NCBI GenBank assembly: GCA_003157015.1
Contig: PMIJ01000028.1
Location: 1 to 64,000, forward strand
Source of the DNA: Bacteroidales bacterium
Lineage (GTDB): Bacteria; Bacteroidota; Bacteroidia; Bacteroidales; VadinHA17
DNA length: 64,000 nucleotides
Direction of reading: 5' to 3'
The notes under the pieces are model-generated. The model ran no database searches, was not told where the DNA came from, and worked only from the letters and a program-made list of their open reading frames with translations. This document shows positions 1 through 64,000 of the stretch, piece by piece (position 1 is the first letter of the stretch; each line of letters opens with the position of its first letter). A program made the position numbers and the translations under genes.

Positions 1-273
1 CGAAATAATGCTTCTTTTTTTCATTTTGATCAGATTTAGATTTAATTGTCTCAGTTTTATTAATTCCGAATATATAAGCTTCTTATTATTAATTAATTAC
101 AACAATATAACTTACAGGGTAAAAGTAAATATTATTTAATCTTTCCCAAAATAATTTTTTGAAAGCTTCTATCTCTTTTCAACTTTTGCTACCTGACCTC
201 GCCTGCTATTAAGTTCTTTTTTTAAGGGTTTCTCCTTAAGTCCTGGAGAATTGAAAATGGGTCACAGAGTTGG

Positions 274-3200
274 CTATTCGGAAATGAATTTCAGTAAGGG
301 TACTAAAATCGGTTGTCCCTTTTCAGCTGCATAAGAAATGCTGACCTGTTTTGAATTATCATCTCCACGGTTCTGATCGCTTGTGGTAAGTAAATGAACG
401 TAAGGATTCATCTTAGCGGTAAACTTCAAAGCACGTTCTTTTGCTTCCCTGGAAAATTTTACAAACTGAGGATATACCACACTGATTATTTCTGCAAGTC
501 CTATATTCTTGGTAAAAAGAACACCTTTGATGGCTGAGCCGACGTTGTCATCCTGAACCATTACCACTGTACCTCCTGAAGGGATCCAATTCAGCCAGTT
601 CATCTCTTCACCGGCATTTTTCTCATTCCCCTTTTTAATAATGGCTTCAGAATAGTATTTTTTTAAACCATCCTTAAAAACAGGCGGGAGTTTTGTACTG
701 TTAATATAGCTTGAAATCAACCTGCAATTATTGAAATGATCAACATTGAAATTGTAATCACCTTCCGCAATATGTCCACCGGAATTCATCAGCTGTGTTG
801 CAAGTACATCATTTAATATTCTGAATTCAATGGTTGTGGTATCTAGTACCGGATTATTTTTTATTATAAAATCTCTTATCATCAAAGCATATCCGCGTTT
901 ATCAGATGAACCCAGACTGAGATCATCATAATTCAGTTTAATCTCACTTGGAACATCATCCAGCCTTTTAACGTTTAGCAAAATTTTTGCAACACCTGTT
1001 CGTCCCTCATCCTGGAGAACCGGCTCTGTAACGACTGAATTGTCAGGGTCTGTTTCTTCCGTATCAATATTGAATGATCCTGAAGTAAGTCCGCTGGCTG
1101 AAACAGAGATACCTATCTTTCCCGGTTTCCCTGTTGATCTTATTACATTGGAAACAGGCATATCCATATACCATACACCATCCGTTTCATGATGCTTATT
1201 AATATCAGGTTCGTAAATAGAGGGTCCTACCAGGGTTGCAGGACCAGATAATGTCCATTTTATAGTATTATCGGCGCCCTGAACATGATTACCATTTAAA
1301 TCGACAATATCTGCAGAAACAATGACAACTGTTCCCCGATCGGCCTTTATTTTATTCTGAGAACCTGCAACAACAATTTTTGCCGGTTCGCCCGACATCA
1401 CAACATCTGTTTTTACCGATTTTCCATTTTTTGTCGCCACAGCGCTTAATGTCCCTTTCTCAATTAACACATTATTAAAAATCACAAGGCCTAAATCAGA
1501 TTTTTCAGGGGTCAGTATTCCCTTACTTGTACCATTGACCAGGAGTTCAACTTTATCGCAATTCGTATTTATGGATATGTTTTCCTTCAGTCCGAGATAT
1601 TGAGATCGCCAATATGTGGGCTGAATAAATACCATAGGATTCTTACCATAGACCGATTGCCAGAAATAGTACTCAAATTTCGGAACCCTGTACATATCAA
1701 CAACACCTGAGGGATCAACGTGCCGTAGGGGAGAATTCTGATATTCTTTGTCTGTACCATAGTCCTGATAAGGCCAGTCGGCCAGGTTACCGCTCTCTGA
1801 TACGTCACTTACTTTTATCAGGTTCAATTGTTTTTCATTATTATCATTCTGCAGTTTTTCAGTTTTGTTTATTTCTTTAACATCGGGGCTTAACCAGCCT
1901 CTTATGATGCATCGGGAAAGATCCGCAAGAAGAAGGTTTTCATCAGTAAGTTTAACCAGCGCACCTGCAGAACCGGCTGGAACGTCACATGCAGCCAGTA
2001 TCCTGGTTGAATCTTCAGCCGCTGCAAATTTAGAATCTGCTGCAGTGTTTGTTTCACTTCCCATGCTCCACATCATTATGCTTGGATGGTTACGATCGCG
2101 CCGTATCATCTCTTTTATTTGTTGCTCCTGAACCCCGGAAGAGAATTCCTGATTATTAATGTTTGGAGATTCTTCATCCACTATAATTCCCAGTTTATCG
2201 GTCAGGGTGTAAACAAGCTTATTGTTCGGATAATGTGAAGTCTTTACAAAGTTATAATTAAGGTTTTCAGTCATATCGGTATAATCCATAGCTGTAATCC
2301 ATTCCGGAATTGCATCTCCCAGCCAGGGATACTCCTCCTGATGGTTCCCGCCGTGAATTATAATTTTCTTTCCATTAACATAAAGAAAATTTTCTTGATA
2401 ATCCCACCGGAACCAACGGAATCCTAGTGGACTTTCATAGGTATCGGCTAATGTCTTTCCCTCATAAACCTGGCTAAAGACTTTATAGAGATAGGGATCA
2501 TTGTTCGACCATAAATGCGGGTTTTTAACAGGCCTGAAAGTCTGGTCAAATTTATAGAGCTGGCCCGGATTTATAACTGCTTCCGATTTTATCACCTGTA
2601 CAGTTTTATTCGCAGCATCGGCGATGGAGGTTTGTAAATTGCATGTTTTCTTTTGGAAATCATCGTTTTTGACCCATGTCTGCACCCTGACGATACCTTC
2701 TTTTTCTGAAACCAAAGGAGTTGTTACAAATGTTCCACCCTCATGGCTGGCTGAACCCTGCATGGGAATGAAAAGTTTATTTGTAAGGACAAGTGTTACA
2801 TTTCTGAAAATACCGCCATAGACATTAAACCTGGCCGCAATCAAAGGAGGAATTTTATATTCATCATTCTGCCGGTTATTAACCGCTACAGCAAGAATAT
2901 TATCTTCACCCGGTTTTATTATTTCTGTAATGTCAAAATCGAAAGAACCATACCCACCCTTATGATCACCAAGATATTTGCCATTCAGCCATATTTTGCA
3001 ATATTTCTGCACACCCTCAAACTGAATAAAAACCTTCCTGTCGGAATATTCCCTTTTAATTATAAAATGTTTTCGGTACCAGCCCCAGCCTGTCCACCAG
3101 TAGGGATTATCAGTTTCAGAGGGATTCCTGATAAATGGATGAAGTTCTCCTGTAGTTTCGTAAGTACTCCATGTATGCGGAATACTGACTGCAGGCCATT

Positions 3201-3387
3201 TTGAATCATCGAATCCCGGAGCTTCGTATCCTTTATCGGCACCTGTACCGGCTAAATAATTGAATGTCCACTGGGAATTAATTATCTTTTCAATCCTGTT
3301 ACTTTTATGATTTTCTACCGGCTTCTTTTGGCCAAATGAAACAGGAATAAAAAGCAATAATGAAAAAAGAATAGCAATAATTCTCAT
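274..3387 (-). CDS. Secreted glycoside hydrolase family 2 (beta-galactosidase-like)
   Basis: A 1037-residue protein with a signal peptide (about residues 1-20, ending SFGQ) and the GH2 order: jelly-roll sugar-binding domain (about 35-200), immunoglobulin-like domain (about 205-320), TIM barrel (about 325-600) and C-terminal beta-sandwich domains. The general acid/base is probably Glu445 in MWSMGSETN, after the typical HPSIMMW strand. The Asn that normally precedes this Glu in clan GH-A is Ser444 here, and I could not place the nucleophile Glu with confidence. GH2 enzymes of this type remove non-reducing-end sugars (often beta-galactose) in the periplasm or outside the cell; the exact substrate cannot be read. 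It is transcribed away from the ilv operon and stands alone at the window edge. The family is clear; activity on galactosides is inference. Confidence 0.85.
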   Translation of the reverse strand: MRIIAILFSLLLFIPVSFGQKKPVENHKSNRIEKIINSQWTFNYLAGTGADKGYEAPGFDDSKWPAVSIPHTWSTYETTGELHPFIRNPSETDNPYWWTGWGWYRKHFIIKREYSDRKVFIQFEGVQKYCKIWLNGKYLGDHKGGYGSFDFDITEIIKPGEDNILAVAVNNRQNDEYKIPPLIAARFNVYGGIFRNVTLVLTNKLFIPMQGSASHEGGTFVTTPLVSEKEGIVRVQTWVKNDDFQKKTCNLQTSIADAANKTVQVIKSEAVINPGQLYKFDQTFRPVKNPHLWSNNDPYLYKVFSQVYEGKTLADTYESPLGFRWFRWDYQENFLYVNGKKIIIHGGNHQEEYPWLGDAIPEWITAMDYTDMTENLNYNFVKTSHYPNNKLVYTLTDKLGIIVDEESPNINNQEFSSGVQEQQIKEMIRRDRNHPSIMMWSMGSETNTAADSKFAAAEDSTRILAACDVPAGSAGALVKLTDENLLLADLSRCIIRGWLSPDVKEINKTEKLQNDNNEKQLNLIKVSDVSESGNLADWPYQDYGTDKEYQNSPLRHVDPSGVVDMYRVPKFEYYFWQSVYGKNPMVFIQPTYWRSQYLGLKENISINTNCDKVELLVNGTSKGILTPEKSDLGLVIFNNVLIEKGTLSAVATKNGKSVKTDVVMSGEPAKIVVAGSQNKIKADRGTVVIVSADIVDLNGNHVQGADNTIKWTLSGPATLVGPSIYEPDINKHHETDGVWYMDMPVSNVIRSTGKPGKIGISVSASGLTSGSFNIDTEETDPDNSVVTEPVLQDEGRTGVAKILLNVKRLDDVPSEIKLNYDDLSLGSSDKRGYALMIRDFIIKNNPVLDTTTIEFRILNDVLATQLMNSGGHIAEGDYNFNVDHFNNCRLISSYINSTKLPPVFKDGLKKYYSEAIIKKGNEKNAGEEMNWLNWIPSGGTVVMVQDDNVGSAIKGVLFTKNIGLAEIISVVYPQFVKFSREAKERALKFTAKMNPYVHLLTTSDQNRGDDNSKQVSISYAAEKGQPILVPLLKFISE

Positions 3388-3552
3388 ATTCAGTATCTTA
3401 TGAAAATAAAATTATTAAGTACAAGATAATAAATATTTAGGATATGGAATAACCGAATTAAAAAATTTGAAAGATAAAATTAGAACCCACTTCCAATTTT
3501 GATATGAAATTTAAACAACTCTATATTAATTTTTTCGAAAAATTCAGGTATA

Positions 3553-3577
3553 AGTGTCCCTGACTTCAGGGTACACT
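3553..3577. repeat. Palindrome between GH2 gene and ilv promoter
   Basis: An imperfect hairpin: AGTGT-CCCTGA, a two-base loop, then TCAGGG-T-ACACT, with one bulged T. It lies in the 400-base divergent region. No T-run follows on either strand, so it is unlikely to be a terminator; it could be an operator or a repeat remnant. The rest of 3388-3737 shows nothing recognisable. Confidence 0.4.
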
Positions 3578-3737
3578 AAAAAGACATATTAGCTGCCAGG
3601 TTAGAACCATGTCATTCAGTTCTTTGCGAACCTTCTATCAGCACATTATGACATTAAAGGTTAATGAAATTCAGTAATGCAAACTATCTCTATATTCAAA
3701 AATAAATTACCAAAATGAAGAAAAAAAGCATATTTTC

Positions 3738-3767
3738 TTTGATATATTAAAAATATCGGTACATTTG
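3738..3767 (+). promoter_or_regulatory. ilv operon promoter (Bacteroidota type)
   Basis: A TTTG -33 element at 3738-3741 and a TACATTTG -7 element at 3760-3767 (consensus TAnnTTTG) are separated by 18 bases. Transcription would begin near 3773, about 15 bases before the leader ORF. Confidence 0.7.
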
Positions 3768-3788
3768 TCACTCAAACTATCAAAAAAA

Positions 3789-3848
3789 GTGAGAATATCT
3801 TTAATCCATATTATAGTCCTCGTACTCATTATTGCTCATCGCACATGA
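3789..3848 (+). CDS. ilv leader peptide (Ile/Leu/Val-rich attenuator ORF)
   Basis: A 19-codon ORF from GTG to TGA reading MRISLIHIIVLVLIIAHRT. Of the 18 codons after the start, 6 are Ile, 3 Leu and 2 Val, exactly the products of the downstream ilv-leu operon. Known ilv leader peptides of other bacteria have this composition and sense charged tRNA by ribosome stalling. An in-frame TTG at 3765 inside the -7 box is a less likely start. The stop codon abuts CCCGGGAA (3849-3856), which can pair, with one bulged G, with the 5' arm of the terminator at 3888-3894. A stalled ribosome would free this segment and block the terminator; a ribosome at the stop codon would cover it. The composition is seen; the regulation is inferred. 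Confidence 0.82.
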   Translation: MRISLIHIIVLVLIIAHRT

Positions 3849-3883
3849 CCCGGGAATAATATGTGATACTATAAACATACAGT

Positions 3884-3915
3884 AGCTTTCCGGGAAACCG
3901 GGAAGCTTTTTTTTT
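3884..3915 (+). terminator. ilv attenuator terminator
   Basis: A 10-bp stem (AGCTTTCCGG / CCGGGAAGCT, one G-U pair) with a GAAA loop is followed immediately by nine T residues. It ends 15 bases before ilvD and after the leader ORF, so it must be read through for the operon to be expressed. Confidence 0.88.
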
Positions 3916-3930
3916 AATCTGATTTTTAAA

Positions 3931-5757
3931 ATGAAGAACAATCTCAGAAGTGCAAAGACAACAACCGGAAGGAACATGGCAGGGGCAAGAAGCCTTTGGC
4001 GTGCCAATGGAATGAAGGAAGAACAAATGGGGAAACCAGTTATAGCTATAGTAAATTCATTTTCGCAGTTCGTTCCCGGACATGTTCATCTTCATGAGAT
4101 TGGTCAGGTCATAAAAAAGGAGATTGAAAAGAGAGGTTTATTTGCTGCTGAATTCAACACAATTGCTATCGACGACGGTATTGCGATGGGCCACGAGGGA
4201 ATGCTTTATTCTCTTCCTTCGAGGGAATTGATAGCTGACAGTGTCGAATATGTCTGTAATGCCCATCTTGCCGATGCAATGATTTGTATAAGCAACTGCG
4301 ATAAGATAACTCCAGGAATGCTTATGGCAGCAATGAGAATCAATATCCCGGCGGTTTTTGTATCCGGAGGCCCGATGGAAGCCGGACTTCGTAATGACAA
4401 CTATCTCGATCTTATTGATGCAATGGTTGCAGGCGCCAATGATGAAATCAGCGACAGCGAACTCTACGAGATTGAAAAATCAGCCTGTCCTACATGTGGT
4501 TCATGTTCAGGTATGTTTACTGCCAACTCAATGAATTGCCTGACGGAAGCGCTTGGACTTTCACTTCCCGGGAACGGAACTATAATTGCTACTCACCTGA
4601 ACAGGATAGGGCTTTTTAAAAAAGCTTCAGGATTAATTGTCGAACTGGCAAACAGGTATTACAATGAAGGAGATGATTCAGTACTGCCCCGTTCGATTGC
4701 AACAAAGCTGGCATTTATAAATTCCATGTCACTCGATATAGCTATGGGAGGTTCTACCAACACGGTTCTCCATCTTCTGGCAATTGCCCGGGAGGCAGGC
4801 GTTGACTTTACTATGCGCGATATTGATGAACTTTCACGGAAAATTCCGAATATCTGCAAAGTGGCGCCAAGCTCACATTATCATATTCAGGATGTTAACC
4901 GTGCCGGCGGGGTAATGGCGATAATGGGTGAACTGGAACGCGGCAAACTAATAGACACATCTTCAAAAAGGGTGGATTATCCTACTCTTCGTGAGGCAGT
5001 ATCAGACTGGGATATTCATAGTACAAAAGCCCGGCCGGCAGCTTTTGAAATTTATAAGAGCGCCCCTTCAATGGAAAAAAGTCTGAAGATGGGCTCCCAT
5101 AATACATTGTATAAGGAACTTGATACTGACATGAAAAAAGGATGCATCCGGTCAATTGATCATGCTTACAACACTGATGGCGGCCTGGCTGTTCTCTATG
5201 GCAATATTGCCAGAAAGGGATGTATTGTCAAAACTGCAGGTATTGATCCATCGCTGTTTTCATTCAAAGGCCCTGCCATTATATTCGAATCACAGGATGA
5301 TGCAGCTGAAGGGATACTGAAAGGAGCTGTAAAAGAAGGTGATATTGTCGTTATAAAATATGAAGGTCCAAAGGGGGGACCCGGCATGCAGGAAATGCTA
5401 TATCCTACATCCTATTTGAAATCCAAAGGACTGGATAAAAAATGTGCGCTCATAACCGACGGAAGGTTTTCAGGCGGCACTTCCGGTTTATCCATTGGCC
5501 ATATATCTCCCGAAGCTGCATCATGTGGTGAAATTGCACTGATCAGAACAGGCGATAGTATTGAAATAGATATCAGCGAAAGAAAAATAAATGTTCTCCT
5601 TACTGATAATGAACTAAAAATGAGAAAGGCTGAAGAAGAATCAAAAGGAGACAGTGCATTCAAACCTGAAAAACGCAACAGGATAATTTCCTCAGCATTA
5701 AAAGCTTATGCTGCAAATGTAAGTTCTGCGGATATGGGAGCCGTACGAATGATATAA
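3931..5757 (+). CDS. ilvD: Dihydroxy-acid dehydratase
   Basis: IlvD removes water from 2,3-dihydroxy-isovalerate and 2,3-dihydroxy-3-methylvalerate to give the 2-keto acids of valine and isoleucine. The 608-residue protein has the expected length for the family. Candidate iron-sulfur ligands are present: Cys123 in NCDKITPGM and the CPTCGSC block (Cys186, 189, 192). The C-terminal [16 protein letters not shown] signature is intact. The ATG lies 15 bases after the attenuator terminator and begins [20 protein letters not shown], matching IlvD N-termini. It is the first gene of a nine-gene branched-chain operon and is followed after 70 bases by ilvB. Confidence 0.97.
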
Positions 5758-5827
5758 GGACGCTGAGCAGGGCACAGGGAAAAAGACAATAAACATTAAG
5801 AGATCAAGACAACAAGACAATAATTTT

Positions 5828-7567
5828 ATGAAAACTGAACAGGAGAAAAACCAAACTACGGCAGAAATCAACGGGAAAGAACAGATTAGCGGCGCAGAGG
5901 CTATATTGCAATGTCTGATAGCGGAAGGTGTGGATACAGTATTTGGGTATCCGGGTGGAGCCATAATGCCTATATATGACAAACTTATGGATTATGAGGA
6001 TAAAATCCGTCATATCCTCACACGACATGAACAAGGAGCAGCACATGCCGCTCAGGCATATTCAATGGTTACAGGCAGAACGGGAATTTGCTTTGCAACT
6101 TCAGGGCCAGGTGCTACAAATCTTGTAACCGGGATCGCTAACGCTTTCCTTGATTCCGTTCCGGTGGTTTTTATCACAGCACAGGTGGTATCAGGCCTTA
6201 TAGGTACGGATGCTTTCCAGGAAACCGATATTATTGGAGTATCTATGCCTGTTACAAAATGGAACTGCCAGGTGAAAAAAACACAGGAGATACCCGACGC
6301 TATTGCCAAGGCATTTTATATCGCTAAATCGGGTCGCCCTGGGCCCGTTCTTATTGATATTACAAAAGATGCACAGATTGAAAAACTTAATTTCACTTAT
6401 AAAAAATGTGACTATATCAGAAGTTACAATCCACACATTCCATTGCATATCAAAGCTATAGAATCAGCTGCTATAATGATAAACCATGCTGAAAGGCCTT
6501 TAATACTTGCCGGTCACGGCGTTCTGATTTCAGGTGCTGAAGATGAATTGAAGGCATTTGCAGAAAAAACAGGCATACCGGTTGCAATGACTCTTCTGGG
6601 TCTTTCCGGTTTTCCTTCTGATCATCGTCTGTTCACAGGTTTGCTTGGGATGCACGGCAATTACGGCCCGAATCTGCTCACAAATGAGGCTGACCTTATA
6701 ATTGCAGTTGGGATGCGTTTTGATGACCGTGTCACAGGAAATCTTAAAAAATATGCAAAAAAAGCAACCATTATTCACATTGAGATTGATGAAGCTGAGA
6801 TAAATAAAAATGTTATTGTCGATGTCGAAATAAATAATGATGCAAAAGAGGTTCTTCAATACCTGTTGCCTCTTGTAAGAGAAAATTCTTTCGAAAAATG
6901 GATAAGGGAATTCCGGATCTGCGATAAAACTGAATATGAGAAAGTAATAAAACCGGAAACAAAACCAGAAAAAGGTGAGATAAGGATGGGTGAAGTCGTG
7001 AGCCGGGTTTCTGAACTTACAAAAGGTGAGGCCATTATTGTCACAGATGTCGGGCAGAACCAGATGTATGCTGCCAGATATTATAAATTCAGCCATCCGA
7101 ACAGTCTGGTCACATCAGGGGGTATGGGAACCATGGGTTTCGGGCTTCCGTCAGGTATGGGAGCCAAAATCGGGAGACCCGATAAAGAAGTCATCACTTT
7201 TGTTGGTGACGGGGGATTCCAGATGACAATTCAGGAATTGGGAACTATAATGCAGTATAATGTGCCTGTGAAAATTATTGTTCTTGATAACAATTACCTC
7301 GGGATGGTGCGTCAATGGCAGGATATGTTTTTTAATAAGAGATATGCCTCGACCAGCCTGTTAAATCCAGATTTTGTGATGATTGCAAAAGCTTATAACA
7401 TCCCTGGCAGGAGAGTTTCGAAAAGGGAGGATCTTAAAAGTTCATTAGAAGAGATGCTTGCTGCAGAGGGGCCATTTCTTCTTGACATTGCTATTGAGAA
7501 GGAAGGAAACGTATTCCCTATGGTTGAACCCGGATCATCTGTATCCGAAGTAAGATTAACATATTAA
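5828..7567 (+). CDS. ilvB: Acetolactate synthase large (catalytic) subunit
   Basis: This thiamine-diphosphate enzyme condenses pyruvate with pyruvate or 2-oxobutyrate, the first common step to valine, leucine and isoleucine. The 579 residues show the three TPP-enzyme domains. The catalytic Glu68 sits in RHEQGAAHAAQ after the FGYPGGAIMPIYD motif, and the diphosphate-binding GDGGFQMTIQEL...NNYLGMVRQWQ motif is near residue 460-500. The roughly 20-residue polar N-terminal extension is dispensable-looking. It precedes the regulatory subunit ilvN, separated by a repeat-bearing 119-base gap. The upstream spacer carries a short CAAGACAACAAGAC repeat-like stretch (about 5804-5818). Confidence 0.96.
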   Translation: MKTEQEKNQTTAEINGKEQISGAEAILQCLIAEGVDTVFGYPGGAIMPIYDKLMDYEDKIRHILTRHEQGAAHAAQAYSMVTGRTGICFATSGPGATNLVTGIANAFLDSVPVVFITAQVVSGLIGTDAFQETDIIGVSMPVTKWNCQVKKTQEIPDAIAKAFYIAKSGRPGPVLIDITKDAQIEKLNFTYKKCDYIRSYNPHIPLHIKAIESAAIMINHAERPLILAGHGVLISGAEDELKAFAEKTGIPVAMTLLGLSGFPSDHRLFTGLLGMHGNYGPNLLTNEADLIIAVGMRFDDRVTGNLKKYAKKATIIHIEIDEAEINKNVIVDVEINNDAKEVLQYLLPLVRENSFEKWIREFRICDKTEYEKVIKPETKPEKGEIRMGEVVSRVSELTKGEAIIVTDVGQNQMYAARYYKFSHPNSLVTSGGMGTMGFGLPSGMGAKIGRPDKEVITFVGDGGFQMTIQELGTIMQYNVPVKIIVLDNNYLGMVRQWQDMFFNKRYASTSLLNPDFVMIAKAYNIPGRRVSKREDLKSSLEEMLAAEGPFLLDIAIEKEGNVFPMVEPGSSVSEVRLTY

Positions 7568-7569
7568 AT

Positions 7570-7675
7570 AAAAACCTCTGTGGCTCTCTGTGCCTCCTCT
7601 GTGATTCTCTGTGTAATAAAGAATAAGAACTAACACAGAGTTACACAGAGGAGCACGGAGTAACACAGAGAAAAA
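7570..7675. repeat. Intergenic CTCTGTG/CACAGAG inverted repeat (ilvB-ilvN)
   Basis: The left arm has several CTCTGTG units, the middle reads TAATAAAGAATAAGAACTAA, and the right arm has several CACAGAG units. The two arms are largely complementary and would form one long imperfect hairpin inside the operon transcript. It belongs to the same family as copies at 10886, 22461, 41033 and 60060. Confidence 0.8.
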
Positions 7676-7686
7676 GATAAAAAACT

Positions 7687-8241
7687 ATGAAACAGGAATT
7701 TACAATATCGCTTTTTACGGAGGACCACATCGGGATTCTCGGCCAGATAACAATCATATTAACCAGAAGGCAGATAAATATTGACAGTTTCACTGCTTCG
7801 GAATCGGCAGTGAAAGGAGTTTATCTACTGACAATAGTCGTAAATACAACTAGCGAGATGATCCAGAAAGTTGCCCGTCAAATGGAAAAGCTTATTGATG
7901 TCCTGAAAGTATTTGTGCACACATCCGATCAGATAATTTATCAGGAGATTGCTCTGTTCAAGGTTACCACAAATGGAATGATGTCAGGAAATGTAATAGA
8001 CCATGTCGTCAGGGCTCATAATGCAAGAATTCTTGAGGTATCTCCTGAATACATGGTAATAGAAAAAACAGGCCATAAGACAGAGATAGCTGAATTGCTT
8101 TCCCAGCTTGAACCCTTTGGTTTATTGCAGTTTGCCAAATCAGGCAGAGTTGCTATAACTAAGCAGGTTAAGGAGTTAAATGCGTATCTCAAGGAGATGG
8201 ATGAAGCTAATCGTTATAGAACAGAACCAACACCAAATTAA
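7687..8241 (+). CDS. ilvN: Acetolactate synthase small (regulatory) subunit
   Basis: IlvN binds the IlvB catalytic subunit, raises its activity and confers feedback inhibition, usually by valine. The 184 residues start with a typical ACT domain (ISLFTEDHIGILGQITIILTRRQINIDSF), followed by the second ALS small-subunit domain (about 80-165). Length is normal for the full-size form. The gene follows ilvB and precedes ilvC, the usual order. Confidence 0.94.
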   Translation: MKQEFTISLFTEDHIGILGQITIILTRRQINIDSFTASESAVKGVYLLTIVVNTTSEMIQKVARQMEKLIDVLKVFVHTSDQIIYQEIALFKVTTNGMMSGNVIDHVVRAHNARILEVSPEYMVIEKTGHKTEIAELLSQLEPFGLLQFAKSGRVAITKQVKELNAYLKEMDEANRYRTEPTPN

Positions 8242-8245
8242 CTTA

Positions 8246-8271
8246 TACCCCCATTTGGGGGGATGGGGGTA
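8246..8271. repeat. C-run/G-run palindrome (ilvN-ilvC)
   Basis: TACCCCCAT and ATGGGGGTA form a perfect 9-bp inverted repeat around a G-rich loop, five bases after the ilvN stop. It belongs to a second intergenic repeat family in this window (also 27770, 30772, 31739, 31872, 46415, 56558, 62625). No T-run follows, so read-through into ilvC is expected. Confidence 0.7.
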
Positions 8272-8317
8272 AAATAATTAATACCAGTATTAATAACATA
8301 ATTAAATTTTAAAGATC

Positions 8318-9364
8318 ATGGCAAAAATTGATTTTGGCGGTGTCGTCGAAAATGTAGTTACAAGAGAAGAGTTTTCACTTTCAAAAGCACGTGAAGTACT
8401 AAAGAATGAACTAGTCGCTGTTATCGGTTATGGCGTCCAGGGACCTGCACAGGCAATGAATATGAAAGATAACGGGATAAATGTAATAATCGGACAGGCT
8501 CCCGAATTCAAAGCCGACTGGGACAAAGCTATAGCTGATGGTTTTGTTCCCGGGAAAACACTCTTTCCTATTGAGGAAGCTGTAAAAAAAGGTACAATAA
8601 TTCAATACCTCGTTTCTGATGCCGCTCAACGTATTCTCTGGCCAAAAATCAAACTATGCCTCAAGAAAGGTGATGCTCTTTATTTTTCGCACGGATTTTC
8701 AATAACATATAAGGAACATACAGGTGTTATACCCCCTGATTTTGTAGATGTAATCCTGGTTGCTCCCAAAGGTTCAGGAACAAGCGTGAGACGTAATTTT
8801 CTTGCCGGAGCAGGAATTAATTCAAGCTATTCTGTATTTCAAGATTTTACAGGAAAAGCCGAAGAGCGGACAATCGCCCTGGGAATTGCTATTGGTTCAG
8901 GATATCTTTTCCCGACAACTTTTGAGCAGGAGGTTTACAGCGACCTGACAGGAGAACGCGGAGTTTTAATGGGTGCTCTTGCCGGTATCATGGATGCCCA
9001 ATACCAGGTGCTGAGGGAAAATGGACATAGTCCGTCTGAAGCTTTCAATGAGACAGTGGAGGAGCTGACCCAGAGCCTTATCAGACTGGTTGATGAAAAG
9101 GGGATGGACTGGATGTATGCTAATTGCAGCGCAACAGCGCAGCGCGGAGCTCTTGACTGGCGTCCAAAATTCAAGGCAGCCACACTTCCTGTTTTCATCG
9201 ACTTATATAATAAGGTAAAGTCGGGAGAAGAATGTGTAAGAGTTCTCAAGTCAACCGGTGCCGATAATTATAAACAGGTACTTGATGCTGAACTTCATGA
9301 AATGGGTAATTCAGAATTGTGGAGAGCAGGTGCAGCAGTGAGGAAATTGAGACCGGTGAAATAA
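8318..9364 (+). CDS. ilvC: Ketol-acid reductoisomerase (NADP+)
   Basis: IlvC isomerises and reduces 2-acetolactate and 2-aceto-2-hydroxybutyrate to the dihydroxy acids used by IlvD. The 348-residue protein has an N-terminal Rossmann domain with GYGVQGPAQAMNMKDNG (about 38-54), the VAPKGSG motif, and the knotted helical C-terminal domain with metal-binding acidic residues in EQEVYSDLTGERGVL and the following ETVEELTQSL segment. Size fits a class I enzyme. It follows ilvN by 76 bases and precedes leuA by 26, consistent with one operon. Confidence 0.96.
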   Translation: MAKIDFGGVVENVVTREEFSLSKAREVLKNELVAVIGYGVQGPAQAMNMKDNGINVIIGQAPEFKADWDKAIADGFVPGKTLFPIEEAVKKGTIIQYLVSDAAQRILWPKIKLCLKKGDALYFSHGFSITYKEHTGVIPPDFVDVILVAPKGSGTSVRRNFLAGAGINSSYSVFQDFTGKAEERTIALGIAIGSGYLFPTTFEQEVYSDLTGERGVLMGALAGIMDAQYQVLRENGHSPSEAFNETVEELTQSLIRLVDEKGMDWMYANCSATAQRGALDWRPKFKAATLPVFIDLYNKVKSGEECVRVLKSTGADNYKQVLDAELHEMGNSELWRAGAAVRKLRPVK

Positions 9365-9390
9365 GAACCTATTACAAATAACTTAAAAAT

Positions 9391-10884
9391 ATGGATGATA
9401 AGGTCATTATTTTCGATACAACTCTCCGGGATGGAGAACAGGTACCTGGTTGCCAGTTAAACACAATTGAAAAAATTGAAGTTGCCCAGGCTCTTGAAGC
9501 TCTCGGGGTCGATATAATCGAAGCTGGTTTCCCAATCTCGAGCCCGGGTGATTTTAAATCTGTTGTCGAGATCTCAAAAGCTGTCTCAAACCCGGTGATC
9601 TGCGCACTTACCAGGGCCGTAAAAAAGGATATCGAAGTGGCTGCTGATGCACTTCAATATGCAAAAAAGAAAAGGATACATACCGGAATAGGTGTTTCTG
9701 ATTTCCATATTAAGTACAAAATAAAGACAACCCCGGAAGAGATACTCAAAAGAGCTGCCGATGCTGTTAAATACGCAAGAAAATTTACCGATGATGTAGA
9801 GTTTTATGCTGAAGACGCAGGCAGAAGCGAGAATAAATTCCTTGCAAAAGTTATTGAAGCTGTAATCAAAGCAGGAGCCACAGTAGTAAACATACCCGAT
9901 ACGACCGGTTACTGTCTGCCCGAAGAATATGGCCAGAAAATAAAATATCTCAGGGATAATGTCTCCAATATTGATAAAGCCACCATTTCAACACACTGCC
10001 ACAATGATCTTGGAATGGCAACTGCCAACACAATGATGGGTATAATTAATGGCGCCCGTCAGGTCGAAGTAACAATAAACGGGATCGGAGAAAGAGCAGG
10101 AAATACCTCTCTTGAGGAAATTGCAATGATTATTAAAAGTCACCATGACCTTAAATTAAGAACTGATATCAATTCCAAGCTGATCTTTAGCACCAGCAGG
10201 CTTGTATCGACTCTTATGAGCATGCCTGTTCAGGCTAATAAAGCAATTGTCGGGAGAAACGCCTTTGCACATTCCTCCGGAATTCATCAGGATGGGGTTC
10301 TCAAAAACAGGGAGAACTACGAAATAATTGATCCTGTTGAAGTTGGTATAAGGGAGTCATCTATAATATTAACTGCACGAAGCGGAAGGGCAGCTCTGAA
10401 TCACCGCCTTGAGCTACTGGGATTTAACTTCGGGAAAGAGGAGATTGATGATATTTATCATCGCTTTCTTCTGCTGGCCGATAAGAAAAAAGAGATCAAT
10501 GATGAAGATATAAGAATACTTGCAGGCGTTGTTTTCCAGGGGGAAAAATCGCTTAAGCTAGATCTTCTTCAGGTTTCATGCGGGAAATCCTTAATTCCGG
10601 TCGCTACTATTGGTTTAAAGATTAATGGAGAGGTGCACTTCGCGACTGCTTCCGGAAACGGTCCTATTGATGCAGCGTTCACTGCGGTAAAACAACTCAT
10701 AAGCAAAACAGTGCATCTCGAAGAGTTCCTTATTCAGGCAATTACGAAGGGAAGTGATGACCTGGGCAAGGTACACATACAGGTTGAACACCAGGGAAAA
10801 ATCTATTATGGTTTTTTCGCAAACACCGATATCATAACCGCTTCAGTTGAAGCGTTTATTGACGCTCTTTCAAAAATTAAATAA
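9391..10884 (+). CDS. leuA: 2-isopropylmalate synthase
   Basis: LeuA condenses acetyl-CoA with 2-oxoisovalerate, committing carbon to leucine. The 497 residues contain the catalytic [12 protein letters not shown] motif near the N-terminus, the metal-binding [15 protein letters not shown] motif (about 204-218), the GIGERAGN motif, and the C-terminal LeuA allosteric domain (about 370-497, with [16 protein letters not shown]). A second member of the family lies at 13021; this copy is the more typical LeuA in length and motifs. It is followed by a repeat-bearing gap and leuC. Confidence 0.93.
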
Positions 10885-10885
10885 A

Positions 10886-10977
10886 CCCTCTGTGCAACTC
10901 AGTAGTACCTCTACGATCTCTGTGTAAGTTCTTAATTTTTAGTTACACAGAGGGACACAGAGAAGACACAGAGAAAA
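10886..10977. repeat. Intergenic CTCTGTG/CACAGAG inverted repeat (leuA-leuC)
   Basis: CTCTGTG and CTCTGTGTAAGTTCT units are followed, after an AT-rich centre, by AGTTACACAGAG, GACACAGAG and GACACAGAG units. The arms face each other as in the ilvB-ilvN copy. It occupies nearly the whole 107-base gap. Confidence 0.8.
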
Positions 10978-10991
10978 GAAAAATATTCTAT

Positions 10992-12416
10992 ATGAAGTCA
11001 AAAACACTTTTCGACAAAATCTGGGACAGCCATGTAGTGAAATCCATTGAAGATGGACCCGACGTTCTCTACATCGACAGGCACTACATACACGAGGTAA
11101 CTAGTCCACAGGCTTTTAACGGTCTTAAAGAGCGAGGTATTCCCGTATTCAGACCCGGTAAAACATTAGCTACAGCCGACCATAACATACCCACAAAGGA
11201 TCAGCATCTTCCAATAAGTGATCTGTTATCGCGAAACCAGGTCGAAAGACTAAGCGAAAACTGCCAGAAGTATGGCATCGAACTGTTTGGAATTAACCAT
11301 CCAAAAAACGGTATTGTCCATGTAATTGGTCCTGAACTAGGATACACCCTGCCGGGAATGACAATAGTTTGTGGCGACAGCCATACATCAACCCATGGAG
11401 CATTCGGAACAATTGCATTTGGCATTGGAACAAGCGAAGTGGAGATGGTTCTTGCAACCCAATGCATTCTCCAGCCAAAGCCAAAAAAAATGAGGATTAT
11501 CATCAATGGTAAACTTCATAAAGGAGTGACTTCCAAAGATATAATCATGTACATCATATCCGAGATCTCGGCAAGCGGAGCAACCGGATATTTTGTGGAG
11601 TATAGCGGAAATGCCATAAGGAGCCTTTCCATGGAATCGAGGATGACAATCTGCAATATGAGCATCGAAATGGGTGCCAGGGGTGGTCTGATTGCCCCTG
11701 ATGAAACTACCGTTCAATATTTAAAAAAGATTCCTTTAATACCTGGAATCAAGGATATTTATTCCTCTGTCAATGAGTGGGAAAAACTCTGCAGCGATCC
11801 TGATGCAGTTTTCGACAGCGAGTTGAATTTCGATGCCGGTTTAATCAAACCAATGATCACCTACGGTACCAACCCCGGCATGGGAATGGCAATAGATGCC
11901 TCAATTCCTGATTCTGATCAAAATGGCAGCAAGGCCTCTGCTTCATATTTAAAATCTCTGGAATATATGGGTTTTAAACCTGGCATGAAGCTTCTCGGAC
12001 ACCCGGTCGATTATGTTTTTGTAGGAAGTTGCACAAACGGGAGGATAGAAGATTTCAGAGCTTTTGCAGAGGTTATAAAAGGAAGGAAAAAAGCTGAAAA
12101 TATAACAGCGCTTATCGTTCCGGGCTCAAAGAAAGTCGAAGAGCAAATGGTTGCCGAAGGTCTTATTGAGATTTATAAAAATGCTGGGTTCGATGTTAGG
12201 CAACCCGGATGTTCGTCATGCCTTGCAATGAATGAGGATAAAATACCACAGGGAAAATATGCGGTTTCTACATCCAACAGGAACTTTGAAGGCAGACAGG
12301 GCCCGGGAGCAAGAACCTTGCTCGCAAGTCCGTTCACTGCTGCAGCTACAGCTGTAACCGGAAGTATATGCGATCCGCGTCAATTTATAACAGAAGAAAA
12401 TAAAGTAAAAAACTAA
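10992..12416 (+). CDS. leuC: 3-isopropylmalate dehydratase large subunit
   Basis: LeuC with LeuD isomerises 2- to 3-isopropylmalate and can also act on citramalate. The 474-residue protein is an aconitase-family subunit: HNIPTKDQ near the N-terminus, [24 protein letters not shown], and the [4Fe-4S] ligands in [12 protein letters not shown] and [10 protein letters not shown] are all present. Length matches the bacterial LeuC type. The small subunit follows after six bases. Confidence 0.96.
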
Positions 12417-12422
12417 AAAGCT

Positions 12423-13031
12423 ATGCCAAAAGTTAAGTTTGATATTCTTGAATCAACATGTGTTCCTTTGCCCTTCGAAAACATTGATACTGATCAGATT
12501 ATTCCTGCAAGATTCTTAAGTGCAATCTCCAGGCAGGGATTCGGCGATAACCTGTTCCGCGACTGGAGATATACAAAAACCGGGGAGAAAAATAAGGAGT
12601 TTGTTCTCAATAATCCAAAATACACCGGTGAAGTTCTTGTGGCAGGTAAAAATTTTGGAAGCGGATCAAGTCGTGAACATGCGGTCTGGGCTATTTTTGA
12701 TTACGGTTTCAGAGCTGTGGTTTCGAGTTTTTTTGCAGATATTTTCAAGAACAATGCTCTCAATAATGGCCTTCTTCCTATAGTTATCCCTGATGAACTT
12801 CTGATAAAATTACAAAGCCTGATTTTAAATAATCCGGATACTAAAGTTAAAATTGACCTTGAAAAACAAATATTTACAATTTTATCCACAGGCGAATCAG
12901 TTAAATTCGCGATCAATCCCTACAAAAAAGAATGTCTCCTTAAAGGACTTGATGACATTGACTTTCTGTTGGGCATTAAAAATTTAATAACCAGTTTTGA
13001 AAATAAAAAAACCTTTCAAAATGAGAGTTGA
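12423..13031 (+). CDS. leuD: 3-isopropylmalate dehydratase small subunit
   Basis: LeuD provides the swivelling domain that completes the LeuC active site. The 202 residues carry the IDTDQIIPARFL segment near the N-terminus and the GKNFGSGSSREHAVWA signature (about 75-90). Length is usual for bacterial LeuD. Its last codons overlap the start of the next gene by 11 bases, suggesting translational coupling. Confidence 0.95.
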   Translation: MPKVKFDILESTCVPLPFENIDTDQIIPARFLSAISRQGFGDNLFRDWRYTKTGEKNKEFVLNNPKYTGEVLVAGKNFGSGSSREHAVWAIFDYGFRAVVSSFFADIFKNNALNNGLLPIVIPDELLIKLQSLILNNPDTKVKIDLEKQIFTILSTGESVKFAINPYKKECLLKGLDDIDFLLGIKNLITSFENKKTFQNES

Positions 13032-14586
13032 AATAATGGATACAACCCTTAGGGACGGAGAACAAACGCAGGGAGTTTCATATTCCCCGCTCGAAAAACT
13101 CCATGTTGCCAAGCTTTTGCTGAAAGATCTCAGAGTTGACCGGATTGAAGTGGCTTCAGCACGTGTTTCCTCAGGGGAATTTGAGGCAATAAAACATATA
13201 ACTGAATGGGCCCGTCATAATAATTTCCAGAGAAAAGTGGAAGTTCTCGGTTTTGTCGATGGTGATATTTCATTGAACTGGATCAATGATGCAGGAGGAA
13301 AAGTTATAAATCTGCTTTGCAAAGGTTCCCTTCGTCATCTTGAAAAGCAATTGAAAAAAACTCCGGAGATTCATATCCATGATGTTAAGAACATATTGAG
13401 GAAGGCTGAGATGCGTGACATGGAGGTAAATATTTATCTCGAAGACTGGTCGAACGGTATGATACATTCTGAAGAATATGTGTTTTATCTGCTTGATTCG
13501 TTGAAGGATGAAAATATTCAGAGATTTATGCTTCCTGATACTCTTGGGATTCTCAACCCTGAACAGACGTTCAATTTCTGCAAAAAAATTATTGACAGGT
13601 ATCCTTCTCTTCACTTTGATTTTCATGCTCATAATGATTATGATCTTGCAGTCGCCAACGTCTTTTCTGCAGTTAAAGCAGGAATAAAAGGTGTGCATAC
13701 TACAATTAATGGGCTGGGCGAACGCGCAGGTAATGCACCTCTTTCAAGTGTAATCGGAGTGCTTCGCGATCTTACTAAAACTGAAACCGGAGTAAACGAG
13801 TTTGAGATCACCAAGGCAAGCAAAATAGTTGAAACATTCAGCGGTATTCGGATCCCGGTTAATAAGCCGGTAATCGGGGAGAATGTTTTTACCCAGACCT
13901 CCGGTGTTCATGCCGACGGCGACACTAAAGACAACCTATATTATAATAATCTGCTCCCTGAAAGATTCGGAAGAAAAAGGAAATATGCCCTCGGGAAACA
14001 ATCAGGAAAGGCAACCATAAGGAAAAATCTTGAAGAATTTGGCCTGTTTCTTAGTCCTGAATCACTTACAAAAGTGACTCAGAGAGTTATTGAACTCGGG
14101 GATAAAAAAGAAAATGTATCCTCCGAGGACCTTCCCTTTATTATAGCTGACGTACTTGGTAGCGAACAGATAAATTATAAGATCTTTATCAAGAATTATT
14201 CCCTTTCCCTCTCCTACGGGTTAAAGCCTTTTGCCAGCGTGCTAATCGAAATTGACGGCAATTTGTACCAGGAAACATCATCGGGCGATGGACAATACGA
14301 TGCCTTCATGAAAGCATTAAGGATCATTTATGACAAACTCGGGAAACAATATCCGGTTCTGACTGATTACCAGGTATCAATTCCTCCGGGAGGAAAAACA
14401 GATGCTTTCGTTGAAACTGTCATCACCTGGGACTACAATGGAAAAGAATTTAAAACAAGGGGATTTGATGCTGACCAGACTGAATCAGCAATAAAGGCAA
14501 CGGAAAGAATGCTGAACGTAATTGAGAATCTTGAACAAAAAACGACAAAAAACAAGAAATTAATAGATGTAACTCATGGATTTTAA
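13021..14586 (+). CDS. cimA: Citramalate synthase / isopropylmalate synthase-like
   Basis: A second HMGL-like acyltransferase in the operon, 521 residues from the ATG at 13021, chosen because the motif [18 protein letters not shown] then sits at the extreme N-terminus. It has the metal-binding DFHAHNDYDLAVAN motif, the GLGERAGN motif and a C-terminal LeuA allosteric domain (about 400-515, with ETSSGDGQYDAFMKAL). It resembles CimA-type proteins, which condense pyruvate and acetyl-CoA to citramalate, more than classical LeuA. With LeuCD and LeuB this would give 2-oxobutyrate for isoleucine without threonine dehydratase, and no ilvA is present in the operon. A second leucine-pathway isozyme is the alternative. 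The gene overlaps leuD by 11 bases and leuB by 11. Confidence 0.75.
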   Translation: MRVEIMDTTLRDGEQTQGVSYSPLEKLHVAKLLLKDLRVDRIEVASARVSSGEFEAIKHITEWARHNNFQRKVEVLGFVDGDISLNWINDAGGKVINLLCKGSLRHLEKQLKKTPEIHIHDVKNILRKAEMRDMEVNIYLEDWSNGMIHSEEYVFYLLDSLKDENIQRFMLPDTLGILNPEQTFNFCKKIIDRYPSLHFDFHAHNDYDLAVANVFSAVKAGIKGVHTTINGLGERAGNAPLSSVIGVLRDLTKTETGVNEFEITKASKIVETFSGIRIPVNKPVIGENVFTQTSGVHADGDTKDNLYYNNLLPERFGRKRKYALGKQSGKATIRKNLEEFGLFLSPESLTKVTQRVIELGDKKENVSSEDLPFIIADVLGSEQINYKIFIKNYSLSLSYGLKPFASVLIEIDGNLYQETSSGDGQYDAFMKALRIIYDKLGKQYPVLTDYQVSIPPGGKTDAFVETVITWDYNGKEFKTRGFDADQTESAIKATERMLNVIENLEQKTTKNKKLIDVTHGF

Positions 14587-15646
14587 AATAGCCGTATTGC
14601 CGGGCGATGGCATTGGACCTGAGATTATTGACCAGGCGAAAAAAGTTATTGAAGCTGTCGGAATCAAATTTAATCACAAATTTAATTTTAAGCAGGGATT
14701 GGTCGGGGCCATTGCAATTGATAAAACGGGGAATCCTCTGCCGGAAGAGACTCTCGACCTTTGCAGGTCCTCTGATGCAGTTCTTTTCGGAGCCATAGGC
14801 GACCCCAAATACGATAATGATCCTTCAGCAAAAGTACGTCCCGAGCAGGGTCTGCTTGCAATGCGAAAAGAACTTGGACTATATGCAAATGTGAGGCCTG
14901 TTTCAACCTTACCTTCTCTGATCGAAAAATCGCCATTAAAGAGAGAAATTGTACAGGGAGTAGACATTATGATGATTAGGGAGCTGACAGGAGGCATATA
15001 TTTCGGAAAACCTCAGGGAAGGTCTGAGGATGGCAATACTGCTTATGACTCATGCGTTTACAGCCGGTATGAAATAGAAAGGGTTGTCCGACTTGCCTGC
15101 GATTATGCGATGAAACGTTCAAAAAAAATAACTGTCGTTGATAAAGCAAACGTTCTTGCAACATCAAGGCTTTGGCGTGAAACAGCAGTCATTGCCGTCA
15201 AGGATTATAAAGAACTTACGATGGATTTCATGTTCGTGGATAATGCTGCAATGCAGCTAATTCAGAATCCACGGAAGTTTGATGTCATTGTTACCGAGAA
15301 TATGTTCGGAGATATTCTGTCTGACGAAGCAAGTGTACTTACAGGATCCCTTGGCCTACTTCCTTCAGCTTCCATCGGTCTCTCAACATCGGTTTTTGAA
15401 CCCATTCATGGCTCTTATCCTCAGGCTGCGGGTAAAAATATAGCCAATCCACTGGGTACAATATTATCCGCAGGTATGATGCTTGATCTGGCTTTCAATT
15501 TAAAAACAGAAGCTGAAGTTATCAAAACAGCTGTTGCAAAATCTATTGAAGCTGAATATGTTACAGAAGATCTTAACAGAACCCATCCGAGATCTACTTC
15601 AGATGTAGGTGAATGGATTGCGAGATATATTCAGGAAAGTAATTAA
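14576..15646 (+). CDS. leuB: 3-isopropylmalate dehydrogenase
   Basis: LeuB oxidatively decarboxylates 3-isopropylmalate to 2-oxoisocaproate using NAD+, and can act on 3-methylmalate in the citramalate route. The 356 residues start LPGDGIGPEIIDQA, include the substrate-binding Arg segment RPEQGLLAMRKELGLYANVRP, the VVDKANVLATSRLWRE motif and the metal-binding ENMFGDILSDEASVLTGSLG. Length is normal. It is the last gene of the ilv-leu operon; the start overlaps the previous gene by 11 bases. Confidence 0.96.
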   Translation: MDFKIAVLPGDGIGPEIIDQAKKVIEAVGIKFNHKFNFKQGLVGAIAIDKTGNPLPEETLDLCRSSDAVLFGAIGDPKYDNDPSAKVRPEQGLLAMRKELGLYANVRPVSTLPSLIEKSPLKREIVQGVDIMMIRELTGGIYFGKPQGRSEDGNTAYDSCVYSRYEIERVVRLACDYAMKRSKKITVVDKANVLATSRLWRETAVIAVKDYKELTMDFMFVDNAAMQLIQNPRKFDVIVTENMFGDILSDEASVLTGSLGLLPSASIGLSTSVFEPIHGSYPQAAGKNIANPLGTILSAGMMLDLAFNLKTEAEVIKTAVAKSIEAEYVTEDLNRTHPRSTSDVGEWIARYIQESN

Positions 15647-15654
15647 CAAGATCT

Positions 15655-15735
15655 CATTGTAATTCCTTGGTGATTACTTAGTGCCTTTATGCCTTGGTGG
15701 CAAAAAAGGAAGCCACAAAAACACTAAGACAGGAA
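15655..15735. repeat. Degenerate facing repeat after leuB
   Basis: TTCCTTGGTGATTACTTAGTGCC...CTTGGTGGC is followed by GCCACAAAAACACTAAGAC on the opposite sense. It is a diverged CTTTGTG/CACAAAG-type inverted repeat at the end of the ilv-leu operon. Confidence 0.55.
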
Positions 15736-15770
15736 GGTTTAATAATTTTTTTTTGCTTTTTAGCCATCAA

Positions 15771-15802
15771 TTGTGTAATTCATTAGTTTTTTCCTATCTT
15801 TG
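15771..15802 (+). promoter_or_regulatory. his operon promoter (Bacteroidota type)
   Basis: A TTG -33 element at 15771-15773 and TATCTTTG at 15795-15802, spaced 21 bases. The leader ORF starts 18 bases after the -7 box. Confidence 0.7.
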
Positions 15803-15820
15803 CATTTAAAATTTTAAGAA

Positions 15821-15877
15821 ATGTATTATATATCAACATCACATCATCATTTTCAGCTTTGCTGTCAGGCGAGGTGA
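15821..15877 (+). CDS. his leader peptide (three consecutive His codons)
   Basis: An 18-codon ORF, MYYISTSHHHFQLCCQAR, from ATG to TGA. Three consecutive CAT codons (15842-15850) precede the histidine operon, the hallmark of a his leader peptide, although the run is shorter than the seven in enteric bacteria. ATCATTTTCA (15846-15855), which overlaps the His codons, is perfectly complementary to TGAAAATGAT (15875-15884), giving a 10-bp stem disrupted by a ribosome on the His codons. Part of its 3' arm (15881-15886) can instead pair with ATATCA at 15900-15905 next to the terminator. These alternatives fit attenuation by histidyl-tRNA supply. The codons and stems are seen; the mechanism is inferred. 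Confidence 0.82.
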   Translation: MYYISTSHHHFQLCCQAR

Positions 15878-15909
15878 AAATGATATGTTATAAATAGAAA
15901 TATCATATA

Positions 15910-15939
15910 CCCGTCTGAGCAGATCAGACGGGTTTTTTT
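15910..15939 (+). terminator. his attenuator terminator
   Basis: A perfect 9-bp stem CCCGTCTGA / TCAGACGGG with loop GCAGA and a run of seven T. It lies between the leader ORF and hisG, 17 bases before the hisG start. Confidence 0.9.
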
Positions 15940-15956
15940 ATTCTAAAAAAAGAATC

Positions 15957-16814
15957 ATGAGCGAATTAAAAATTGCAATTCAAAAGAGCGGCCGGCTTAG
16001 TGAAAACTCAAAAAAACTTCTGGAAGAATGCGGCATTAAATTCTCGAACGGGATAAGTGTCCTGAAAACAACTGCCAGAAATTTCCCGGTTGAGCTTCTG
16101 TTCCTCCGCGACGATGATATACCCCAATATGTTGAACAACAGGTTGCCGATATAGGCATTCTTGGAGAAAACATGGTTTTTGAAAAGAATAAGAATGTAA
16201 CAATAATAGAACAACTCGGTTTTGCCCATTGCCGGCTCAGTCTTGCTATACCAAAAGAAGAAAAATACGAAGGCCTGGGATATTTCAAAGGCAAGAAAAT
16301 AGCCACAAGCTATACACATATCCTTACCGACTTTCTAAAGAAAAACAAGATAACTGCTGAAATAGAAGAAATCAGCGGAAGTGTGGAAATAGCTCCGGGA
16401 ATAGGACTTGCCAATGCTGTTTGTGATATAGTGAGCTCAGGCAGCACACTGCTTACCAATGGATTACATGAAGTTGAAACTATTCTAAAGAGCCAGGCAG
16501 TCATAATCGGGAATAAGAATCTGAGCCCTGAGAAGCAAACAATTCTCGACAGTTTGCTTTTCAGGATACGGGCTGTTAAAAACGCCAAGGAGAATAAATA
16601 CATCCTCCTCAATACACCTGAGTCATCCATTGCAAAAATCTGCCGTATCCTTCCGGGCATGAAAAGTCCAACGATCGTACCATTGGTGGAAAAAGGATGG
16701 TACAGTCTGCATTCTGTTGTGAAGGAGGACGAATTCTGGGATAGAATTGATCAGCTCAGAGCCGCTGGTGCGGAAGGTATTCTGGTTATCCCCATTGAGA
16801 AAATGATAATCTGA
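15957..16814 (+). CDS. hisG: ATP phosphoribosyltransferase (long form)
   Basis: HisG joins ATP and PRPP in the first, feedback-controlled step of histidine synthesis. At 285 residues it is the long HisG form with a C-terminal ACT-like regulatory domain (about 215-285), which does not need HisZ. The N-terminal IAIQKSGRLSENSKKLLEECG and the PRPP-binding segment near EISGSVEIAPGIGLANAVCDIVSSGSTL are clear. The stop and the next start share bases (TGATG), indicating coupling to hisD. Confidence 0.96.
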   Translation: MSELKIAIQKSGRLSENSKKLLEECGIKFSNGISVLKTTARNFPVELLFLRDDDIPQYVEQQVADIGILGENMVFEKNKNVTIIEQLGFAHCRLSLAIPKEEKYEGLGYFKGKKIATSYTHILTDFLKKNKITAEIEEISGSVEIAPGIGLANAVCDIVSSGSTLLTNGLHEVETILKSQAVIIGNKNLSPEKQTILDSLLFRIRAVKNAKENKYILLNTPESSIAKICRILPGMKSPTIVPLVEKGWYSLHSVVKEDEFWDRIDQLRAAGAEGILVIPIEKMII

Positions 16815-18103
16815 TGAAGACAATAATCCTTCCCCAAAGAGAGCGTTGGAATGAGCTCTGCAAACGACCACTTATACCTGCGAGTGACCTTGAAAATATC
16901 GTCAGAGAAATACTGAACAGAGTGAAATCAAAGAGTGACAGGGCTGTTAATTATTTCTCAGAAAAATTTGACGGAGTTCGCCCCGAAAACCTGAAGGTCG
17001 GATCTGATGAGATTCTTGAATCTGAAAAGCAAATTCCACGGGAGTTGAAGGATGCAATATCCATAGCTAAAAATAATATTGAAAGATTCCATGCTGCCCA
17101 ACTTCTTGCTGAACCTGTAATTGAGACTTTCAAAGGAATCAAATGCTGGCGGAAAAGCATTGCTATTGAAAAAGTCGGACTTTACATACCAGGTGGAAAT
17201 GCACCATTGTTTTCAACCCTGCTTATGCTTGCTGTTCCTGCAAAGATTGCCGGATGTAAAGAAATAGTTGTCTGTACACCTCCCGGAAAGGACGGAAAAG
17301 TCAGTCCACTGATTCTTTATACAGCTCAGCTTATCGGAATTACTGAAATATTCAAGGCAGGAGGTGCCCAGGCTATTGCAGCTATGGCATACGGAACAGA
17401 GAGTATACCTAAGGTTTATAAAATTTTCGGTCCCGGAAACCAATATGTTACAAAGGCAAAAGAGATGGTCCAACAGGAAGGCATTTCTATTGATTTGCCT
17501 GCAGGACCGAGTGAAGTATTAGTAATAGCTGACAATAAAGCCAACGCTGAATTTGTTGCTGCTGACCTTCTTTCCCAGGCTGAGCATGGACCTGACAGCC
17601 AGGTTATTATGCTCACTGATGATTTGAAGGTTATCGAAGCTGTCAAATCAGAACTCGATAAGCAGATTGAGATACTGCCAAGAAAAGAAATAGCTATTAA
17701 ATCACTGTATAACAGCAAATTGATCTTTTTACCGACCTTGAGTGAATGTATAGATTTCAGTAATCTTTATGCACCGGAACACCTTATTATTAATACCGTT
17801 GATGCAAATTCGGTAGCAGATAATGTAAAAAATGCAGGCTCGGTTTTTCTTGGAAAATACAGTTGTGAAAGTGCAGGAGATTATGCTTCGGGAACAAACC
17901 ACACTCTACCTACAAATGGATTTGCGAAGAATTACAGCGGAGTTTCGATTGATAGTTTTCTTAAAAAAATAACGTTTCAGGAAATAAGTGCCGAAGGTAT
18001 CAGATCCCTGGGACCAGTCATTGAATTAATGGCTGAAGCCGAATCACTGATTGCCCATAGAAACGCAGTAAGTGTGAGACTTAAAAGTTTGGAAAATGGT
18101 TGA
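16814..18103 (+). CDS. hisD: Histidinol dehydrogenase
   Basis: HisD oxidises histidinol to histidine in two NAD+-dependent steps. The 429-residue protein has [15 protein letters not shown], the [16 protein letters not shown] segment, the zinc-site QAEHGPDSQ and the C-terminal [17 protein letters not shown]. Length is standard. It overlaps hisG by one base and hisC by eight. Confidence 0.97.
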
Positions 18104-19133
18104 TATTAATAAGCTTGTCAGGGAAAATGTTATTAAGCTTATTCCCTATTCGTCTGCCAGAGATGATTTTAAAGGCAAAACCGGAATATTTATGGATGCC
18201 AATGAGAACCCCTATGGAACAATGAACCGCTATCCTGATCCATATCAGATAGAATTGAAAGCCGGAATTTCAAAAATAAAGGGGATTAAAGAGGAGCAAA
18301 TATTCCTGGGAAACGGTAGCGATGAAATTATTGACCTTTGTTTCAGGGTTTTTTGCAACCCTGGTACCGATAAAGCTCTGACCTTTACTCCGACCTATGG
18401 TATGTACCCTGTATCTGCCTCAGTTAACGATATTGAGATGATAAAGGTTCCGTTAAATGAAGAATTTCAGATAGATCTTAAAAAAGCTGAATATTGTTTC
18501 TCAGATAAAAATCTGAAACTTGTCTTTATTTGTTCTCCAAATAACCCTACAGCTAATTCAATTAATTTCAACGATATTGATTACATAATTACGAAATTTA
18601 GTGGTATTGTTGTAATCGACGAAGCCTATATTGATTTCAGCGAAAAGCCTTCATTTATCAAACTGATAAACAAATATCCTAACCTTATCGTTATGCAGAC
18701 TTTCAGTAAGGCATTGGGACTGGCAGCAGTAAGGATTGGAATGGCATTTACAAATCCAGCTATCATTCAGTATTTCAACAAGATGAAACCGCCGTATAAC
18801 ATCAGTGCCATTAATCAGAAAGCTGCATTAAAAAAACTCACTCAGATTGATAAGTTCAAAAGTCAGGTCCTAAGAATCAAAAAGGAAAGGGTCAGACTCT
18901 CTGAAATTCTTTCGAAAATGAAGGTTGTTGAAAAGGTCTATCCATCTGATGCTAATTTCCTGCTTGTAAGAGTTAAGAATGCCGATTACATTTATAATAC
19001 ATTGGTTAACAAAAATATAATCATTAGAAACCGTAGCAAGGTAATTGATAATTGTTTAAGGATAACAGTTGGGAAAAAGTCGGAAAACGACAAATTAATT
19101 GGTGCATTAAATGAATTAGATCATTTAAAATAA
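18096..19133 (+). CDS. hisC: Histidinol-phosphate aminotransferase
   Basis: HisC is a PLP-dependent class I/II aminotransferase that converts imidazole-acetol phosphate to histidinol phosphate. The 345 residues show DANENPYG at the N-terminus, the SPNNPTANS loop, VVIDEAYIDF and the PLP lysine in MQTFSKALGLAAVRIG. Length is normal for bacterial HisC. It is followed by a 196-base gap with a repeat before hisB. Confidence 0.96.
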   Translation: MVDINKLVRENVIKLIPYSSARDDFKGKTGIFMDANENPYGTMNRYPDPYQIELKAGISKIKGIKEEQIFLGNGSDEIIDLCFRVFCNPGTDKALTFTPTYGMYPVSASVNDIEMIKVPLNEEFQIDLKKAEYCFSDKNLKLVFICSPNNPTANSINFNDIDYIITKFSGIVVIDEAYIDFSEKPSFIKLINKYPNLIVMQTFSKALGLAAVRIGMAFTNPAIIQYFNKMKPPYNISAINQKAALKKLTQIDKFKSQVLRIKKERVRLSEILSKMKVVEKVYPSDANFLLVRVKNADYIYNTLVNKNIIIRNRSKVIDNCLRITVGKKSENDKLIGALNELDHLK

Positions 19134-19255
19134 GTCTTTGTGCTCCTTAGTGTAACCCTTAGTGTACCTTTGTGGTAAAAATATATTAACCACAAAAGCC
19201 TGCAGAGACGAATGAAGGGGATAACAAAGTAAATCACTAAGGATCACGAAGGAAG
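19133..19255. repeat. Intergenic facing repeat (hisC-hisB)
   Basis: The left arm has CTTTGTG, CTTAGTGTAACCCTTAGTG and CTTTGTGG units; the right arm has CCACAAA, TAACAAAG, CACTAAGGATCACGAAGG. It is a diverged member of the CTCTGTG/CTTTGTG inverted family, within the his operon. Confidence 0.6.
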
Positions 19256-19329
19256 ATACTTCAACAATTAAACTATCTGGAAAATCTATGATCAAGGAGT
19301 AAATTAGGATAATAAAATAACAACTCAAT

Positions 19330-20418
19330 ATGAAGAAGGTACTCTTTATAGATCGCGATGGTACCATTTTAACTGAACCGGAAGATGAACAGGTTGATAG
19401 CTTTGAAAAGCTGATTTTTCTTCCTTCTGCCATTTCATGCCTTTCAAGGATTGCAAAAGAAACTGATTTTGAACTTGTTATGGTTACAAACCAGGACGGT
19501 CTCGGTACTGAATCATTTCCTGAAAATACTTTCTGGCCGGTTCAGAACAAAATGCTGGAAATACTGAAAGGTGAGGGTGTTTCATTCGCCGAAATATTTA
19601 TCGACAGATCAATGCCGTTAGAAAATGCACCTACCCGCAAGCCCCGAACTGCAATGCTTGTAAAATACCTTGCGAAAGGTATAGATCTCAATTCCTCATA
19701 TGTTATAGGAGACAGGCAGACAGATATTGATCTCGCCAAAAATCTGGGATGCAAAGCTATCCTGATCAGTGATAAAATATCACCCGATGCCCAGTTAACA
19801 ACAATTGACTGGAACGATATTTATAAATACCTGAAAAGTATACCGCGAACTGCAAAAGTGGAACGAAAAACATCTGAGACTAATATACTTGTTGACCTCA
19901 ACCTTGATGGAACAGGTAAAAGTTCAATTAATTCCGGAATAGGATTTTTCGATCATATGCTTGAACAGATTGCGCGTCACGGAAACATCGATATTAATAT
20001 AGATGTGAAGGGTGATCTTCATATTGACGAACATCATACCATTGAAGATGTGGCAATTACTTTAGGAGAGGCTGTATTACAGGCCTTGGGAGGTAAAAAA
20101 AGTATTGAACGGTACAGTTTTGTTTTGCCTATGGATGACTGCCTGGCACAAGTTGCGCTGGATTTTGGAGGCAGAGCATGGTTGGTCTGGAATGTAAAGT
20201 TTTTAAGGGAGAAAATCGGAGAAATCCCCACTGAAATGTTCTTCCATTTCTTTAAATCATTCAGCGACAATGCCAGATGCAACCTTAATGTAAGGGCCGA
20301 AGGGGAAAACGAACACCACAAGATCGAAGCCATATTCAAAGCATTCGGCAAAGCTGTTAAACTAGCAGTCAAACAATCAGATAACTTTAACCTCCCCTCA
20401 ACGAAAGGTATTTTATGA
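19330..20418 (+). CDS. hisB: Bifunctional histidinol-phosphatase / imidazoleglycerol-phosphate dehydratase
   Basis: The 362-residue protein fuses a HAD-type histidinol-phosphatase (about 1-165, catalytic Asp8 and Asp10 in FIDRDGTI) to IGP dehydratase (about 175-362). The latter carries its metal-binding motifs [24 protein letters not shown] and [12 protein letters not shown]. It thus catalyses the dehydration and the phosphatase steps of the pathway. The fusion is as in enteric bacteria and common in Bacteroidota. It overlaps hisH by four bases. Confidence 0.96.
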
Positions 20419-20993
20419 TAGCAATATTGAAATACAATGCTGGAAATATAAAATCGGTACAGAATGCACTTACACGACTGGGTTATAAGAGCATTATTAC
20501 TGATAATCCATCTGAATTGATAAATGCGGAAAAAGTAATTTTCCCTGGTGTTGGCGAAGCAGGCACTGCGATGAATTACCTTAAGGAAAGGGGATTGGAT
20601 CAGACTATCAAATCCCTCACCCAGCCTGTTCTTGGGATATGTCTTGGGCTACAACTGATGTGCCGATTCTCTGAAGAAGGAGAAACAAAATGTCTTGGTA
20701 TATTTGATACGGATGTAAGGCTGTTCCCCCCCGTTGACAAAATTCCGCATATAGGCTGGAATAATTGCCTGACTATGAAAGGAGATCTCTTTAAAGGCTT
20801 ATCACTTAATGACAATCTTTACTATGTTCACAGTTATTACGCTGAAATATCGCTTTTCACTCTTGCAACTTGTGATTATATAATTCCCTTCAGTTCTGCA
20901 ATGCAAAAGGAGAATTTTTATGCAACACAGTTTCACCCGGAGAAATCTGCAGAAACCGGTGAAAAAATATTGAGAAACTTTCTGGAGCTATGA
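20415..20993 (+). CDS. hisH: Imidazole glycerol phosphate synthase glutaminase subunit
   Basis: HisH hydrolyses glutamine and channels ammonia to HisF. The 192 residues form a class I glutamine amidotransferase: nucleophile Cys in GICLGLQLM, and the His-Glu pair in TQFHPEKS near the C-terminus. Length is normal. It is tightly packed, overlapping hisB and hisA by four bases each. Confidence 0.96.
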
Positions 20994-21703
20994 GAATAAT
21001 TGTTGCAATGGATATTATAAGTGGAAAATGTGTCCGCCTTAGCAGAGGAGATTACAGCACAAAGAAAATATATAGTGAGGATCCCTTGGAGGTTGCCTTA
21101 AAAATTGAGGATAATGGCATTGATTATCTGCACCTTGTCGATCTTGACGGGGCTAAAAATAAAAAAATTGAAAATATAAAGGTCCTTGAAAAGATTGCGT
21201 GGAAAACAAAATTAAAAATCGACTTTGGTGGAGGACTAAGAACTTATGAAGATCTTATCACTTTATTTAATGCCGGAGCGCGACAGGTAACAATAGGAAG
21301 CATTGCTGTGTCTGACCCTCATTTATTCATCGAATGGCTTATGAAACTGGGGCAGGAAAAGCTTATTCTTGGAGCAGATTGTATTGACAGAAATGTATCA
21401 ACAGGAGGCTGGCTTGAAAAATCGGATAAAGAAGTAATAAGTTTTATTTCCGGTTACAAGTCAAAAGGAGTGAAATACGCTATCTGTACGGACATAAAAA
21501 AAGATGGCATGCTCGAAGGACCATCAATAGCCCTCTATAAAGAGATTCTGAGTGCTGTAAAAGTCAATCTTATTGCAAGCGGAGGCATATCGTCGATAAA
21601 AGATATCGAAGATGTTCGTGATGTCGGCTGTGAAGGGGTAATTATTGGTAAGGCAGTTTATGAAGGAAGAATAACTTTAAACGAATTGGGGAAAACATGC
21701 TAA
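20990..21703 (+). CDS. hisA: ProFAR isomerase
   Basis: HisA is the (beta/alpha)8 isomerase that opens the ribose of ProFAR to PRFAR. The 237 residues begin [19 protein letters not shown], where the first catalytic Asp lies, with the phosphate-binding loops [13 protein letters not shown] and [10 protein letters not shown] and the [16 protein letters not shown] segment holding the second Asp. Length is normal. It overlaps hisF by seven bases. Confidence 0.95.
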
Positions 21704-22449
21704 AAAGACGAATTATTCCATGCCTTGATATAAAGAATGCCAGAACCGTCAAGGGGGTGAATTTTGTTAATCTTATAGATGCCGGAGATCCGGTCGCACT
21801 GGCTAAAGAATATGTAAAACAGGGAGCTGATGAACTGGTATTTCTCGATATAACTGCCACTATTGAGAACAGGAAGACACTCGCCGGACTTGTCGAAAGA
21901 ATTGCCTCGGAAATTAATATACCTTTTACTGTTGGAGGCGGAATTGATACGGTAAATGATGTTTCCGTTCTTATCAATGCCGGAGCCGATAAAGTGACGG
22001 TGAATTCATCAGCAGTACGAAGGCCCGAACTTATAACTGAGATTGCAGGCCAGTTTGGAAGTCAGTGTGTTGTTGCTGCAATTGATACTAAACTAATTGA
22101 TGATGAATGGTTTGTTGTTGTAGACGGTGGCCGTACCATCACCGAATTAAAAACAATCAATTGGGCACATACAGTTGAAGAACTGGGAGCAGGTGAAATT
22201 CTTCTTACATCAATGAACAATGACGGAACCAAATCGGGATTTTCCCTAGATATTACAGCCGAAGTGAGCAGGAGTGTGAATATCCCTGTGATTGCATCTG
22301 GAGGAGCCGGATCGATGGAACATTTCAGCATGGTCTTTTTCAATACCGAATGCAGTGCTGCTCTTGCTGCCAGCATTTTTCACTTCGGGGAGATAAGTAT
22401 AAAAGAATTGAAAACATACCTTAAACATGAAGGTATTGCCATAAGATAA
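21697..22449 (+). CDS. hisF: Imidazole glycerol phosphate synthase cyclase subunit
   Basis: HisF uses ammonia from HisH to convert PRFAR to IGP and AICAR. The 250-residue barrel has [19 protein letters not shown] with the catalytic Asp, [13 protein letters not shown], and [15 protein letters not shown], where the usual DRDGT Asp-Arg is Asn-Asn before the conserved Asp. The last phosphate loop is [10 protein letters not shown]. Length is standard. Confidence 0.95.
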
Positions 22450-22460
22450 GAATATATTAT

Positions 22461-22555
22461 TTCTCTGTGTAACTCTGTGATCCCGATAGTAATCGGGACT
22501 CTGTGTAACTCTGTGTCAGTTCTTTTATGTTACACAGAAACCACAGAGGGTTACA
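22461..22555. repeat. Intergenic CTCTGTG/CACAGAG inverted repeat (hisF-hisI)
   Basis: CTCTGTG units face CACAGAA and CACAGAG units. A smaller perfect hairpin, TCCCGAT-AGTA-ATCGGGA (22480-22497), is inserted into the left arm. It occupies most of the 131-base gap inside the his operon. Confidence 0.78.
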
Positions 22556-22580
22556 ACTTAATTAGTAAAGGTTAATCACA

Positions 22581-23174
22581 ATGGAACAAATTGATTTTAG
22601 TAAAGGTAACGGACTGGTGCCTGTTGTAATTCAGGATTATAAGACACTTCAGGTTCTGATGGTAGGATACATGAATGAGGAGGCTCTTATAAAAACCAGG
22701 AAAGAAAAGAAGGTAACTTTTTTCAGCAGGAGTAAAAACCGCCTCTGGACTAAAGGAGAAACCTCCGGAAACTACCTGGATGTTGTGGAAATCTCAGCTG
22801 ATTGCGATAATGATTCAATACTTATCAAAGTTAATCCTGTCGGACCGGTATGCCACACTGGTAGTACTTCCTGTTTTGGAGATGAGGGAGCAAAAGGATT
22901 TGTCTACCAACTGGAACATATTATAAAGCAGCGTATTGAAAATAATGTTGTTGATTCATACACCAATAAGCTGTATAAAAAAGGAATAAATAAGGTTGCT
23001 CAGAAAGTCGGGGAAGAAGCCGTCGAATTAGTTATAGAAGCCAAGGATAATAATATTGATCTGTTTAAAAACGAAGCGGCCGATCTGCTTTATCATCTGC
23101 TTATTCTATTAAAAACAAAGGGTGTTAATCTTCAGAGTATTGAAGAGGTCTTGAAAGAGAGACATAAAAAGTAA
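22581..23174 (+). CDS. hisIE: Bifunctional phosphoribosyl-AMP cyclohydrolase / phosphoribosyl-ATP pyrophosphatase
   Basis: The 197-residue fusion carries steps two and three of the pathway. The HisI half (about 1-105) has ISADCDNDS and the zinc cysteines in VCHTGSTSCF; the HisE half (about 110-197) has KVGEEAVELVIEAK and KNEAADLLYHLL with the metal-binding acidic residues. It is the last gene of the his operon, so all pathway enzymes from PRPP to histidine are encoded here. Confidence 0.96.
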   Translation: MEQIDFSKGNGLVPVVIQDYKTLQVLMVGYMNEEALIKTRKEKKVTFFSRSKNRLWTKGETSGNYLDVVEISADCDNDSILIKVNPVGPVCHTGSTSCFGDEGAKGFVYQLEHIIKQRIENNVVDSYTNKLYKKGINKVAQKVGEEAVELVIEAKDNNIDLFKNEAADLLYHLLILLKTKGVNLQSIEEVLKERHKK

Positions 23175-23228
23175 TGGCCCAATGAACCTACTAATTTCTT
23201 TAAGAAATGCACACTTATTAAATTAACA

Positions 23229-23330
23229 TAGCCACGAACGTGGCTAAATATGAATAACCGCCGGTGCAACCATGTCTACTGTTCATACATTTCAACGGGG
23301 GTTATTTATATATATGGCTCTTTCAGAGCC
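23229..23330. repeat. REP-like cluster of three hairpins after the his operon
   Basis: Three adjacent inverted repeats: TAGCCACG/CGTGGCTA (23229-23246), AATAACC pairing with GGTTATT (23253-23306) with TATGAA/TTCATA as an alternative inner stem, and GGCTCT-TTC-AGAGCC (23316-23330). The GGTGCAACC and CTTTCAGAGCC wording resembles REP elements linked to IS200-like transposases in Bacteroidota, from memory only. The last hairpin could also end his transcription, although its T-run is poor. No transposase gene is in the window. Confidence 0.5.
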
Positions 23331-23389
23331 TGTATTTTCTAAATAACTATTAATTCTTAATCAAATCTTCACTTTTTCTGACTTTTTAG

Positions 23390-23418
23390 TTGTTTTTCTA
23401 AAAATTAAATTACTTTTG
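23390..23418 (+). promoter_or_regulatory. phe-tyr operon promoter (Bacteroidota type)
   Basis: A TTG -33 element at 23390-23392 and TACTTTTG at 23411-23418, spaced 18 bases, 20 bases before the leader ORF. Confidence 0.7.
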
Positions 23419-23438
23419 TAAGCTCATAACGCAACCAA

Positions 23439-23504
23439 ATGAATATTGTATACAAATATTTTATCTCCTTTTTTTACTTCTATTTTTATTTTAAAAACAG
23501 ATAG
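23439..23504 (+). CDS. phe/tyr leader peptide (Phe/Tyr-rich attenuator ORF)
   Basis: A 21-codon ATG-TAG ORF with six Phe and five Tyr codons; the core at residues 11-18 reads FFYFYFYF. The downstream operon makes both phenylalanine and tyrosine, so one leader appears to sense both. GTATACAAA (23448-23456) and TTTGTATAC (23511-23519) are perfect inverted copies that embrace the Phe/Tyr codons and would be kept apart by a translating ribosome. AGGGG at the stop codon (23503-23507) can pair with TCCCT (23549-23553) in the terminator 5' arm and loop, a plausible antiterminator. Composition and complementarity are seen; regulation is inferred from known pheA leaders. Confidence 0.83.
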   Translation: MNIVYKYFISFFYFYFYFKNR

Positions 23505-23540
23505 GGGATTTTTGTATACAGATAATATTAATTATATGAA

Positions 23541-23574
23541 AGCAAGGGTCCCTCAAAGGGGCCCTTGCTGTTTT
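23541..23574 (+). terminator. phe-tyr attenuator terminator
   Basis: A 12-bp stem AGCAAGGGTCCC / GGGGCCCTTGCT (one G-U pair) with loop TCAAA, followed by GTTTT. It lies 17 bases before pheA. Confidence 0.87.
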
Positions 23575-23590
23575 AACACTATTTGAGAAA

Positions 23591-24421
23591 ATGAAGATAG
23601 CTATACAGGGAGAAACAGGATGTTTTCATGAAGTGGCTGCCAGGCAGTATTTCAGTTATGATGAAATAGATATAGTTCCATGTTCAACTTTCGATCTGGA
23701 ACTTAATACGCTCAAAGATGGCGGGGCAGATTTTGCAGTTATGGCTATTGAAAATGCCAGGTCTGGCAGTATTCTGTACAATTATACTCTTCTCAGGGAA
23801 TCAGGAATGAAGATCCTGGGAGAACATAATCTGCGCATAAAACAGAATTTAATGGCATTGCCCAATCAGAAAATAACAGACATAAGGGAGATACGGTCTC
23901 ACCCAATCGCACTTGCCCAATGCATGACCTATCTTAACCAGTTTCCGGAAATTAGGCTCATAGAGAGCGACGATACGGCGGGAAGCGCCAAACAGATAAG
24001 TGAAACTCAATTGAAAAATGTAGCGGCTATTGCTCCATCCCATGCAGCTGAGATATATGGCCTGGAAATATTGGCCCCCGGAATTGAGACATATAAACAG
24101 AATTACACAAGGTTCCTGGTTGTTGGAAACGAGGAGAAAGGAAATACCAGAGGAAATAAAGTATCAATATGTTTCTCTACCGGTCATAAACCAGGGTCAC
24201 TCGCGAAAGTTCTTGTTAAACTTGCAGAGCTTGAGATTAATCTCTCGAAAATACAATCCGTACCAAGACTTAATGGCGAATGGGAATATATGTTCTACCT
24301 TGATCTGGAGTTAAATAAAAATACAAAATCTGATATAATAAAAAGAGTTCTGGATAAATACACCAGTAACCTTGAAGTATTAGGCGTTTATTTTAAAGGA
24401 GATATGCTATATGATAGTTAA
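23591..24421 (+). CDS. pheA: Prephenate dehydratase
   Basis: PheA converts prephenate to phenylpyruvate. The 276 residues comprise a prephenate dehydratase domain (about 1-180, starting IAIQGETGCFHEVAA, with NYTRF at its end) and a C-terminal ACT domain (about 190-270) that normally binds phenylalanine. The usual ACT signatures GALV and ESRP read GSLA and QSVP here, so feedback response may differ. No chorismate mutase domain is attached; that activity is in the DAHP synthase fusion at 26647. The gene overlaps the aminotransferase by 11 bases. Confidence 0.93.
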   Translation: MKIAIQGETGCFHEVAARQYFSYDEIDIVPCSTFDLELNTLKDGGADFAVMAIENARSGSILYNYTLLRESGMKILGEHNLRIKQNLMALPNQKITDIREIRSHPIALAQCMTYLNQFPEIRLIESDDTAGSAKQISETQLKNVAAIAPSHAAEIYGLEILAPGIETYKQNYTRFLVVGNEEKGNTRGNKVSICFSTGHKPGSLAKVLVKLAELEINLSKIQSVPRLNGEWEYMFYLDLELNKNTKSDIIKRVLDKYTSNLEVLGVYFKGDMLYDS

Positions 24422-25580
24422 ACCAGCTGACCGCACTGGAAATGTGCAGGAATATTATTTTTCACAAAAACTCGCGCAGATTGACAGGATGCGCAGAGAA
24501 GGATCAGATGTCATAAATCTTGGTATAGGAAGCCCTGATCAACCGCCATCGGGAAATACTATTTCTGCACTTATCGATGAAGCTAATAAGCCATCAGCAC
24601 ATGGTTATCAGAGCTATTCAGGAATACCCGCCTTGAGAAAAGCATTCTCCGAATGGTATGGCAAATACTTTCATGTTAAATTAAATCCAGACAACGAGAT
24701 CCTTTTGTTAATGGGAAGCAAGGAGGGTATCATGCATATTAGTATGGCATTTGTTAACCCGGGAGATGAAGTTCTGATCCCTGATCCTGGATACCCGACA
24801 TATTCATCAGTTACAAACCTTGTTGGTGGCATTGTAAGAAAATATAACCTTACGGAAGAAAAAGGTTGGCTCCCCGACCTGGGATCGCTTGAAAAGACCA
24901 ACTTAAGCAAAGTAAAACTGATGTGGGTCAATTATCCGCATATGCCAACAGGAGTCAAAGGATCGACTGACCTGTTTGAAAAGCTTGTGGCATTTTGCCG
25001 GAAACACAAGATTCTGCTCTGTAACGACAATCCATACAGTTTCATCCTGAACAACAAATATATCAGCTTGCTCGCAGTTGACGGAGCAAAAGATATTGCC
25101 CTGGAATTGAATTCATTAAGCAAATCCCATAATATGGCAGGGTGGCGGATTGGGATGGTTGCCGGTCAGAGTGATTATATCAAAACAATCTTGAAAGTTA
25201 AAAGCAATATGGATTCAGGAATGTTTTTAGCAATGCAGAAGGCAGCAGTTGAGGCACTTAATAATCATGAATCCTGGTATGGATTAATAAACAGTGTATA
25301 CTCCAAACGTAGGAGAATTGTTGAGGAAATCATGGCACTTCTGAAATGTAGATACGACAAATCCCAGGTTGGTCTTTTTGTATGGGGATGTATTCCTGAA
25401 GAGATTAAGGACTGCGAATCCTGGATTGAGGACTTATTGATGAAAACACTGGTATTTATTACTCCGGGATTTATTTTTGGAAAGAATGGAGAACGATATA
25501 TCCGTATTTCGCTTTGTGCTACAGAAGAAAGACTGAATGAAGCCAGAAAAAGGATTGAGGGTTATCTCCTTCCCAAATAA
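24411..25580 (+). CDS. PLP-dependent class I/II aminotransferase (probable aromatic)
   Basis: A 389-residue fold-type I aminotransferase: GIGSPDQPPSGNTI near the N-terminus, DPGYPTYSSV, the NYPHMPTG loop where most relatives have NPNNPTG, and the PLP lysine in LNSLSKSHNMAGWRIGM. Its position between prephenate dehydratase and prephenate dehydrogenase, with an 11-base overlap, suggests it transaminates phenylpyruvate and 4-hydroxyphenylpyruvate (or prephenate). Sequence alone does not exclude an aspartate or LL-diaminopimelate-type specificity. Confidence 0.85.
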   Translation: MIVKPADRTGNVQEYYFSQKLAQIDRMRREGSDVINLGIGSPDQPPSGNTISALIDEANKPSAHGYQSYSGIPALRKAFSEWYGKYFHVKLNPDNEILLLMGSKEGIMHISMAFVNPGDEVLIPDPGYPTYSSVTNLVGGIVRKYNLTEEKGWLPDLGSLEKTNLSKVKLMWVNYPHMPTGVKGSTDLFEKLVAFCRKHKILLCNDNPYSFILNNKYISLLAVDGAKDIALELNSLSKSHNMAGWRIGMVAGQSDYIKTILKVKSNMDSGMFLAMQKAAVEALNNHESWYGLINSVYSKRRRIVEEIMALLKCRYDKSQVGLFVWGCIPEEIKDCESWIEDLLMKTLVFITPGFIFGKNGERYIRISLCATEERLNEARKRIEGYLLPK

Positions 25581-25616
25581 CATAATAACCAGATAACTTA
25601 ATGACAATTAAAGAAT

Positions 25617-26462
25617 ATGATAGTAACAGTTGTTGGAATAGGACTCATCGGAGGATCATTAATGGTAGATCTCCGCAAAAGGGCTTTTGCTGATAAAATA
25701 ATAGGTGTTGACACAAATATGCATCACCAGAACATAGCTCTCCTTTGCGGGCTGGTTGATGAAAATGATACCCTGGAAAATGCCATCGATAAAAGCGATC
25801 TGATAATACTGTCTACACCTGTTAATGCTAATTGCAGGATGTTGCCTGGTATCCTCGATAGGATCGCAGGAACTTCCAAGGTCGTTACTGACATGGGTTC
25901 AACGAAAGGAAGCATTGCAAAAGCATCGGAAAAGCATCCCGCCAGAGGAAGATATGTTGCGGTGCATCCGATGGCCGGTACCGAATATTCAGGACCTCTT
26001 GCTGCCATAGGAAAGCTATTTGACTATAAAACTGCTATAATCTGTGACAAAGAGCTCAGTGATGCTGATGCTCTCAATAAAGTTGAAAAAATGCTTGATC
26101 TGTTAAATATGCATAAAGTTTACATGAACTCAAGCGACCATGATGTACATGTTGCATATATATCTCACATTTCACATATTACTTCTTTTTCTCTGGCATT
26201 GAGTGTTCTGGAAAAGGAGCATGAAGAACAAAACATACTTACTCTTGCAGGTGGAGGTTTTGAAAGTACCGTCCGCCTTGCTAAAAGTAACGGCGATACA
26301 TGGGCTCCTATCTTCCTTGAAAATTCACAATATATTTTAGAGGTAATGGATACTTATATCGAAAAAATGAATTTATTCAGAAAAATGATTACAGAAAAAG
26401 ATCTTAATGGGTTGAAGGTACTGATGGAAGAGGCTAACAAAATAAGAAAAATTTTGAACTGA
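25617..26462 (+). CDS. tyrA: Prephenate dehydrogenase
   Basis: TyrA oxidatively decarboxylates prephenate to 4-hydroxyphenylpyruvate for tyrosine. The 281 residues begin with a Rossmann motif, VVGIGLIGGSLMVDL, followed by the TDMGSTKGSI and VAVHPMAGTEYSGP segments and the HDVHVAYISHISH helix typical of TyrA. There is no fused chorismate mutase or ACT domain. It follows the aminotransferase by 36 bases. Confidence 0.93.
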   Translation: MIVTVVGIGLIGGSLMVDLRKRAFADKIIGVDTNMHHQNIALLCGLVDENDTLENAIDKSDLIILSTPVNANCRMLPGILDRIAGTSKVVTDMGSTKGSIAKASEKHPARGRYVAVHPMAGTEYSGPLAAIGKLFDYKTAIICDKELSDADALNKVEKMLDLLNMHKVYMNSSDHDVHVAYISHISHITSFSLALSVLEKEHEEQNILTLAGGGFESTVRLAKSNGDTWAPIFLENSQYILEVMDTYIEKMNLFRKMITEKDLNGLKVLMEEANKIRKILN

Positions 26463-26471
26463 TATGATTCT

Positions 26472-26577
26472 TTTTGACCACAAAGCACTCAAAGAAGGCA
26501 CAAAGCACTCAAAGATAGTATTTTGGTCCTAAGTTCTTTGTGATCTTTGCGTTGACTTTTTATGATCTTTGTGGTTA
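26472..26577. repeat. Intergenic CACAAAG/CTTTGTG inverted repeat (tyrA-aroF)
   Basis: The left arm has GACCACAAAGCACTCAAAG and GGCACAAAGCACTCAAAG; the right arm has TTCTTTGTGATCTTTGCG and GATCTTTGTGGTT. The arms face each other. The orientation is opposite to the CTCTGTG copies (CACAAAG arm first). Confidence 0.72.
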
Positions 26578-26646
26578 ATGTATTTCATTATTCAACAGGT
26601 TTAGATCATAAAAGAATAAGTAAAATAAAAACATATATTAAAAAAA

Positions 26647-27762
26647 ATGGAATTAAAACTTAAGAATTCCCTCATTAAAGACTGGAAAGGATATAAGGGC
26701 AGGCCTTTTCTGATTTCCGGTCCCTGCAGCGCCGAAACTGAGGAACAGGTGATGGAGACTGCTGAGCAATTGGCTCAGATAAAAGAGGTCAGTTTGTTTC
26801 GCGCCGGAATATGGAAACCCAGAACACGCCCAAATTCCTTTGAAGGGGTGGGTACTGAAGGGTTAAAATGGCTGAGAAGAGTGAAGCAGGAAACCGGTCT
26901 CCTGGTAGGTACTGAAGTGGCAAACGAAAAACATGTCTATGAGGCCTTAAAATATGGCATTGATATGCTCTGGATAGGCGCCAGAACGTCCGTAAATCCC
27001 TTCACAGTACAGGAGATCTCCGACGCCTTGAACGGTGTTGATGTTATGGTATTGGTAAAGAACCCGATTAACCCCGATATCGAACTATGGATCGGTGCAA
27101 TAGAACGTATTGCCAGGGCAGGTATTACACGGATAGGCGCTATTCATCGCGGTTTCTCGTCATATGAAAAAACATTGTACCGTAATCAGCCTAACTGGCA
27201 ATTACCAATCGAACTCAGGAGAAGAATCCCTGACCTTCCGATAATTTGTGACCCAAGCCACATAGGCGGAGCCCGGCAGTTTCTTCATGAGATTTCCCAG
27301 AAGGCAATGGATCTTAATTTCGACGGGTTAATGCTCGAATCACATATAGATCCTTCAAAGGCTTTAAGCGATGCTGCCCAGCAGCTTACGCCAAACGATC
27401 TTAAGGAACTTCTGAGCAGACTTATTCTTCGCAACCCGAGTACCTCTGATCCCAGATTACTTGATGTTCTTGGCGAATTAAGACAACAGATAGATGTTTA
27501 TGATGATCATCTTCTCGATCTTATGGAAAAAAGAATGAAAGTTGCAGAAACTATCGGCCGTTATAAAAAGGAAAATAATATCACTATCTTGCAGACGACC
27601 CGATGGGATGAAATTATTAATAAAGTCCTCATTAAAGGTCTTGCAAAAGGACTTAGCACCGAGTTGATTGATACTATTTTCAGAGCAATTCACCAGGAGT
27701 CTATCAACCATCAGATGAAGGTAATGAATAATGGAGTCAAAGATCGTATTGAAGAAAAGTAA
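26647..27762 (+). CDS. DAHP synthase fused to chorismate mutase
   Basis: The N-terminal domain (about 1-260) is a type I-beta 3-deoxy-7-phosphoheptulonate synthase with SGPCSAETEEQ, RAGIWKPRTRPNSFEGVG and CDPSHIGGARQ, condensing PEP and erythrose-4-phosphate. The C-terminal part (about 275-355) is an AroQ-type chorismate mutase: LRQQIDVYDDHLLDLMEKRMKVAETIGRYK with the usual charged active-site helix. In related fusions the mutase domain also mediates prephenate inhibition of the synthase. The gene supplies the start of the shikimate route and the step feeding PheA and TyrA, which lie just upstream. Confidence 0.93.
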   Translation: MELKLKNSLIKDWKGYKGRPFLISGPCSAETEEQVMETAEQLAQIKEVSLFRAGIWKPRTRPNSFEGVGTEGLKWLRRVKQETGLLVGTEVANEKHVYEALKYGIDMLWIGARTSVNPFTVQEISDALNGVDVMVLVKNPINPDIELWIGAIERIARAGITRIGAIHRGFSSYEKTLYRNQPNWQLPIELRRRIPDLPIICDPSHIGGARQFLHEISQKAMDLNFDGLMLESHIDPSKALSDAAQQLTPNDLKELLSRLILRNPSTSDPRLLDVLGELRQQIDVYDDHLLDLMEKRMKVAETIGRYKKENNITILQTTRWDEIINKVLIKGLAKGLSTELIDTIFRAIHQESINHQMKVMNNGVKDRIEEK

Positions 27763-27769
27763 TTCATAT

Positions 27770-27851
27770 TAACCCCGTTCCTTACCTTCCCTCACAGGGG
27801 AAGGAGTTGAGCACAATCATTTCCTCCTTGGGGGAAACTGGGAAGAAGGTA
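27770..27851. repeat. Purine/pyrimidine-run repeat pair (aroF-aroA)
   Basis: TTCCTTACCTTCCCTCACAGGGGAAGGAG and CATTTCCTCCTTGGGGGAAACTGGGAAGAAGGTAA are two diverged palindromic units of the C-run/G-run family, in the 114-base gap. Confidence 0.65.
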
Positions 27852-27876
27852 AAAAGATTTAATAACGAAAGAAGAT

Positions 27877-29127
27877 ATGGAAAGATATTTAGAACCGTCT
27901 GTAATTAAAGGAACTGTAAAGGCTCCATCTTCAAAAAGCATGACCCAGCGAGCAATAGCTGCTGCGTTACTGGCTGACGGTCAGAGTATAATCCATAATC
28001 CTTCATATTGCGACGATTCACTGGCGGCAATGAGCATTGCAGTCGGATTGGGTGCCAGGGTTGAACCTCAGGTTAACGAACTAAAGATAAATGGTTCTGC
28101 CATACTGAAAGAGCCCAAGCTTAATTGCGGTGAATCGGGCCTTGCAATCCGTATGTTTTCCCCTATTGCTGCCTTATATCCTGCTGAAATTACTATGGTT
28201 GGAGCAAATTCTCTTAAAAAGAGACCTATGTTCATGATTGAAGAAGCTTTAAATCAGCTTGGAGTTAAATGTACAAGCTCTGGCGGCTTTCTTCCCCTTG
28301 CAATCCGTGGACCCCTAGCGGGTGGAAAATGTGAAATAGACGGGTCAGTAAGCAGCCAGTTGTTAACCGGCTTGCTCATGGCTCTCCCACTTGCTTCAGG
28401 GAACTCTGAAATCAGGGTAAATAACCTTAAGAGCAAACCCTATATCGATATGACCATCCAACTGCTGAATTCTTTCGGAATAATAGTTGAAAATTCAGGT
28501 TACAGTTTGTTCCGTATCAGGGGAAATCAGAAATATACGCCTCACAGCTATACGGTTGAGGGCGACTGGAGCGGAGGAGCCTTTCTTCTTGTGGCAGGCG
28601 CCATTAATGGTCAGCTGTGTATTAAGGGACTTAAGCCCGACAGTTTGCAGAGCGACATGTCAATAATTAACCCGTTAAAGAAAGCCGGTGCGCAAATGAA
28701 TATTACTGATCAACAGATTGAGATATCCCGATCTGATTTAAAAGCTTTTGAATTTGATGCCACAGAATCGCCGGATCTGTTTCCTCCTCTCGTTGCACTT
28801 GCATCATATTGTGAAGGAGTGTCAGCCATAAAAGGAGTATCCAGATTAATTTATAAGGAGAGTGACCGGGCCAAAACCCTTAAGGAGGAGTTTGGAAAAA
28901 TGAATATCAAGATTGAAATACATGATGATCATATGCATGTTACCGGAGGGAAACCACTCAGTGCCAGAGTAGAATCGCATGATGACCACCGCATTGCTAT
29001 GGCTCTCGCAGTCGCGTCCCTCAAAGCTTCAGGAAAAGTCTCAATCAGGGACTCGCAATGCGTTGCAAAATCTTATCCTGGTTTCTTTGATGATTTAAAA
29101 CATCTTGGCGCTTCTGTTCATGAATGA
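27877..29127 (+). CDS. aroA: 3-phosphoshikimate 1-carboxyvinyltransferase (EPSP synthase)
   Basis: AroA transfers enolpyruvyl from PEP to shikimate-3-phosphate. The 416 residues have KAPSSKSMTQRAIAAALLADG at the N-terminus and the DHRIAMALAVASLKASG motif near the C-terminus. The PEP-site loop LGNAGTAMRP of enteric AroA corresponds to CGESGLAIRM here, the diverged form I associate with Bacteroidota enzymes. It ends the Phe/Tyr operon; the other common shikimate genes are not in the window. Confidence 0.94.
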   Translation: MERYLEPSVIKGTVKAPSSKSMTQRAIAAALLADGQSIIHNPSYCDDSLAAMSIAVGLGARVEPQVNELKINGSAILKEPKLNCGESGLAIRMFSPIAALYPAEITMVGANSLKKRPMFMIEEALNQLGVKCTSSGGFLPLAIRGPLAGGKCEIDGSVSSQLLTGLLMALPLASGNSEIRVNNLKSKPYIDMTIQLLNSFGIIVENSGYSLFRIRGNQKYTPHSYTVEGDWSGGAFLLVAGAINGQLCIKGLKPDSLQSDMSIINPLKKAGAQMNITDQQIEISRSDLKAFEFDATESPDLFPPLVALASYCEGVSAIKGVSRLIYKESDRAKTLKEEFGKMNIKIEIHDDHMHVTGGKPLSARVESHDDHRIAMALAVASLKASGKVSIRDSQCVAKSYPGFFDDLKHLGASVHE

Positions 29128-29205
29128 TAAGCAGGATGGCTGAATTTAAATCGCTTTGGTTATTATTCAGGAAGTTTTATTGAAATATTTAAAAAAAATT
29201 GATTT

Positions 29206-29238
29206 TTTGGTGATATTTTAAATTTTTGATTATTTTTG
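29206..29238 (+). promoter_or_regulatory. trpB promoter (Bacteroidota type)
   Basis: A TTTG -33 element at 29206-29209 and TATTTTTG at 29231-29238, spaced 21 bases. The first leader ATG (29244) is so close that the transcript would begin at or near it, favouring the second ATG at 29256 as the leader start. Confidence 0.65.
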
Positions 29239-29243
29239 GTGTC

Positions 29244-29318
29244 ATGAAAAAACAGATGTTTTATATTTGGTCGTGGCGTAGCTTATCCGATTCAGCTGTG
29301 AAACAAGCCATTATATAA
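29244..29318 (+). CDS. trp leader peptide (Trp-Ser-Trp attenuator ORF)
   Basis: A short ORF with two Trp codons separated by one Ser (IWSWRSLSD, Trp codons at 29268-29270 and 29274-29276), 24 codons from ATG 29244 or 20 from ATG 29256, ending in TAA. CTGTGAA-A-CA (29296-29305) is complementary, with one bulge, to TGTTCACAG (29351-29359) covering the terminator loop and both inner arm ends. That would be the antiterminator when a ribosome stalls at the Trp codons. Tandem Trp codons before a tryptophan synthase gene are the classical trp leader sign. The mechanism is inferred. Confidence 0.82.
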   Translation: MKKQMFYIWSWRSLSDSAVKQAII

Positions 29319-29342
29319 CATTTATAAAATATATATTTATAG

Positions 29343-29371
29343 AGGCACACTGTTCACAGTGTGCCTTTTTT
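29343..29371 (+). terminator. trp attenuator terminator
   Basis: A perfect 10-bp stem AGGCACACTG / CAGTGTGCCT with TTCA loop followed by a run of T. It lies about 38 bases before trpB. Confidence 0.9.
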
Positions 29372-29408
29372 GTTTAAAATTTTTAACTAACATTAATATT
29401 TAACAATT

Positions 29409-30770
29409 ATGGAAAAGATCAGAAAAATCACTTTAAGTGAAAGCGAAATGCCAAGGCAATGGTATAATATCCAGGCAGATATGCCTAACAAGCCAATGCC
29501 TCCATTGAACCCGGCTACGAAACAACCGATTGGACCTCAGGACCTTGCCGCAGTTTTTCCCATGGAGCTTATTAAACAGGAAGTTTCCTCAGAAAGGTAT
29601 ATTGATATTCCTGATGAAGTACTTGACCTCTATGCAACTTTTCGTCCTTCTCCTATATTCAGGGCATATAACCTTGAAAAGGCGCTTGGTACAAAAAGTA
29701 AAATCTATTACAAATATGAAGGTGGCAATTATTCAGGATCTCATAAAGCCAATACTGCAATTCCACAGGCATATTACAACAAAATGGAAGGAATAAAAAG
29801 AATTACTACCGAAACCGGAGCCGGACAGTGGGGAAGTGCAATGAGTTTCGCGTGTCACCATTTCGGAATTGAACTACTTGTTTTTATGGTAAAAGTCAGC
29901 TATGACCAGAAACCCGGTCGTAAGCTCCTGATGAACACCTATAATGCAAAGGTAGTTGCTTCTCCAAGCACTATGACCGCAGCCGGAAGAAGAGTTCTTG
30001 AACTTGACCCTGATTCACCGGGAAGCCTGGGTATAGCTATTTCTGAAGCTATGGAAGTAGCAATACAGGATCCATACACTAAATATTCCCTTGGAAGCGT
30101 TCTCAACCATGTTATGCTTCACCAGACAATTATAGGCCAGGAAGCACTTCTTCAAATGGAAAAAGCAGGCGATTATCCCGATGTTGTGATAGGTTGTTTC
30201 GGGGGAGGTTCAAACTTCTCAGGAATAGCATTTCCGTTCCTTCGCGAGCGGTTGCTTAATGGAAAAAACATCAGGCTGCTGACTGTTGAGCCCTCTTCCT
30301 GCCCTAAACTTACAAAAGGGAAATTTATGTACGACTTCGGCGATTCGGCCGGAATGACTCCTCTCCTTCCGATGTACACCCTCGGGCATAATTTTATACC
30401 TGCCAAAATACATGCAGGCGGATTACGCTATCATGGCGCAGGAGTGCTGGTCAGTCAGCTTCTCAAAGACGGATTTATTGAAGCAAGAGCAAAGATGCAG
30501 AGAGAGTGCTTCGAAGCCGGTGTCCTCTTTGCAAGGGCTGAAGGTATTTTACCTGCTCCGGAATCTACATATGCCATTGCCGGCGCTCTGGATGAAGCTA
30601 GAAGAGCTGATCTTGAAGGTGTCTCAAAAACGATACTCTTTAATCTCAGCGGCCATGGTCATTTCGATATTTCTGCCTATGAAAAATATTTCGAAAATAA
30701 TCTTCCAGATCATGAAATGACAAGCATGGAGGTAGATGAAGCGATAGCTAAAATTAATATCCCGGGTTGA
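29409..30770 (+). CDS. trpB: Tryptophan synthase beta chain, TrpB2 type
   Basis: At 453 residues and with the N-terminal segment PRQWYNIQADMPNKPMPPLNPAT this is the TrpB2 subclass, which joins indole and serine with PLP and often works without TrpA. The PLP lysine is in SGSHKANTAIPQAYY, the catalytic Glu in TTETGAGQWGSA, and the phosphate-binding GCFGGGSNFSG motif is intact. It stands alone: no trpA, trpC, trpD, trpE or trpF is in the window. It nevertheless has its own Trp-codon leader and terminator. An indole-salvage or supplementary role is possible. Confidence 0.93.
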   Translation: MEKIRKITLSESEMPRQWYNIQADMPNKPMPPLNPATKQPIGPQDLAAVFPMELIKQEVSSERYIDIPDEVLDLYATFRPSPIFRAYNLEKALGTKSKIYYKYEGGNYSGSHKANTAIPQAYYNKMEGIKRITTETGAGQWGSAMSFACHHFGIELLVFMVKVSYDQKPGRKLLMNTYNAKVVASPSTMTAAGRRVLELDPDSPGSLGIAISEAMEVAIQDPYTKYSLGSVLNHVMLHQTIIGQEALLQMEKAGDYPDVVIGCFGGGSNFSGIAFPFLRERLLNGKNIRLLTVEPSSCPKLTKGKFMYDFGDSAGMTPLLPMYTLGHNFIPAKIHAGGLRYHGAGVLVSQLLKDGFIEARAKMQRECFEAGVLFARAEGILPAPESTYAIAGALDEARRADLEGVSKTILFNLSGHGHFDISAYEKYFENNLPDHEMTSMEVDEAIAKINIPG

Positions 30771-30771
30771 C

Positions 30772-30868
30772 CTCTCCCTAAATCCCTCTCCCAGGGGGGA
30801 GGGACTTAATAAGAAGGTTATCTTCTGCTCCCCTTCTCTCCTGGGAGAAGGGGCTGAGGGATGAGGTT
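30772..30868. repeat. Purine/pyrimidine-run repeat pair after trpB
   Basis: ACCTCTCCCTAAATCCCTCTCCCAGGGGGGAGGG and CTCCCCTTCTCTCCTGGGAGAAGGGGCTGAGGGATGAGGTT. The outer ends are also complementary, so the whole unit can fold as one long hairpin between the convergent trpB and NIPSNAP genes. Confidence 0.7.
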
Positions 30869-30889
30869 AAAACATAAAGAGATGAAACA

Positions 30890-31687
30890 TTAAAAATCCG
30901 AATACGATGTCGGATGAAGCAGGTATGGATTTGCTTTTGATACAGTGTTTTTGTATTCATCCATTCTCAAAAGCTTCTGCCATTCATCAGTTTTTCCAAA
31001 TGCGCTCCAATGATCATCATGCGATTTCATATCCGAAAAAGTAGTCATATACATGAGATTAGGCATATGACTTCCTAACAATACTTCACCCCAGAAGACA
31101 GGATTGAACTCAAGTTTTTTGAAGATATCAATCTCTCCGCCCTGGTTGAACATTTCAATCTTTTTTATTGCTTTTGTGTCAGTAGCGCTTTCATAACTCC
31201 TGAGTTCATAGATTCTTTCTGATGGAGAATTGGAATATTTTGGCGCTACAAACTGAGGAAAATTCATGAAAGCCTTCAAAAATATACTCTCATACCTCTT
31301 ATAAGGTGGCTCGTTAAATGGAGCATCGCTAAAGGATTTCCCGGCGTCTGCAAATAATTTATCTTTCTGCAGTGCTCCCGGCAATCGAATAAATTGATCA
31401 ACAGTTTTGAAAGGGATAAGGACATATATCAACTTCCCGAAAGCCGTATCGGCTTCAACTGGTTTAAAAACACCAACTATCGGAATACCCGCACGGTGAA
31501 GTGCAGGCAGGTATGCATCCTTAAGATAAACATCGACTTTGCCCTCCTGAATTTTATCAGCAATCCGGTAAATCTTTATCTCATAGTACTGTTGCTTTTC
31601 CGGTCCAGCTCCAAATCCATTGAGTGCAAAAAATGTGAACAATAATAATGCCGGAAATATCCGGTAAATAACTTTTGATTTTTTCAT
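30890..31687 (-). CDS. Secreted NIPSNAP-family protein
   Basis: A 265-residue protein with a signal peptide (about 1-26) and two NIPSNAP/ferredoxin-like repeats (about 33-130 and 165-262), recognisable by QQYYEIKIYRIADKIQEGKVDVYLKDAYLPALHRAGIP and YELRSYESATDTKAIKKIEMFNQGGEIDIFKK. The family is a dimeric alpha-beta barrel-like fold of uncertain chemistry, common in CAZyme neighbourhoods of Bacteroidota. It lies downstream of the DUF6807 and oxidoreductase genes on the same strand, probably co-regulated despite the 218-base gap. Confidence 0.8.
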   Translation of the reverse strand: MKKSKVIYRIFPALLLFTFFALNGFGAGPEKQQYYEIKIYRIADKIQEGKVDVYLKDAYLPALHRAGIPIVGVFKPVEADTAFGKLIYVLIPFKTVDQFIRLPGALQKDKLFADAGKSFSDAPFNEPPYKRYESIFLKAFMNFPQFVAPKYSNSPSERIYELRSYESATDTKAIKKIEMFNQGGEIDIFKKLEFNPVFWGEVLLGSHMPNLMYMTTFSDMKSHDDHWSAFGKTDEWQKLLRMDEYKNTVSKANPYLLHPTSYSDF

Positions 31688-31738
31688 AATTAATGTATTT
31701 ATTATATTAAATATTTCATTCTTTTTGCTTAATTATTT

Positions 31739-31770
31739 TGCCCCCTTACTCCCCTAAAGGGGGGATTAAT
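31739..31770. repeat. C-run/G-run palindrome upstream of NIPSNAP gene
   Basis: GCCCCCTTACTCCCCTAAAGGGGGGATTAATTC: a CCCCTAAAGGGG hairpin of the second repeat family, in the 218-base gap. Confidence 0.6.
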
Positions 31771-31871
31771 TCGGTAATCATCGGGAAAACATATGATATT
31801 ATTAAGTCATGCCTGATAAGTCATATATATTTGATTATCAATATTTATCTATTTTTCTAAAAACTGCGTTT

Positions 31872-31903
31872 TAGCCCCCCTTCAGGGGGGAAGGGGGGCA
31901 AAA
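31872..31903. repeat. C-run/G-run palindrome after DUF6807 gene
   Basis: TTAGCCCCCCTT...AAGGGGGGCAAAA, a near-perfect inverted repeat with CAGGGGGG in the loop, two bases beyond the end of the minus-strand gene. It may stop transcription but lacks a T-run on the coding strand. Confidence 0.6.
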
Positions 31904-31905
31904 CA

Positions 31906-33006
31906 CTAATACTCTTTTGAAAATTCCTCAAATATTTTATTCGCATTTTCCGCAGTCAATGCTGACCCGGATTGAACATAAAATCTGTGATGCAAAGTCA
32001 CAGATTGCCCCTTCTCAATTTTAAAACTCAACTTCTCCTTTTTAGGATCATAAGAATTCTGTCCGAAATTATTTATTGAAAAAAGACCATACCCCCGGGC
32101 ATGAGCGTAAGCCGGGAAACCCTGGTTTTTAGGATTATCAAAAATAGCCATAGAGATCGGAACATTATTCTTCACTCCGCTGAGGATTACCCATTTATTA
32201 CGCGTCCCCCAAACAGAATCGCCCTTTGATCCGTTACTTGAAATGTACATTCCCGTAACTCCGGCATTATCCATGGCTTTGACTGTTGTAGGATTTCCTT
32301 TCTCATCTGTAAAGATCAATGATTCATTTGATGGCATTTCAAATGCCCTGTCAACCCTGATGGCAAACATTCCTTCCTTGCTGTCGCCAATTATTACCGG
32401 CCCATTTATTGCTGTTAAGGTTGAAATGTGGTCAATTGTTCTGGAATTCTTGTCCCCCGAAAAGATATACTGAGTTCTTTCAGTTAAAATGGTTATCCCC
32501 ATATTGTCCTCCCAGTTTAGTATGACTTCCAGCAATCCTTTTTTCCCGCTTTTTGTTTTAACAATTTTCTGATGAACAATATGCCCGTAGGAATCCCTTT
32601 TGTCAGCCGGAATGGCAGAAGAATTATTCCAAAAATCGAGTCCGCTAATATTGCCATAGTTGAACCAGATTCCTATTTGGTGTGGATGATCAGTGCGTTC
32701 TCCTTTCCTGGGCTCAATAGGATAACCTCTTGTAATCACTTGACCATCAGGTGAATTTACTGGAAAAAGAAATGGTTTTTCAATATCTGATGGATATTGA
32801 TATGACGTAAAAAGACCTCCGTTAACAAAAACATCAACCCTGTGGTAATCATCAACTCTGACAAGTTTTACTTCATTGTCCTTTGAAGACTGAGCAATCA
32901 AACTCATTGCCGAAAATAAAAAAACAAGACTACACTGTACGACAAATGAACAGATACTGTACAAAGAGAATTTATTAAATGTTTTCATGACTAATAAATA
33001 TTTCAA
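31906..33006 (-). CDS. Secreted DUF6807 / PmoA-like family protein
   Basis: A 366-residue protein with an N-terminal hydrophobic export signal (about 12-38). The body has the family pattern VFVNGGLFTSYQYP, PFLFPVNSPDGQVITRGYPI and RTDHPHQIGIWFNYGNISGLDFWNNS, which I recognise as DUF6807 (PmoA family) from sugar-catabolism loci. The fold is probably a galactose-mutarotase-like beta sandwich; the activity is unknown. The start overlaps the stop of the upstream oxidoreductase by four bases, so the two are translated from one message. Confidence 0.75.
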   Translation of the reverse strand: MKYLLVMKTFNKFSLYSICSFVVQCSLVFLFSAMSLIAQSSKDNEVKLVRVDDYHRVDVFVNGGLFTSYQYPSDIEKPFLFPVNSPDGQVITRGYPIEPRKGERTDHPHQIGIWFNYGNISGLDFWNNSSAIPADKRDSYGHIVHQKIVKTKSGKKGLLEVILNWEDNMGITILTERTQYIFSGDKNSRTIDHISTLTAINGPVIIGDSKEGMFAIRVDRAFEMPSNESLIFTDEKGNPTTVKAMDNAGVTGMYISSNGSKGDSVWGTRNKWVILSGVKNNVPISMAIFDNPKNQGFPAYAHARGYGLFSINNFGQNSYDPKKEKLSFKIEKGQSVTLHHRFYVQSGSALTAENANKIFEEFSKEY

Positions 33007-34325
33007 TACCGGAACACTTTACCCCCAGCCATAACTTCCTGGGTCGACTCATCAAAGGAAGCTTTGTCTCCGGTCCTTATTGCTGCAGTACACATTATAG
33101 TAGCAATAGAATGATTATAGCCTGCAACAATATCTGCGTTTGGTTTTTTACGGTTACGAATACACTCCATCCAGTTCCTCATATGTGCATTGGTCATTAG
33201 ATCGGAACCGGTGTTAGCAGATGTCTCCGCTTTAAAACCTGGTAAGTCGATTGGCTCCAGCAGATTAGGCTGCATATTCATATCTTTCGCATCTGAAGCA
33301 GTCAGCCCACCCTCAGAATTGATCTTGTTTGTATCAAGATTAAGTGAGCCTCCGTTGGAAAAATAGATCTCTTTTGTTCCGCCGGCTGAATTCGTGAAAC
33401 GTGATGTATAAACAACCTGGAAGCCGTAATTTGCATCACCATAATCCATCACTGCAGTCATAGTGTCATAGTTAGTGCGCCCGTCTTTCCATAAATAAAT
33501 ACCTCCGTTTGCAGCAACGCTTCTTGGATGACTTAATCCGGTAAACCAATGAACAGTATCAATCTGATGTGCCATCCATTGGCCCGGTATTCCTGATGAA
33601 TATGGCCAGAACAATCTGAATTCCAGATATTTCCTTGGATCCCATGCGGCAGGGTCACGATTCATCTGGAAACGTTTCCAGTCTGTATCACTCTCTTTTA
33701 TGACCGATGTAAGCTGCGGTCTTCTCCATCTGCCCGGCTGGTTAACGTTCCATGACATCTCAACCATAACAATTTTCCCAAACTTTCCCGACCTGATATA
33801 ATCGTTGGCAGCGATATAATTCGGCGTACTCCTGCGTTGTGAACCAATCTGTACGATCTTCCCGGAATCTTTAACAGCTTTTAATGCTTCCCGTGCATCA
33901 GACATAGTCTCGGCAAACGGCTTTTCACAATATGCGTCCTGACCAGCTCTCACAGCCTCAGCAAGCACCAGGGCATGCTGAAAATCTGCCGTACTTATAA
34001 TGACAGCATCTGTGTCTTTTCCCCCGTAGAGTTCATCATTGTTACGGGCTTTTCTTATTTCAATCCCTTTTCCTTTGAAAAAAGTTTCAGCCTCTTCGCG
34101 ACGCCTGTTCCATAGATCAGAAACCGCAACTATTTCAAAGTTTAATTCTTTTGATAGGCTTAGGAACGCAGGAGCCAGCGATGTTCTGAACCGGTCTGAA
34201 AAACCAACGATCCCAACACGCACCCTGTCATTTGCGCCAATGATACGTGAATAACTCTTTGCACCTAGCGCCAGAGCTGTAGTTCCTAGTGCTGATTTTT
34301 GAATAAATTCTCTACGGGTTGCCAT
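33003..34325 (-). CDS. Gfo/Idh/MocA-family oxidoreductase with Tat-like signal
   Basis: A 440-residue NAD(P)-dependent oxidoreductase. The N-terminus TRREFIQKSALGTTALALGA is a twin-arginine type export signal. It is followed by a Rossmann domain (VRVGIVGFSDR; YCEKPFAET with the conserved Lys near residue 138) and a C-terminal substrate domain with GQWMAHQIDTVHWF. Exported members of this family are common in Bacteroidota sugar loci and some act as NAD-cofactor-retaining glycosidases. It is divergent from the GH105 gene and leads the oxidoreductase-DUF6807-NIPSNAP run. Confidence 0.88.
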   Translation of the reverse strand: MATRREFIQKSALGTTALALGAKSYSRIIGANDRVRVGIVGFSDRFRTSLAPAFLSLSKELNFEIVAVSDLWNRRREEAETFFKGKGIEIRKARNNDELYGGKDTDAVIISTADFQHALVLAEAVRAGQDAYCEKPFAETMSDAREALKAVKDSGKIVQIGSQRRSTPNYIAANDYIRSGKFGKIVMVEMSWNVNQPGRWRRPQLTSVIKESDTDWKRFQMNRDPAAWDPRKYLEFRLFWPYSSGIPGQWMAHQIDTVHWFTGLSHPRSVAANGGIYLWKDGRTNYDTMTAVMDYGDANYGFQVVYTSRFTNSAGGTKEIYFSNGGSLNLDTNKINSEGGLTASDAKDMNMQPNLLEPIDLPGFKAETSANTGSDLMTNAHMRNWMECIRNRKKPNADIVAGYNHSIATIMCTAAIRTGDKASFDESTQEVMAGGKVFRY

Positions 34326-34472
34326 AATAGATTATTTAAAGTTATCGATTACTTTTTACCTTATCTTAAGTAAAAATAAAGTAAATCATTATCAAATCAT
34401 AAACAAATGAAAGGCTATTTTTCTGTTCTCTCTTCTTTAACATTTTTTAACTTAACAATTAGCTAAATAATG

Positions 34473-34480
34473 TATATTTG
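34473..34480 (+). promoter_or_regulatory. Probable -7 box of the GH105 gene
   Basis: TATATTTG fits TAnnTTTG; it is 48 bases before the GH105 start in the 203-base divergent region. No good -33 element was found. Confidence 0.45.
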
Positions 34481-34528
34481 ATTCACGCATTCACAAAATG
34501 AGCATCCGGAAATTATAAATTTAAGGTT

Positions 34529-35662
34529 ATGAAAATAAAATCAGTCTACAGATTAACATTGATCTGTTGTATTGTTTTTCTTCTTCCATTGCAGGATTTT
34601 GGACAAGAGAAAAATGAGAATTCTGACCTCAGACACTGGCCTGCAGGTTCGTCTCCTCAGGAGATAGGGAAACGGCTTGCAGAACATTTTATCATCAGGC
34701 CTCTTCCAGTCGCTCCAGGGAAAGTACTCTATCCTGAAGTCTGTACATGGTATGGAGCTCTAACATTTGCCAATCTTACAAAGGACACCAAGCTAATTGC
34801 CAGTCTTGAAGAGCGTTTCAAACCTTTGCTCGGAGCCGATTCGGTTCTGATACCTATACCTAATCATGTCGATAATACGGTGTTTGGATCTGTCCCACTT
34901 GAACTATATTTAATCACCAAAGATTTGAAATATCTTACTCTGGGTAAAAGAATTGCAGACAGTCAATGGGCTTCACCTGAGGGTACTCAGGTAACCCCTG
35001 ACGCAAAAGTTTTTTACGAAAAAGGATTTACACCACAGACAAGGATGTGGATCGACGACATGTTCATGATAACTGCTGTTCAGGTACAGGCTTACAGGGC
35101 GACAGGCGATAAAAAATATATCGAAAGGGCTGCAAAAGAGATGGTTCTTTATCTCGATTCTCTACAAAGACCCAACGGGCTCTTTTTTCATGCCCCTGAT
35201 GTGCCATTTTTTTGGAGTCGTGGTAACGGCTGGATGGCAGCCGGAATGAGCGAGTTGTTAAGTTCTCTCCCAAAAAACAACGCTTTACGCCCCAGAATAA
35301 TGGAAGGTTATAAAAAAATGATGGTATCGCTTTTGAAGTATCAGGATGAAAACGGTACATGGAGACAATTGATAGACCAATCTGACTCGTGGAACGAAAC
35401 TTCCGGAACCGGAATGTTTGCTTTTGCCATGATAACAGGTGTTAAAAACGGGTGGCTCGATAAAAATATATATGGCGCTGCAGCACGTAAAGCCTGGCTA
35501 GGACTTATTTCCTACATTGACAAAAGCGATGACCTGCACGAGGTTTGTGAGGGTACCAATAAAAAGAATGACAGGCAATATTATTTCGACAGGAAACGGA
35601 ATATCGGCGATTTGCATGGACAGGCGCCTGTGTTATGGTGCGCATCAGCTTTGTTGAGGTAG
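34529..35662 (+). CDS. Glycoside hydrolase family 105 (unsaturated rhamnogalacturonyl hydrolase-like)
   Basis: A 377-residue secreted protein (signal peptide about 1-26). The (alpha/alpha)6 barrel signatures CTWYGALTFANLT, RMWIDDMFMITAVQVQAYRATGDKKY (candidate catalytic Asp176/Asp177), FFWSRGNGWMAAGMSELL and SDSWNETSGTGMFAFAMITGVKNGWL identify GH105/GH88. Such enzymes hydrate and cleave the unsaturated uronic acid left by pectin or rhamnogalacturonan lyases. Divergent from the oxidoreductase and 21 bases before the next gene. Confidence 0.9.
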   Translation: MKIKSVYRLTLICCIVFLLPLQDFGQEKNENSDLRHWPAGSSPQEIGKRLAEHFIIRPLPVAPGKVLYPEVCTWYGALTFANLTKDTKLIASLEERFKPLLGADSVLIPIPNHVDNTVFGSVPLELYLITKDLKYLTLGKRIADSQWASPEGTQVTPDAKVFYEKGFTPQTRMWIDDMFMITAVQVQAYRATGDKKYIERAAKEMVLYLDSLQRPNGLFFHAPDVPFFWSRGNGWMAAGMSELLSSLPKNNALRPRIMEGYKKMMVSLLKYQDENGTWRQLIDQSDSWNETSGTGMFAFAMITGVKNGWLDKNIYGAAARKAWLGLISYIDKSDDLHEVCEGTNKKNDRQYYFDRKRNIGDLHGQAPVLWCASALLR

Positions 35663-35683
35663 AATATTCAGTATTTAAAAATC

Positions 35684-36205
35684 ATGAAGAGAATCCTGGT
35701 TGATATGGATGGAGTTCTGACAGATGTTTACACTCGCTTTTTTGAACTTTATGAAAAAGAAACCGGATTGAGGAAAACTATGGAGGAGCTAATAGGGCTT
35801 AAAGAAGGTGAAGCATTTCCTGAACTGTTCCGATGGGTGGAAACTCCTGGTTTCTTCAGAACTATGCCGGTAATGTCCGAAAGTCAGAGGGTCCTGAAAT
35901 TACTGAATGAAGCTTACGAAATCATAGTCATTTCGATGGCAACTGAATTCCCTGTCAGCCTGACTGACAAACAATTGTGGCTTAATGACAATTTCCCGTT
36001 TATAAGCTGGAAACAGGTTGTTTTCTGTGGTGACAAAAGTTTAATATCTGCAGATATGATGATCGATGACCACTTTAAAAACCTCGACAATTTTGATGGT
36101 GAAACAATTATGTTCATCCAGCCACATAATATGAACGACACCTGTCATCATCATAAAACCGTTACGTTGTGGACAGATCTTGAAAAGCTTCTTTTACATC
36201 ATTAA
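35684..36205 (+). CDS. 5'(3')-deoxyribonucleotidase-like HAD phosphatase
   Basis: A 173-residue HAD-superfamily protein starting MKRILVDMDGVLTDVYTRFFELYEK, with nucleophile Asp7 and acid/base Asp9. A serine-rich second motif (VISMATEFPVS) and the metal-binding DDHFKNLDNF motif follow. Length and layout match the NT5C-type 5'(3')-deoxyribonucleotidase family. It probably dephosphorylates nucleotides; cytoplasmic, no signal. It is 21 bases after the GH105 gene, though a metabolic link is not obvious. Confidence 0.82.
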   Translation: MKRILVDMDGVLTDVYTRFFELYEKETGLRKTMEELIGLKEGEAFPELFRWVETPGFFRTMPVMSESQRVLKLLNEAYEIIVISMATEFPVSLTDKQLWLNDNFPFISWKQVVFCGDKSLISADMMIDDHFKNLDNFDGETIMFIQPHNMNDTCHHHKTVTLWTDLEKLLLHH

Positions 36206-36244
36206 TTTATATTCTGAATTCAGATCACCGGATTATAAATATTA

Positions 36245-36252
36245 TAACTTTG
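36245..36252 (+). promoter_or_regulatory. Probable -7 box of the DUF5009-type gene
   Basis: TAACTTTG fits TAnnTTTG and lies about 100 bases before the preferred start. The -33 region is weak. Confidence 0.4.
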
Positions 36253-36355
36253 GAGCATGGGGAACCTGGATTTTTAATAGATTTTATAAACCCTGTTCAA
36301 TATTATTTGCAAATTGGTTTTTAACAAAACGATAACTATAAAATATCAAAAAAAA

Positions 36356-37477
36356 ATGGAAAACGAAAACAAACCTGCTGTTAAACGATTATACTCACTA
36401 GATGCACTACGCGGATTCGATATGTTTTGGATCGCGGGTGGAGATGGAATATTTATTGGCCTGGCGACTCTTACCGGATGGCCCGTTTTTCAATGGTGGG
36501 CAGGTCAGCTTGAGCATGTTCCATGGCATGGATTCCATTTTGAGGATATGATTTTTCCTATGTTTCTTTTTATTGCAGGAATATCTTTCCCCTTTTCACT
36601 GGCCAAACGCATTTCTATGAATGACAGCAGGAAATCAATTTATAAACATGTTATCAGCCGCGGATTAATACTGGTTCTTCTGGGAATTGTCTACAACAAT
36701 GGCGTTAATTTTGATTTTGCACATTTACGTTATGGGAGTGTTCTTGGGAGAATAGGCCTTGCATGGATGTTTGCATCTCTTATTTTTATGAACACGAAAC
36801 TTAATATGCGGATAATATGGTTTTGTGTACTTCTGATCGGATACTGGCTCCTCTTGCTTCTGTTTCCTGCTCATGATCTTGGTTCCACTGATGTTTTTTC
36901 ACGCGAAGGAAATCTTACAAGTCATATCGACCGCTTACTTATGCCAGGAAGGCTTTACCTTGGTAATCACGACCCGGAAGGGTTATTCAGCACAATACCC
37001 GCTATTGGAACAGCATTGCTTGGTATGTTCACGGGAGAATTTCTTCTTTCTAAATATCTTAACGATAAACCTTTACGTAAAGTTCTCTATCTTGTCATTG
37101 CCGCAGTGGTACTTATGATAATAGGAAAGCTCTGGAATATTGTATTCCCTATCAATAAAAACCTCTGGACAAGCTCATTTGTATGTTTTGTAGGCGGACT
37201 AAGCCTTCTGCTTTTCTCAGTTTTCTACCTTGTTATAGATATCTGGGGATATAGAAAATGGGCATTTGTTTTCGTGGTGATTGGCATGAATCCAATTACA
37301 ATATACCTTACTGAGAGAATTGTAAATTTCCGGGCTGCGACAAAGTTCTTCTTCGGCGGTCTTACTGCCATAATGCCGGCAACATGGACCCCTCTCATTG
37401 AAGGATTCGGCGTAACCGCTATCGGATGGATATTCCTTTATATACTTTATAAAAAGAAGATCTTTTTAAAGATTTGA
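36356..37477 (+). CDS. DUF5009 / heparan-alpha-glucosaminide N-acetyltransferase-like membrane protein
   Basis: A polytopic inner-membrane protein of 373 residues from the ATG at 36356; an upstream TTG in frame adds 14 residues and is less likely. It starts with RLYSLDALRGFDMFWIAGGDG, the signature of the HGSNAT/NagX acyltransferase family, and shows about ten hydrophobic segments. Conserved HGFHFEDMIFPMFLFIAGISFPFSLAKR supports this. Relatives move acetyl groups across the membrane onto amino sugars; the substrate here is unknown. Confidence 0.85.
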   Translation: MENENKPAVKRLYSLDALRGFDMFWIAGGDGIFIGLATLTGWPVFQWWAGQLEHVPWHGFHFEDMIFPMFLFIAGISFPFSLAKRISMNDSRKSIYKHVISRGLILVLLGIVYNNGVNFDFAHLRYGSVLGRIGLAWMFASLIFMNTKLNMRIIWFCVLLIGYWLLLLLFPAHDLGSTDVFSREGNLTSHIDRLLMPGRLYLGNHDPEGLFSTIPAIGTALLGMFTGEFLLSKYLNDKPLRKVLYLVIAAVVLMIIGKLWNIVFPINKNLWTSSFVCFVGGLSLLLFSVFYLVIDIWGYRKWAFVFVVIGMNPITIYLTERIVNFRAATKFFFGGLTAIMPATWTPLIEGFGVTAIGWIFLYILYKKKIFLKI

Positions 37478-37603
37478 CTTACAGATTTTACCTAAATCAG
37501 AAAATTGTCAACCGTCAAATGAACTGACAACACTATTTTTATAGCTAAGTGATATTGACTCATCACTTTTGCTGTAAACGCTGAACCTTTAACAAATTAT
37601 CTG

Positions 37604-38869
37604 CTAATCTTCAAGAGTCTGGTAAACCATTGCTCTGAATTTATCAGTTATTTCAGAATGGCTGAAGGGGCTTTGCTGCAGGAACAACAGACAAACAAGT
37701 CGTTCCTTCGGATCGGCCCAATAAGTGGTTGCAAAATATCCTCCCCAGGCAAAGGACCCTTCCGATATTCCCATTTTAGCCTGACCACTGGCAGTGGTAA
37801 TTTCAAATCCCAATCCGAATTTATCCCTGCCCAGATTCAGATCGCCGATCTGATTGGTTGTCATTAATTCAACTGTTCGTCTCGCCAGGAGCTTTTTCCC
37901 ATTATACTCACCTCTATTTAAAAGCATTTGCAGAAAAGTTGCATAATCTTTTATGGTTGAACTAAGTCCTGCTCCTCCTGAATAATATGTGCCTTCGGCA
38001 AGAGGGTAATTCACAAAAGCCGAGAGAGTGTTCACAAGTTTATGATTCTTATCCTCAGAGATAACTTTTACGAGTCTGTCATATTTTGAGGCAGGTAAAT
38101 AAAAATATGTGTCGTTCATGCCCAATGGTTCAAAAATGTGGGTCCGGAAATATTTATCAAGGGTTTCTCCTGATAGAATTTCAACCAGATATCCCAGTAC
38201 ATCAACATTTAATCCATATGTGAATCTTGCTCCCGGCTGATGAACAAGAGGTAACCTGCCAAGTTTTCTCATCTTATCACCAAGATTAATTTTCTCACTC
38301 ACAAATCCCGTGGGAATACCGGCCTTGGCATATATTGCATTCATATGATCTGAGCCAATTCCTGCATAATCAATTCCTGAAGTATGGGTTAAAAGATCCC
38401 TGATCGTTACTTCCCGATTTGCCTGAACCGTTGTATAAGTTGTGTCTTTTTCATTGAACTTATCGAGGACCTTTAGATTGGCGAATTCAGGGATATATTT
38501 TGAAATCGGATCATCCAGAAGGAATTTTCCTTCCTCAAATAACATCATAACAGCAACACTTGTGATAGCTTTCGTCTGGGATGCAATGCGAAAAATGTCA
38601 TCGGTGCGCATCGGCGTTTTTGCTTCAATATTGCTTACACCAAACGATTTATTATAAACTATTTTGCCATCACGGGCAATGAAACCAACTGCACCGGCTA
38701 TCCATCCGCTGTCGATGCCCTGCTGAAGCATTCTGTCGATCCTTAAGAGCCTTTCCCCTGAAACGCTGACCGTAATTGGCGAAGTTTCTTTTAGTTCGGT
38801 GGTTTGTGTACACGAAAATGCAAGAATTAATATCAAACTGGCAACCTGGAAAATAAATGACTTTTTCAT
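37604..38869 (-). CDS. Serine hydrolase lipoprotein (class C beta-lactamase family)
   Basis: A 421-residue protein with a lipoprotein signal (LAFSC, Cys20), placing it in the envelope. The beta-lactamase/transpeptidase-like fold is shown by the S-x-x-K tetrad SQTK (Ser97, Lys100), the LLTHTSGIDY segment and FTYGLNVDVLGYLVE with the likely catalytic Tyr218. Family members are esterases, D-aminopeptidases or beta-lactamases; nothing here shows antibiotic hydrolysis and the pattern is closest to esterase-like (EstB type) proteins. Upstream of it on the same strand is the 38906 gene. Confidence 0.85.
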   Translation of the reverse strand: MKKSFIFQVASLILILAFSCTQTTELKETSPITVSVSGERLLRIDRMLQQGIDSGWIAGAVGFIARDGKIVYNKSFGVSNIEAKTPMRTDDIFRIASQTKAITSVAVMMLFEEGKFLLDDPISKYIPEFANLKVLDKFNEKDTTYTTVQANREVTIRDLLTHTSGIDYAGIGSDHMNAIYAKAGIPTGFVSEKINLGDKMRKLGRLPLVHQPGARFTYGLNVDVLGYLVEILSGETLDKYFRTHIFEPLGMNDTYFYLPASKYDRLVKVISEDKNHKLVNTLSAFVNYPLAEGTYYSGGAGLSSTIKDYATFLQMLLNRGEYNGKKLLARRTVELMTTNQIGDLNLGRDKFGLGFEITTASGQAKMGISEGSFAWGGYFATTYWADPKERLVCLLFLQQSPFSHSEITDKFRAMVYQTLED

Positions 38870-38905
38870 ATCAGGATTCTTTAATTATTTGTATCAGATT
38901 CTATT

Positions 38906-39703
38906 TTATTTTTGTTTGGAATAACTCAATAATAAATCTGTAAGATTTTCTGCGGCTTTTCTGTTTTGAAAACTTTCCGGGAGCCGATCGTGATCGATAT
39001 ATTCATTATATATCCATGGATCTCCAATAGCAAAGACATAGCCCTTTCCATACCTGTTTTCTGCTATAAGAACCTTGCCTTTCTCTGTTAGTACAGCTTT
39101 TGCATTTCCTGAGATATTAATATCAGATATTTCCTTGAGATAAATTTTTGTAACACCTTTAAAAAGAGGATGATCAGGCAGATTTATACTGGCTCCCATT
39201 TCAAAGTTGTCACCGTTTACGGGGTGTAAAGTCACATGGTTAAATGTCATTCCAAACTGTATCATAAGCTCATTGAGATGAGTAAACTCGCAGTTAGGTC
39301 CGTCATTTGCAAGGACAGCCAGAACGCCACCGTCCATTACCCATTTTTTGATGCAGGCAATATCTTCAGGCATAATGTAATTTGGAGAAGGATTTTCTGT
39401 TGTTGTGTCAGGATCAACAATTATATAGATATTAATCTTACCTATAACCTTTGAATCGGGCTTTCCTAAAGTTGTAATTTTTGCTCCTCTTGCGATAAAA
39501 ATTTCTCCCCATCTTGAATAACCGCTGAACTCCGTATCAGTCCAGAGATAATGATAAGGTTTGCCTGTTTTTGCGTTAGTCTCATGATTATACCAATTAT
39601 CCAGACCAACAATTTTTTGTGAAAATAAGTCTTGTACTATAAATGAAAACACCAAAAGCAAAATGAATAAGGAATGCCTTTTTATAATTTCCGGCCTTTT
39701 CAT
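38906..39703 (-). CDS. Secreted DUF4350/GATase-like protein (GH105-accessory type)
   Basis: A 265-residue protein with a signal peptide (about 1-29). It contains a Rossmann-like region, IYIIVDPDTTTENPSPNYIMPEDIACIKKWVMDGGVLAVLANDGPN, and ends with YGKGYVFAIGDPWIYNEYIDHDRLP. This pattern resembles the DUF4350-like domain found C-terminal to GH105 in larger rhamnogalacturonyl hydrolase proteins of Bacteroidota; here it is a separate gene. No catalytic nucleophile Cys of a true glutaminase is visible. The accessory role is inference from that resemblance and from the nearby GH105 gene. Confidence 0.6.
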   Translation of the reverse strand: MKRPEIIKRHSLFILLLVFSFIVQDLFSQKIVGLDNWYNHETNAKTGKPYHYLWTDTEFSGYSRWGEIFIARGAKITTLGKPDSKVIGKINIYIIVDPDTTTENPSPNYIMPEDIACIKKWVMDGGVLAVLANDGPNCEFTHLNELMIQFGMTFNHVTLHPVNGDNFEMGASINLPDHPLFKGVTKIYLKEISDINISGNAKAVLTEKGKVLIAENRYGKGYVFAIGDPWIYNEYIDHDRLPESFQNRKAAENLTDLLLSYSKQK

Positions 39704-39795
39704 TGTATATAATGATTATATCTTATCAAAAATATGAAACATTAACCATCAAACAATGATATTCCAAAACATATTCTGCGGGTTATCTGAATAAT

Positions 39796-39803
39796 TATCT
39801 TTG
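39796..39803 (+). promoter_or_regulatory. Probable -7 box of the GH43 gene
   Basis: TATCTTTG fits TAnnTTTG, 86 bases before the GH43 start. A GTCTTGCAATCTTGCAGTC repeat-like stretch (39818-39836) lies between. Confidence 0.45.
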
Positions 39804-39889
39804 TTGTTAAGAACCCTGTCTTGCAATCTTGCAGTCCGAGGAAAGAGAGAGGGGTTAATAATTTGAACCGGAACCCAAACAAGTAAGAC

Positions 39890-41032
39890 ATGAAAAACCA
39901 TAATAAAGAAGCTATTGTTACTGTCTCAATTCTATTCTTCTGCATTTCAGTTTATTGCCAGGACTTAAACCACTCATTCAAGCCGGGACAGATATGGCCC
40001 GACATTGAAGGCAGACATATCAATGCGCATGGAGGGGGTATTTTATATTATAACGGTACTTATTACTGGTTCGGGGAATACAGATTGCCACGTCTGGAAA
40101 AAGACAAGAGTCATTACGGAGTCAGCTGCTACTCATCAAAAGATCTTATGAACTGGAAAAATGAGGGTCTTGCGTTAAAGGTTATAAATGATACTGCAAG
40201 TATTCTTAATCCCGGATGTGTGATTGAGCGGCCCAAAGTTATTTATAACAAAAAAACCGGAAAATTTGTAATGTGGTTTCACCATGAACTTAAGGGACAA
40301 GGCTATAAAGCCGCTTTAACAGGGGTTGCCGTAAGTAACAATATCATCGGGCCATATAAATATATCAGGAGCCTCCGTCCTAATGCAGGTAAATGGCCTC
40401 TTAATTTTCCCGAAGAGTATAAAAAAGCAACTGTAAAAGAGGGTGATCTTAAAAGCTGGTCCGACGAATGGAAAGTTGCTGTGAAGGAAGGACTGTTTAT
40501 AAGACGCGATTTTGAAGAAGGTCAGATGTCACGCGACATGACACTTTTTATCGATAATGATGGCAAAGCTTATCATGTACATGCAGCAGAAGAGAATATG
40601 ACTCTTCATTTTTCAGAACTTACAGATGATTATCTCGATTTTACGGGAAGGTATATTCGTGTCCTGCCGGGAGAATCAAATGAAGCTCCGGCTCTCTTTG
40701 TTTCAAAAGGAAAATATTTTATGTTCACATCAGGCACTACCGGATGGAAACCAAATCCTGCCCGGCTTGCAGTGGCTAAAAAGATTTTTGGCGATTGGAA
40801 GTCTGTCGGAAATCCATGCAGGGGTACAGAAGATGAAAACAAAGTCACTTTTGGCTCACAGAGCACGCAGATTCTACAGGTAGAGGGTAAAAAAAATGCA
40901 CTCATTTACATGGGCGACAGATGGATCCCGGAAAATCTTGCTGACAGCCGGTATATCTGGCTGCCGATAGAATGGGAAAAAGGAAACCCTGTTATTAAAT
41001 GGTACCCTAACTGGAACCTGAGTAAACTTTAA
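39890..41032 (+). CDS. Secreted glycoside hydrolase family 43
   Basis: A 380-residue protein with a signal peptide (about 1-24). The five-bladed propeller signature is seen in WPDIEGRHINAHGGGILYYNGTYYWFGEYR, GVSCYSSKDLMNWKNEGLAL, the likely general-acid Glu in CVIERPKVIYNKKTGKFVMWFH and DNDGKAYHVHAAEEN. It looks like the GH43 subgroup with a HxNAHGGG start (perhaps subfamily 34). GH43 enzymes cleave arabinose, xylose or galactose side chains. It is followed by a repeat and the 41201 hydrolase, probably in the same locus. Confidence 0.87.
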   Translation: MKNHNKEAIVTVSILFFCISVYCQDLNHSFKPGQIWPDIEGRHINAHGGGILYYNGTYYWFGEYRLPRLEKDKSHYGVSCYSSKDLMNWKNEGLALKVINDTASILNPGCVIERPKVIYNKKTGKFVMWFHHELKGQGYKAALTGVAVSNNIIGPYKYIRSLRPNAGKWPLNFPEEYKKATVKEGDLKSWSDEWKVAVKEGLFIRRDFEEGQMSRDMTLFIDNDGKAYHVHAAEENMTLHFSELTDDYLDFTGRYIRVLPGESNEAPALFVSKGKYFMFTSGTTGWKPNPARLAVAKKIFGDWKSVGNPCRGTEDENKVTFGSQSTQILQVEGKKNALIYMGDRWIPENLADSRYIWLPIEWEKGNPVIKWYPNWNLSKL

Positions 41033-41135
41033 TTCTCTGTGCAACTCTGCGCGCCTCAGTGTCTTCTCTGTGTAAGTTCTTTATATTTATTGTTACACAG
41101 AGAAACACAAAGAAGACACAAAGAACCATAGAGAA
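41033..41135. repeat. Intergenic CTCTGTG/CACAGAG inverted repeat (GH43-GH106-like)
   Basis: TTCTCTGTGCAACTCTGCG and CTTCTCTGTGTAAGTTCT face TGTTACACAGAG, AACACAAAG and GACACAAAG units around an AT-rich centre. It is the same family as the ilvB-ilvN copy. Confidence 0.78.
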
Positions 41136-41200
41136 AAAAAAGCTGAAATTTGGATTCTTCTCAGAATTAAGTTAGTTTTCGTATCCGAAACTATAGATCT

Positions 41201-44200
41201 ATGAAATCAAATCTCCGAATCAGGCACACTGTCACTTTTATTCTATTAACAGGTTTTATTATTTTGTATTCCTGCAAAAAAACTGGAATAAATGAGGTCA
41301 AAGTAAATGATTTTGCTACCCTTTCATCACAATTCAACGATCCGCCAAAGGAGTACACAACGTCTCCGTTTTTTGTCTGGAACGGCGAAATAACTGCCGA
41401 TGAGATCGACAAAGATCTTGTCAGCTTTAAAAACGCTGGATCATCACAGGTTTTTATTCATCCCCGCCCGGGTTTAATTACTGAGTACCTGTCAGAAAAC
41501 TGGTTCGAACTTTATAAACATGCGGTCGATAAAGGGAAAGAGCTGGGCATGAACATCTGGATCTATGACGAAAACTCATATCCCAGCGGTTTTGCGGGTG
41601 GGCATGTCCCTGCTGAAATGCCTGAATCTTATAACAAAGGTCAGGGCCTGGAGATGAAAAAAGTTGATATTTTACCTGACAGCTGTGATAAATACTATCT
41701 GCTCTTAAAAGAAGAAAATGGTGTTTATAAAGATATTACCGGCTCAGTTTCTGATGAAAAAGGAAAAAATGGCAAATACTTTCTCTTCTCAAAAACATTT
41801 AATTCAAAATCTGACTGGTATGGGGGCTTTCCCTATGTAGATCTTCTTTACCCGGGTGTGACTCAGAAGTTCATAGAAGTTACAATGAAAGGTTATGAAA
41901 AATATCTGGGCTCAGAATTTGGAAAAACAATTCCCGGCACATTTACAGATGAGCCTCAGATAGAATCTCCGGGCGGTATCCGCTGGACACCCGACCTGTT
42001 TAATGTTTTCCTGAAACAATGGCATTATGATCTGAAGACTCAGCTGCCTTCACTTTATGAGGAGACAGGCGACTGGAAAAAAGTCAGACATAACTATACA
42101 CAAACGCTTCTTCAGTTATTCATTGACAGATGGTCGAAGCCATGGCATGCCTATTGTGAATCTAAAGACCTGAAGTTTACCGGCCATTACTGGGAACATG
42201 AATGGCCGAATATGCGTCCCGGAGGGGATAATATGGCCATGTATGCCTGGCCTCAGGTTCCGGCAATTGATATGTTATTCAATCAATGGGATGACTCTAC
42301 AACCCATGCCCAGTTTGGGAATATAAGATCGGTTAAAGAGCTGGCAAGTGCTGCAAACCAGACAGGAAGACAGAGAAAACTCAGTGAAACTTACGGCGGA
42401 TCGGGTTGGGATCTCACATTCACTGATATGAAACGGAACGGGGACTGGGAATATGCTCTTGGTATAAACCTTATGAATCAGCATCTTACATATTTTACTA
42501 TGGCTGGCGCCAGGAAATATGACTACCCTCCTACTTTCGACTATCATGAACCCTGGTGGAACAATTACAAATATCTGAATACACATTATGCAAGACTTTC
42601 ACTCGCCCTATCCTCAGGAAGACAAATCAATGATATTATGATACTTGAACCTACCACATCTGCCTGGCTTTATGATTCTTATACAGAACCTGATAAGAAG
42701 TATGCTGAAATAGGACAGACATTCCAGACGTTTATAACAAAACTTGAAAAGAGCCAGGTAGAATATGATCTGGGATCAGAAAACATAATAAAGGACATGG
42801 GAAGTGTTTCAGACGGGAAGTTAATTGTAGGACAGGCAAGCTATTCACGTGTTGTTATTCCTCCTATGACAGAGAATCTGGATCTGCGTACTTTTAACCT
42901 TCTGAAAAAGTTTGTTTCAAATGGAGGAACAATGATTGCATTCTCTGTCCCGACACTTGTAGATGGCTCAGTGAATAAAGAGTTGAAAAAGCTTTTTAGT
43001 AAAAAGTCTGATTATATTATTGTTATTGATGACCTGACTCAGGACATTATAAATAAATTCTTCAAAAACAAAGGACTTACGTTTGAAAAGATGTCAGGTG
43101 GAACTCAATACCACCAGCGCAGGATTATGACCGACGGACAGTTAATGTTCCTGGTGAATTCAAGTCTCAGTGAAACACTCAATGGATTACTTAAGGTAAG
43201 AGGGAAAGATGCACTTGAGATGAATTCGCTTACAGGTGAGGTGTATGGATATCCAAGCCAGGTTGCTGGTGAAGATATTTCAGTGTCATATTCAATTCCT
43301 CCGGCAGGAAGCCTTCTGCTTTTCATACCCAATATTAAAATGGCTGATCGTGCAATTCCTTCAAAACCGAAGAGCTACATAAAGGTTCAACCCTCCGGGG
43401 CATTAAATGTTGCCAGAGATGAGGACAATGTTCTGATGATTGATTTCTGTGACTTACAGGTTGGTAACGAGATTGTAAAAGATCTTAATACATACAACGC
43501 AGCAGATAAAGTTTATAAATACTATGGATTTAAAAATGGCAATCCATGGAATACATCTGTTCAATTCAAAAAAAATATTGTTGACAGGGATACATTTGGG
43601 GTTAGTACAGGTTTTACAGCAAACTATCACTTTTTTGTAAGAGGAAAATTTGACTTGTCAAAAATTAAAGCAGTGGTGGAACGGCCAAATTTATGGAAGA
43701 TTTCAGTGAACGGTATTGAATTGAAAGCCGAAAATGGCAAATGGTGGCTAGACAGGTCATTTGGCGTTTTTAATATCGGATCTGTTGTTAAAACAGGTGA
43801 AAATATTCTTACTGTTACGGCTTCTCCTATGAAAGTCAATGCTGAAATTGAACCTGTTTATATCCTGGGTGATTTTACTGTAAAACCTGCGGAAAAAGGA
43901 TGGGATATTGAAGTACCGGAGAAGTCAACCTCTATAGGAAGCTGGAAAACACAGGGGCTTCCATTTTATTCATGGGGGGTTACATACAGTGAAGAATTTA
44001 ATATTGAAAACCCTGATGGCAAATGGGATGTTGCGATAGACGACTGGGATGGAACAGTGGCAGAAGTTTCAGTTAACGGGAAACCGGCCAACCCAATCGC
44101 ATTTCCTCCATACCGGACCGATATCACAGCATTAATAAAACAGGGTACTAATAAAATCGATGTAACAGTAATAGGAAGTCTTAAAAATCTTCTGGGACCC

Positions 44201-44338
44201 CATCATAATAATCCAAAACCTGGTTTTGTTTCTCCATGGACATGGCGAAATGTGAAAAACTATCCTTCGGGCAATGATTACCAGATGCATGACTATGGAT
44301 TGTTCGATGAGTTTACTCTTTTACATGGCATTCAGTAA
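41201..44338 (+). CDS. Large lipoprotein glycoside hydrolase (GH106-like)
   Basis: A 1045-residue protein with a lipoprotein signal (ILYSC, Cys25), so likely surface or periplasmic. After SPFFVWNGEITADEIDKDL it has a TIM-barrel-like region (about 45-430) with VFIHPRPGLITEYLSENW, IWIYDENSYPSGFAGG and GTFTDEPQIESPGG. A central region with NDIMILEPTTSAW follows, then C-terminal beta-sandwich modules (about 740-1040) resembling GH2-type sugar-binding domains. The layout fits GH106 alpha-L-rhamnosidase-like proteins, but similarity is judged by eye and the catalytic Glu residues are not assigned. A role in releasing rhamnose or another deoxy-sugar from pectin is inferred from neighbours GH43 and GH105. 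Confidence 0.65.
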   Translation: MKSNLRIRHTVTFILLTGFIILYSCKKTGINEVKVNDFATLSSQFNDPPKEYTTSPFFVWNGEITADEIDKDLVSFKNAGSSQVFIHPRPGLITEYLSENWFELYKHAVDKGKELGMNIWIYDENSYPSGFAGGHVPAEMPESYNKGQGLEMKKVDILPDSCDKYYLLLKEENGVYKDITGSVSDEKGKNGKYFLFSKTFNSKSDWYGGFPYVDLLYPGVTQKFIEVTMKGYEKYLGSEFGKTIPGTFTDEPQIESPGGIRWTPDLFNVFLKQWHYDLKTQLPSLYEETGDWKKVRHNYTQTLLQLFIDRWSKPWHAYCESKDLKFTGHYWEHEWPNMRPGGDNMAMYAWPQVPAIDMLFNQWDDSTTHAQFGNIRSVKELASAANQTGRQRKLSETYGGSGWDLTFTDMKRNGDWEYALGINLMNQHLTYFTMAGARKYDYPPTFDYHEPWWNNYKYLNTHYARLSLALSSGRQINDIMILEPTTSAWLYDSYTEPDKKYAEIGQTFQTFITKLEKSQVEYDLGSENIIKDMGSVSDGKLIVGQASYSRVVIPPMTENLDLRTFNLLKKFVSNGGTMIAFSVPTLVDGSVNKELKKLFSKKSDYIIVIDDLTQDIINKFFKNKGLTFEKMSGGTQYHQRRIMTDGQLMFLVNSSLSETLNGLLKVRGKDALEMNSLTGEVYGYPSQVAGEDISVSYSIPPAGSLLLFIPNIKMADRAIPSKPKSYIKVQPSGALNVARDEDNVLMIDFCDLQVGNEIVKDLNTYNAADKVYKYYGFKNGNPWNTSVQFKKNIVDRDTFGVSTGFTANYHFFVRGKFDLSKIKAVVERPNLWKISVNGIELKAENGKWWLDRSFGVFNIGSVVKTGENILTVTASPMKVNAEIEPVYILGDFTVKPAEKGWDIEVPEKSTSIGSWKTQGLPFYSWGVTYSEEFNIENPDGKWDVAIDDWDGTVAEVSVNGKPANPIAFPPYRTDITALIKQGTNKIDVTVIGSLKNLLGPHHNNPKPGFVSPWTWRNVKNYPSGNDYQMHDYGLFDEFTLLHGIQ

Positions 44339-44365
44339 TACTCTGAAATTTGTTTCTTTATCTGA

Positions 44366-44501
44366 TTGGTTCTGGGTGCTGGGTGCTCGGTTTTTGTTCT
44401 CAGGTACCAGGTATCATGTAATCCTTTTGCAGCGATAAGAGAGTATTTCAAATATGTGACAAATTACGCAGAACCAAGGACCGGGGAACGAGGACCATAA
44501 A
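44366..44501. repeat. Intergenic GGTGCTGGGTGCT / ACCAAGGACC repeat
   Basis: GGTTCTGGGTGCTGGGTGCTC and a TCAGGTACCAGGTATCA palindrome are followed by GCAGAACCAAGGACCGGGGAACGAGGACC. Short G/T-rich units face short A/C-rich units, the same design as the other repeat families. It fills the first half of the 387-base gap before the FadL-type gene. Confidence 0.5.
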
Positions 44502-44572
44502 GTTAAATTTCTTCGAATACTCTCATTTTAGGCGTACAATCAACTAAAAATCAATATACTATTTTAGACCTA

Positions 44573-44602
44573 TTGCAGAAAAGAATTATTTTTCTACATT
44601 TG
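44573..44602 (+). promoter_or_regulatory. Promoter of the OmpP1/FadL-type gene
   Basis: TTG at 44573-44575 and TACATTTG at 44595-44602, spaced 19 bases. Transcription would start near 44609, supporting the start at 44726 or just upstream. Confidence 0.6.
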
Positions 44603-44725
44603 GAACAATTATTATACTGATCGTTCAGAAATAATAGATATTTCAAGATTACTTTAATTATAAAAATGGGGAAGTTGTACAATTTTGCAATTAACCTGCT
44701 GAGATTTAACCTTAAACTAAAACCT

Positions 44726-46357
44726 ATGAGAAAACTTTTAATCTTTGTTGTTTCGTTGTTCATAACCGGCAGTCTGCTTGCGGGCGGACTGGTTACCAAC
44801 AATAACCAGAGTGCCATGTTCACCAGGCTGCAGAACCGTAATGCCTCAACCAGCATTGATGCAGTATATTTCAATCCTGCCGGTCTAACCAAGCTTGGCA
44901 CCGGGTTTTTTGCATCAGTTAACAATCAGACAATCACACAAACGCAAACAGTCAGCAGTGATTATCCTTATCTCTTACCCACGCCTAAAAAATATGTCGG
45001 TAATGTAAGCGCACCGATCTTCCCGGGGATATACGCGGTATATAATACCGGCAAACTTTCATTTTCAGCAGGATTCAATCCTATTGGAGGAGGCGGCGGA
45101 GCAAAATATAAAACAGGGTTGCCATCATTCGAAATGAATATTGCTGATATTCCTCCGAGTCTGACGGCACAGGGCATACCAACCACGCAGTATTCATCGG
45201 ATATATATTTTAAAGGTTCGTCTGTTTATTTTGGTTATCAGGCTAATGTCGGCTACAAAATTAGTGATAAGTTTTCTGTTGCAGTTGGCGCCCGTTTGGT
45301 TTCTGCAACAAACAAATACAGCGGCTATCTTAAAAATATTATGATTAATCCCACTTACCCGGCTTTTGGAGCAGGTTTTACAGGTGGTATGGTACTGGCC
45401 AGTGATTTCTTCACTGCCGGGGCAACCACTCTTAACGGTTTAGCTGCCGGGGCAACAGCTTTTGTTGCCGGATTGCAGCCTATTGTTTCTGGAGGTGCAG
45501 GATCAGTTCTTCTGTCAAATGGAACTGCTGTCGGTTTAAGTGCCACACAAATTGGACAGATACAACAAATAATTGGTGCAGCTGGTCAAAACCCTGCCGG
45601 TTTAACCATTGCTCAAGCCCAGGGCATACTTGGAGCTGCTGCACCCGGTTTCACTGCTAAAGCAAATGTTATGACGGCCAATGCAGGGGCATCTAAGGAT
45701 ATCACAGTAGATGCTACAGAATCGGGAACAGGTATCACACCAATTCTAAGCGCAAACTTTTCACCTTTAGACAATCTTGATATAGCAGTAAAGTATGAAT
45801 TCAAAACTGAGCTTAATCTGAAAACGAAAGTTGCCAATAATGAAGGAGGCGGAATTTTTGTAGATGGACGGACTGTTATCGGCGATATGCCGGCTATGCT
45901 CTCTTTCGGAGTAGATTACAGACCAGTGAAGAGGCTCCTTCTTTCTGCAAGCTTCGATGAATACTTTGATAAAGATGTTGATTATGACGGAAGTCCGACA
46001 ATAAATATAAATGAGATTGACAAAAATTTTGTTGAGTATGGACTCGGTGTGGAATATGGACTTACTGAGAAATTACGCATCAGCGCAGGTTGGTCTCACA
46101 CTGAAACAGGTGTAAATCTCAATTATCAGAGTGACCAGAGTTTCAGCACAAATACCAACTCATTCGGAGGAGGTTTCGGTTATCGTATTACACCGATGAT
46201 CGATCTTAACCTGGCAGGTCAGTACACATTCTATAATGATGGTAAAAAACCTTATGATCCACGTTTAAGTTTCGACCTCAATCCATATACTGAAACATAC
46301 AAAAAAGTAACCTGGATGATTGCATTGGGACTCGATTTCTATTTCGGAAAGAAATAG
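44726..46357 (+). CDS. OmpP1/FadL-family outer-membrane transporter
   Basis: The start is placed at 44726 because MRKLLIFVVSLFITGSLLAGG is a good signal peptide; an in-frame ATG at 44666 adds 20 residues. The mature protein resembles FadL/OmpP1 long-chain fatty acid or hydrocarbon channels: SIDAVYFNPAGLTKLGTGFF at the N-terminus, GYQANVGYKISDKFSVAVGARLV, NLDIAVKYEFKTELNL and a final beta-strand ending LGLDFYFGKK. About 110 residues of Gly/Ala/Thr-rich, low-complexity sequence (coded around 45370-45720) interrupt the barrel, making the protein longer (543 residues) than typical FadL. Confidence 0.85.
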   Translation: MRKLLIFVVSLFITGSLLAGGLVTNNNQSAMFTRLQNRNASTSIDAVYFNPAGLTKLGTGFFASVNNQTITQTQTVSSDYPYLLPTPKKYVGNVSAPIFPGIYAVYNTGKLSFSAGFNPIGGGGGAKYKTGLPSFEMNIADIPPSLTAQGIPTTQYSSDIYFKGSSVYFGYQANVGYKISDKFSVAVGARLVSATNKYSGYLKNIMINPTYPAFGAGFTGGMVLASDFFTAGATTLNGLAAGATAFVAGLQPIVSGGAGSVLLSNGTAVGLSATQIGQIQQIIGAAGQNPAGLTIAQAQGILGAAAPGFTAKANVMTANAGASKDITVDATESGTGITPILSANFSPLDNLDIAVKYEFKTELNLKTKVANNEGGGIFVDGRTVIGDMPAMLSFGVDYRPVKRLLLSASFDEYFDKDVDYDGSPTININEIDKNFVEYGLGVEYGLTEKLRISAGWSHTETGVNLNYQSDQSFSTNTNSFGGGFGYRITPMIDLNLAGQYTFYNDGKKPYDPRLSFDLNPYTETYKKVTWMIALGLDFYFGKK

Positions 46358-46380
46358 TCTGAAAATTATTAAAATTATAA

Positions 46381-46407
46381 GGAGGGTGTCTCAACCGCCC
46401 TCTTTTT
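46381..46407 (+). terminator. Intrinsic terminator of the FadL-type gene
   Basis: GAGGGTG / CGCCCTC, a 7-bp stem with a TCTCAAC loop followed by five T, 25 bases after the stop. Confidence 0.75.
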
Positions 46408-46414
46408 ATTTTTA

Positions 46415-46492
46415 CCCCTAAATCCCCCAGGGGGGACTTCTTGATTTACTGATAATTAAAAGCCCCCCTTGGGGGGATGGGGGGTGAATTTT
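46415..46492. repeat. C-run/G-run palindrome pair
   Basis: TACCCCTAAATCCCCCAGGGGGGAC and AGCCCCCCTTGGGGGGATGGGGGGT. It is two units of the second repeat family between convergent genes; the outer ends are also complementary. Confidence 0.65.
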
Positions 46493-46516
46493 CAGTTTTG
46501 AGACAAACTCCTTTTT

Positions 46517-47203
46517 TTAATATATAATACCTTGTGAATTAAGATGCTTAATATATAAATCTTTTCTTGGGATACCTGACAATTTCAATTTTGAATACCA
46601 CTCGGAAGCTTTTTGTATATTGTTTGTTTCTTTAGCCAGTTTAATGATATTTATATATATTAAACCTTCAATTCCGGAATTTTTACTTTCAATTGTACCG
46701 GCAATTTTAATGAAATCAATTAAAGCTTCAGCCGGCTTTTCATTTTCAGCTAAAACAGAAGCTTCATCTATTCTTTTATTAAGATCCGTGTTGAGACACA
46801 CACCGAAGAAAGAGAAACAGTTGTCTGAACAATCTTCAATCAGGTCAATCCATTGCGTACCTGGCCTCAATGGCGGAAATGTCAGTTCAAAATTCAGTTT
46901 CTCCCCTATTGTTTTGAATTTATAGGAATCGGGACAAACAGGGATCCCTTTCGAAGCAGTCAGCTTGCTTCTTGTGCCATCGGGATATAGGATAAAGATA
47001 TTCTTATCAGCGCAGAAATAACCACCGGTGATCCTGTTTTCCACACTGAGGAAAATCAGAGTTTTCTGTGCCGTGAGATCAATCTTCGTAAGCTCAAGTG
47101 TTTCATGACTCTTAAGAGCATAATTAGGTTTTATATAAGTCTGAGAGTAACCGGTCACAACAAAAAAATTCAATAAAGAAAAAATTAGGAGCAGTTTTTT
47201 CAT
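46517..47203 (-). CDS. Secreted hypothetical protein
   Basis: A 228-residue protein with a signal peptide (about 1-20, ending GYSQ). An N-terminal beta-rich region with several Cys residues (FCADKNIF, PVCPDS, EDCSDNCFSFFGVC) suggests disulfides in the periplasm. The C-terminal third (about 140-228, AENEKPAEALIDFIKIAGTIESKNSGIEGLIYINIIKLAKETNN) is helical and TPR-like. I do not recognise a family. It stands alone between convergent and divergent neighbours. Confidence 0.7.
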   Translation of the reverse strand: MKKLLLIFSLLNFFVVTGYSQTYIKPNYALKSHETLELTKIDLTAQKTLIFLSVENRITGGYFCADKNIFILYPDGTRSKLTASKGIPVCPDSYKFKTIGEKLNFELTFPPLRPGTQWIDLIEDCSDNCFSFFGVCLNTDLNKRIDEASVLAENEKPAEALIDFIKIAGTIESKNSGIEGLIYINIIKLAKETNNIQKASEWYSKLKLSGIPRKDLYIKHLNSQGIIY

Positions 47204-47431
47204 CTTTTTAATGAATTAAGGTAAAATGCAAGTTACAAAAATATAACTTCCTGCTATTATTGCTATTTTTGATAATTGATTTCCAAGTTTGCATTCATAT
47301 TAAGTTAACTGATAAAGAATTCCAGAAATATCAGCAATCAAAATAATAAATTGAGTTTCAATCTATTGATAATTTTTAATCTGTGAATATAAACTTTTAT
47401 TAAACATTCTAGGTGAATGAATTTACAGAAA

Positions 47432-47488
47432 TGTAACAATTAAGTAACAGTCAAACCTTATTTGTAACCATAATTGAAGCTACCTTTG
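47432..47488 (+). promoter_or_regulatory. phoU-phoBR promoter with Pho-box-like repeat
   Basis: GTAAC occurs at 47433-47437 and 47444-47448, exactly 11 bases apart within TGTAACAATTAAGTAACAG, the spacing of PhoB half-sites. TACCTTTG at 47481-47488 fits the -7 box. The position upstream of phoU-phoB-phoR suggests autoregulation by the phosphate response regulator. The rest of 47204-47553 is AT-rich without other visible features. Confidence 0.5.
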
Positions 47489-47553
47489 CAGCAATTCATT
47501 GTACCTTGACAATCTGATGAATAAGAATTTCAAATAAGAATAATAAGCCGGTT

Positions 47554-48264
47554 ATGACAAATAAAAAAGAGGAAGCTATTATTGATAGCGTAAAGAGTTT
47601 TGAGGAGATGGCAGATCTGGTACTGATTCAATTGACTCTTCTTGAAAAATATATGTCGTTAAATGACAAAGATGAAATGAAGAATGTCCTTTCCAGGATC
47701 GAGGAAAATGAAAATAAAATTGATGAATTTGAAGTAATTATAAGTGATAAGTTTATTAATTCAATTATACTTTTTCAGCCGGTTGCGTCTGATATCAGAA
47801 AACTTAACTCAATATACCGTATTTCAATTAATCTTGAACGCATAGGAGATCTTGTAATGAATATAATTCATTCAATAGATGCAATTAAAGGAACCGCTGA
47901 GTACGAAGCTATGCAAAATGTTTTAATGAATATGCTTGTGTCGGGGGTAACCATGGTGGAAAAATCGCTTCTCTCATTCCTGAATAATGATGATTCTTAT
48001 GCAGAATGGACTATTAAAAACGATGAGATAGTGGACGATATGAACAGGAAGCTTCTCATTAACAGTATTTCCAGAGCAAAAGTAAGTGAAAAGACAAAGG
48101 AAATGTTGCTGAGCTATATTGACCTGAAGAATATCATTACCAATATGGAAAGGATAGCTGATCATGCAACAAATATTGCAGAAGCTTCAATCTACTCGAT
48201 GCAGGGAACTGATATAAGGCATAAGGGAATTGGCACTCATCATTCGGAAACGGAAAATATCTGA
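47554..48264 (+). CDS. phoU: Phosphate signalling regulator PhoU
   Basis: PhoU links the Pst transporter to the PhoR kinase and represses the Pho response when phosphate is plentiful. The 236 residues form two three-helix repeats; the acidic motif region IYRISINLERIGDLVMNI and its counterpart IDLKNIITNMERIADHATNIAEAS (E-x-x-x-D-H/L type metal motifs) are characteristic. It is the first of a phoU-phoB-phoR set, 11 bases before the regulator gene. Confidence 0.93.
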   Translation: MTNKKEEAIIDSVKSFEEMADLVLIQLTLLEKYMSLNDKDEMKNVLSRIEENENKIDEFEVIISDKFINSIILFQPVASDIRKLNSIYRISINLERIGDLVMNIIHSIDAIKGTAEYEAMQNVLMNMLVSGVTMVEKSLLSFLNNDDSYAEWTIKNDEIVDDMNRKLLINSISRAKVSEKTKEMLLSYIDLKNIITNMERIADHATNIAEASIYSMQGTDIRHKGIGTHHSETENI

Positions 48265-48275
48265 TATTCAGTTAT

Positions 48276-48962
48276 ATGGAAAATAAAAGAAAAAATATTC
48301 TTATAGTCGATGATGAGGAGGATCTATGTGAGATTCTTCAATATAATCTCAGCAATGAAGGTTATTATACTGAAATAGCCCACTCCGCGGAAGAGGCATT
48401 GAAGCGGCCGCTTGGCGGCTTTGACCTGGTCCTTCTTGATGTTATGATGGGTCCTATGTCGGGGTTTAAGTTTGCCGACAAGCTTAGAAAAGAATTGAAA
48501 ATTGATATCCCTGTGATTTTCCTTACAGCCAAGGATACAGAAAATGACATACTTACCGGGTTTAGTCTTGGTGCTGATGACTACATTTCCAAACCGTTTT
48601 CCGTTAATGAATTGACAGCAAGAGTAAAAGCAGTTCTGAAAAGGTCATATACAGACAAGGTTAACAGTAAAACTATACTGCAGTTTAATGGAATCGATCT
48701 TGACACAGTACGTAAAAGGCTGATAATAAACGATGAACGTGTTGAACTTACCAAAAAGGAATATGAAATCCTCAGAACCCTGCTAGAAAATCAGGGAAAG
48801 GTTTTTTCAAGGGAGGACCTGCTTACCAGAATATGGGGCCAGGATGTAATTGTAACTGAACGCACTGTCGATGTAAACATTACCAGGCTCAGAGCTAAAC
48901 TAGGGCAATTTGGTTCTTCTTTAAAGAACAAAACAGGTTATGGTTATTTTTTCGAATTCTAA
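48276..48962 (+). CDS. phoB: Phosphate response regulator (PhoB/OmpR family)
   Basis: A 228-residue OmpR-type regulator: receiver domain (about 1-120) with the acidic pocket VDDEED, phospho-acceptor Asp in LVLLDVMMGP and Lys in YISKPFSVNE. A winged-helix DNA-binding domain (about 130-228) with VELTKKEYEILRTLLENQGKVFSREDLLTRIWG follows. Placement after phoU and before the kinase, next to pst, marks it as the PhoB equivalent. Confidence 0.9.
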   Translation: MENKRKNILIVDDEEDLCEILQYNLSNEGYYTEIAHSAEEALKRPLGGFDLVLLDVMMGPMSGFKFADKLRKELKIDIPVIFLTAKDTENDILTGFSLGADDYISKPFSVNELTARVKAVLKRSYTDKVNSKTILQFNGIDLDTVRKRLIINDERVELTKKEYEILRTLLENQGKVFSREDLLTRIWGQDVIVTERTVDVNITRLRAKLGQFGSSLKNKTGYGYFFEF

Positions 48963-48980
48963 TAAATCAATTTATTAAAA

Positions 48981-50741
48981 ATGATAATACGGAATAAATT
49001 CAGAAATAATCTTTTCATATATTATTCTGCAATCTTTATATTCTTCACTCTCCTTATACTTAATTATCTTTACAAAAGGGAACAAGAATTCAGTATCTCC
49101 GCTCTTAACGACGAACTCGAAAACTCAACCAGGATAACTGATAACTATATAAGAGCTAATTCTATATCTGAAAAAGGGAACTACATCCTTATTGATTCAA
49201 TTGTTAAGCTATTTCCAAGAGACAGTCTCAGGGTAACTGTTATAAATCCTGAAGGTGTTGTTATATACGATAGTTTCGTTCCTGACTGGGGGAAGATGGA
49301 GAATCATAAAAACAGACCTGAGGTAGCGGAATCACTTTATTCTGATTTTGGAACATCCATAAGAAAATCAGCAACTACCGGAAAGGAGTACTACTACTTC
49401 TCAAAATATTTTGGAAACTATTATATCAGGGCAGCAGTGGTCTATGATATAAAAGTTGTTAATTTCCTGAAAGCAAAAAAGTTTTTTATTGTTCTCATAC
49501 TAGCTTCCTTTATCGTGATATGGCTGATAATGTTGCTTATAACAAATAAATTTTCAGAGTCAATAACGAGGCTAAAGGATTTCGCTTTGAAAGTAGGCAA
49601 TAATGAGCCATTCGATTTCAACCAGAAATTCCCAAAAAATGAGCTTGGCACAATAAGTCAGGAAATTCTTGAGATCTACAACAACCTTTTAAAAACTAAA
49701 AATGACCTGATGAATGAGAGAGAAAAGCTCTTCAGCCATCTTTACGCTCTTAATGAGGGAATTGCTTTCTTCTCAAAAAACAAGGAAAAGATTCTTTTAA
49801 ACAGTAATTTCATTCATTATATGAATATGATATCCGGGGAGCTCTCCGTTTCAGGTGCAAATTTCTTTGAAATTGAAGATTTCAGAAAAGTCAATGAATT
49901 TATTGATAAACAGCTTGAGACAGAAATATCATCGACGCGACTACCCAAGGCTGAATATCAGATTGGGAAAAACGGCAAATTTTACAAGGTGCAATGTGTA
50001 TTTTTCCATGATAAAAATTTTGAGATTATACTGAATGATATAACGGAAATTGAACAGAACAGGCTCGTCAAACAGCAAATGACATCTAATATTGCTCATG
50101 AGCTGAAAACTCCTGTCTCTTCAATTAAGGGATATCTTGAAACTATTATCAATGACCCTGTTATGCCAGTGGACAAACAGAAATATTTCATTGAAAAAGC
50201 GCTGGGACAAAGCGAAAGGTTGACAGACCTGATCAACGATATTGCCATTATAAACAGAATTGAAGAATCAGGAAACTCCTTTGCAGCCGAAAAAGTATCA
50301 ATCAGGGAAATAATTATTGACGTAACTAATAATTTCAAATCAGCAATTGAAGCCAAGAGGATGAATGTCGAAATGGAAAATATTGATAATGCGATTGTTA
50401 CAGGTAACCGATCGCTCATTGTTTCAATTTTCCAGAATCTTCTTGAGAATGCCGTTAATTATGCAGGTGATAAAACCGTAGTCAAAATTATACTGTATAA
50501 TGAAGATAAATCATTTTGTCACTTCTTGTTTTCCGATAATGGAATCGGAATTGCAGAAGAGCATCTTTCGAGAGTATTTGAGAGATTCTACAGGATTGAT
50601 TCAGGGCGTTCCAGGAAAAGTGGTGGAACGGGACTCGGGCTGGCTATCGTTAAGCATGCAATTCTTATACATAAAGGAGAGATTTCAGTAAGGAACAGAA
50701 CTGGCGGTGGTGTAGAGTTTCTCTTCTCTCTCCCAAAATAA
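48981..50741 (+). CDS. phoR: Phosphate sensor histidine kinase (PhoR-like)
   Basis: A 586-residue membrane kinase: first transmembrane segment about 12-28, an extracytoplasmic domain, second transmembrane segment about 170-190, HAMP-like and PAS-like regions, then HisKA with [20 protein letters not shown] (phosphorylated His). The ATPase domain follows with [16 protein letters not shown] and [12 protein letters not shown]. It has a larger sensor domain than enteric PhoR. Its stop is 11 bases from the convergent pstB stop. Confidence 0.88.
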
Positions 50742-50752
50742 ATAAACATCAG

Positions 50753-51511
50753 CTATCCGAAACGCCCGGAGATATAATCTTCAGTTTGTTTCTTGGCAGG
50801 ATTTGAAAACAGAACCTGTGTTTTATTGAATTCAACAAGCTCTCCAAGGTAAAAGAAAGCTGTGAAGTCGCTTGTCCGTGCAGCCTGCTGAAGATTGTGT
50901 GTCACTATAATGATCGTAACATCAGCTTTCAGTTCAAGCAATAATTGCTCTATCTTGTTTGAAGAAATAGGGTCAAGCGAAGAGGTTGGTTCATCAAATA
51001 AAAGTATATTTGGTTTCATGGAAAGAGAGCGGGCAATACAAAGCCGTTGTTGCTGCCCACCGGAAAGAAAAGTCCCCTTTTTATGCAATGTATCCTTGAC
51101 TTCTTTCCATAGATCTGCCTTTCTGAGGGAATCTTCTGCTATTTCTTCTTTTTCCTGTTTGGAGAGTTTAATACCATTGAGTGTATATCCTGAAATAACA
51201 TTTTCAAAAATACTCATAGTAGGGAAAGGATTTGGACGTTGGAAAACCATACCTATTTTTCTTCGTAACAGAATAAGATTCAGCTTGTAAATATCATCAT
51301 TAAAAAAGTAAATTTCACCTTCTGTTCTGGCACCGGGAGTAAGCTCGTGCAAACGGTTTATACAACGAAGAAAAGTTGTTTTTCCGCACCCCGACGGTCC
51401 CATAAAGGCTACAATTTGGTTCTTAGGTATTTCTAAATTAATATCCGATAATATTTTGGTTTCTCCAAAGTAAGCATTTAAATGGTTAACATTTAAAATT
51501 GAATTTTCCAT
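50753..51511 (-). CDS. pstB: Phosphate ABC transporter ATP-binding protein
   Basis: The 252-residue ATPase powers phosphate import through PstCA. Walker A GPSGCGKTTFLRC, Q-loop FQRPNPFP, signature LSGGQQQRLCIARSL and Walker B ILLFDEPTSSLDP are intact. It overlaps pstA by 19 bases and is the last gene of the pst operon. Confidence 0.97.
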   Translation of the reverse strand: MENSILNVNHLNAYFGETKILSDINLEIPKNQIVAFMGPSGCGKTTFLRCINRLHELTPGARTEGEIYFFNDDIYKLNLILLRRKIGMVFQRPNPFPTMSIFENVISGYTLNGIKLSKQEKEEIAEDSLRKADLWKEVKDTLHKKGTFLSGGQQQRLCIARSLSMKPNILLFDEPTSSLDPISSNKIEQLLLELKADVTIIIVTHNLQQAARTSDFTAFFYLGELVEFNKTQVLFSNPAKKQTEDYISGRFG

Positions 51512-52338
51512 TTTCTTTCTAAAATCTTAGTAACAATATTTAAGAATAAAATCATCATGATAAGCACAAACGAAGCTCCCCATGCAAGCTTATGCCAGTC
51601 TTCATAAGCACTTCCGGCATAGTTAAAAATCAGCAGCGGCAAGCTACTCATGGGTTTTAAAATATTTGTATTAATGAACGGGTTTCCGAATGCAGTGAAA
51701 AGTAAAGGAGCCGTTTCTCCTGCCACTCTCGAAATACTTAATATGCTCCCGCTTAAAATACCGCTGAATCCCATTGGCAATATAATACGTAAAATAGTTT
51801 TATAATATGGAACACCGAGTGCCAAAGAGGCTTCTTTTATTGTGCCCGGGATAAGCTTCAATGTTTCTTCTGTAGATTTAATTATTGGGGGTAACATCAT
51901 TATTGCCAGAGCAATACTCCCTGACAATGCAGAAAAATGGCCGGTAGGTTTAACAACCCACAGATATATAATAATCCCAAGCACGATTGATGGGATACCT
52001 TGCAGAACATCTACACATAAACCCACCCAATAAGAAAGTTTGTCGCGGCTATATTCACTTAAATAAAGCCCTACAATTGCCCCGAAGGGAATTGCAATTA
52101 CCGAGGCAACTAAAACGAGAATACCAGTTCCTATAAGTCCGTTTATTATTCCACCTCCCTTTTCGCCAACCGGCTTGGGAAGGTTGATAAAAAAATCCCA
52201 GTTGATTGAAGAGATACCCTGTTTGACTATATAAAATAAGATAAGCAATAGCGGCACAGTCGATAATACAGTCATAAGAATAATACCGCCCTTAAAAAGC
52301 CAGTCTTTATAAAACCTTAATCTTATAAGCTTGTCCAT
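51493..52338 (-). CDS. pstA: Phosphate ABC transporter permease
   Basis: A 281-residue inner-membrane permease with about six hydrophobic segments and the EAA-like cytoplasmic loop EETLKLIPGTIKEASLALGVPYYKTILRIILP that contacts PstB. It starts one base after pstC stops and overlaps pstB. Confidence 0.95.
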   Translation of the reverse strand: MDKLIRLRFYKDWLFKGGIILMTVLSTVPLLLILFYIVKQGISSINWDFFINLPKPVGEKGGGIINGLIGTGILVLVASVIAIPFGAIVGLYLSEYSRDKLSYWVGLCVDVLQGIPSIVLGIIIYLWVVKPTGHFSALSGSIALAIMMLPPIIKSTEETLKLIPGTIKEASLALGVPYYKTILRIILPMGFSGILSGSILSISRVAGETAPLLFTAFGNPFINTNILKPMSSLPLLIFNYAGSAYEDWHKLAWGASFVLIMMILFLNIVTKILERKWKIQF

Positions 52339-52339
52339 G

Positions 52340-53296
52340 TCAGTGGAGGATATAACGTTTAATGATTTGCCGGCCAGATATATTAATCAGTGTTGTTACG
52401 ACAAAAAGTAAAAGGCCCATCTCAATAAGAACCGATAGATATACATTTCCGGTAGCTTCGGTAAATTCATTTGCAATTACACTGGCCATCGTATTCGAAG
52501 GGCTGAAAATACTTGTCGGTAGATAATGTGAATTCCCAATAAGCATTGTCACTGCCATTGTTTCACCCAATGCGCGTCCAAGAGCAAGAAGTATTGCAGC
52601 AAATAAACCTGACCTTGTATGAGGAATGATTATTCTTTTTATTACTTCAAAACGTGTTGCGCCTAACGAATAGGCCCCTTCTTTTAGAGTCGGCGGAACC
52701 ATGCTTATGACCTGCCTGGAAAGAGAAACTGAATATGGAATGATCATAATAGCCAGAATGATTGAAGATGTAAGTATTCCGACTCCATAAGGTAAAACAT
52801 GCAGTTTTAATTCCAGATTTCTTATGATGGGTACTAAAATGACCATCCCCCAGAAACCGTAAACAACCGATGGAATGCTTGCCAATAATTCAATAATATT
52901 TTTAAAAATATTTGATACAATTCCCTCAGGATAATATTCGCCTAAGAAGATGGCTGTTGACAGGGCAAATGGCGTAGATATAATGAGAGCAAGCAAGGAG
53001 GTTAAAAGTGTCCCGATCAGGAATGGTAATGCGCCATATTCATCTGTTACCGGGTTCCATGCTTTTCCATAAAGAAATTTAATTCCAAGATGTTTTATAG
53101 AAGGTGTTGAAGAAATTAAAAGGGTAATAAAAATGGACAACAACACTATAATTAAAATAATACCTGTTAATCCTAAACCCTTCTGGAAAACTTTTTCAAA
53201 AAGAAAAACATTCTTTTGACTTTCATTCTCCGTTTTATCTTTTCCTTTATCCTTGCTTTGAAATCGTTCAGCCAGGAACTCTTTTAAATTCATCAT
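52340..53296 (-). CDS. pstC: Phosphate ABC transporter permease
   Basis: A 318-residue permease with a charged N-terminus (about 1-30), some six membrane segments and the coupling loop SMVPPTLKEGAYSLGATRFEVIKRIIIPHTRSG, followed by GRALGETMAVTML. Located between pstS and pstA. Confidence 0.95.
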   Translation of the reverse strand: MMNLKEFLAERFQSKDKGKDKTENESQKNVFLFEKVFQKGLGLTGIILIIVLLSIFITLLISSTPSIKHLGIKFLYGKAWNPVTDEYGALPFLIGTLLTSLLALIISTPFALSTAIFLGEYYPEGIVSNIFKNIIELLASIPSVVYGFWGMVILVPIIRNLELKLHVLPYGVGILTSSIILAIMIIPYSVSLSRQVISMVPPTLKEGAYSLGATRFEVIKRIIIPHTRSGLFAAILLALGRALGETMAVTMLIGNSHYLPTSIFSPSNTMASVIANEFTEATGNVYLSVLIEMGLLLFVVTTLINISGRQIIKRYILH

Positions 53297-53360
53297 TCAA
53301 GCTTTTCCTTTTAATGCACCACCTTAAATTTAATTAAAAAGTCTGAGGATTTACAAAATA

Positions 53361-53390
53361 ATAAGGCAATCCTTCGTGGGACTGCCTTAT
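53361..53390 (-). terminator. Intercistronic hairpin between pstS and pstC
   Basis: ATAAGGCA / TGCCTTAT with an inner three-pair extension and a TTCG-containing loop, in the 115-base gap. On the minus strand it is followed by TATTTTG, a weak T-run. It may reduce read-through or protect the pstS message so that the binding protein is made in excess. Confidence 0.55.
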
Positions 53391-53411
53391 CAATTTTAAC
53401 TTCACTTGTTG

Positions 53412-54488
53412 TTATAATAATGATTTACCGTTGAAAACAATCGATTTCAGGTTTGCTTCAACTACTTTCAGAGCTTCTTTTGGCAGCGGAGCATAAATCA
53501 GAGGAGCCGTAAATTGCTGTCCTTCATGAGTCATCCACCATACCAGTTTAACTACTTCTTTAGCTTTGTCTTCAGCCCTGTTATCGTAATTTTGTTCTTT
53601 ATAGAGCAAAATCCAGGTGAAACTACTGATTGGATAACCATCAGGAGCATCGGTATTGGTGATAGAAACACGTGCATCAGAAGGAATAGCCTGATTTGCA
53701 GCAGCTGTAACAGAGATAATGGATACCTCTACATATCTTCCGCTCTTATTTTGCAGCAGACCGACTGGCATCTTATTTTGCAATGCATAAATTAATTCAA
53801 CATATCCAAGAGCTCCGGGTGTTTGCTTTATCATTCCGCTGACTCCTTCGTTACCTTTGGCACCAAGTCCAACCGGCCAGTCAACCGATGTTTTGTGTCC
53901 TACCTTGGTTTTCCATTCTTCACTTACTTTCGAAAGGTAATCTGTAAAGATAAAGGTAGTCCCACTTCCGTCTGAACGATGTACAATTGAAATGGGCATA
54001 TCGGGCAGTTTAACTTCCGGATTGAGTTTCTTAATCTGTGCATCATTCCATTTTGTTATCTTCCCAAGGAAAATGTCTGCTACCACGGCAGGAGTAAATT
54101 TAAGCTTTGGATCTCCGGTGAGATTATAAGTAATAACGTCAGCGCCGAGGCATGTTGGCACATGAACAACAGCAGCCGGCATTTTTGCCATGTCTTCATC
54201 ATTAAGAAAAGCATCGGAGGCGCCAAAATCGACTGTTTTGCTCATCAATTGTTTGATTCCACCACCGGAACCAATTGATTGATAATTGATCTTTACACCT
54301 GTCTTTGCATTATATTCACTGAACATTTTAGAATATAAAGGATAAGGGAAACTTGCGCCTGCACCCAATAATTCCACATCGCTGGCCGGAGATTTTAGTG
54401 CTGATTTTGATACCGGGGAAAAGCTACTCAATAAAATTCCCACAAAAGTGATGAATGTGAGTATATAAACGAACCTTTTTGTCTTCAT
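53412..54488 (-). CDS. pstS: Phosphate ABC transporter substrate-binding protein
   Basis: A 358-residue periplasmic protein with a signal peptide (about 1-26). PstS motifs GAGASFPYPLYSKMFSEYNAKTGVKINYQSIGSGGGI and VHRSDGSGTTFIFTDYLSKVS, which hold the phosphate-contacting residues, are clear. It lies 65 bases after the porin gene in the same direction. Confidence 0.96.
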   Translation of the reverse strand: MKTKRFVYILTFITFVGILLSSFSPVSKSALKSPASDVELLGAGASFPYPLYSKMFSEYNAKTGVKINYQSIGSGGGIKQLMSKTVDFGASDAFLNDEDMAKMPAAVVHVPTCLGADVITYNLTGDPKLKFTPAVVADIFLGKITKWNDAQIKKLNPEVKLPDMPISIVHRSDGSGTTFIFTDYLSKVSEEWKTKVGHKTSVDWPVGLGAKGNEGVSGMIKQTPGALGYVELIYALQNKMPVGLLQNKSGRYVEVSIISVTAAANQAIPSDARVSITNTDAPDGYPISSFTWILLYKEQNYDNRAEDKAKEVVKLVWWMTHEGQQFTAPLIYAPLPKEALKVVEANLKSIVFNGKSLL

Positions 54489-54553
54489 AATTTTGTTTAT
54501 TTAGTTTTATAATGTATCCAAGCTAATTTAGTATGGTGGTCTTTAATCTTAAA

Positions 54554-55699
54554 TTATCTGAAAATGTAGTAAACTGTTAATCTAAACGCCAGATCATTGC
54601 TCTTGGTGCTAAGATTGTTAACAGCTGTATACCGGTTATTATACATGTCGTACCAGACATTTGGCATAAAATGTACGTTTTTCACAGGATTATAATCCAA
54701 ACCGGCAAGCACAAACGATTCTGTATAAACACCTGAGTAAGATGCTGGATAAACATCGTTTTTGTTGAACTTGGTATCGGGGTTATAATAATCGTACCGT
54801 AATACATATCCCAATTTTTTACTTATTGGGCCTCTCACAAAAACTGATACACCGGAAGCCAGGGCATTGACCGTATCTTTTACAGTAGATGGAGCTGCTT
54901 CAGTGAAAATTGTATTATTTTTCTGAACTTGCTGGAACGCTTCGATCCCTATGGTAATCTGTGGAGTAATATAAGCTAAAAAGGCTTTATAGGTTGTTTT
55001 GCTTTTTTGGTAAGGACTAGCTTGGGACCATTCGTTATCGGCTCCCAGATCTAACATTATTTTCTGATCCATAAATTTAGCATATGCATCACCATAAAAC
55101 TTTTTGAATTTATCAGTTTCCGGTTTAGCTCCAGTCCCATTACTTATCATCAGGTTATAACCAAAGTCCCCTTTGTTATTTAATTTACCCTGCAAGCTTA
55201 TTCCAACATCGGCTGAAGCTCCGATCTTCCTCATATCCATTATTGTTTTTTCCAGTGAACGATAACCCCAAACTGGTTCAGAGGTTGTTGAATATGAGGG
55301 AGTTGGCATAGCTCCAATTACGAGATCGCTGTTATGAAAAATATTTTTCCATCTCAGGTTTGCACCCTTTATATATACTGATCGGCTACCATCGGTAGTG
55401 AATTGTGCACCTTCATAAGCCAGTAATAGCTGGGCTGCAAAATGTTCGCTGATATCATAGTCATAACCAAGGTAAATCCTTCTAAACTCAAATGATGTAA
55501 AATCCTTAGCAGTGCTGCCATATTGTGTATTGGTCATCCCAAATTTATTTGTATATCCTTTATACAAAAAATCTCCAAAAGCATAACCCCATAACTTTCC
55601 GGATGGTTTAAATTCAACCTTGGTCTTGGTAGTGTCATTCTGAGCAAAAGAACTTAGAGTCAAAGTAAAAAGTAAAATAAAAATTAGTTGTTTTTTCAT
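54554..55699 (-). CDS. OprP-like phosphate-selective porin
   Basis: A beta-barrel outer-membrane protein of 381 residues from the ATG at 55699, chosen because MKKQLIFILLFTLTLSSFAQ is then a signal peptide; an in-frame ATG at 55732 adds 11 residues. It has alternating beta-strand patterning, KLWGYAFGDFLYKGY near the N-terminus and a terminal aromatic residue region (FRLTVYYIFR). Similarity to porin O/P and its position before pstS imply phosphate uptake across the outer membrane. Confidence 0.82.
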   Translation of the reverse strand: MKKQLIFILLFTLTLSSFAQNDTTKTKVEFKPSGKLWGYAFGDFLYKGYTNKFGMTNTQYGSTAKDFTSFEFRRIYLGYDYDISEHFAAQLLLAYEGAQFTTDGSRSVYIKGANLRWKNIFHNSDLVIGAMPTPSYSTTSEPVWGYRSLEKTIMDMRKIGASADVGISLQGKLNNKGDFGYNLMISNGTGAKPETDKFKKFYGDAYAKFMDQKIMLDLGADNEWSQASPYQKSKTTYKAFLAYITPQITIGIEAFQQVQKNNTIFTEAAPSTVKDTVNALASGVSVFVRGPISKKLGYVLRYDYYNPDTKFNKNDVYPASYSGVYTESFVLAGLDYNPVKNVHFMPNVWYDMYNNRYTAVNNLSTKSNDLAFRLTVYYIFR

Positions 55700-55731
55700 T
55701 TTTTTGGTATTAGGTTTAACTTGAGTTTTCA

Positions 55732-55836
55732 TGTTACAAAAGTCATGTTTCCTTATTACAGGCCTGTTTCAAAGTGATTAAGTAATTGTTACAAAAAGTC
55801 AAACACACTATTGACTTATCTGACAATATGTTACAA
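55732..55836 (-). promoter_or_regulatory. Possible Pho boxes upstream of the porin-pst operon
   Basis: Read on the minus strand, TTGTAACA-type sites occur three times (plus-strand TGTTAC at 55732-55737, 55787-55792 and 55829-55834). The distal one is followed by TGTCAGA (55819-55825). They resemble the GTAAC half-sites of the phoU promoter, but the spacing is 10 rather than 11 and no clear TAnnTTTG box was found. Confidence 0.35.
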
Positions 55837-55901
55837 AAAATGAACACGTTAAATAGACGATTTTTTAAATTCATACCTTATATATAAATCCGGAATAGTT
55901 C

Positions 55902-56519
55902 ATGAATGAAAAATGGTTGTTTTGGGCCTCTGAGTTGCAGTCAATTGCACAGGCGGGACTGACATTCTGCGAAAATAATTACGACCGCGAGAGGTATGAA
56001 AAAATAAGAAATATTGTAATTGAGATATTGCATGAGTATACAGAAACAGACCATAAAAAAATAAGGGAACTATTTGCCTCTGAAACAGGTTACCAGACTC
56101 CGAAAGTCGATATCAGAGCCTCAGTATTCAAGGATAATAAAATACTCATGGTTAAGGAAAAAGTAGATGGTGCGTGGGCCTTACCCGGAGGCTGGGCAGA
56201 TGTAAATTCTTCAGTGAGTGAATCGGCAATCAGGGAATGCAAAGAGGAGGCCGGGGCTCTGGTAAAGCCGAAAAGAATCATTGCAATACATATGGGGAAC
56301 AAACATAATAATCATAATTTTCCTTTTACAATTTATAAGATTTTTGTCGAATGCGAACTGGTGGAAAACAGTTTTAAGGAGAATTCCGAAACACTTGATG
56401 CACAGTTTTTTGAAGCTGACAAACTACCTGAGCTCTCGTTTGAACGGAACACTCCCCATCAGATCAAACTGTGTTTCGAGGCAAATACATGTAAAGTATT
56501 CGAAACGATCTTTGATTGA
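55902..56519 (+). CDS. Nudix hydrolase with N-terminal helical domain
   Basis: A 205-residue protein: an N-terminal helical region (about 1-60, resembling the Nudix N-terminal domain of ADP-sugar pyrophosphatase-like proteins) and a Nudix domain (about 65-200). The Nudix box GGWADVNSSVSESAIRECKEEAG has Ser at the first conserved Glu position, as in related GGWADVG-type proteins, and keeps REC-K-EE. It likely cleaves a nucleotide diphosphate derivative such as ADP-ribose; the substrate is not evident. Confidence 0.85.
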   Translation: MNEKWLFWASELQSIAQAGLTFCENNYDRERYEKIRNIVIEILHEYTETDHKKIRELFASETGYQTPKVDIRASVFKDNKILMVKEKVDGAWALPGGWADVNSSVSESAIRECKEEAGALVKPKRIIAIHMGNKHNNHNFPFTIYKIFVECELVENSFKENSETLDAQFFEADKLPELSFERNTPHQIKLCFEANTCKVFETIFD

Positions 56520-56536
56520 TGTTTTATACTCATCTA

Positions 56537-56612
56537 ATCACAAATAACACAAAGAAAGCGCCCCTTTAGGGGGGATTGGGGGCAAATAAACACTTTGTGT
56601 ACTTTGTAGTTA
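56537..56612. repeat. Combined CACAAAG and C-run/G-run repeat
   Basis: ACACAAAGAAAG is followed by GCGCCCCTTTAGGGGGGATTGGGGGC (56558-56582) and then ACTTTGTGTACTTTGTAG. A C-run/G-run unit sits inside a CACAAAG/CTTTGTG inverted repeat, showing the two families nest. Confidence 0.65.
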
Positions 56613-56624
56613 ATGGATTTCAAT

Positions 56625-57671
56625 TCAATTATTCAGATAAATATATTTCCCCTTATACTCTGTTACAGAACCGATTACTTTTGAATTCAAGAGGCCGGCA
56701 GTATTTAAATCTTCCAGGATATTACTCACTTTATCCTGTGATGAAGAGAACAGAAGACCTCCAGATGTCTGAGCATCGAAAGCTATCATTTTCAGATTAT
56801 AATCAAGACCGGAGGCAAAATCAATATCCTTTTCAGCATATTCAAGGTTCCGGAATGAGGCCCCGGGAATGCATCCTTCATCAATCAGATTGTATGAATT
56901 GCCGATCAGCGGAACATCATTCATTCTTATATTTAAAGATACTTTACTGGCTCTCGCCATTTTAAGAGCATGACCGGCCAGACCAAATCCTGTAACATCG
57001 GTTGCCCCTCGGATATTGAACTTTTTCATCACCGCTGCTCCGGATTTGTTAAGAAGTTTCATTAGTCGTTTAGCTTCTTCAAGATCACTATCTGAAACCA
57101 ATCCCAAACGGTGACCTGCAAGAATAATAGCCGTTCCTATCGGCTTTGTAAGTATCAATAAATCACCGGATTTGGCACCAGCGTTCGTTATAATTTTGTC
57201 AGGATGAATATAACCCACTACTGCGAGTCCGTATTTAGGAGGAAAATCATCGATTGTATGCCCACCGATAATCCTCACTCCTGCTTCGGTTGCTTTGTCG
57301 TAGCCACCTTTGAGGATCTCAGCATAAGCTTCCACAGGCAGTTTTGCTGAAGGAAACATCATAATGTTAAGGGCAAGAACCGGATCACCTCCCATTGCAT
57401 ATACATCACTAATAGAATTGGCAGCTGATATCTGTCCGAATTCATAAGGGTCACTGCAGACAGGTGGGAAAAAGTCGGTAGTTAATACGAGGGCGAGAGA
57501 ATCATTGACCCGGTAAACGCCTGCATCGTCGTGAGTATCAATATCAACAAGTATATTCGGATCCGTTGGCAACGGGAGATATTTAAGAATATCCTCTAAT
57601 AACTTAGGTGATATTTTTGCCGAACATCCGCCATATTCTACCATCTGAAGAAGGTCAATTTTCTTGCTCAT
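56625..57671 (-). CDS. selD: Selenide, water dikinase
   Basis: SelD makes selenophosphate from selenide and ATP for selenocysteine or selenouridine synthesis. The 348-residue protein has the catalytic N-terminal loop as YGGCSAKISP: Cys16 and Lys19 are kept, while the second Cys of the usual GCxCK motif is Ala18. The ATP/Mg sites HDDAGVY, TTDFFPPVCSDPYEFGQISAANSISDVYAMGG and GGHTIDD are present. It is the cysteine, not selenocysteine, form. The yedF gene lies 10 bases upstream in the same direction. Confidence 0.94.
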   Translation of the reverse strand: MSKKIDLLQMVEYGGCSAKISPKLLEDILKYLPLPTDPNILVDIDTHDDAGVYRVNDSLALVLTTDFFPPVCSDPYEFGQISAANSISDVYAMGGDPVLALNIMMFPSAKLPVEAYAEILKGGYDKATEAGVRIIGGHTIDDFPPKYGLAVVGYIHPDKIITNAGAKSGDLLILTKPIGTAIILAGHRLGLVSDSDLEEAKRLMKLLNKSGAAVMKKFNIRGATDVTGFGLAGHALKMARASKVSLNIRMNDVPLIGNSYNLIDEGCIPGASFRNLEYAEKDIDFASGLDYNLKMIAFDAQTSGGLLFSSSQDKVSNILEDLNTAGLLNSKVIGSVTEYKGKYIYLNN

Positions 57672-57681
57672 CCTTCTATAC

Positions 57682-58296
57682 TCAGGGTTTAATAACTTTG
57701 TCTGAAGTAGCCATGGCTTCGGCTATTGTGTACATATTACTTACTGTACCCACTCCAACTACAGTTTCAAGGCAATAATAATTTACGCAGGTAGCACAGA
57801 GCATTAATTCGACTCCCATTTTCTCGAGATCTCTCAGGTGTTCAATAGCAGGAGACGATTTGGTAGCCAGTTTAACACCGTTATTATAAAAAACTATCTT
57901 CCGGGGAAGTTTGTCAAGGTCCTTTAGAGCTTTAATATAATTGATCATCAGTAAATGTCCCAGCTCGTCATCACCCTCTCCCATTTTATCTGAAGAGATA
58001 ACCACAATATAATTACCCTGTTGAAAATGCGGAATCTCCGGAGCGCAATAATCTTCAGGCTTAATTTGTACCAGATCATTATCTGACCTGGTTACGGTCA
58101 GAGACCATACTCCGGCTGATTCACTGACCTCGAAACCTGCTTTGTTGTCTTTAAGAAACCGGCTTAAATTATCTAATGATGTCTTATTATCAGTAATCAA
58201 TACAAAAGATTCTCCGGGAACAGTTTCTTTCAAAGCTTTCTTTGCCGCAATCAATGGGGCAGGACATAGTTGTCCTTTTGTGTCTACAATTCTCAT
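57682..58296 (-). CDS. yedF: Sulfurtransferase-like selenium metabolism protein YedF
   Basis: A 204-residue protein with an N-terminal TusA/SirA-like domain (about 1-70) containing the CPAP motif (Cys11) and a C-terminal DsrE/DsrF-like domain (about 95-200) with CATCVNYYCLE. This fusion is usually encoded beside selD and is thought to handle selenium or sulfur transfer. It forms a two-gene unit with selD here; selA, selB and selC were not seen in the window. Confidence 0.9.
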   Translation of the reverse strand: MRIVDTKGQLCPAPLIAAKKALKETVPGESFVLITDNKTSLDNLSRFLKDNKAGFEVSESAGVWSLTVTRSDNDLVQIKPEDYCAPEIPHFQQGNYIVVISSDKMGEGDDELGHLLMINYIKALKDLDKLPRKIVFYNNGVKLATKSSPAIEHLRDLEKMGVELMLCATCVNYYCLETVVGVGTVSNMYTIAEAMATSDKVIKP

Positions 58297-58360
58297 GGAT
58301 ATAAAATAGAAATGAATTGCAAAAATACAAAAGAAAAGTTGAATGACGAAAAGGAGGAAG

Positions 58361-58425
58361 AGTCTTGCAGTCTTGAGGTCATGCGGTCTTGGGGGTCTGC
58401 TGTCTTGAAGTCTTTCAGTGTCGAA
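58361..58425. repeat. Degenerate GTCTTG tandem repeat
   Basis: GTCTTGCA, GTCTTGAG, GTCATGCG, GTCTTGGG, GTCTGCT, GTCTTGAA, GTCTTTCA: seven imperfect units of eight or nine bases between yedF and the 58587 gene. Similar short stretches occur at 39818-39836 and, inverted, at 5804-5818. The rest of 58297-58586 is AT-rich with no other feature. Confidence 0.6.
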
Positions 58426-58586
58426 ATATTTAAGATTTATAATGTTTGGTGAAACTTACATTACTTTGCAGCCGTTGCTAACTCATTGACTGCTTTATGG
58501 TATATGGCTTTTCTTGGATAATTAAAAGTATATGATTTTTTATACCTTTACTTAAAATAATTAACCGCTCTTCTATTTTAATTAAT

Positions 58587-58976
58587 ATGAAAAAAATATA
58601 TCATCTTTCCTTACTTCTGATTGTGATATTGATAACTAATCCATTAACGGCACAAAATACAGCAAACAAAAATATTCTTCCCGGTTCATGGCTAGGTAAA
58701 ATTTCAACCAACGGGGTTGATCTAAGGCTGGTCTTTAATATTAAATTAAATGATAAAGACAGTTTGATTGCAACTGCTGACAGTCCCGATCAGGGTGCAA
58801 AGGACATACCCGGCGGTCAGGTTACTCTTAACAAGCAAAAGATTGTGATTGAGTTCCCCTCTATAAATGGAGAATATACCGGAACCGTGGCAAGTGATTC
58901 GACAATTAACGGGACGTGGGCACAGAATGGGGTTACACTCCCTTTAAATCTTAAAAAACAGGCTGCCTCAAAATAA
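58587..58976 (+). CDS. Small secreted beta-rich protein (hydrolase N-domain-like)
   Basis: A 129-residue protein with a signal peptide (about 1-22). The remainder, GSWLGKISTNGVDLRLVFNIKLNDKDSLIATADSPDQGAKDIPGG and INGTWAQNGVTLPLNLKK, matches the small beta domain that I know from the N-termini of secreted alpha/beta hydrolases and serine hydrolases. Here it is free-standing. It may be a carbohydrate- or peptidoglycan-related adaptor; no enzyme activity is suggested by the sequence. Confidence 0.7.
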   Translation: MKKIYHLSLLLIVILITNPLTAQNTANKNILPGSWLGKISTNGVDLRLVFNIKLNDKDSLIATADSPDQGAKDIPGGQVTLNKQKIVIEFPSINGEYTGTVASDSTINGTWAQNGVTLPLNLKKQAASK

Positions 58977-58998
58977 CCACAACTTTGCCGGTTTAAAC

Positions 58999-59997
58999 TT
59001 ATGGCTGACTTGATTTTGGTTTTACAGGCATTTCACCTAGTTTTTTGAGAATCAAGCGTCCTCGGGCTGTGATGCCTGCCGATCCGTCTTCCATCAGGAT
59101 ACTGATTGAGGCAGAAAGTTCATTTGCCAATTCAGGATAAACCAGCGTAAGTTTATACAATATTTCCATGGCATAAGCCTTTACGGCTATAGCTGAATTT
59201 CCTGAGTTCAGTTTAAGGAAACAGAAATCGGCTAATAAACCCTGTTGATGACTGTTTATTTTTTCCAGATCGCTCAAGGAAACTATTCTCAGGAAACTTC
59301 TGATAGTGCTTTCATTTTCCAGTTTGAACAGAGTCTCAACGATCTGATTTAGATATGGATAAATGATCTCCGGAAAGCTGTCGCAAACTTTTGTAAGTGT
59401 CCACGATGCCCTGAAGGAAAGGCTCTTATCGGAAGAAAGGGAATATTCAAACAGTTTCATGAAAGTGGCAGGATTTTCTATAGCAGAAGCTGCCAGCCAT
59501 TCAGCCTCTTTTCGGCCCATCATGTTATTTACAAATGTTTGAAGATCGGTGTTATCAGGAAGATCATCAGATGGATGGCCGACAAATTGCTTTTCCTCTA
59601 AATTCTCAGCATTTATTCTTTCCAGATAGCTTTTTGCGACAATAACGTCAGCTTCCGAATAATCGGGATCCATCAGATCTTTTACTTCAATCCATTTAAA
59701 ACCAATATGTTCCGAAAGCACTGGCACCTCATCAAGCGTGTCACAAATAAATGGTAACAGGGCGATCCGCTTATGGCCATAGTCATATTCAACTTTTGAC
59801 AGCATTCCTCGTATTACTATCTCCATCGACAATTCTTCTTCCACTTCGCGGATAACACATTCTTCGTCAGTCTCCCCAGGTGCAACTTTCCCGCCTGGAA
59901 ATTCCCATTTAAATGGGTGATCAGTTGCCTCTCCACGCTGGACAACTAAAATTTCATTCTTCTCGTTCCGAATAATAGCACATGTTACAATCAACAT
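58999..59997 (-). CDS. MutT-like Nudix hydrolase fused to helical-repeat domain
   Basis: A 332-residue protein. Residues 1-130 are a MutT-type Nudix domain with box GGKVAPGETDEECVIREVEEELSM (residues 35-58); the consensus Gly near the end is Ser57, catalytic Glu51, 54 and 55 are kept. Residues about 165-325 are a run of amphipathic helices resembling HEAT/ARM repeats (FRASWTLTKVCDSFPEIIYPYLNQIVETL and VKAYAMEILYKLTLVYPELANEL). MutT-like domains clean 8-oxo-dGTP or similar; the tail may bind a partner. Nudix-HEAT fusion is unusual. Confidence 0.82.
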   Translation of the reverse strand: MLIVTCAIIRNEKNEILVVQRGEATDHPFKWEFPGGKVAPGETDEECVIREVEEELSMEIVIRGMLSKVEYDYGHKRIALLPFICDTLDEVPVLSEHIGFKWIEVKDLMDPDYSEADVIVAKSYLERINAENLEEKQFVGHPSDDLPDNTDLQTFVNNMMGRKEAEWLAASAIENPATFMKLFEYSLSSDKSLSFRASWTLTKVCDSFPEIIYPYLNQIVETLFKLENESTIRSFLRIVSLSDLEKINSHQQGLLADFCFLKLNSGNSAIAVKAYAMEILYKLTLVYPELANELSASISILMEDGSAGITARGRLILKKLGEMPVKPKSSQP

Positions 59998-60059
59998 AAT
60001 TCATTCTATTTGAATGTACTCATTTAATTCTAATCTCTATAAGTCGTAAATAATCAATT

Positions 60060-60162
60060 AAAATTCTCTGTGAAACTCTGTGCTTCTCCGTGATTCTCTG
60101 TGTCAGTTCTTATTTTTTGTTACACAGAGGGTCACAGAGTACTCACAGAGTGACACAGAGGC
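60060..60162. repeat. Intergenic CTCTGTG/CACAGAG inverted repeat
   Basis: Four left-arm units around CTCTGTG (with one CTCCGTG) and right-arm units ACACAGAGGGTCACAGAG, CTCACAGAG, GACACAGAG. It is one of the best-preserved copies, lying between two minus-strand genes. Confidence 0.8.
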
Positions 60163-60168
60163 GGGTTT

Positions 60169-60633
60169 TTATACATGACTTTCAATAATATCCTCATAAA
60201 GAGGAATAACAAGCAAATATTCAAACTTCATTGCCTGATGATCAATCGTAAATGCATAATGATGAATTCCATTTGTAACTATCAGGTATGGCACTTTATA
60301 TTTCATATTGTAAGTGGCTATCTGTTCACATACATCTTCGTCAATCTTGATATCAGGAGATTTACATTCTACGATAAGTATTGGGTTTCCCGTTCTGTCA
60401 TGTACAAGAATATCAACTCTTCTTTTTAATTTATTGAATTTGAACAAAACCTCGATTCCAATAAGCCCGGGAGGATATTTCCCTTCGCTTATCAGGTATT
60501 GAACAAAATTCTGCCTGACCCACTCTTCAGGAGTGAGCTTAACATATTTCTTCCTTAATGGATCGAGGATCATTTCATTTCCTTCTTTTCCAGTTATCCT
60601 GAAGGAATATTGAGGCAGTTTTAACTGTTTCAA
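60169..60633 (-). CDS. HSDR_N-type nuclease-fold protein
   Basis: A 154-residue protein resembling the N-terminal domain of type I restriction subunit R. PD-(D/E)xK residues are visible: Asp in LKRRVDILVHDR and Glu-x-Lys in PILIVECKSP, then EQIATYNMKYKVPYLIVTNGIHHYAF. It lacks helicase motifs and no HsdM or HsdS is nearby, so it is not part of a restriction system here. Its role is unknown; it is divergent from the AMP nucleosidase gene. Confidence 0.8.
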   Translation of the reverse strand: MKQLKLPQYSFRITGKEGNEMILDPLRKKYVKLTPEEWVRQNFVQYLISEGKYPPGLIGIEVLFKFNKLKRRVDILVHDRTGNPILIVECKSPDIKIDEDVCEQIATYNMKYKVPYLIVTNGIHHYAFTIDHQAMKFEYLLVIPLYEDIIESHV

Positions 60634-60671
60634 CTTAGTTTCGTATTTTTGGCATAGAATTAATAATTTCT

Positions 60672-60782
60672 AGTTCACCCTTAGTGTCACTTCGTCATAT
60701 CCTTCGAGTTCCTACGTGTTAAAAAAAAGATTTATCACAAAGGGACTCGAAGTTCATCACAAAGGATCACAAAGAAGAACAA
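60672..60782. repeat. Divergent-region CTTAGTG/CACAAAG repeat
   Basis: CCCTTAGTGTCACTTCGTCATATCCTTCGAGTTCC faces ATCACAAAGGGACTCGAAGTTCATCACAAAGGATCACAAAG. It is a diverged inverted-repeat copy between the HSDR_N and AMP nucleosidase genes. Confidence 0.6.
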
Positions 60783-60833
60783 AAGAAAAGCTTAGACAAA
60801 TATATTGAGATAATCATTAACTAAAATAACCAG

Positions 60834-61604
60834 ATGAAAACCAAAGAGGAAATTGTTAATAACTGGCTTCCCAGATATACCGGAAAATCGATTGATAGTT
60901 TCGGCAAATACTTTCTTCTTACGAATTATATGCATTATGTTGAACTTTTTGCAAACTGGAATAAGGTAAAGGTTGAAGGAAGAGACAAAAATATGCCAAG
61001 TGCAACTGCCGACGGTATAACTATCATAAATTTTGGCATGGGCAGCCCAAATGCCGCTACAATTATGGATCTTCTCAGTGCAGTGAATCCAAATGCAGTG
61101 CTATTTCTGGGTAAATGCGGAGGACTGAAAAAAAAGAACACTTTAGGTGATCTGATCCTGCCTATTGCAGCAATAAGAAGCGACGGGACATCGAATGATT
61201 ATCTTCCAAATGAAGTGCCGGCTTTGCCGGCTTTTAAACTTCAGAGTGCAATATCTGCCACCATCACCCGGTTTAACCGGGAGTACTGGACAGGTACAGT
61301 ATATACTACAAACAGAAGGGTTTGGGAATATGATGACAGATTTAAAAAATACCTCGTTAAAACAAGGGCCATGGCCATTGATATGGAAACTGCAACAATT
61401 TTTACTGTCGGATTTGCTAATGAAATTCCCACAGGAGCCCTCCTGCTTGTTTCTGATCAGCCAATGATTTCTACGGGTATAAAAACAGAAGCCAGCGATG
61501 TTAAAGTCACAAATGATTTTGTTGAAATCCACCTTAAAATAGGAATTGATTCCCTTCGGGAAATAAAAAATAACGGAGTATCCGTTAAACATCTAAAATT
61601 CTGA
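60834..61604 (+). CDS. amn: AMP nucleosidase
   Basis: A 256-residue nucleoside phosphorylase-fold protein, the short AMP nucleosidase form that lacks the N-terminal regulatory domain of enteric Amn. NFGMGSPNAATIMDLLSAVNP, FLGKCGGLKKKNTLGDLILPIAAIRSDGTSNDYLP and MAIDMETATIFTVGFANEIP carry the phosphate/ribose and catalytic regions. It would split AMP to adenine and ribose-5-phosphate. Followed after two bases by holA. Confidence 0.88.
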   Translation: MKTKEEIVNNWLPRYTGKSIDSFGKYFLLTNYMHYVELFANWNKVKVEGRDKNMPSATADGITIINFGMGSPNAATIMDLLSAVNPNAVLFLGKCGGLKKKNTLGDLILPIAAIRSDGTSNDYLPNEVPALPAFKLQSAISATITRFNREYWTGTVYTTNRRVWEYDDRFKKYLVKTRAMAIDMETATIFTVGFANEIPTGALLLVSDQPMISTGIKTEASDVKVTNDFVEIHLKIGIDSLREIKNNGVSVKHLKF

Positions 61605-61606
61605 TA

Positions 61607-62614
61607 ATGCCTGTTACATACGAAGAGATAATCTCAGATCTGAAAAACAGAATTTTTAAACCTGTATATTTCCTGGCCGGTGAAGAACCTTATTACATTG
61701 ACCTCATTACGGATTATATTCAGGAGAAGGTTTTGCCTGAGGCTGAAAAGGCCTTTAACCAGATTGTTCTGTATGCCGATGATACAAATATTGCAGCTAT
61801 AATTGATACTGCCAGAAGGTTTCCGATGATGGCAAGTCATCAGGTTCTTATTATCAAGGAAGCTCAAACGCTTAAAAAACTGGATGACCTTGCAATATAT
61901 CTCGAGAAGCCTCTTTTGTCGACCATACTTGTATTCAGCTATAAATATAAGACCCTGGATAAAAGAACAAAACTTTATAAAACTCTCGATAGTCACGGAG
62001 CATATTTTGAATCGCTAAGAATTCGCGATTATCTCATTCCGGCATGGATTGAACGGTACCTGATGATAAAAGGTATAAAGACTGATCCGAGTGCAAGCGC
62101 CTTGCTGACTGAATATCTTGGCACTGATTTGCATAAGATTGTAAATGAGTTGGATAAACTTATTATAACTCTTCCTGCAGGAAAACCCTTTATCACGACT
62201 GCATTAATTGAAAAAAATATAGGAATAAGCAAGGATTACAATAATTTCGAATTACAAAAGGCAATCGGAGAAAAGAATATCCTCAAAGCCAATATGATAG
62301 TCCATTATTTTGCTGATAATCCCAAAGACAATCCTATCACACTCTCCATTGCATCTCTTTTCAGCTTTTTCAGCAAGCTTCTTACTTTCCATTATCTCAC
62401 AGATAAATCGAAAAACAATGTGGCGGCAGTTCTTAAGGTAAATCCTTTTTTTGTTAAAGAATATGAGAACTCAGCATTAAGGTACGATGTATCAAAGACC
62501 GTTCAGATTATCAGTCTTTTGCGTACATACGACATGAAATCAAAAGGTTATGGTGACCCGGGTACCGAACCGGGAGAACTTCTGAAGGAGTTGGTATTCA
62601 GGATATTACATTGA
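61607..62614 (+). CDS. holA: DNA polymerase III subunit delta
   Basis: The delta subunit opens the sliding clamp within the clamp loader. The 335-residue protein shows the HolA pattern: PVYFLAGEEPYYIDLITDYIQEKVLP at the N-terminus, RRFPMMASHQVLIIKEAQTLKKLDDLAIYLEKPLLSTILVF, and the C-terminal helical collar region (about 215-335). It starts two bases after the AMP nucleosidase stop, indicating co-transcription. Confidence 0.92.
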   Translation: MPVTYEEIISDLKNRIFKPVYFLAGEEPYYIDLITDYIQEKVLPEAEKAFNQIVLYADDTNIAAIIDTARRFPMMASHQVLIIKEAQTLKKLDDLAIYLEKPLLSTILVFSYKYKTLDKRTKLYKTLDSHGAYFESLRIRDYLIPAWIERYLMIKGIKTDPSASALLTEYLGTDLHKIVNELDKLIITLPAGKPFITTALIEKNIGISKDYNNFELQKAIGEKNILKANMIVHYFADNPKDNPITLSIASLFSFFSKLLTFHYLTDKSKNNVAAVLKVNPFFVKEYENSALRYDVSKTVQIISLLRTYDMKSKGYGDPGTEPGELLKELVFRILH

Positions 62615-62624
62615 TGATCGTTTT

Positions 62625-62741
62625 TTACCTCTTCCCTCTGGCCCCCTTCTCCCAGGAGAGACGGGGGTAACTTCATGATTCGTATAATGATTAAGCCCCT
62701 TCCTTTTGGGGGAGGCGTTTGGGAAGAGGTAAAAAGATTTA
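62625..62741. repeat. Purine/pyrimidine-run repeat pair (holA-yqgE)
   Basis: TTTACCTCTTCCCTCTGGCCCCCTTCTCCCAGGAGAGACGGGGG and AAGCCCCTTCCTTTTGGGGGAGGCGTTTGGGAAGAGGTAAA. The outermost TTTACCTCTTCCC and GGGAAGAGGTAAA are perfect complements, so the whole 117 bases can fold into one hairpin between convergent genes. Confidence 0.72.
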
Positions 62742-63329
62742 ATTCATCTCCGGAGAATCGGGGAAATCGGCCCACATCCTGTATTTGTTCTTAAAGCTTC
62801 TTAAAACTTTTTTCCAGATATCATCACCTCTGTTATTCAGTACAATATTGGAGTTGACTTTTGCAATAACCCATGAATTTTCTTTAAGTTCGCGTTCAAG
62901 CTGGCCCGCAGACCATCCTGAATAGCCCAGAAAAAATCTTATTTGAGATTGGTTTAATTTCCCTGTTTTTATAAGCTCTCTTACACTGTCAATATCGCCT
63001 CCCCAGAAAATATTCCCTTGCACCAGAACGCTTTTTGGAATCAGATCTCCGGCGCTATGCAGATAATGAAGAGTGTCAGGAGCAACCGGTCCTCCCATGC
63101 TGATGTTTTCATCACAGTTTTCAAAACCTTCTATAGCATCACTGATCTTTAAATCGAGCTTTTTGTTAAGGATAAAGCCTACCGATCCCTCCGGATTATG
63201 ATCAGTAAGGTACACGATGCTCCGATTGAAAAAAGTATCGGGCAGAAATGGTTCTGAAATCAGAATCTTTCCTTTTTCCGGGATTTTATCTTCCGGCAAT
63301 ATTGCAAATAAATCGAGTTCCGGTTGCAT
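62739..63329 (-). CDS. YqgE/AlgH family protein
   Basis: A 196-residue protein from the ATG at 63329 (an in-frame ATG at 63344 adds five residues). The family signatures GKILISEPFLPDTFFNRSIVYLTDHNPEGSVGFILNKK, GGPVAPDTLHYLHSAGD and FFLGYSGWSAGQLERELKENSW are present. The function of this widespread cytoplasmic family is unsettled; in other bacteria it has been linked to transcription control and stress. Confidence 0.9.
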   Translation of the reverse strand: MQPELDLFAILPEDKIPEKGKILISEPFLPDTFFNRSIVYLTDHNPEGSVGFILNKKLDLKISDAIEGFENCDENISMGGPVAPDTLHYLHSAGDLIPKSVLVQGNIFWGGDIDSVRELIKTGKLNQSQIRFFLGYSGWSAGQLERELKENSWVIAKVNSNIVLNNRGDDIWKKVLRSFKNKYRMWADFPDSPEMN

Positions 63330-63363
63330 AATACTAATAAACAATTGAAATTGAAATATTGTA

Positions 63364-63394
63364 CAAAAATAATTAAGTAAAAACTTATCTTCAA
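63364..63394 (-). promoter_or_regulatory. Promoter of the YqgE/AlgH gene (minus strand)
   Basis: On the minus strand, TTG (63394-63392) and TATTTTTG (63371-63364) are spaced 20 bases, with the start codon about 35 bases downstream. Confidence 0.55.
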
Positions 63395-63436
63395 TTAAAT
63401 ATTATCATATTTTTACCCCAATTGTTAAATAATGTC

Positions 63437-64000
63437 ATGCAAAGAAGTACTTTAAGTATAATTGGGAATAAAGTTGTTTTGAATATCCGTGAAAGGATGT
63501 GCGAAACAGCAGAAGAAATGCTGGCGAGTGACAAATTTCGGCTTATCCTTGACCATTGTCTTAATAACCTCAGATCTAAAAACTCGCCATTGCTTGAGTT
63601 TTTTGGAGGTTGCACTGCTGACGAAGATTGCGTGAATGATCTAGTCAAGACTCTTTCATTACTCGTTAAGTATGAAAGCAATCTTATACCCCATATTTTT
63701 GATAAGTCCAGGATCTTTCTTAAAGACCTTGATAAACTTGCCGGTTTTGTAGAATACCTGTATGACTATTGGCGCCACTTTGACCGGTTCATAATCAATG
63801 ATTCTGAAGGCGACCGTCTCGACAAAAGGCCATATCGCACATTTAATGAAACAATTGAACAGCTTACACATCTGATAAGAACTGTTTACAGACATATTCA
63901 GGAAAACATTACAGGTAGTCATCCTGCCGTTTACAGACAGGTTCCGGCAGGAGCTGAGATGGCGGTGATTTCACTTCCGAAAGATATTGCTTACAGGGGA
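63437..64000 (+). CDS. Unknown protein, truncated by the window edge
   Basis: An open frame of 188 codons from ATG 63437 to the last base without a stop. It is divergent from the YqgE gene. It starts MQRSTLSIIGNKVVLNIRER and is largely alpha-helical, with no signal peptide, no transmembrane segment and charged helices such as HLIRTVYRHIQENITG. I do not recognise the family; only the N-terminal part is visible. The even codon use and lack of stops over 564 bases support a real gene. Confidence 0.75.
   Translation, partial: MQRSTLSIIGNKVVLNIRERMCETAEEMLASDKFRLILDHCLNNLRSKNSPLLEFFGGCTADEDCVNDLVKTLSLLVKYESNLIPHIFDKSRIFLKDLDKLAGFVEYLYDYWRHFDRFIINDSEGDRLDKRPYRTFNETIEQLTHLIRTVYRHIQENITGSHPAVYRQVPAGAEMAVISLPKDIAYRG

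Follow-up and report, generated by a model that had tools for sequence, protein, structure and literature searches.

Leader-peptide attenuation, including leaders with codons for more than one amino acid, is textbook knowledge, as is the 1-2-3-4 strand scheme with its 1:2 protector helix. In Escherichia coli, the pheL leader of pheA contains Phe codons and no Tyr codons and follows the 1:2 / 2:3 / 3:4 scheme. No tyrA lies behind pheA there, and control is separate, with pheL acting on pheA and TyrR on the Tyr genes. The locus described here likewise has a leader peptide before pheA, but its leader holds both Phe and Tyr codons and precedes a joint operon. Multivalent attenuators tested experimentally in E. 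coli are those of thr (Thr, Ile) and ilvGMEDA (Ile, Val, Leu), where one leader carries codons for several amino acids, as here, although the amino acids differ.

Regulation of E. coli pheA by its leader peptide depends on charged tRNA-Phe (PMC11802643). In Corynebacterium glutamicum, a Phe-Tyr-Phe leader precedes a DAHP synthase gene (aroR-aroF; PMC4046766, PMC11802643). From these reports aroR appears to be the closest experimentally tested Phe/Tyr leader, with three aromatic codons in a row compared to 11 at our locus, in another phylum and before another operon. Within the Bacteroidota, a transcriptome study of 2021 on Flavobacterium psychrophilum described a structured element 5' of pheA, as here, which is conserved in other Flavobacteriaceae and has no Rfam match, and saw strong indications of leader-peptide attenuation ahead of amino-acid operons (PMC9723704); for the pheA element, the sections of that article used here mention neither a peptide nor Phe/Tyr codons, and they draw no link to operon content. 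For Bacteroides thetaiotaomicron, a 2005 table drawn from a web database includes pheA>hisHb>aroA-aroQ>tyrA, an operon of the same type, with a putative attenuator, and the corresponding part of that source names neither a leader peptide nor an amino-acid specificity (PMC1173090). Short ORFs reminiscent of leader peptides were also noted in long 5' UTRs of this species (PMC7366714). No description of a dual Phe/Tyr leader in Bacteroidota was found in the open-access literature, a scope that most subscription papers fall outside.

Among RNA families, Phe_leader (RF01859) matched the locus with 25.5 bits (E 0.019), below its gathering score of 55; it has the most bits of the weak matches, and rli33 has the lower E-value (0.0096). 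A cut-off of E 10 gave 23 matches for positions 23390-23600, and Bacteroid-trp (RF01692) is not one of them.

The leader, its operon and the proposed switch

The window (the whole stretch of 64,000 nt that was analysed) contains the features collected in Table 1. A preliminary description had placed a leader with six Phe and five Tyr codons, controlling a joint Phe-Tyr-shikimate operon, at 23390-23590. The interval was right: a script found the same ORF again, the codons were counted in it as described, and Pfam domains match the gene order pheA, aminotransferase, tyrA, DAHP synthase/chorismate mutase and aroA. The aminotransferase is probably aromatic. The short, presumably translated ORF is rich in codons for the product of the operon, as is usual for an attenuator, and its six Phe and five Tyr codons before pheA and tyrA would serve as control codons for at least two operon products, as in multivalent attenuators.

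Table 1. Positions of the leader, RNA strands, genes and further leaders in the window
Feature	Position	Strand	Sequence or remarks
-7 promoter box	23411-23418	+	TAnnTTTG (TACTTTTG); Bacteroidota housekeeping type; 20 nt before leader ATG
Leader ORF	23439-23504	+	MNIVYKYFISFFYFYFYFKNR-stop; 21 codons
Control codons	within 23439-23504	+	Tyr 5, 7, 13, 15, 17; Phe 8, 11, 12, 14, 16, 18
Strand 1	23447-23468	+	TGTATACAAA (23447-23456) and ATCTCC (23463-23468); pairs with strand 2
Strand 2	23504-23520	+	GGGGATTTTTGTATACA; shares last base of stop codon; partner is strand 1 or 3
Strand 3	23541-23553	+	AGCAAGGGTCCCT; pairs with strand 2 (antiterminator) or strand 4 (terminator)
Strand 4	23557-23569	+	AGGGGCCCTTGCT; terminator hairpin with strand 3, tail GTTTTAAC
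pheA, prephenate dehydratase	23591-24421	+	Pfam PDT; ACT match below Pfam cut-off
Class I/II aminotransferase	24411-25580	+	Pfam Aminotran_1_2
tyrA, prephenate dehydrogenase	25617-26462	+	Pfam PDH_N/PDH_C
DAHP synthase fused to chorismate mutase	26647-27762	+	Pfam DAHP_synth_1+CM_2
aroA, EPSP synthase	27877-29127	+	Pfam EPSP_synthase; last gene, then separate Trp leader
Branched-chain leader, GTG start	3789-3848		MRISLIHIIVLVLIIAHRT; terminator-like hairpin ~3884-3907; before ilv-leu genes (by eye), ilvD at 3931 (by eye)
His leader	15821-15877		MYYISTSHHHFQLCCQAR; -7 box; strong terminator ~15907-15935; before hisG (by eye)
Trp leader	29244-29318		MKKQMFYIWSWRSLSDSAVKQAII, W-S-W; terminator 29341-29368; before PALP-family, trpB-like gene at 29409

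The -7 box corresponds to the consensus TAnnTTTG as printed in PMC9723704, which puts a candidate promoter close upstream of the leader ORF, where an attenuator would have it. Behind the ORF, strand 2 can pair with strand 1 (-13.4 kcal/mol, computed for the duplex) or with strand 3, and the latter pairing (23505-23515 with 23542-23552) is an unbroken helix of 11 bp with 4 G-U pairs; as a free duplex, 2:3 has 12 pairs and a computed -15.5 kcal/mol. The 3:4 terminator hairpin was computed at -23.5 kcal/mol, and its T tail is short (only GTTTTAAC), which counts against an attenuator. The fold predicted for the full transcript without a ribosome consists of 1:2 and 3:4. With up to one mismatch allowed, the core of strand 2, GGGATTTTTGTATAC, occurs nowhere else in the genome.

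Stalled ribosomes were modelled by forcing the covered bases, counted from the start of the A-site codon, to stay unpaired in an RNA that ends just past the 2:3 pairing in strand 3; the model describes thermodynamics, not kinetics. With the ribosome at codons 1-18, 11 antiterminator pairs formed, at codon 19 there were 10, and at codons 20-22 none. The RNA downstream of the ribosome alone had about -16 kcal/mol up to the last Phe codon and about -1 kcal/mol at the stop. As the covered stretch grows from 10 to 18 nt, the boundary shifts from codon 21 to codon 18, and therefore all Phe and Tyr codons lie on the antitermination side at 10-17 nt covered, while the last Phe codon falls off it at 18 nt. 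In this model the antiterminator is predicted to exclude the terminator, to be free when the ribosome stalls at control codons and to be masked at the stop, which is the behaviour expected of an attenuator. Both amino acids are represented among the earliest control codons, Tyr 5, Tyr 7 and Phe 8.

The locus very probably attenuates transcription by way of a translating ribosome and responds to Phe as well as Tyr. RNA synthesis would start a few bases 3' of the -7 box, and a ribosome would translate the 21-codon leader behind the RNA polymerase. With charged tRNA-Phe and tRNA-Tyr both ample, the ribosome would reach the stop codon and cover strand 2, so that the 3:4 terminator forms. If either tRNA ran short, the ribosome would stall on one of the five Tyr or six Phe control codons, strand 2 would be free to pair with strand 3, and the polymerase would read into the five genes from pheA to aroA as one transcript. 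If no ribosome were present, 1:2 pairing would let the terminator form.

Conservation of the leader and its tie to operon content

PheA homologues were found in 92/117 genomes of the same family, 111/247 of the order and 257/296 of the phylum. Upstream stretches were read for 88 of the 92 family loci and for 105 of the 111 order loci, the remainder of the latter being in the family set or at contig ends. The phylum-search set consists of the 29 best matches that came as loci; among these, L293 and L306 repeat genomes of the order set, whereas L282 and L304 belong to another class. A leader was scored where a short ATG ORF with at least six Phe or Tyr in 12 residues lay within 400 nt upstream of pheA.

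This threshold was reached in 80/88 family loci, our own included (2.7% in shuffles; 3 on the antisense strand), in 91/105 other loci of the order (2.5%; 7) and in all 29 phylum-search loci (3.8%; 0), leaving 8 family and 14 order loci below it. Under settings of up to 60 codons, 500 nt and three start codons, at least six Phe/Tyr were reached in 11/13 Bacteroidota loci and 0/18 loci of other phyla in a named-genome set (31 of 80 loci, L140-L170). Outside the class, a leader was present in 4/22 upstream stretches, namely 2/20 (L328, L329) plus the two phylum-search loci L282 and L304, none of them drawn at random. In five loci (L054, L055, L057, L058, L141), pheA has no leader and lies, by eye, directly behind an apparent leuB 3' end; pheA may have moved into a leu operon there.

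The other parts of the switch accompany the leader. A TAnnTTTG box stands within the 45 nt that precede the leader ATG in 72/80 family leaders (3/350 background windows), 62/91 order leaders (12/318) and 14/29 phylum-search leaders (7/125). A terminator-like hairpin of -10 kcal/mol or lower follows 192 of 200 leaders, compared to 16 of 600 shuffled stretches, so that an intrinsic terminator stands between leader and first gene as in an attenuator. The energy difference between stall and stop exceeds at least 38 of 40 shuffles in 62/79 family, 72/89 order and 28/29 phylum-search relatives, a measure that counts any structure in the freed RNA and not the 2:3 helix alone. Trp was considered as a third leader signal and rejected, as it shows no clear excess (0.9% of residues; 38/200 leaders hold one).

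Codon content was compared with operon content in 80 order and family genomes, 78 with a leader at threshold and two with a weaker one (G011, G357). Low-Tyr genomes were deliberately included and 14 others left out, several of them from families already represented; the order genomes in the sample all have a leader, leaderless ones having been left out. In 67 of the 80, tyrA lies behind pheA (same contig and strand, within 9 kb), and all 67 leaders have at least one core Tyr, 66 of them at least two. For core Tyr and tyrA linkage alone, the Mann-Whitney value is 6e-5. A rule by which Tyr codons follow tyrA alone was given up, since 4 of the 11 tyrA-unlinked genomes with a threshold leader are exceptions to it, with 2-5 core Tyr (G153, G249, G326, and G346, whose locus is near a contig end). 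In each of these four, DAHP synthase-chorismate mutase follows pheA directly, and the rule was therefore widened post hoc to tyrA and/or DAHP synthase. Leaders of such operons contain Tyr in 71/71 cases, and at least two Tyr in 70.

Eight genomes (G012, G130, G140, G150, G205, G322, G327, G357) have no match to an aminotransferase, tyrA or DAHP synthase behind pheA within the stretch read, which is up to 9 kb and reaches only to the contig end in G012 (0.6 kb), G357 (4.6 kb) and G205 (5.1 kb). Their leaders hold no core Tyr in five cases and one in three; the eight come from five families (f1, f15, f25, f35, f90) and are not eight independent events. Families f1 and f15 also include members with the joint operon and a dual leader. 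The weak leader of G011, with 5 Phe, has no Tyr; no tyrA or DAHP synthase was found behind its pheA before the contig ends after about 0.65 kb, and this genome was left out of the eight. With G011 counted as a ninth lone-pheA genome, operon content and Tyr are associated by Fisher's test at 4e-11. The tyrA query matches only fairly close tyrA genes, and a distant tyrA could therefore be missed in the lone-pheA genomes. In G327, the PF02153 search found no tyrA, yet a tyrA fragment stands at the contig start before DAHP synthase; that search can therefore miss a tyrA.

A split-off aminotransferase/tyrA operon was readable upstream in 7/8 lone-pheA genomes; the G327 contig begins inside tyrA. 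It has its own Phe/Tyr leader and terminator in 6/7, with 3-6 Tyr per 12-residue window. Examples of these leaders are MNNTFGYYAFYYYFFYNN (G130), MAPVHTYYAWSFFFFYFQNKRGHAV (G150), MIKNISVFAYFYYYFYFSKK (G140) and MIKNISVFAYFYYYFYFSNK (G322), and two pairs among the split-off cases are of the same genus (G140 and G322; G205 and G357). G205 and G357 have two leaders in series before the split-off operon, each with its own terminator. The split operon of G012 has no ORF at threshold and two weaker ones (4 and 5 Phe/Tyr in 12), which speaks against the codon-operon reading. Each of these weak ORFs precedes, by eye, a hairpin with a T run (L351), and G012 may carry a weaker serial leader pair.

Serial modules of Phe/Tyr leader and terminator stand before an aminotransferase-tyrA-DAHP synthase-aroA operon in two genomes of one genus (L323, reverse strand 2249-2489; L324, 183-431), by eye with an evident -7 box at the first module only.

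These comparisons bear on whether the attenuator is real but answers to Phe alone, the Tyr codons being carried along or merely slowing the ribosome. The codons TTT and TAT are one step apart, Phe and Tyr swap at several core positions among the relatives, and the Phe-Tyr-Phe leader of C. glutamicum aroR reportedly responds to Phe but not Tyr, which counts against dual sensing (PMC11802643). Against this stand the near disappearance of Tyr with lone pheA, its presence throughout operons with tyrA and/or DAHP synthase, the Tyr-containing leaders of the split-off operons and the model, where Tyr stalls are as effective as Phe stalls. A response to Phe alone is therefore considered unlikely.

The attenuator with both codon sets before a joint operon, as proposed in the preliminary description, is thus backed by wide conservation and by codons that track the operon products. 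The dual codon set is real, and the switch is of the classical kind and common to many relatives; this comparison of sequences gives good support to dual sensing, and a dual response is likely. Across many of the order's families, and in additional ones elsewhere in the class, a single RNA switch appears to serve the Phe and Tyr genes. Somewhat less firmly, we favour the view that an old attenuator, common to most pheA loci read in the class, acts as an OR gate for Phe or Tyr shortage, and that splitting of the operon brings a new codon set to the leader. Lone pheA would then keep a leader with Phe only, and the split-off aminotransferase/tyrA/DAHP synthase operon would have its own Phe/Tyr leader, or two in series in one genus. 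Operon breakup in several lineages would provide a natural experiment on how attenuators change specificity.

The inverted repeat, the RNA fold and the coding run

A perfect 9-nt inverted repeat enclosing the leader codons had been put forward as a layout not previously described. The repeat is exact (GTATACAAA, 23448-23456, and TTTGTATAC, 23511-23519), but the strand pairings of the leader RNA identify it as the 1:2 protector helix of the classical scheme, with strand 1 inside the leader ORF, and a new layout is not supported.

Pairing was followed in 46 same-genus sequences; these are kin, and the shuffle counts are therefore not probabilities. Two-sided changes in the 1:2 helix occur in 24 cells, compared to 7.9 +/- 3.5 in shuffles (0/500 as high). 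Counted by pairs, five carry two-sided changes, which is not unusual: 102/500 shuffles reach five and one slid version has six. In the 2:3 helix, 92.5% of cells are paired, versus 38.7-71.5% when the helix is slid; no compensatory change was present in the alignment of this helix, where strand 3 is also constrained by strand 4.

A repeat of this kind, perfect over 9 nt and with arms of regulator-like length, could instead be an operator at which a repressor or activator of the operon binds the DNA. We regard this as very improbable, because one arm lies within the leader ORF and the other 3' of its stop, the substitutions seen in the 46 relatives are those typical of RNA (A-U to G-U to G-C, U-A to C-G), two-sided changes affect more cells than in shuffles, and strand 2 pairs with strand 3 as well.

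The whole leader RNA is more stable than shuffles (z -4.83), which would also suit a ligand-binding RNA, a riboswitch or T-box, that controls the terminator while the ORF is incidental. This explanation is likewise very improbable: no Rfam family reached its gathering score in the window, no T-box was among the weak matches for 23390-23600, the Phe/Tyr-rich ORF is kept though leader peptides and terminators of the relatives differ widely in sequence, and codon content tracks operon content.

A chance origin of the Phe/Tyr run in T-rich DNA, as its T- and A-rich codons (TTT, TTC, TAT, TAC) might suggest, can be dismissed, since its best 12-residue window, with 10 Phe/Tyr, is equalled in 0 of 2000 dinucleotide shuffles of the 400-nt stretch before pheA and conservation across the order and beyond refutes it. 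The DNA pattern for FYFYFYF has a single exact match in the 5.2-Mb genome, which is the leader ORF; with one mismatch allowed there is one further match, compared to three for a backward control pattern.

Other leaders and elements in the window

The whole window was scanned on both strands for a -7 box, a short ATG ORF and a terminator. Only three leaders were found, for His, Phe/Tyr and Trp, and each matches the gene or operon behind it. Together with the GTG-start branched-chain leader (Table 1), four gene sets of the window (ilv, his, phe/tyr and trp) have matching leaders, which suggests that attenuation is common for amino-acid genes in this lineage.

The region 23229-23330 lies between hisI/E and the promoter of pheA and contains a hairpin (TAGCCACG/CGTGGCTA) and GGCTCTTTCAGAGCC with a T-rich tail, as well as a 25-nt inverted repeat of 80% identity at 23245-23314; it is perhaps the terminator of the his operon. 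A repeat-like stretch with cacaaagcactcaaag / ctttgtgatctttgcg motifs (26470-26580) was noted by eye in the gap that separates tyrA from the DAHP synthase gene, as was one resembling it before the his operon (15655-15720).
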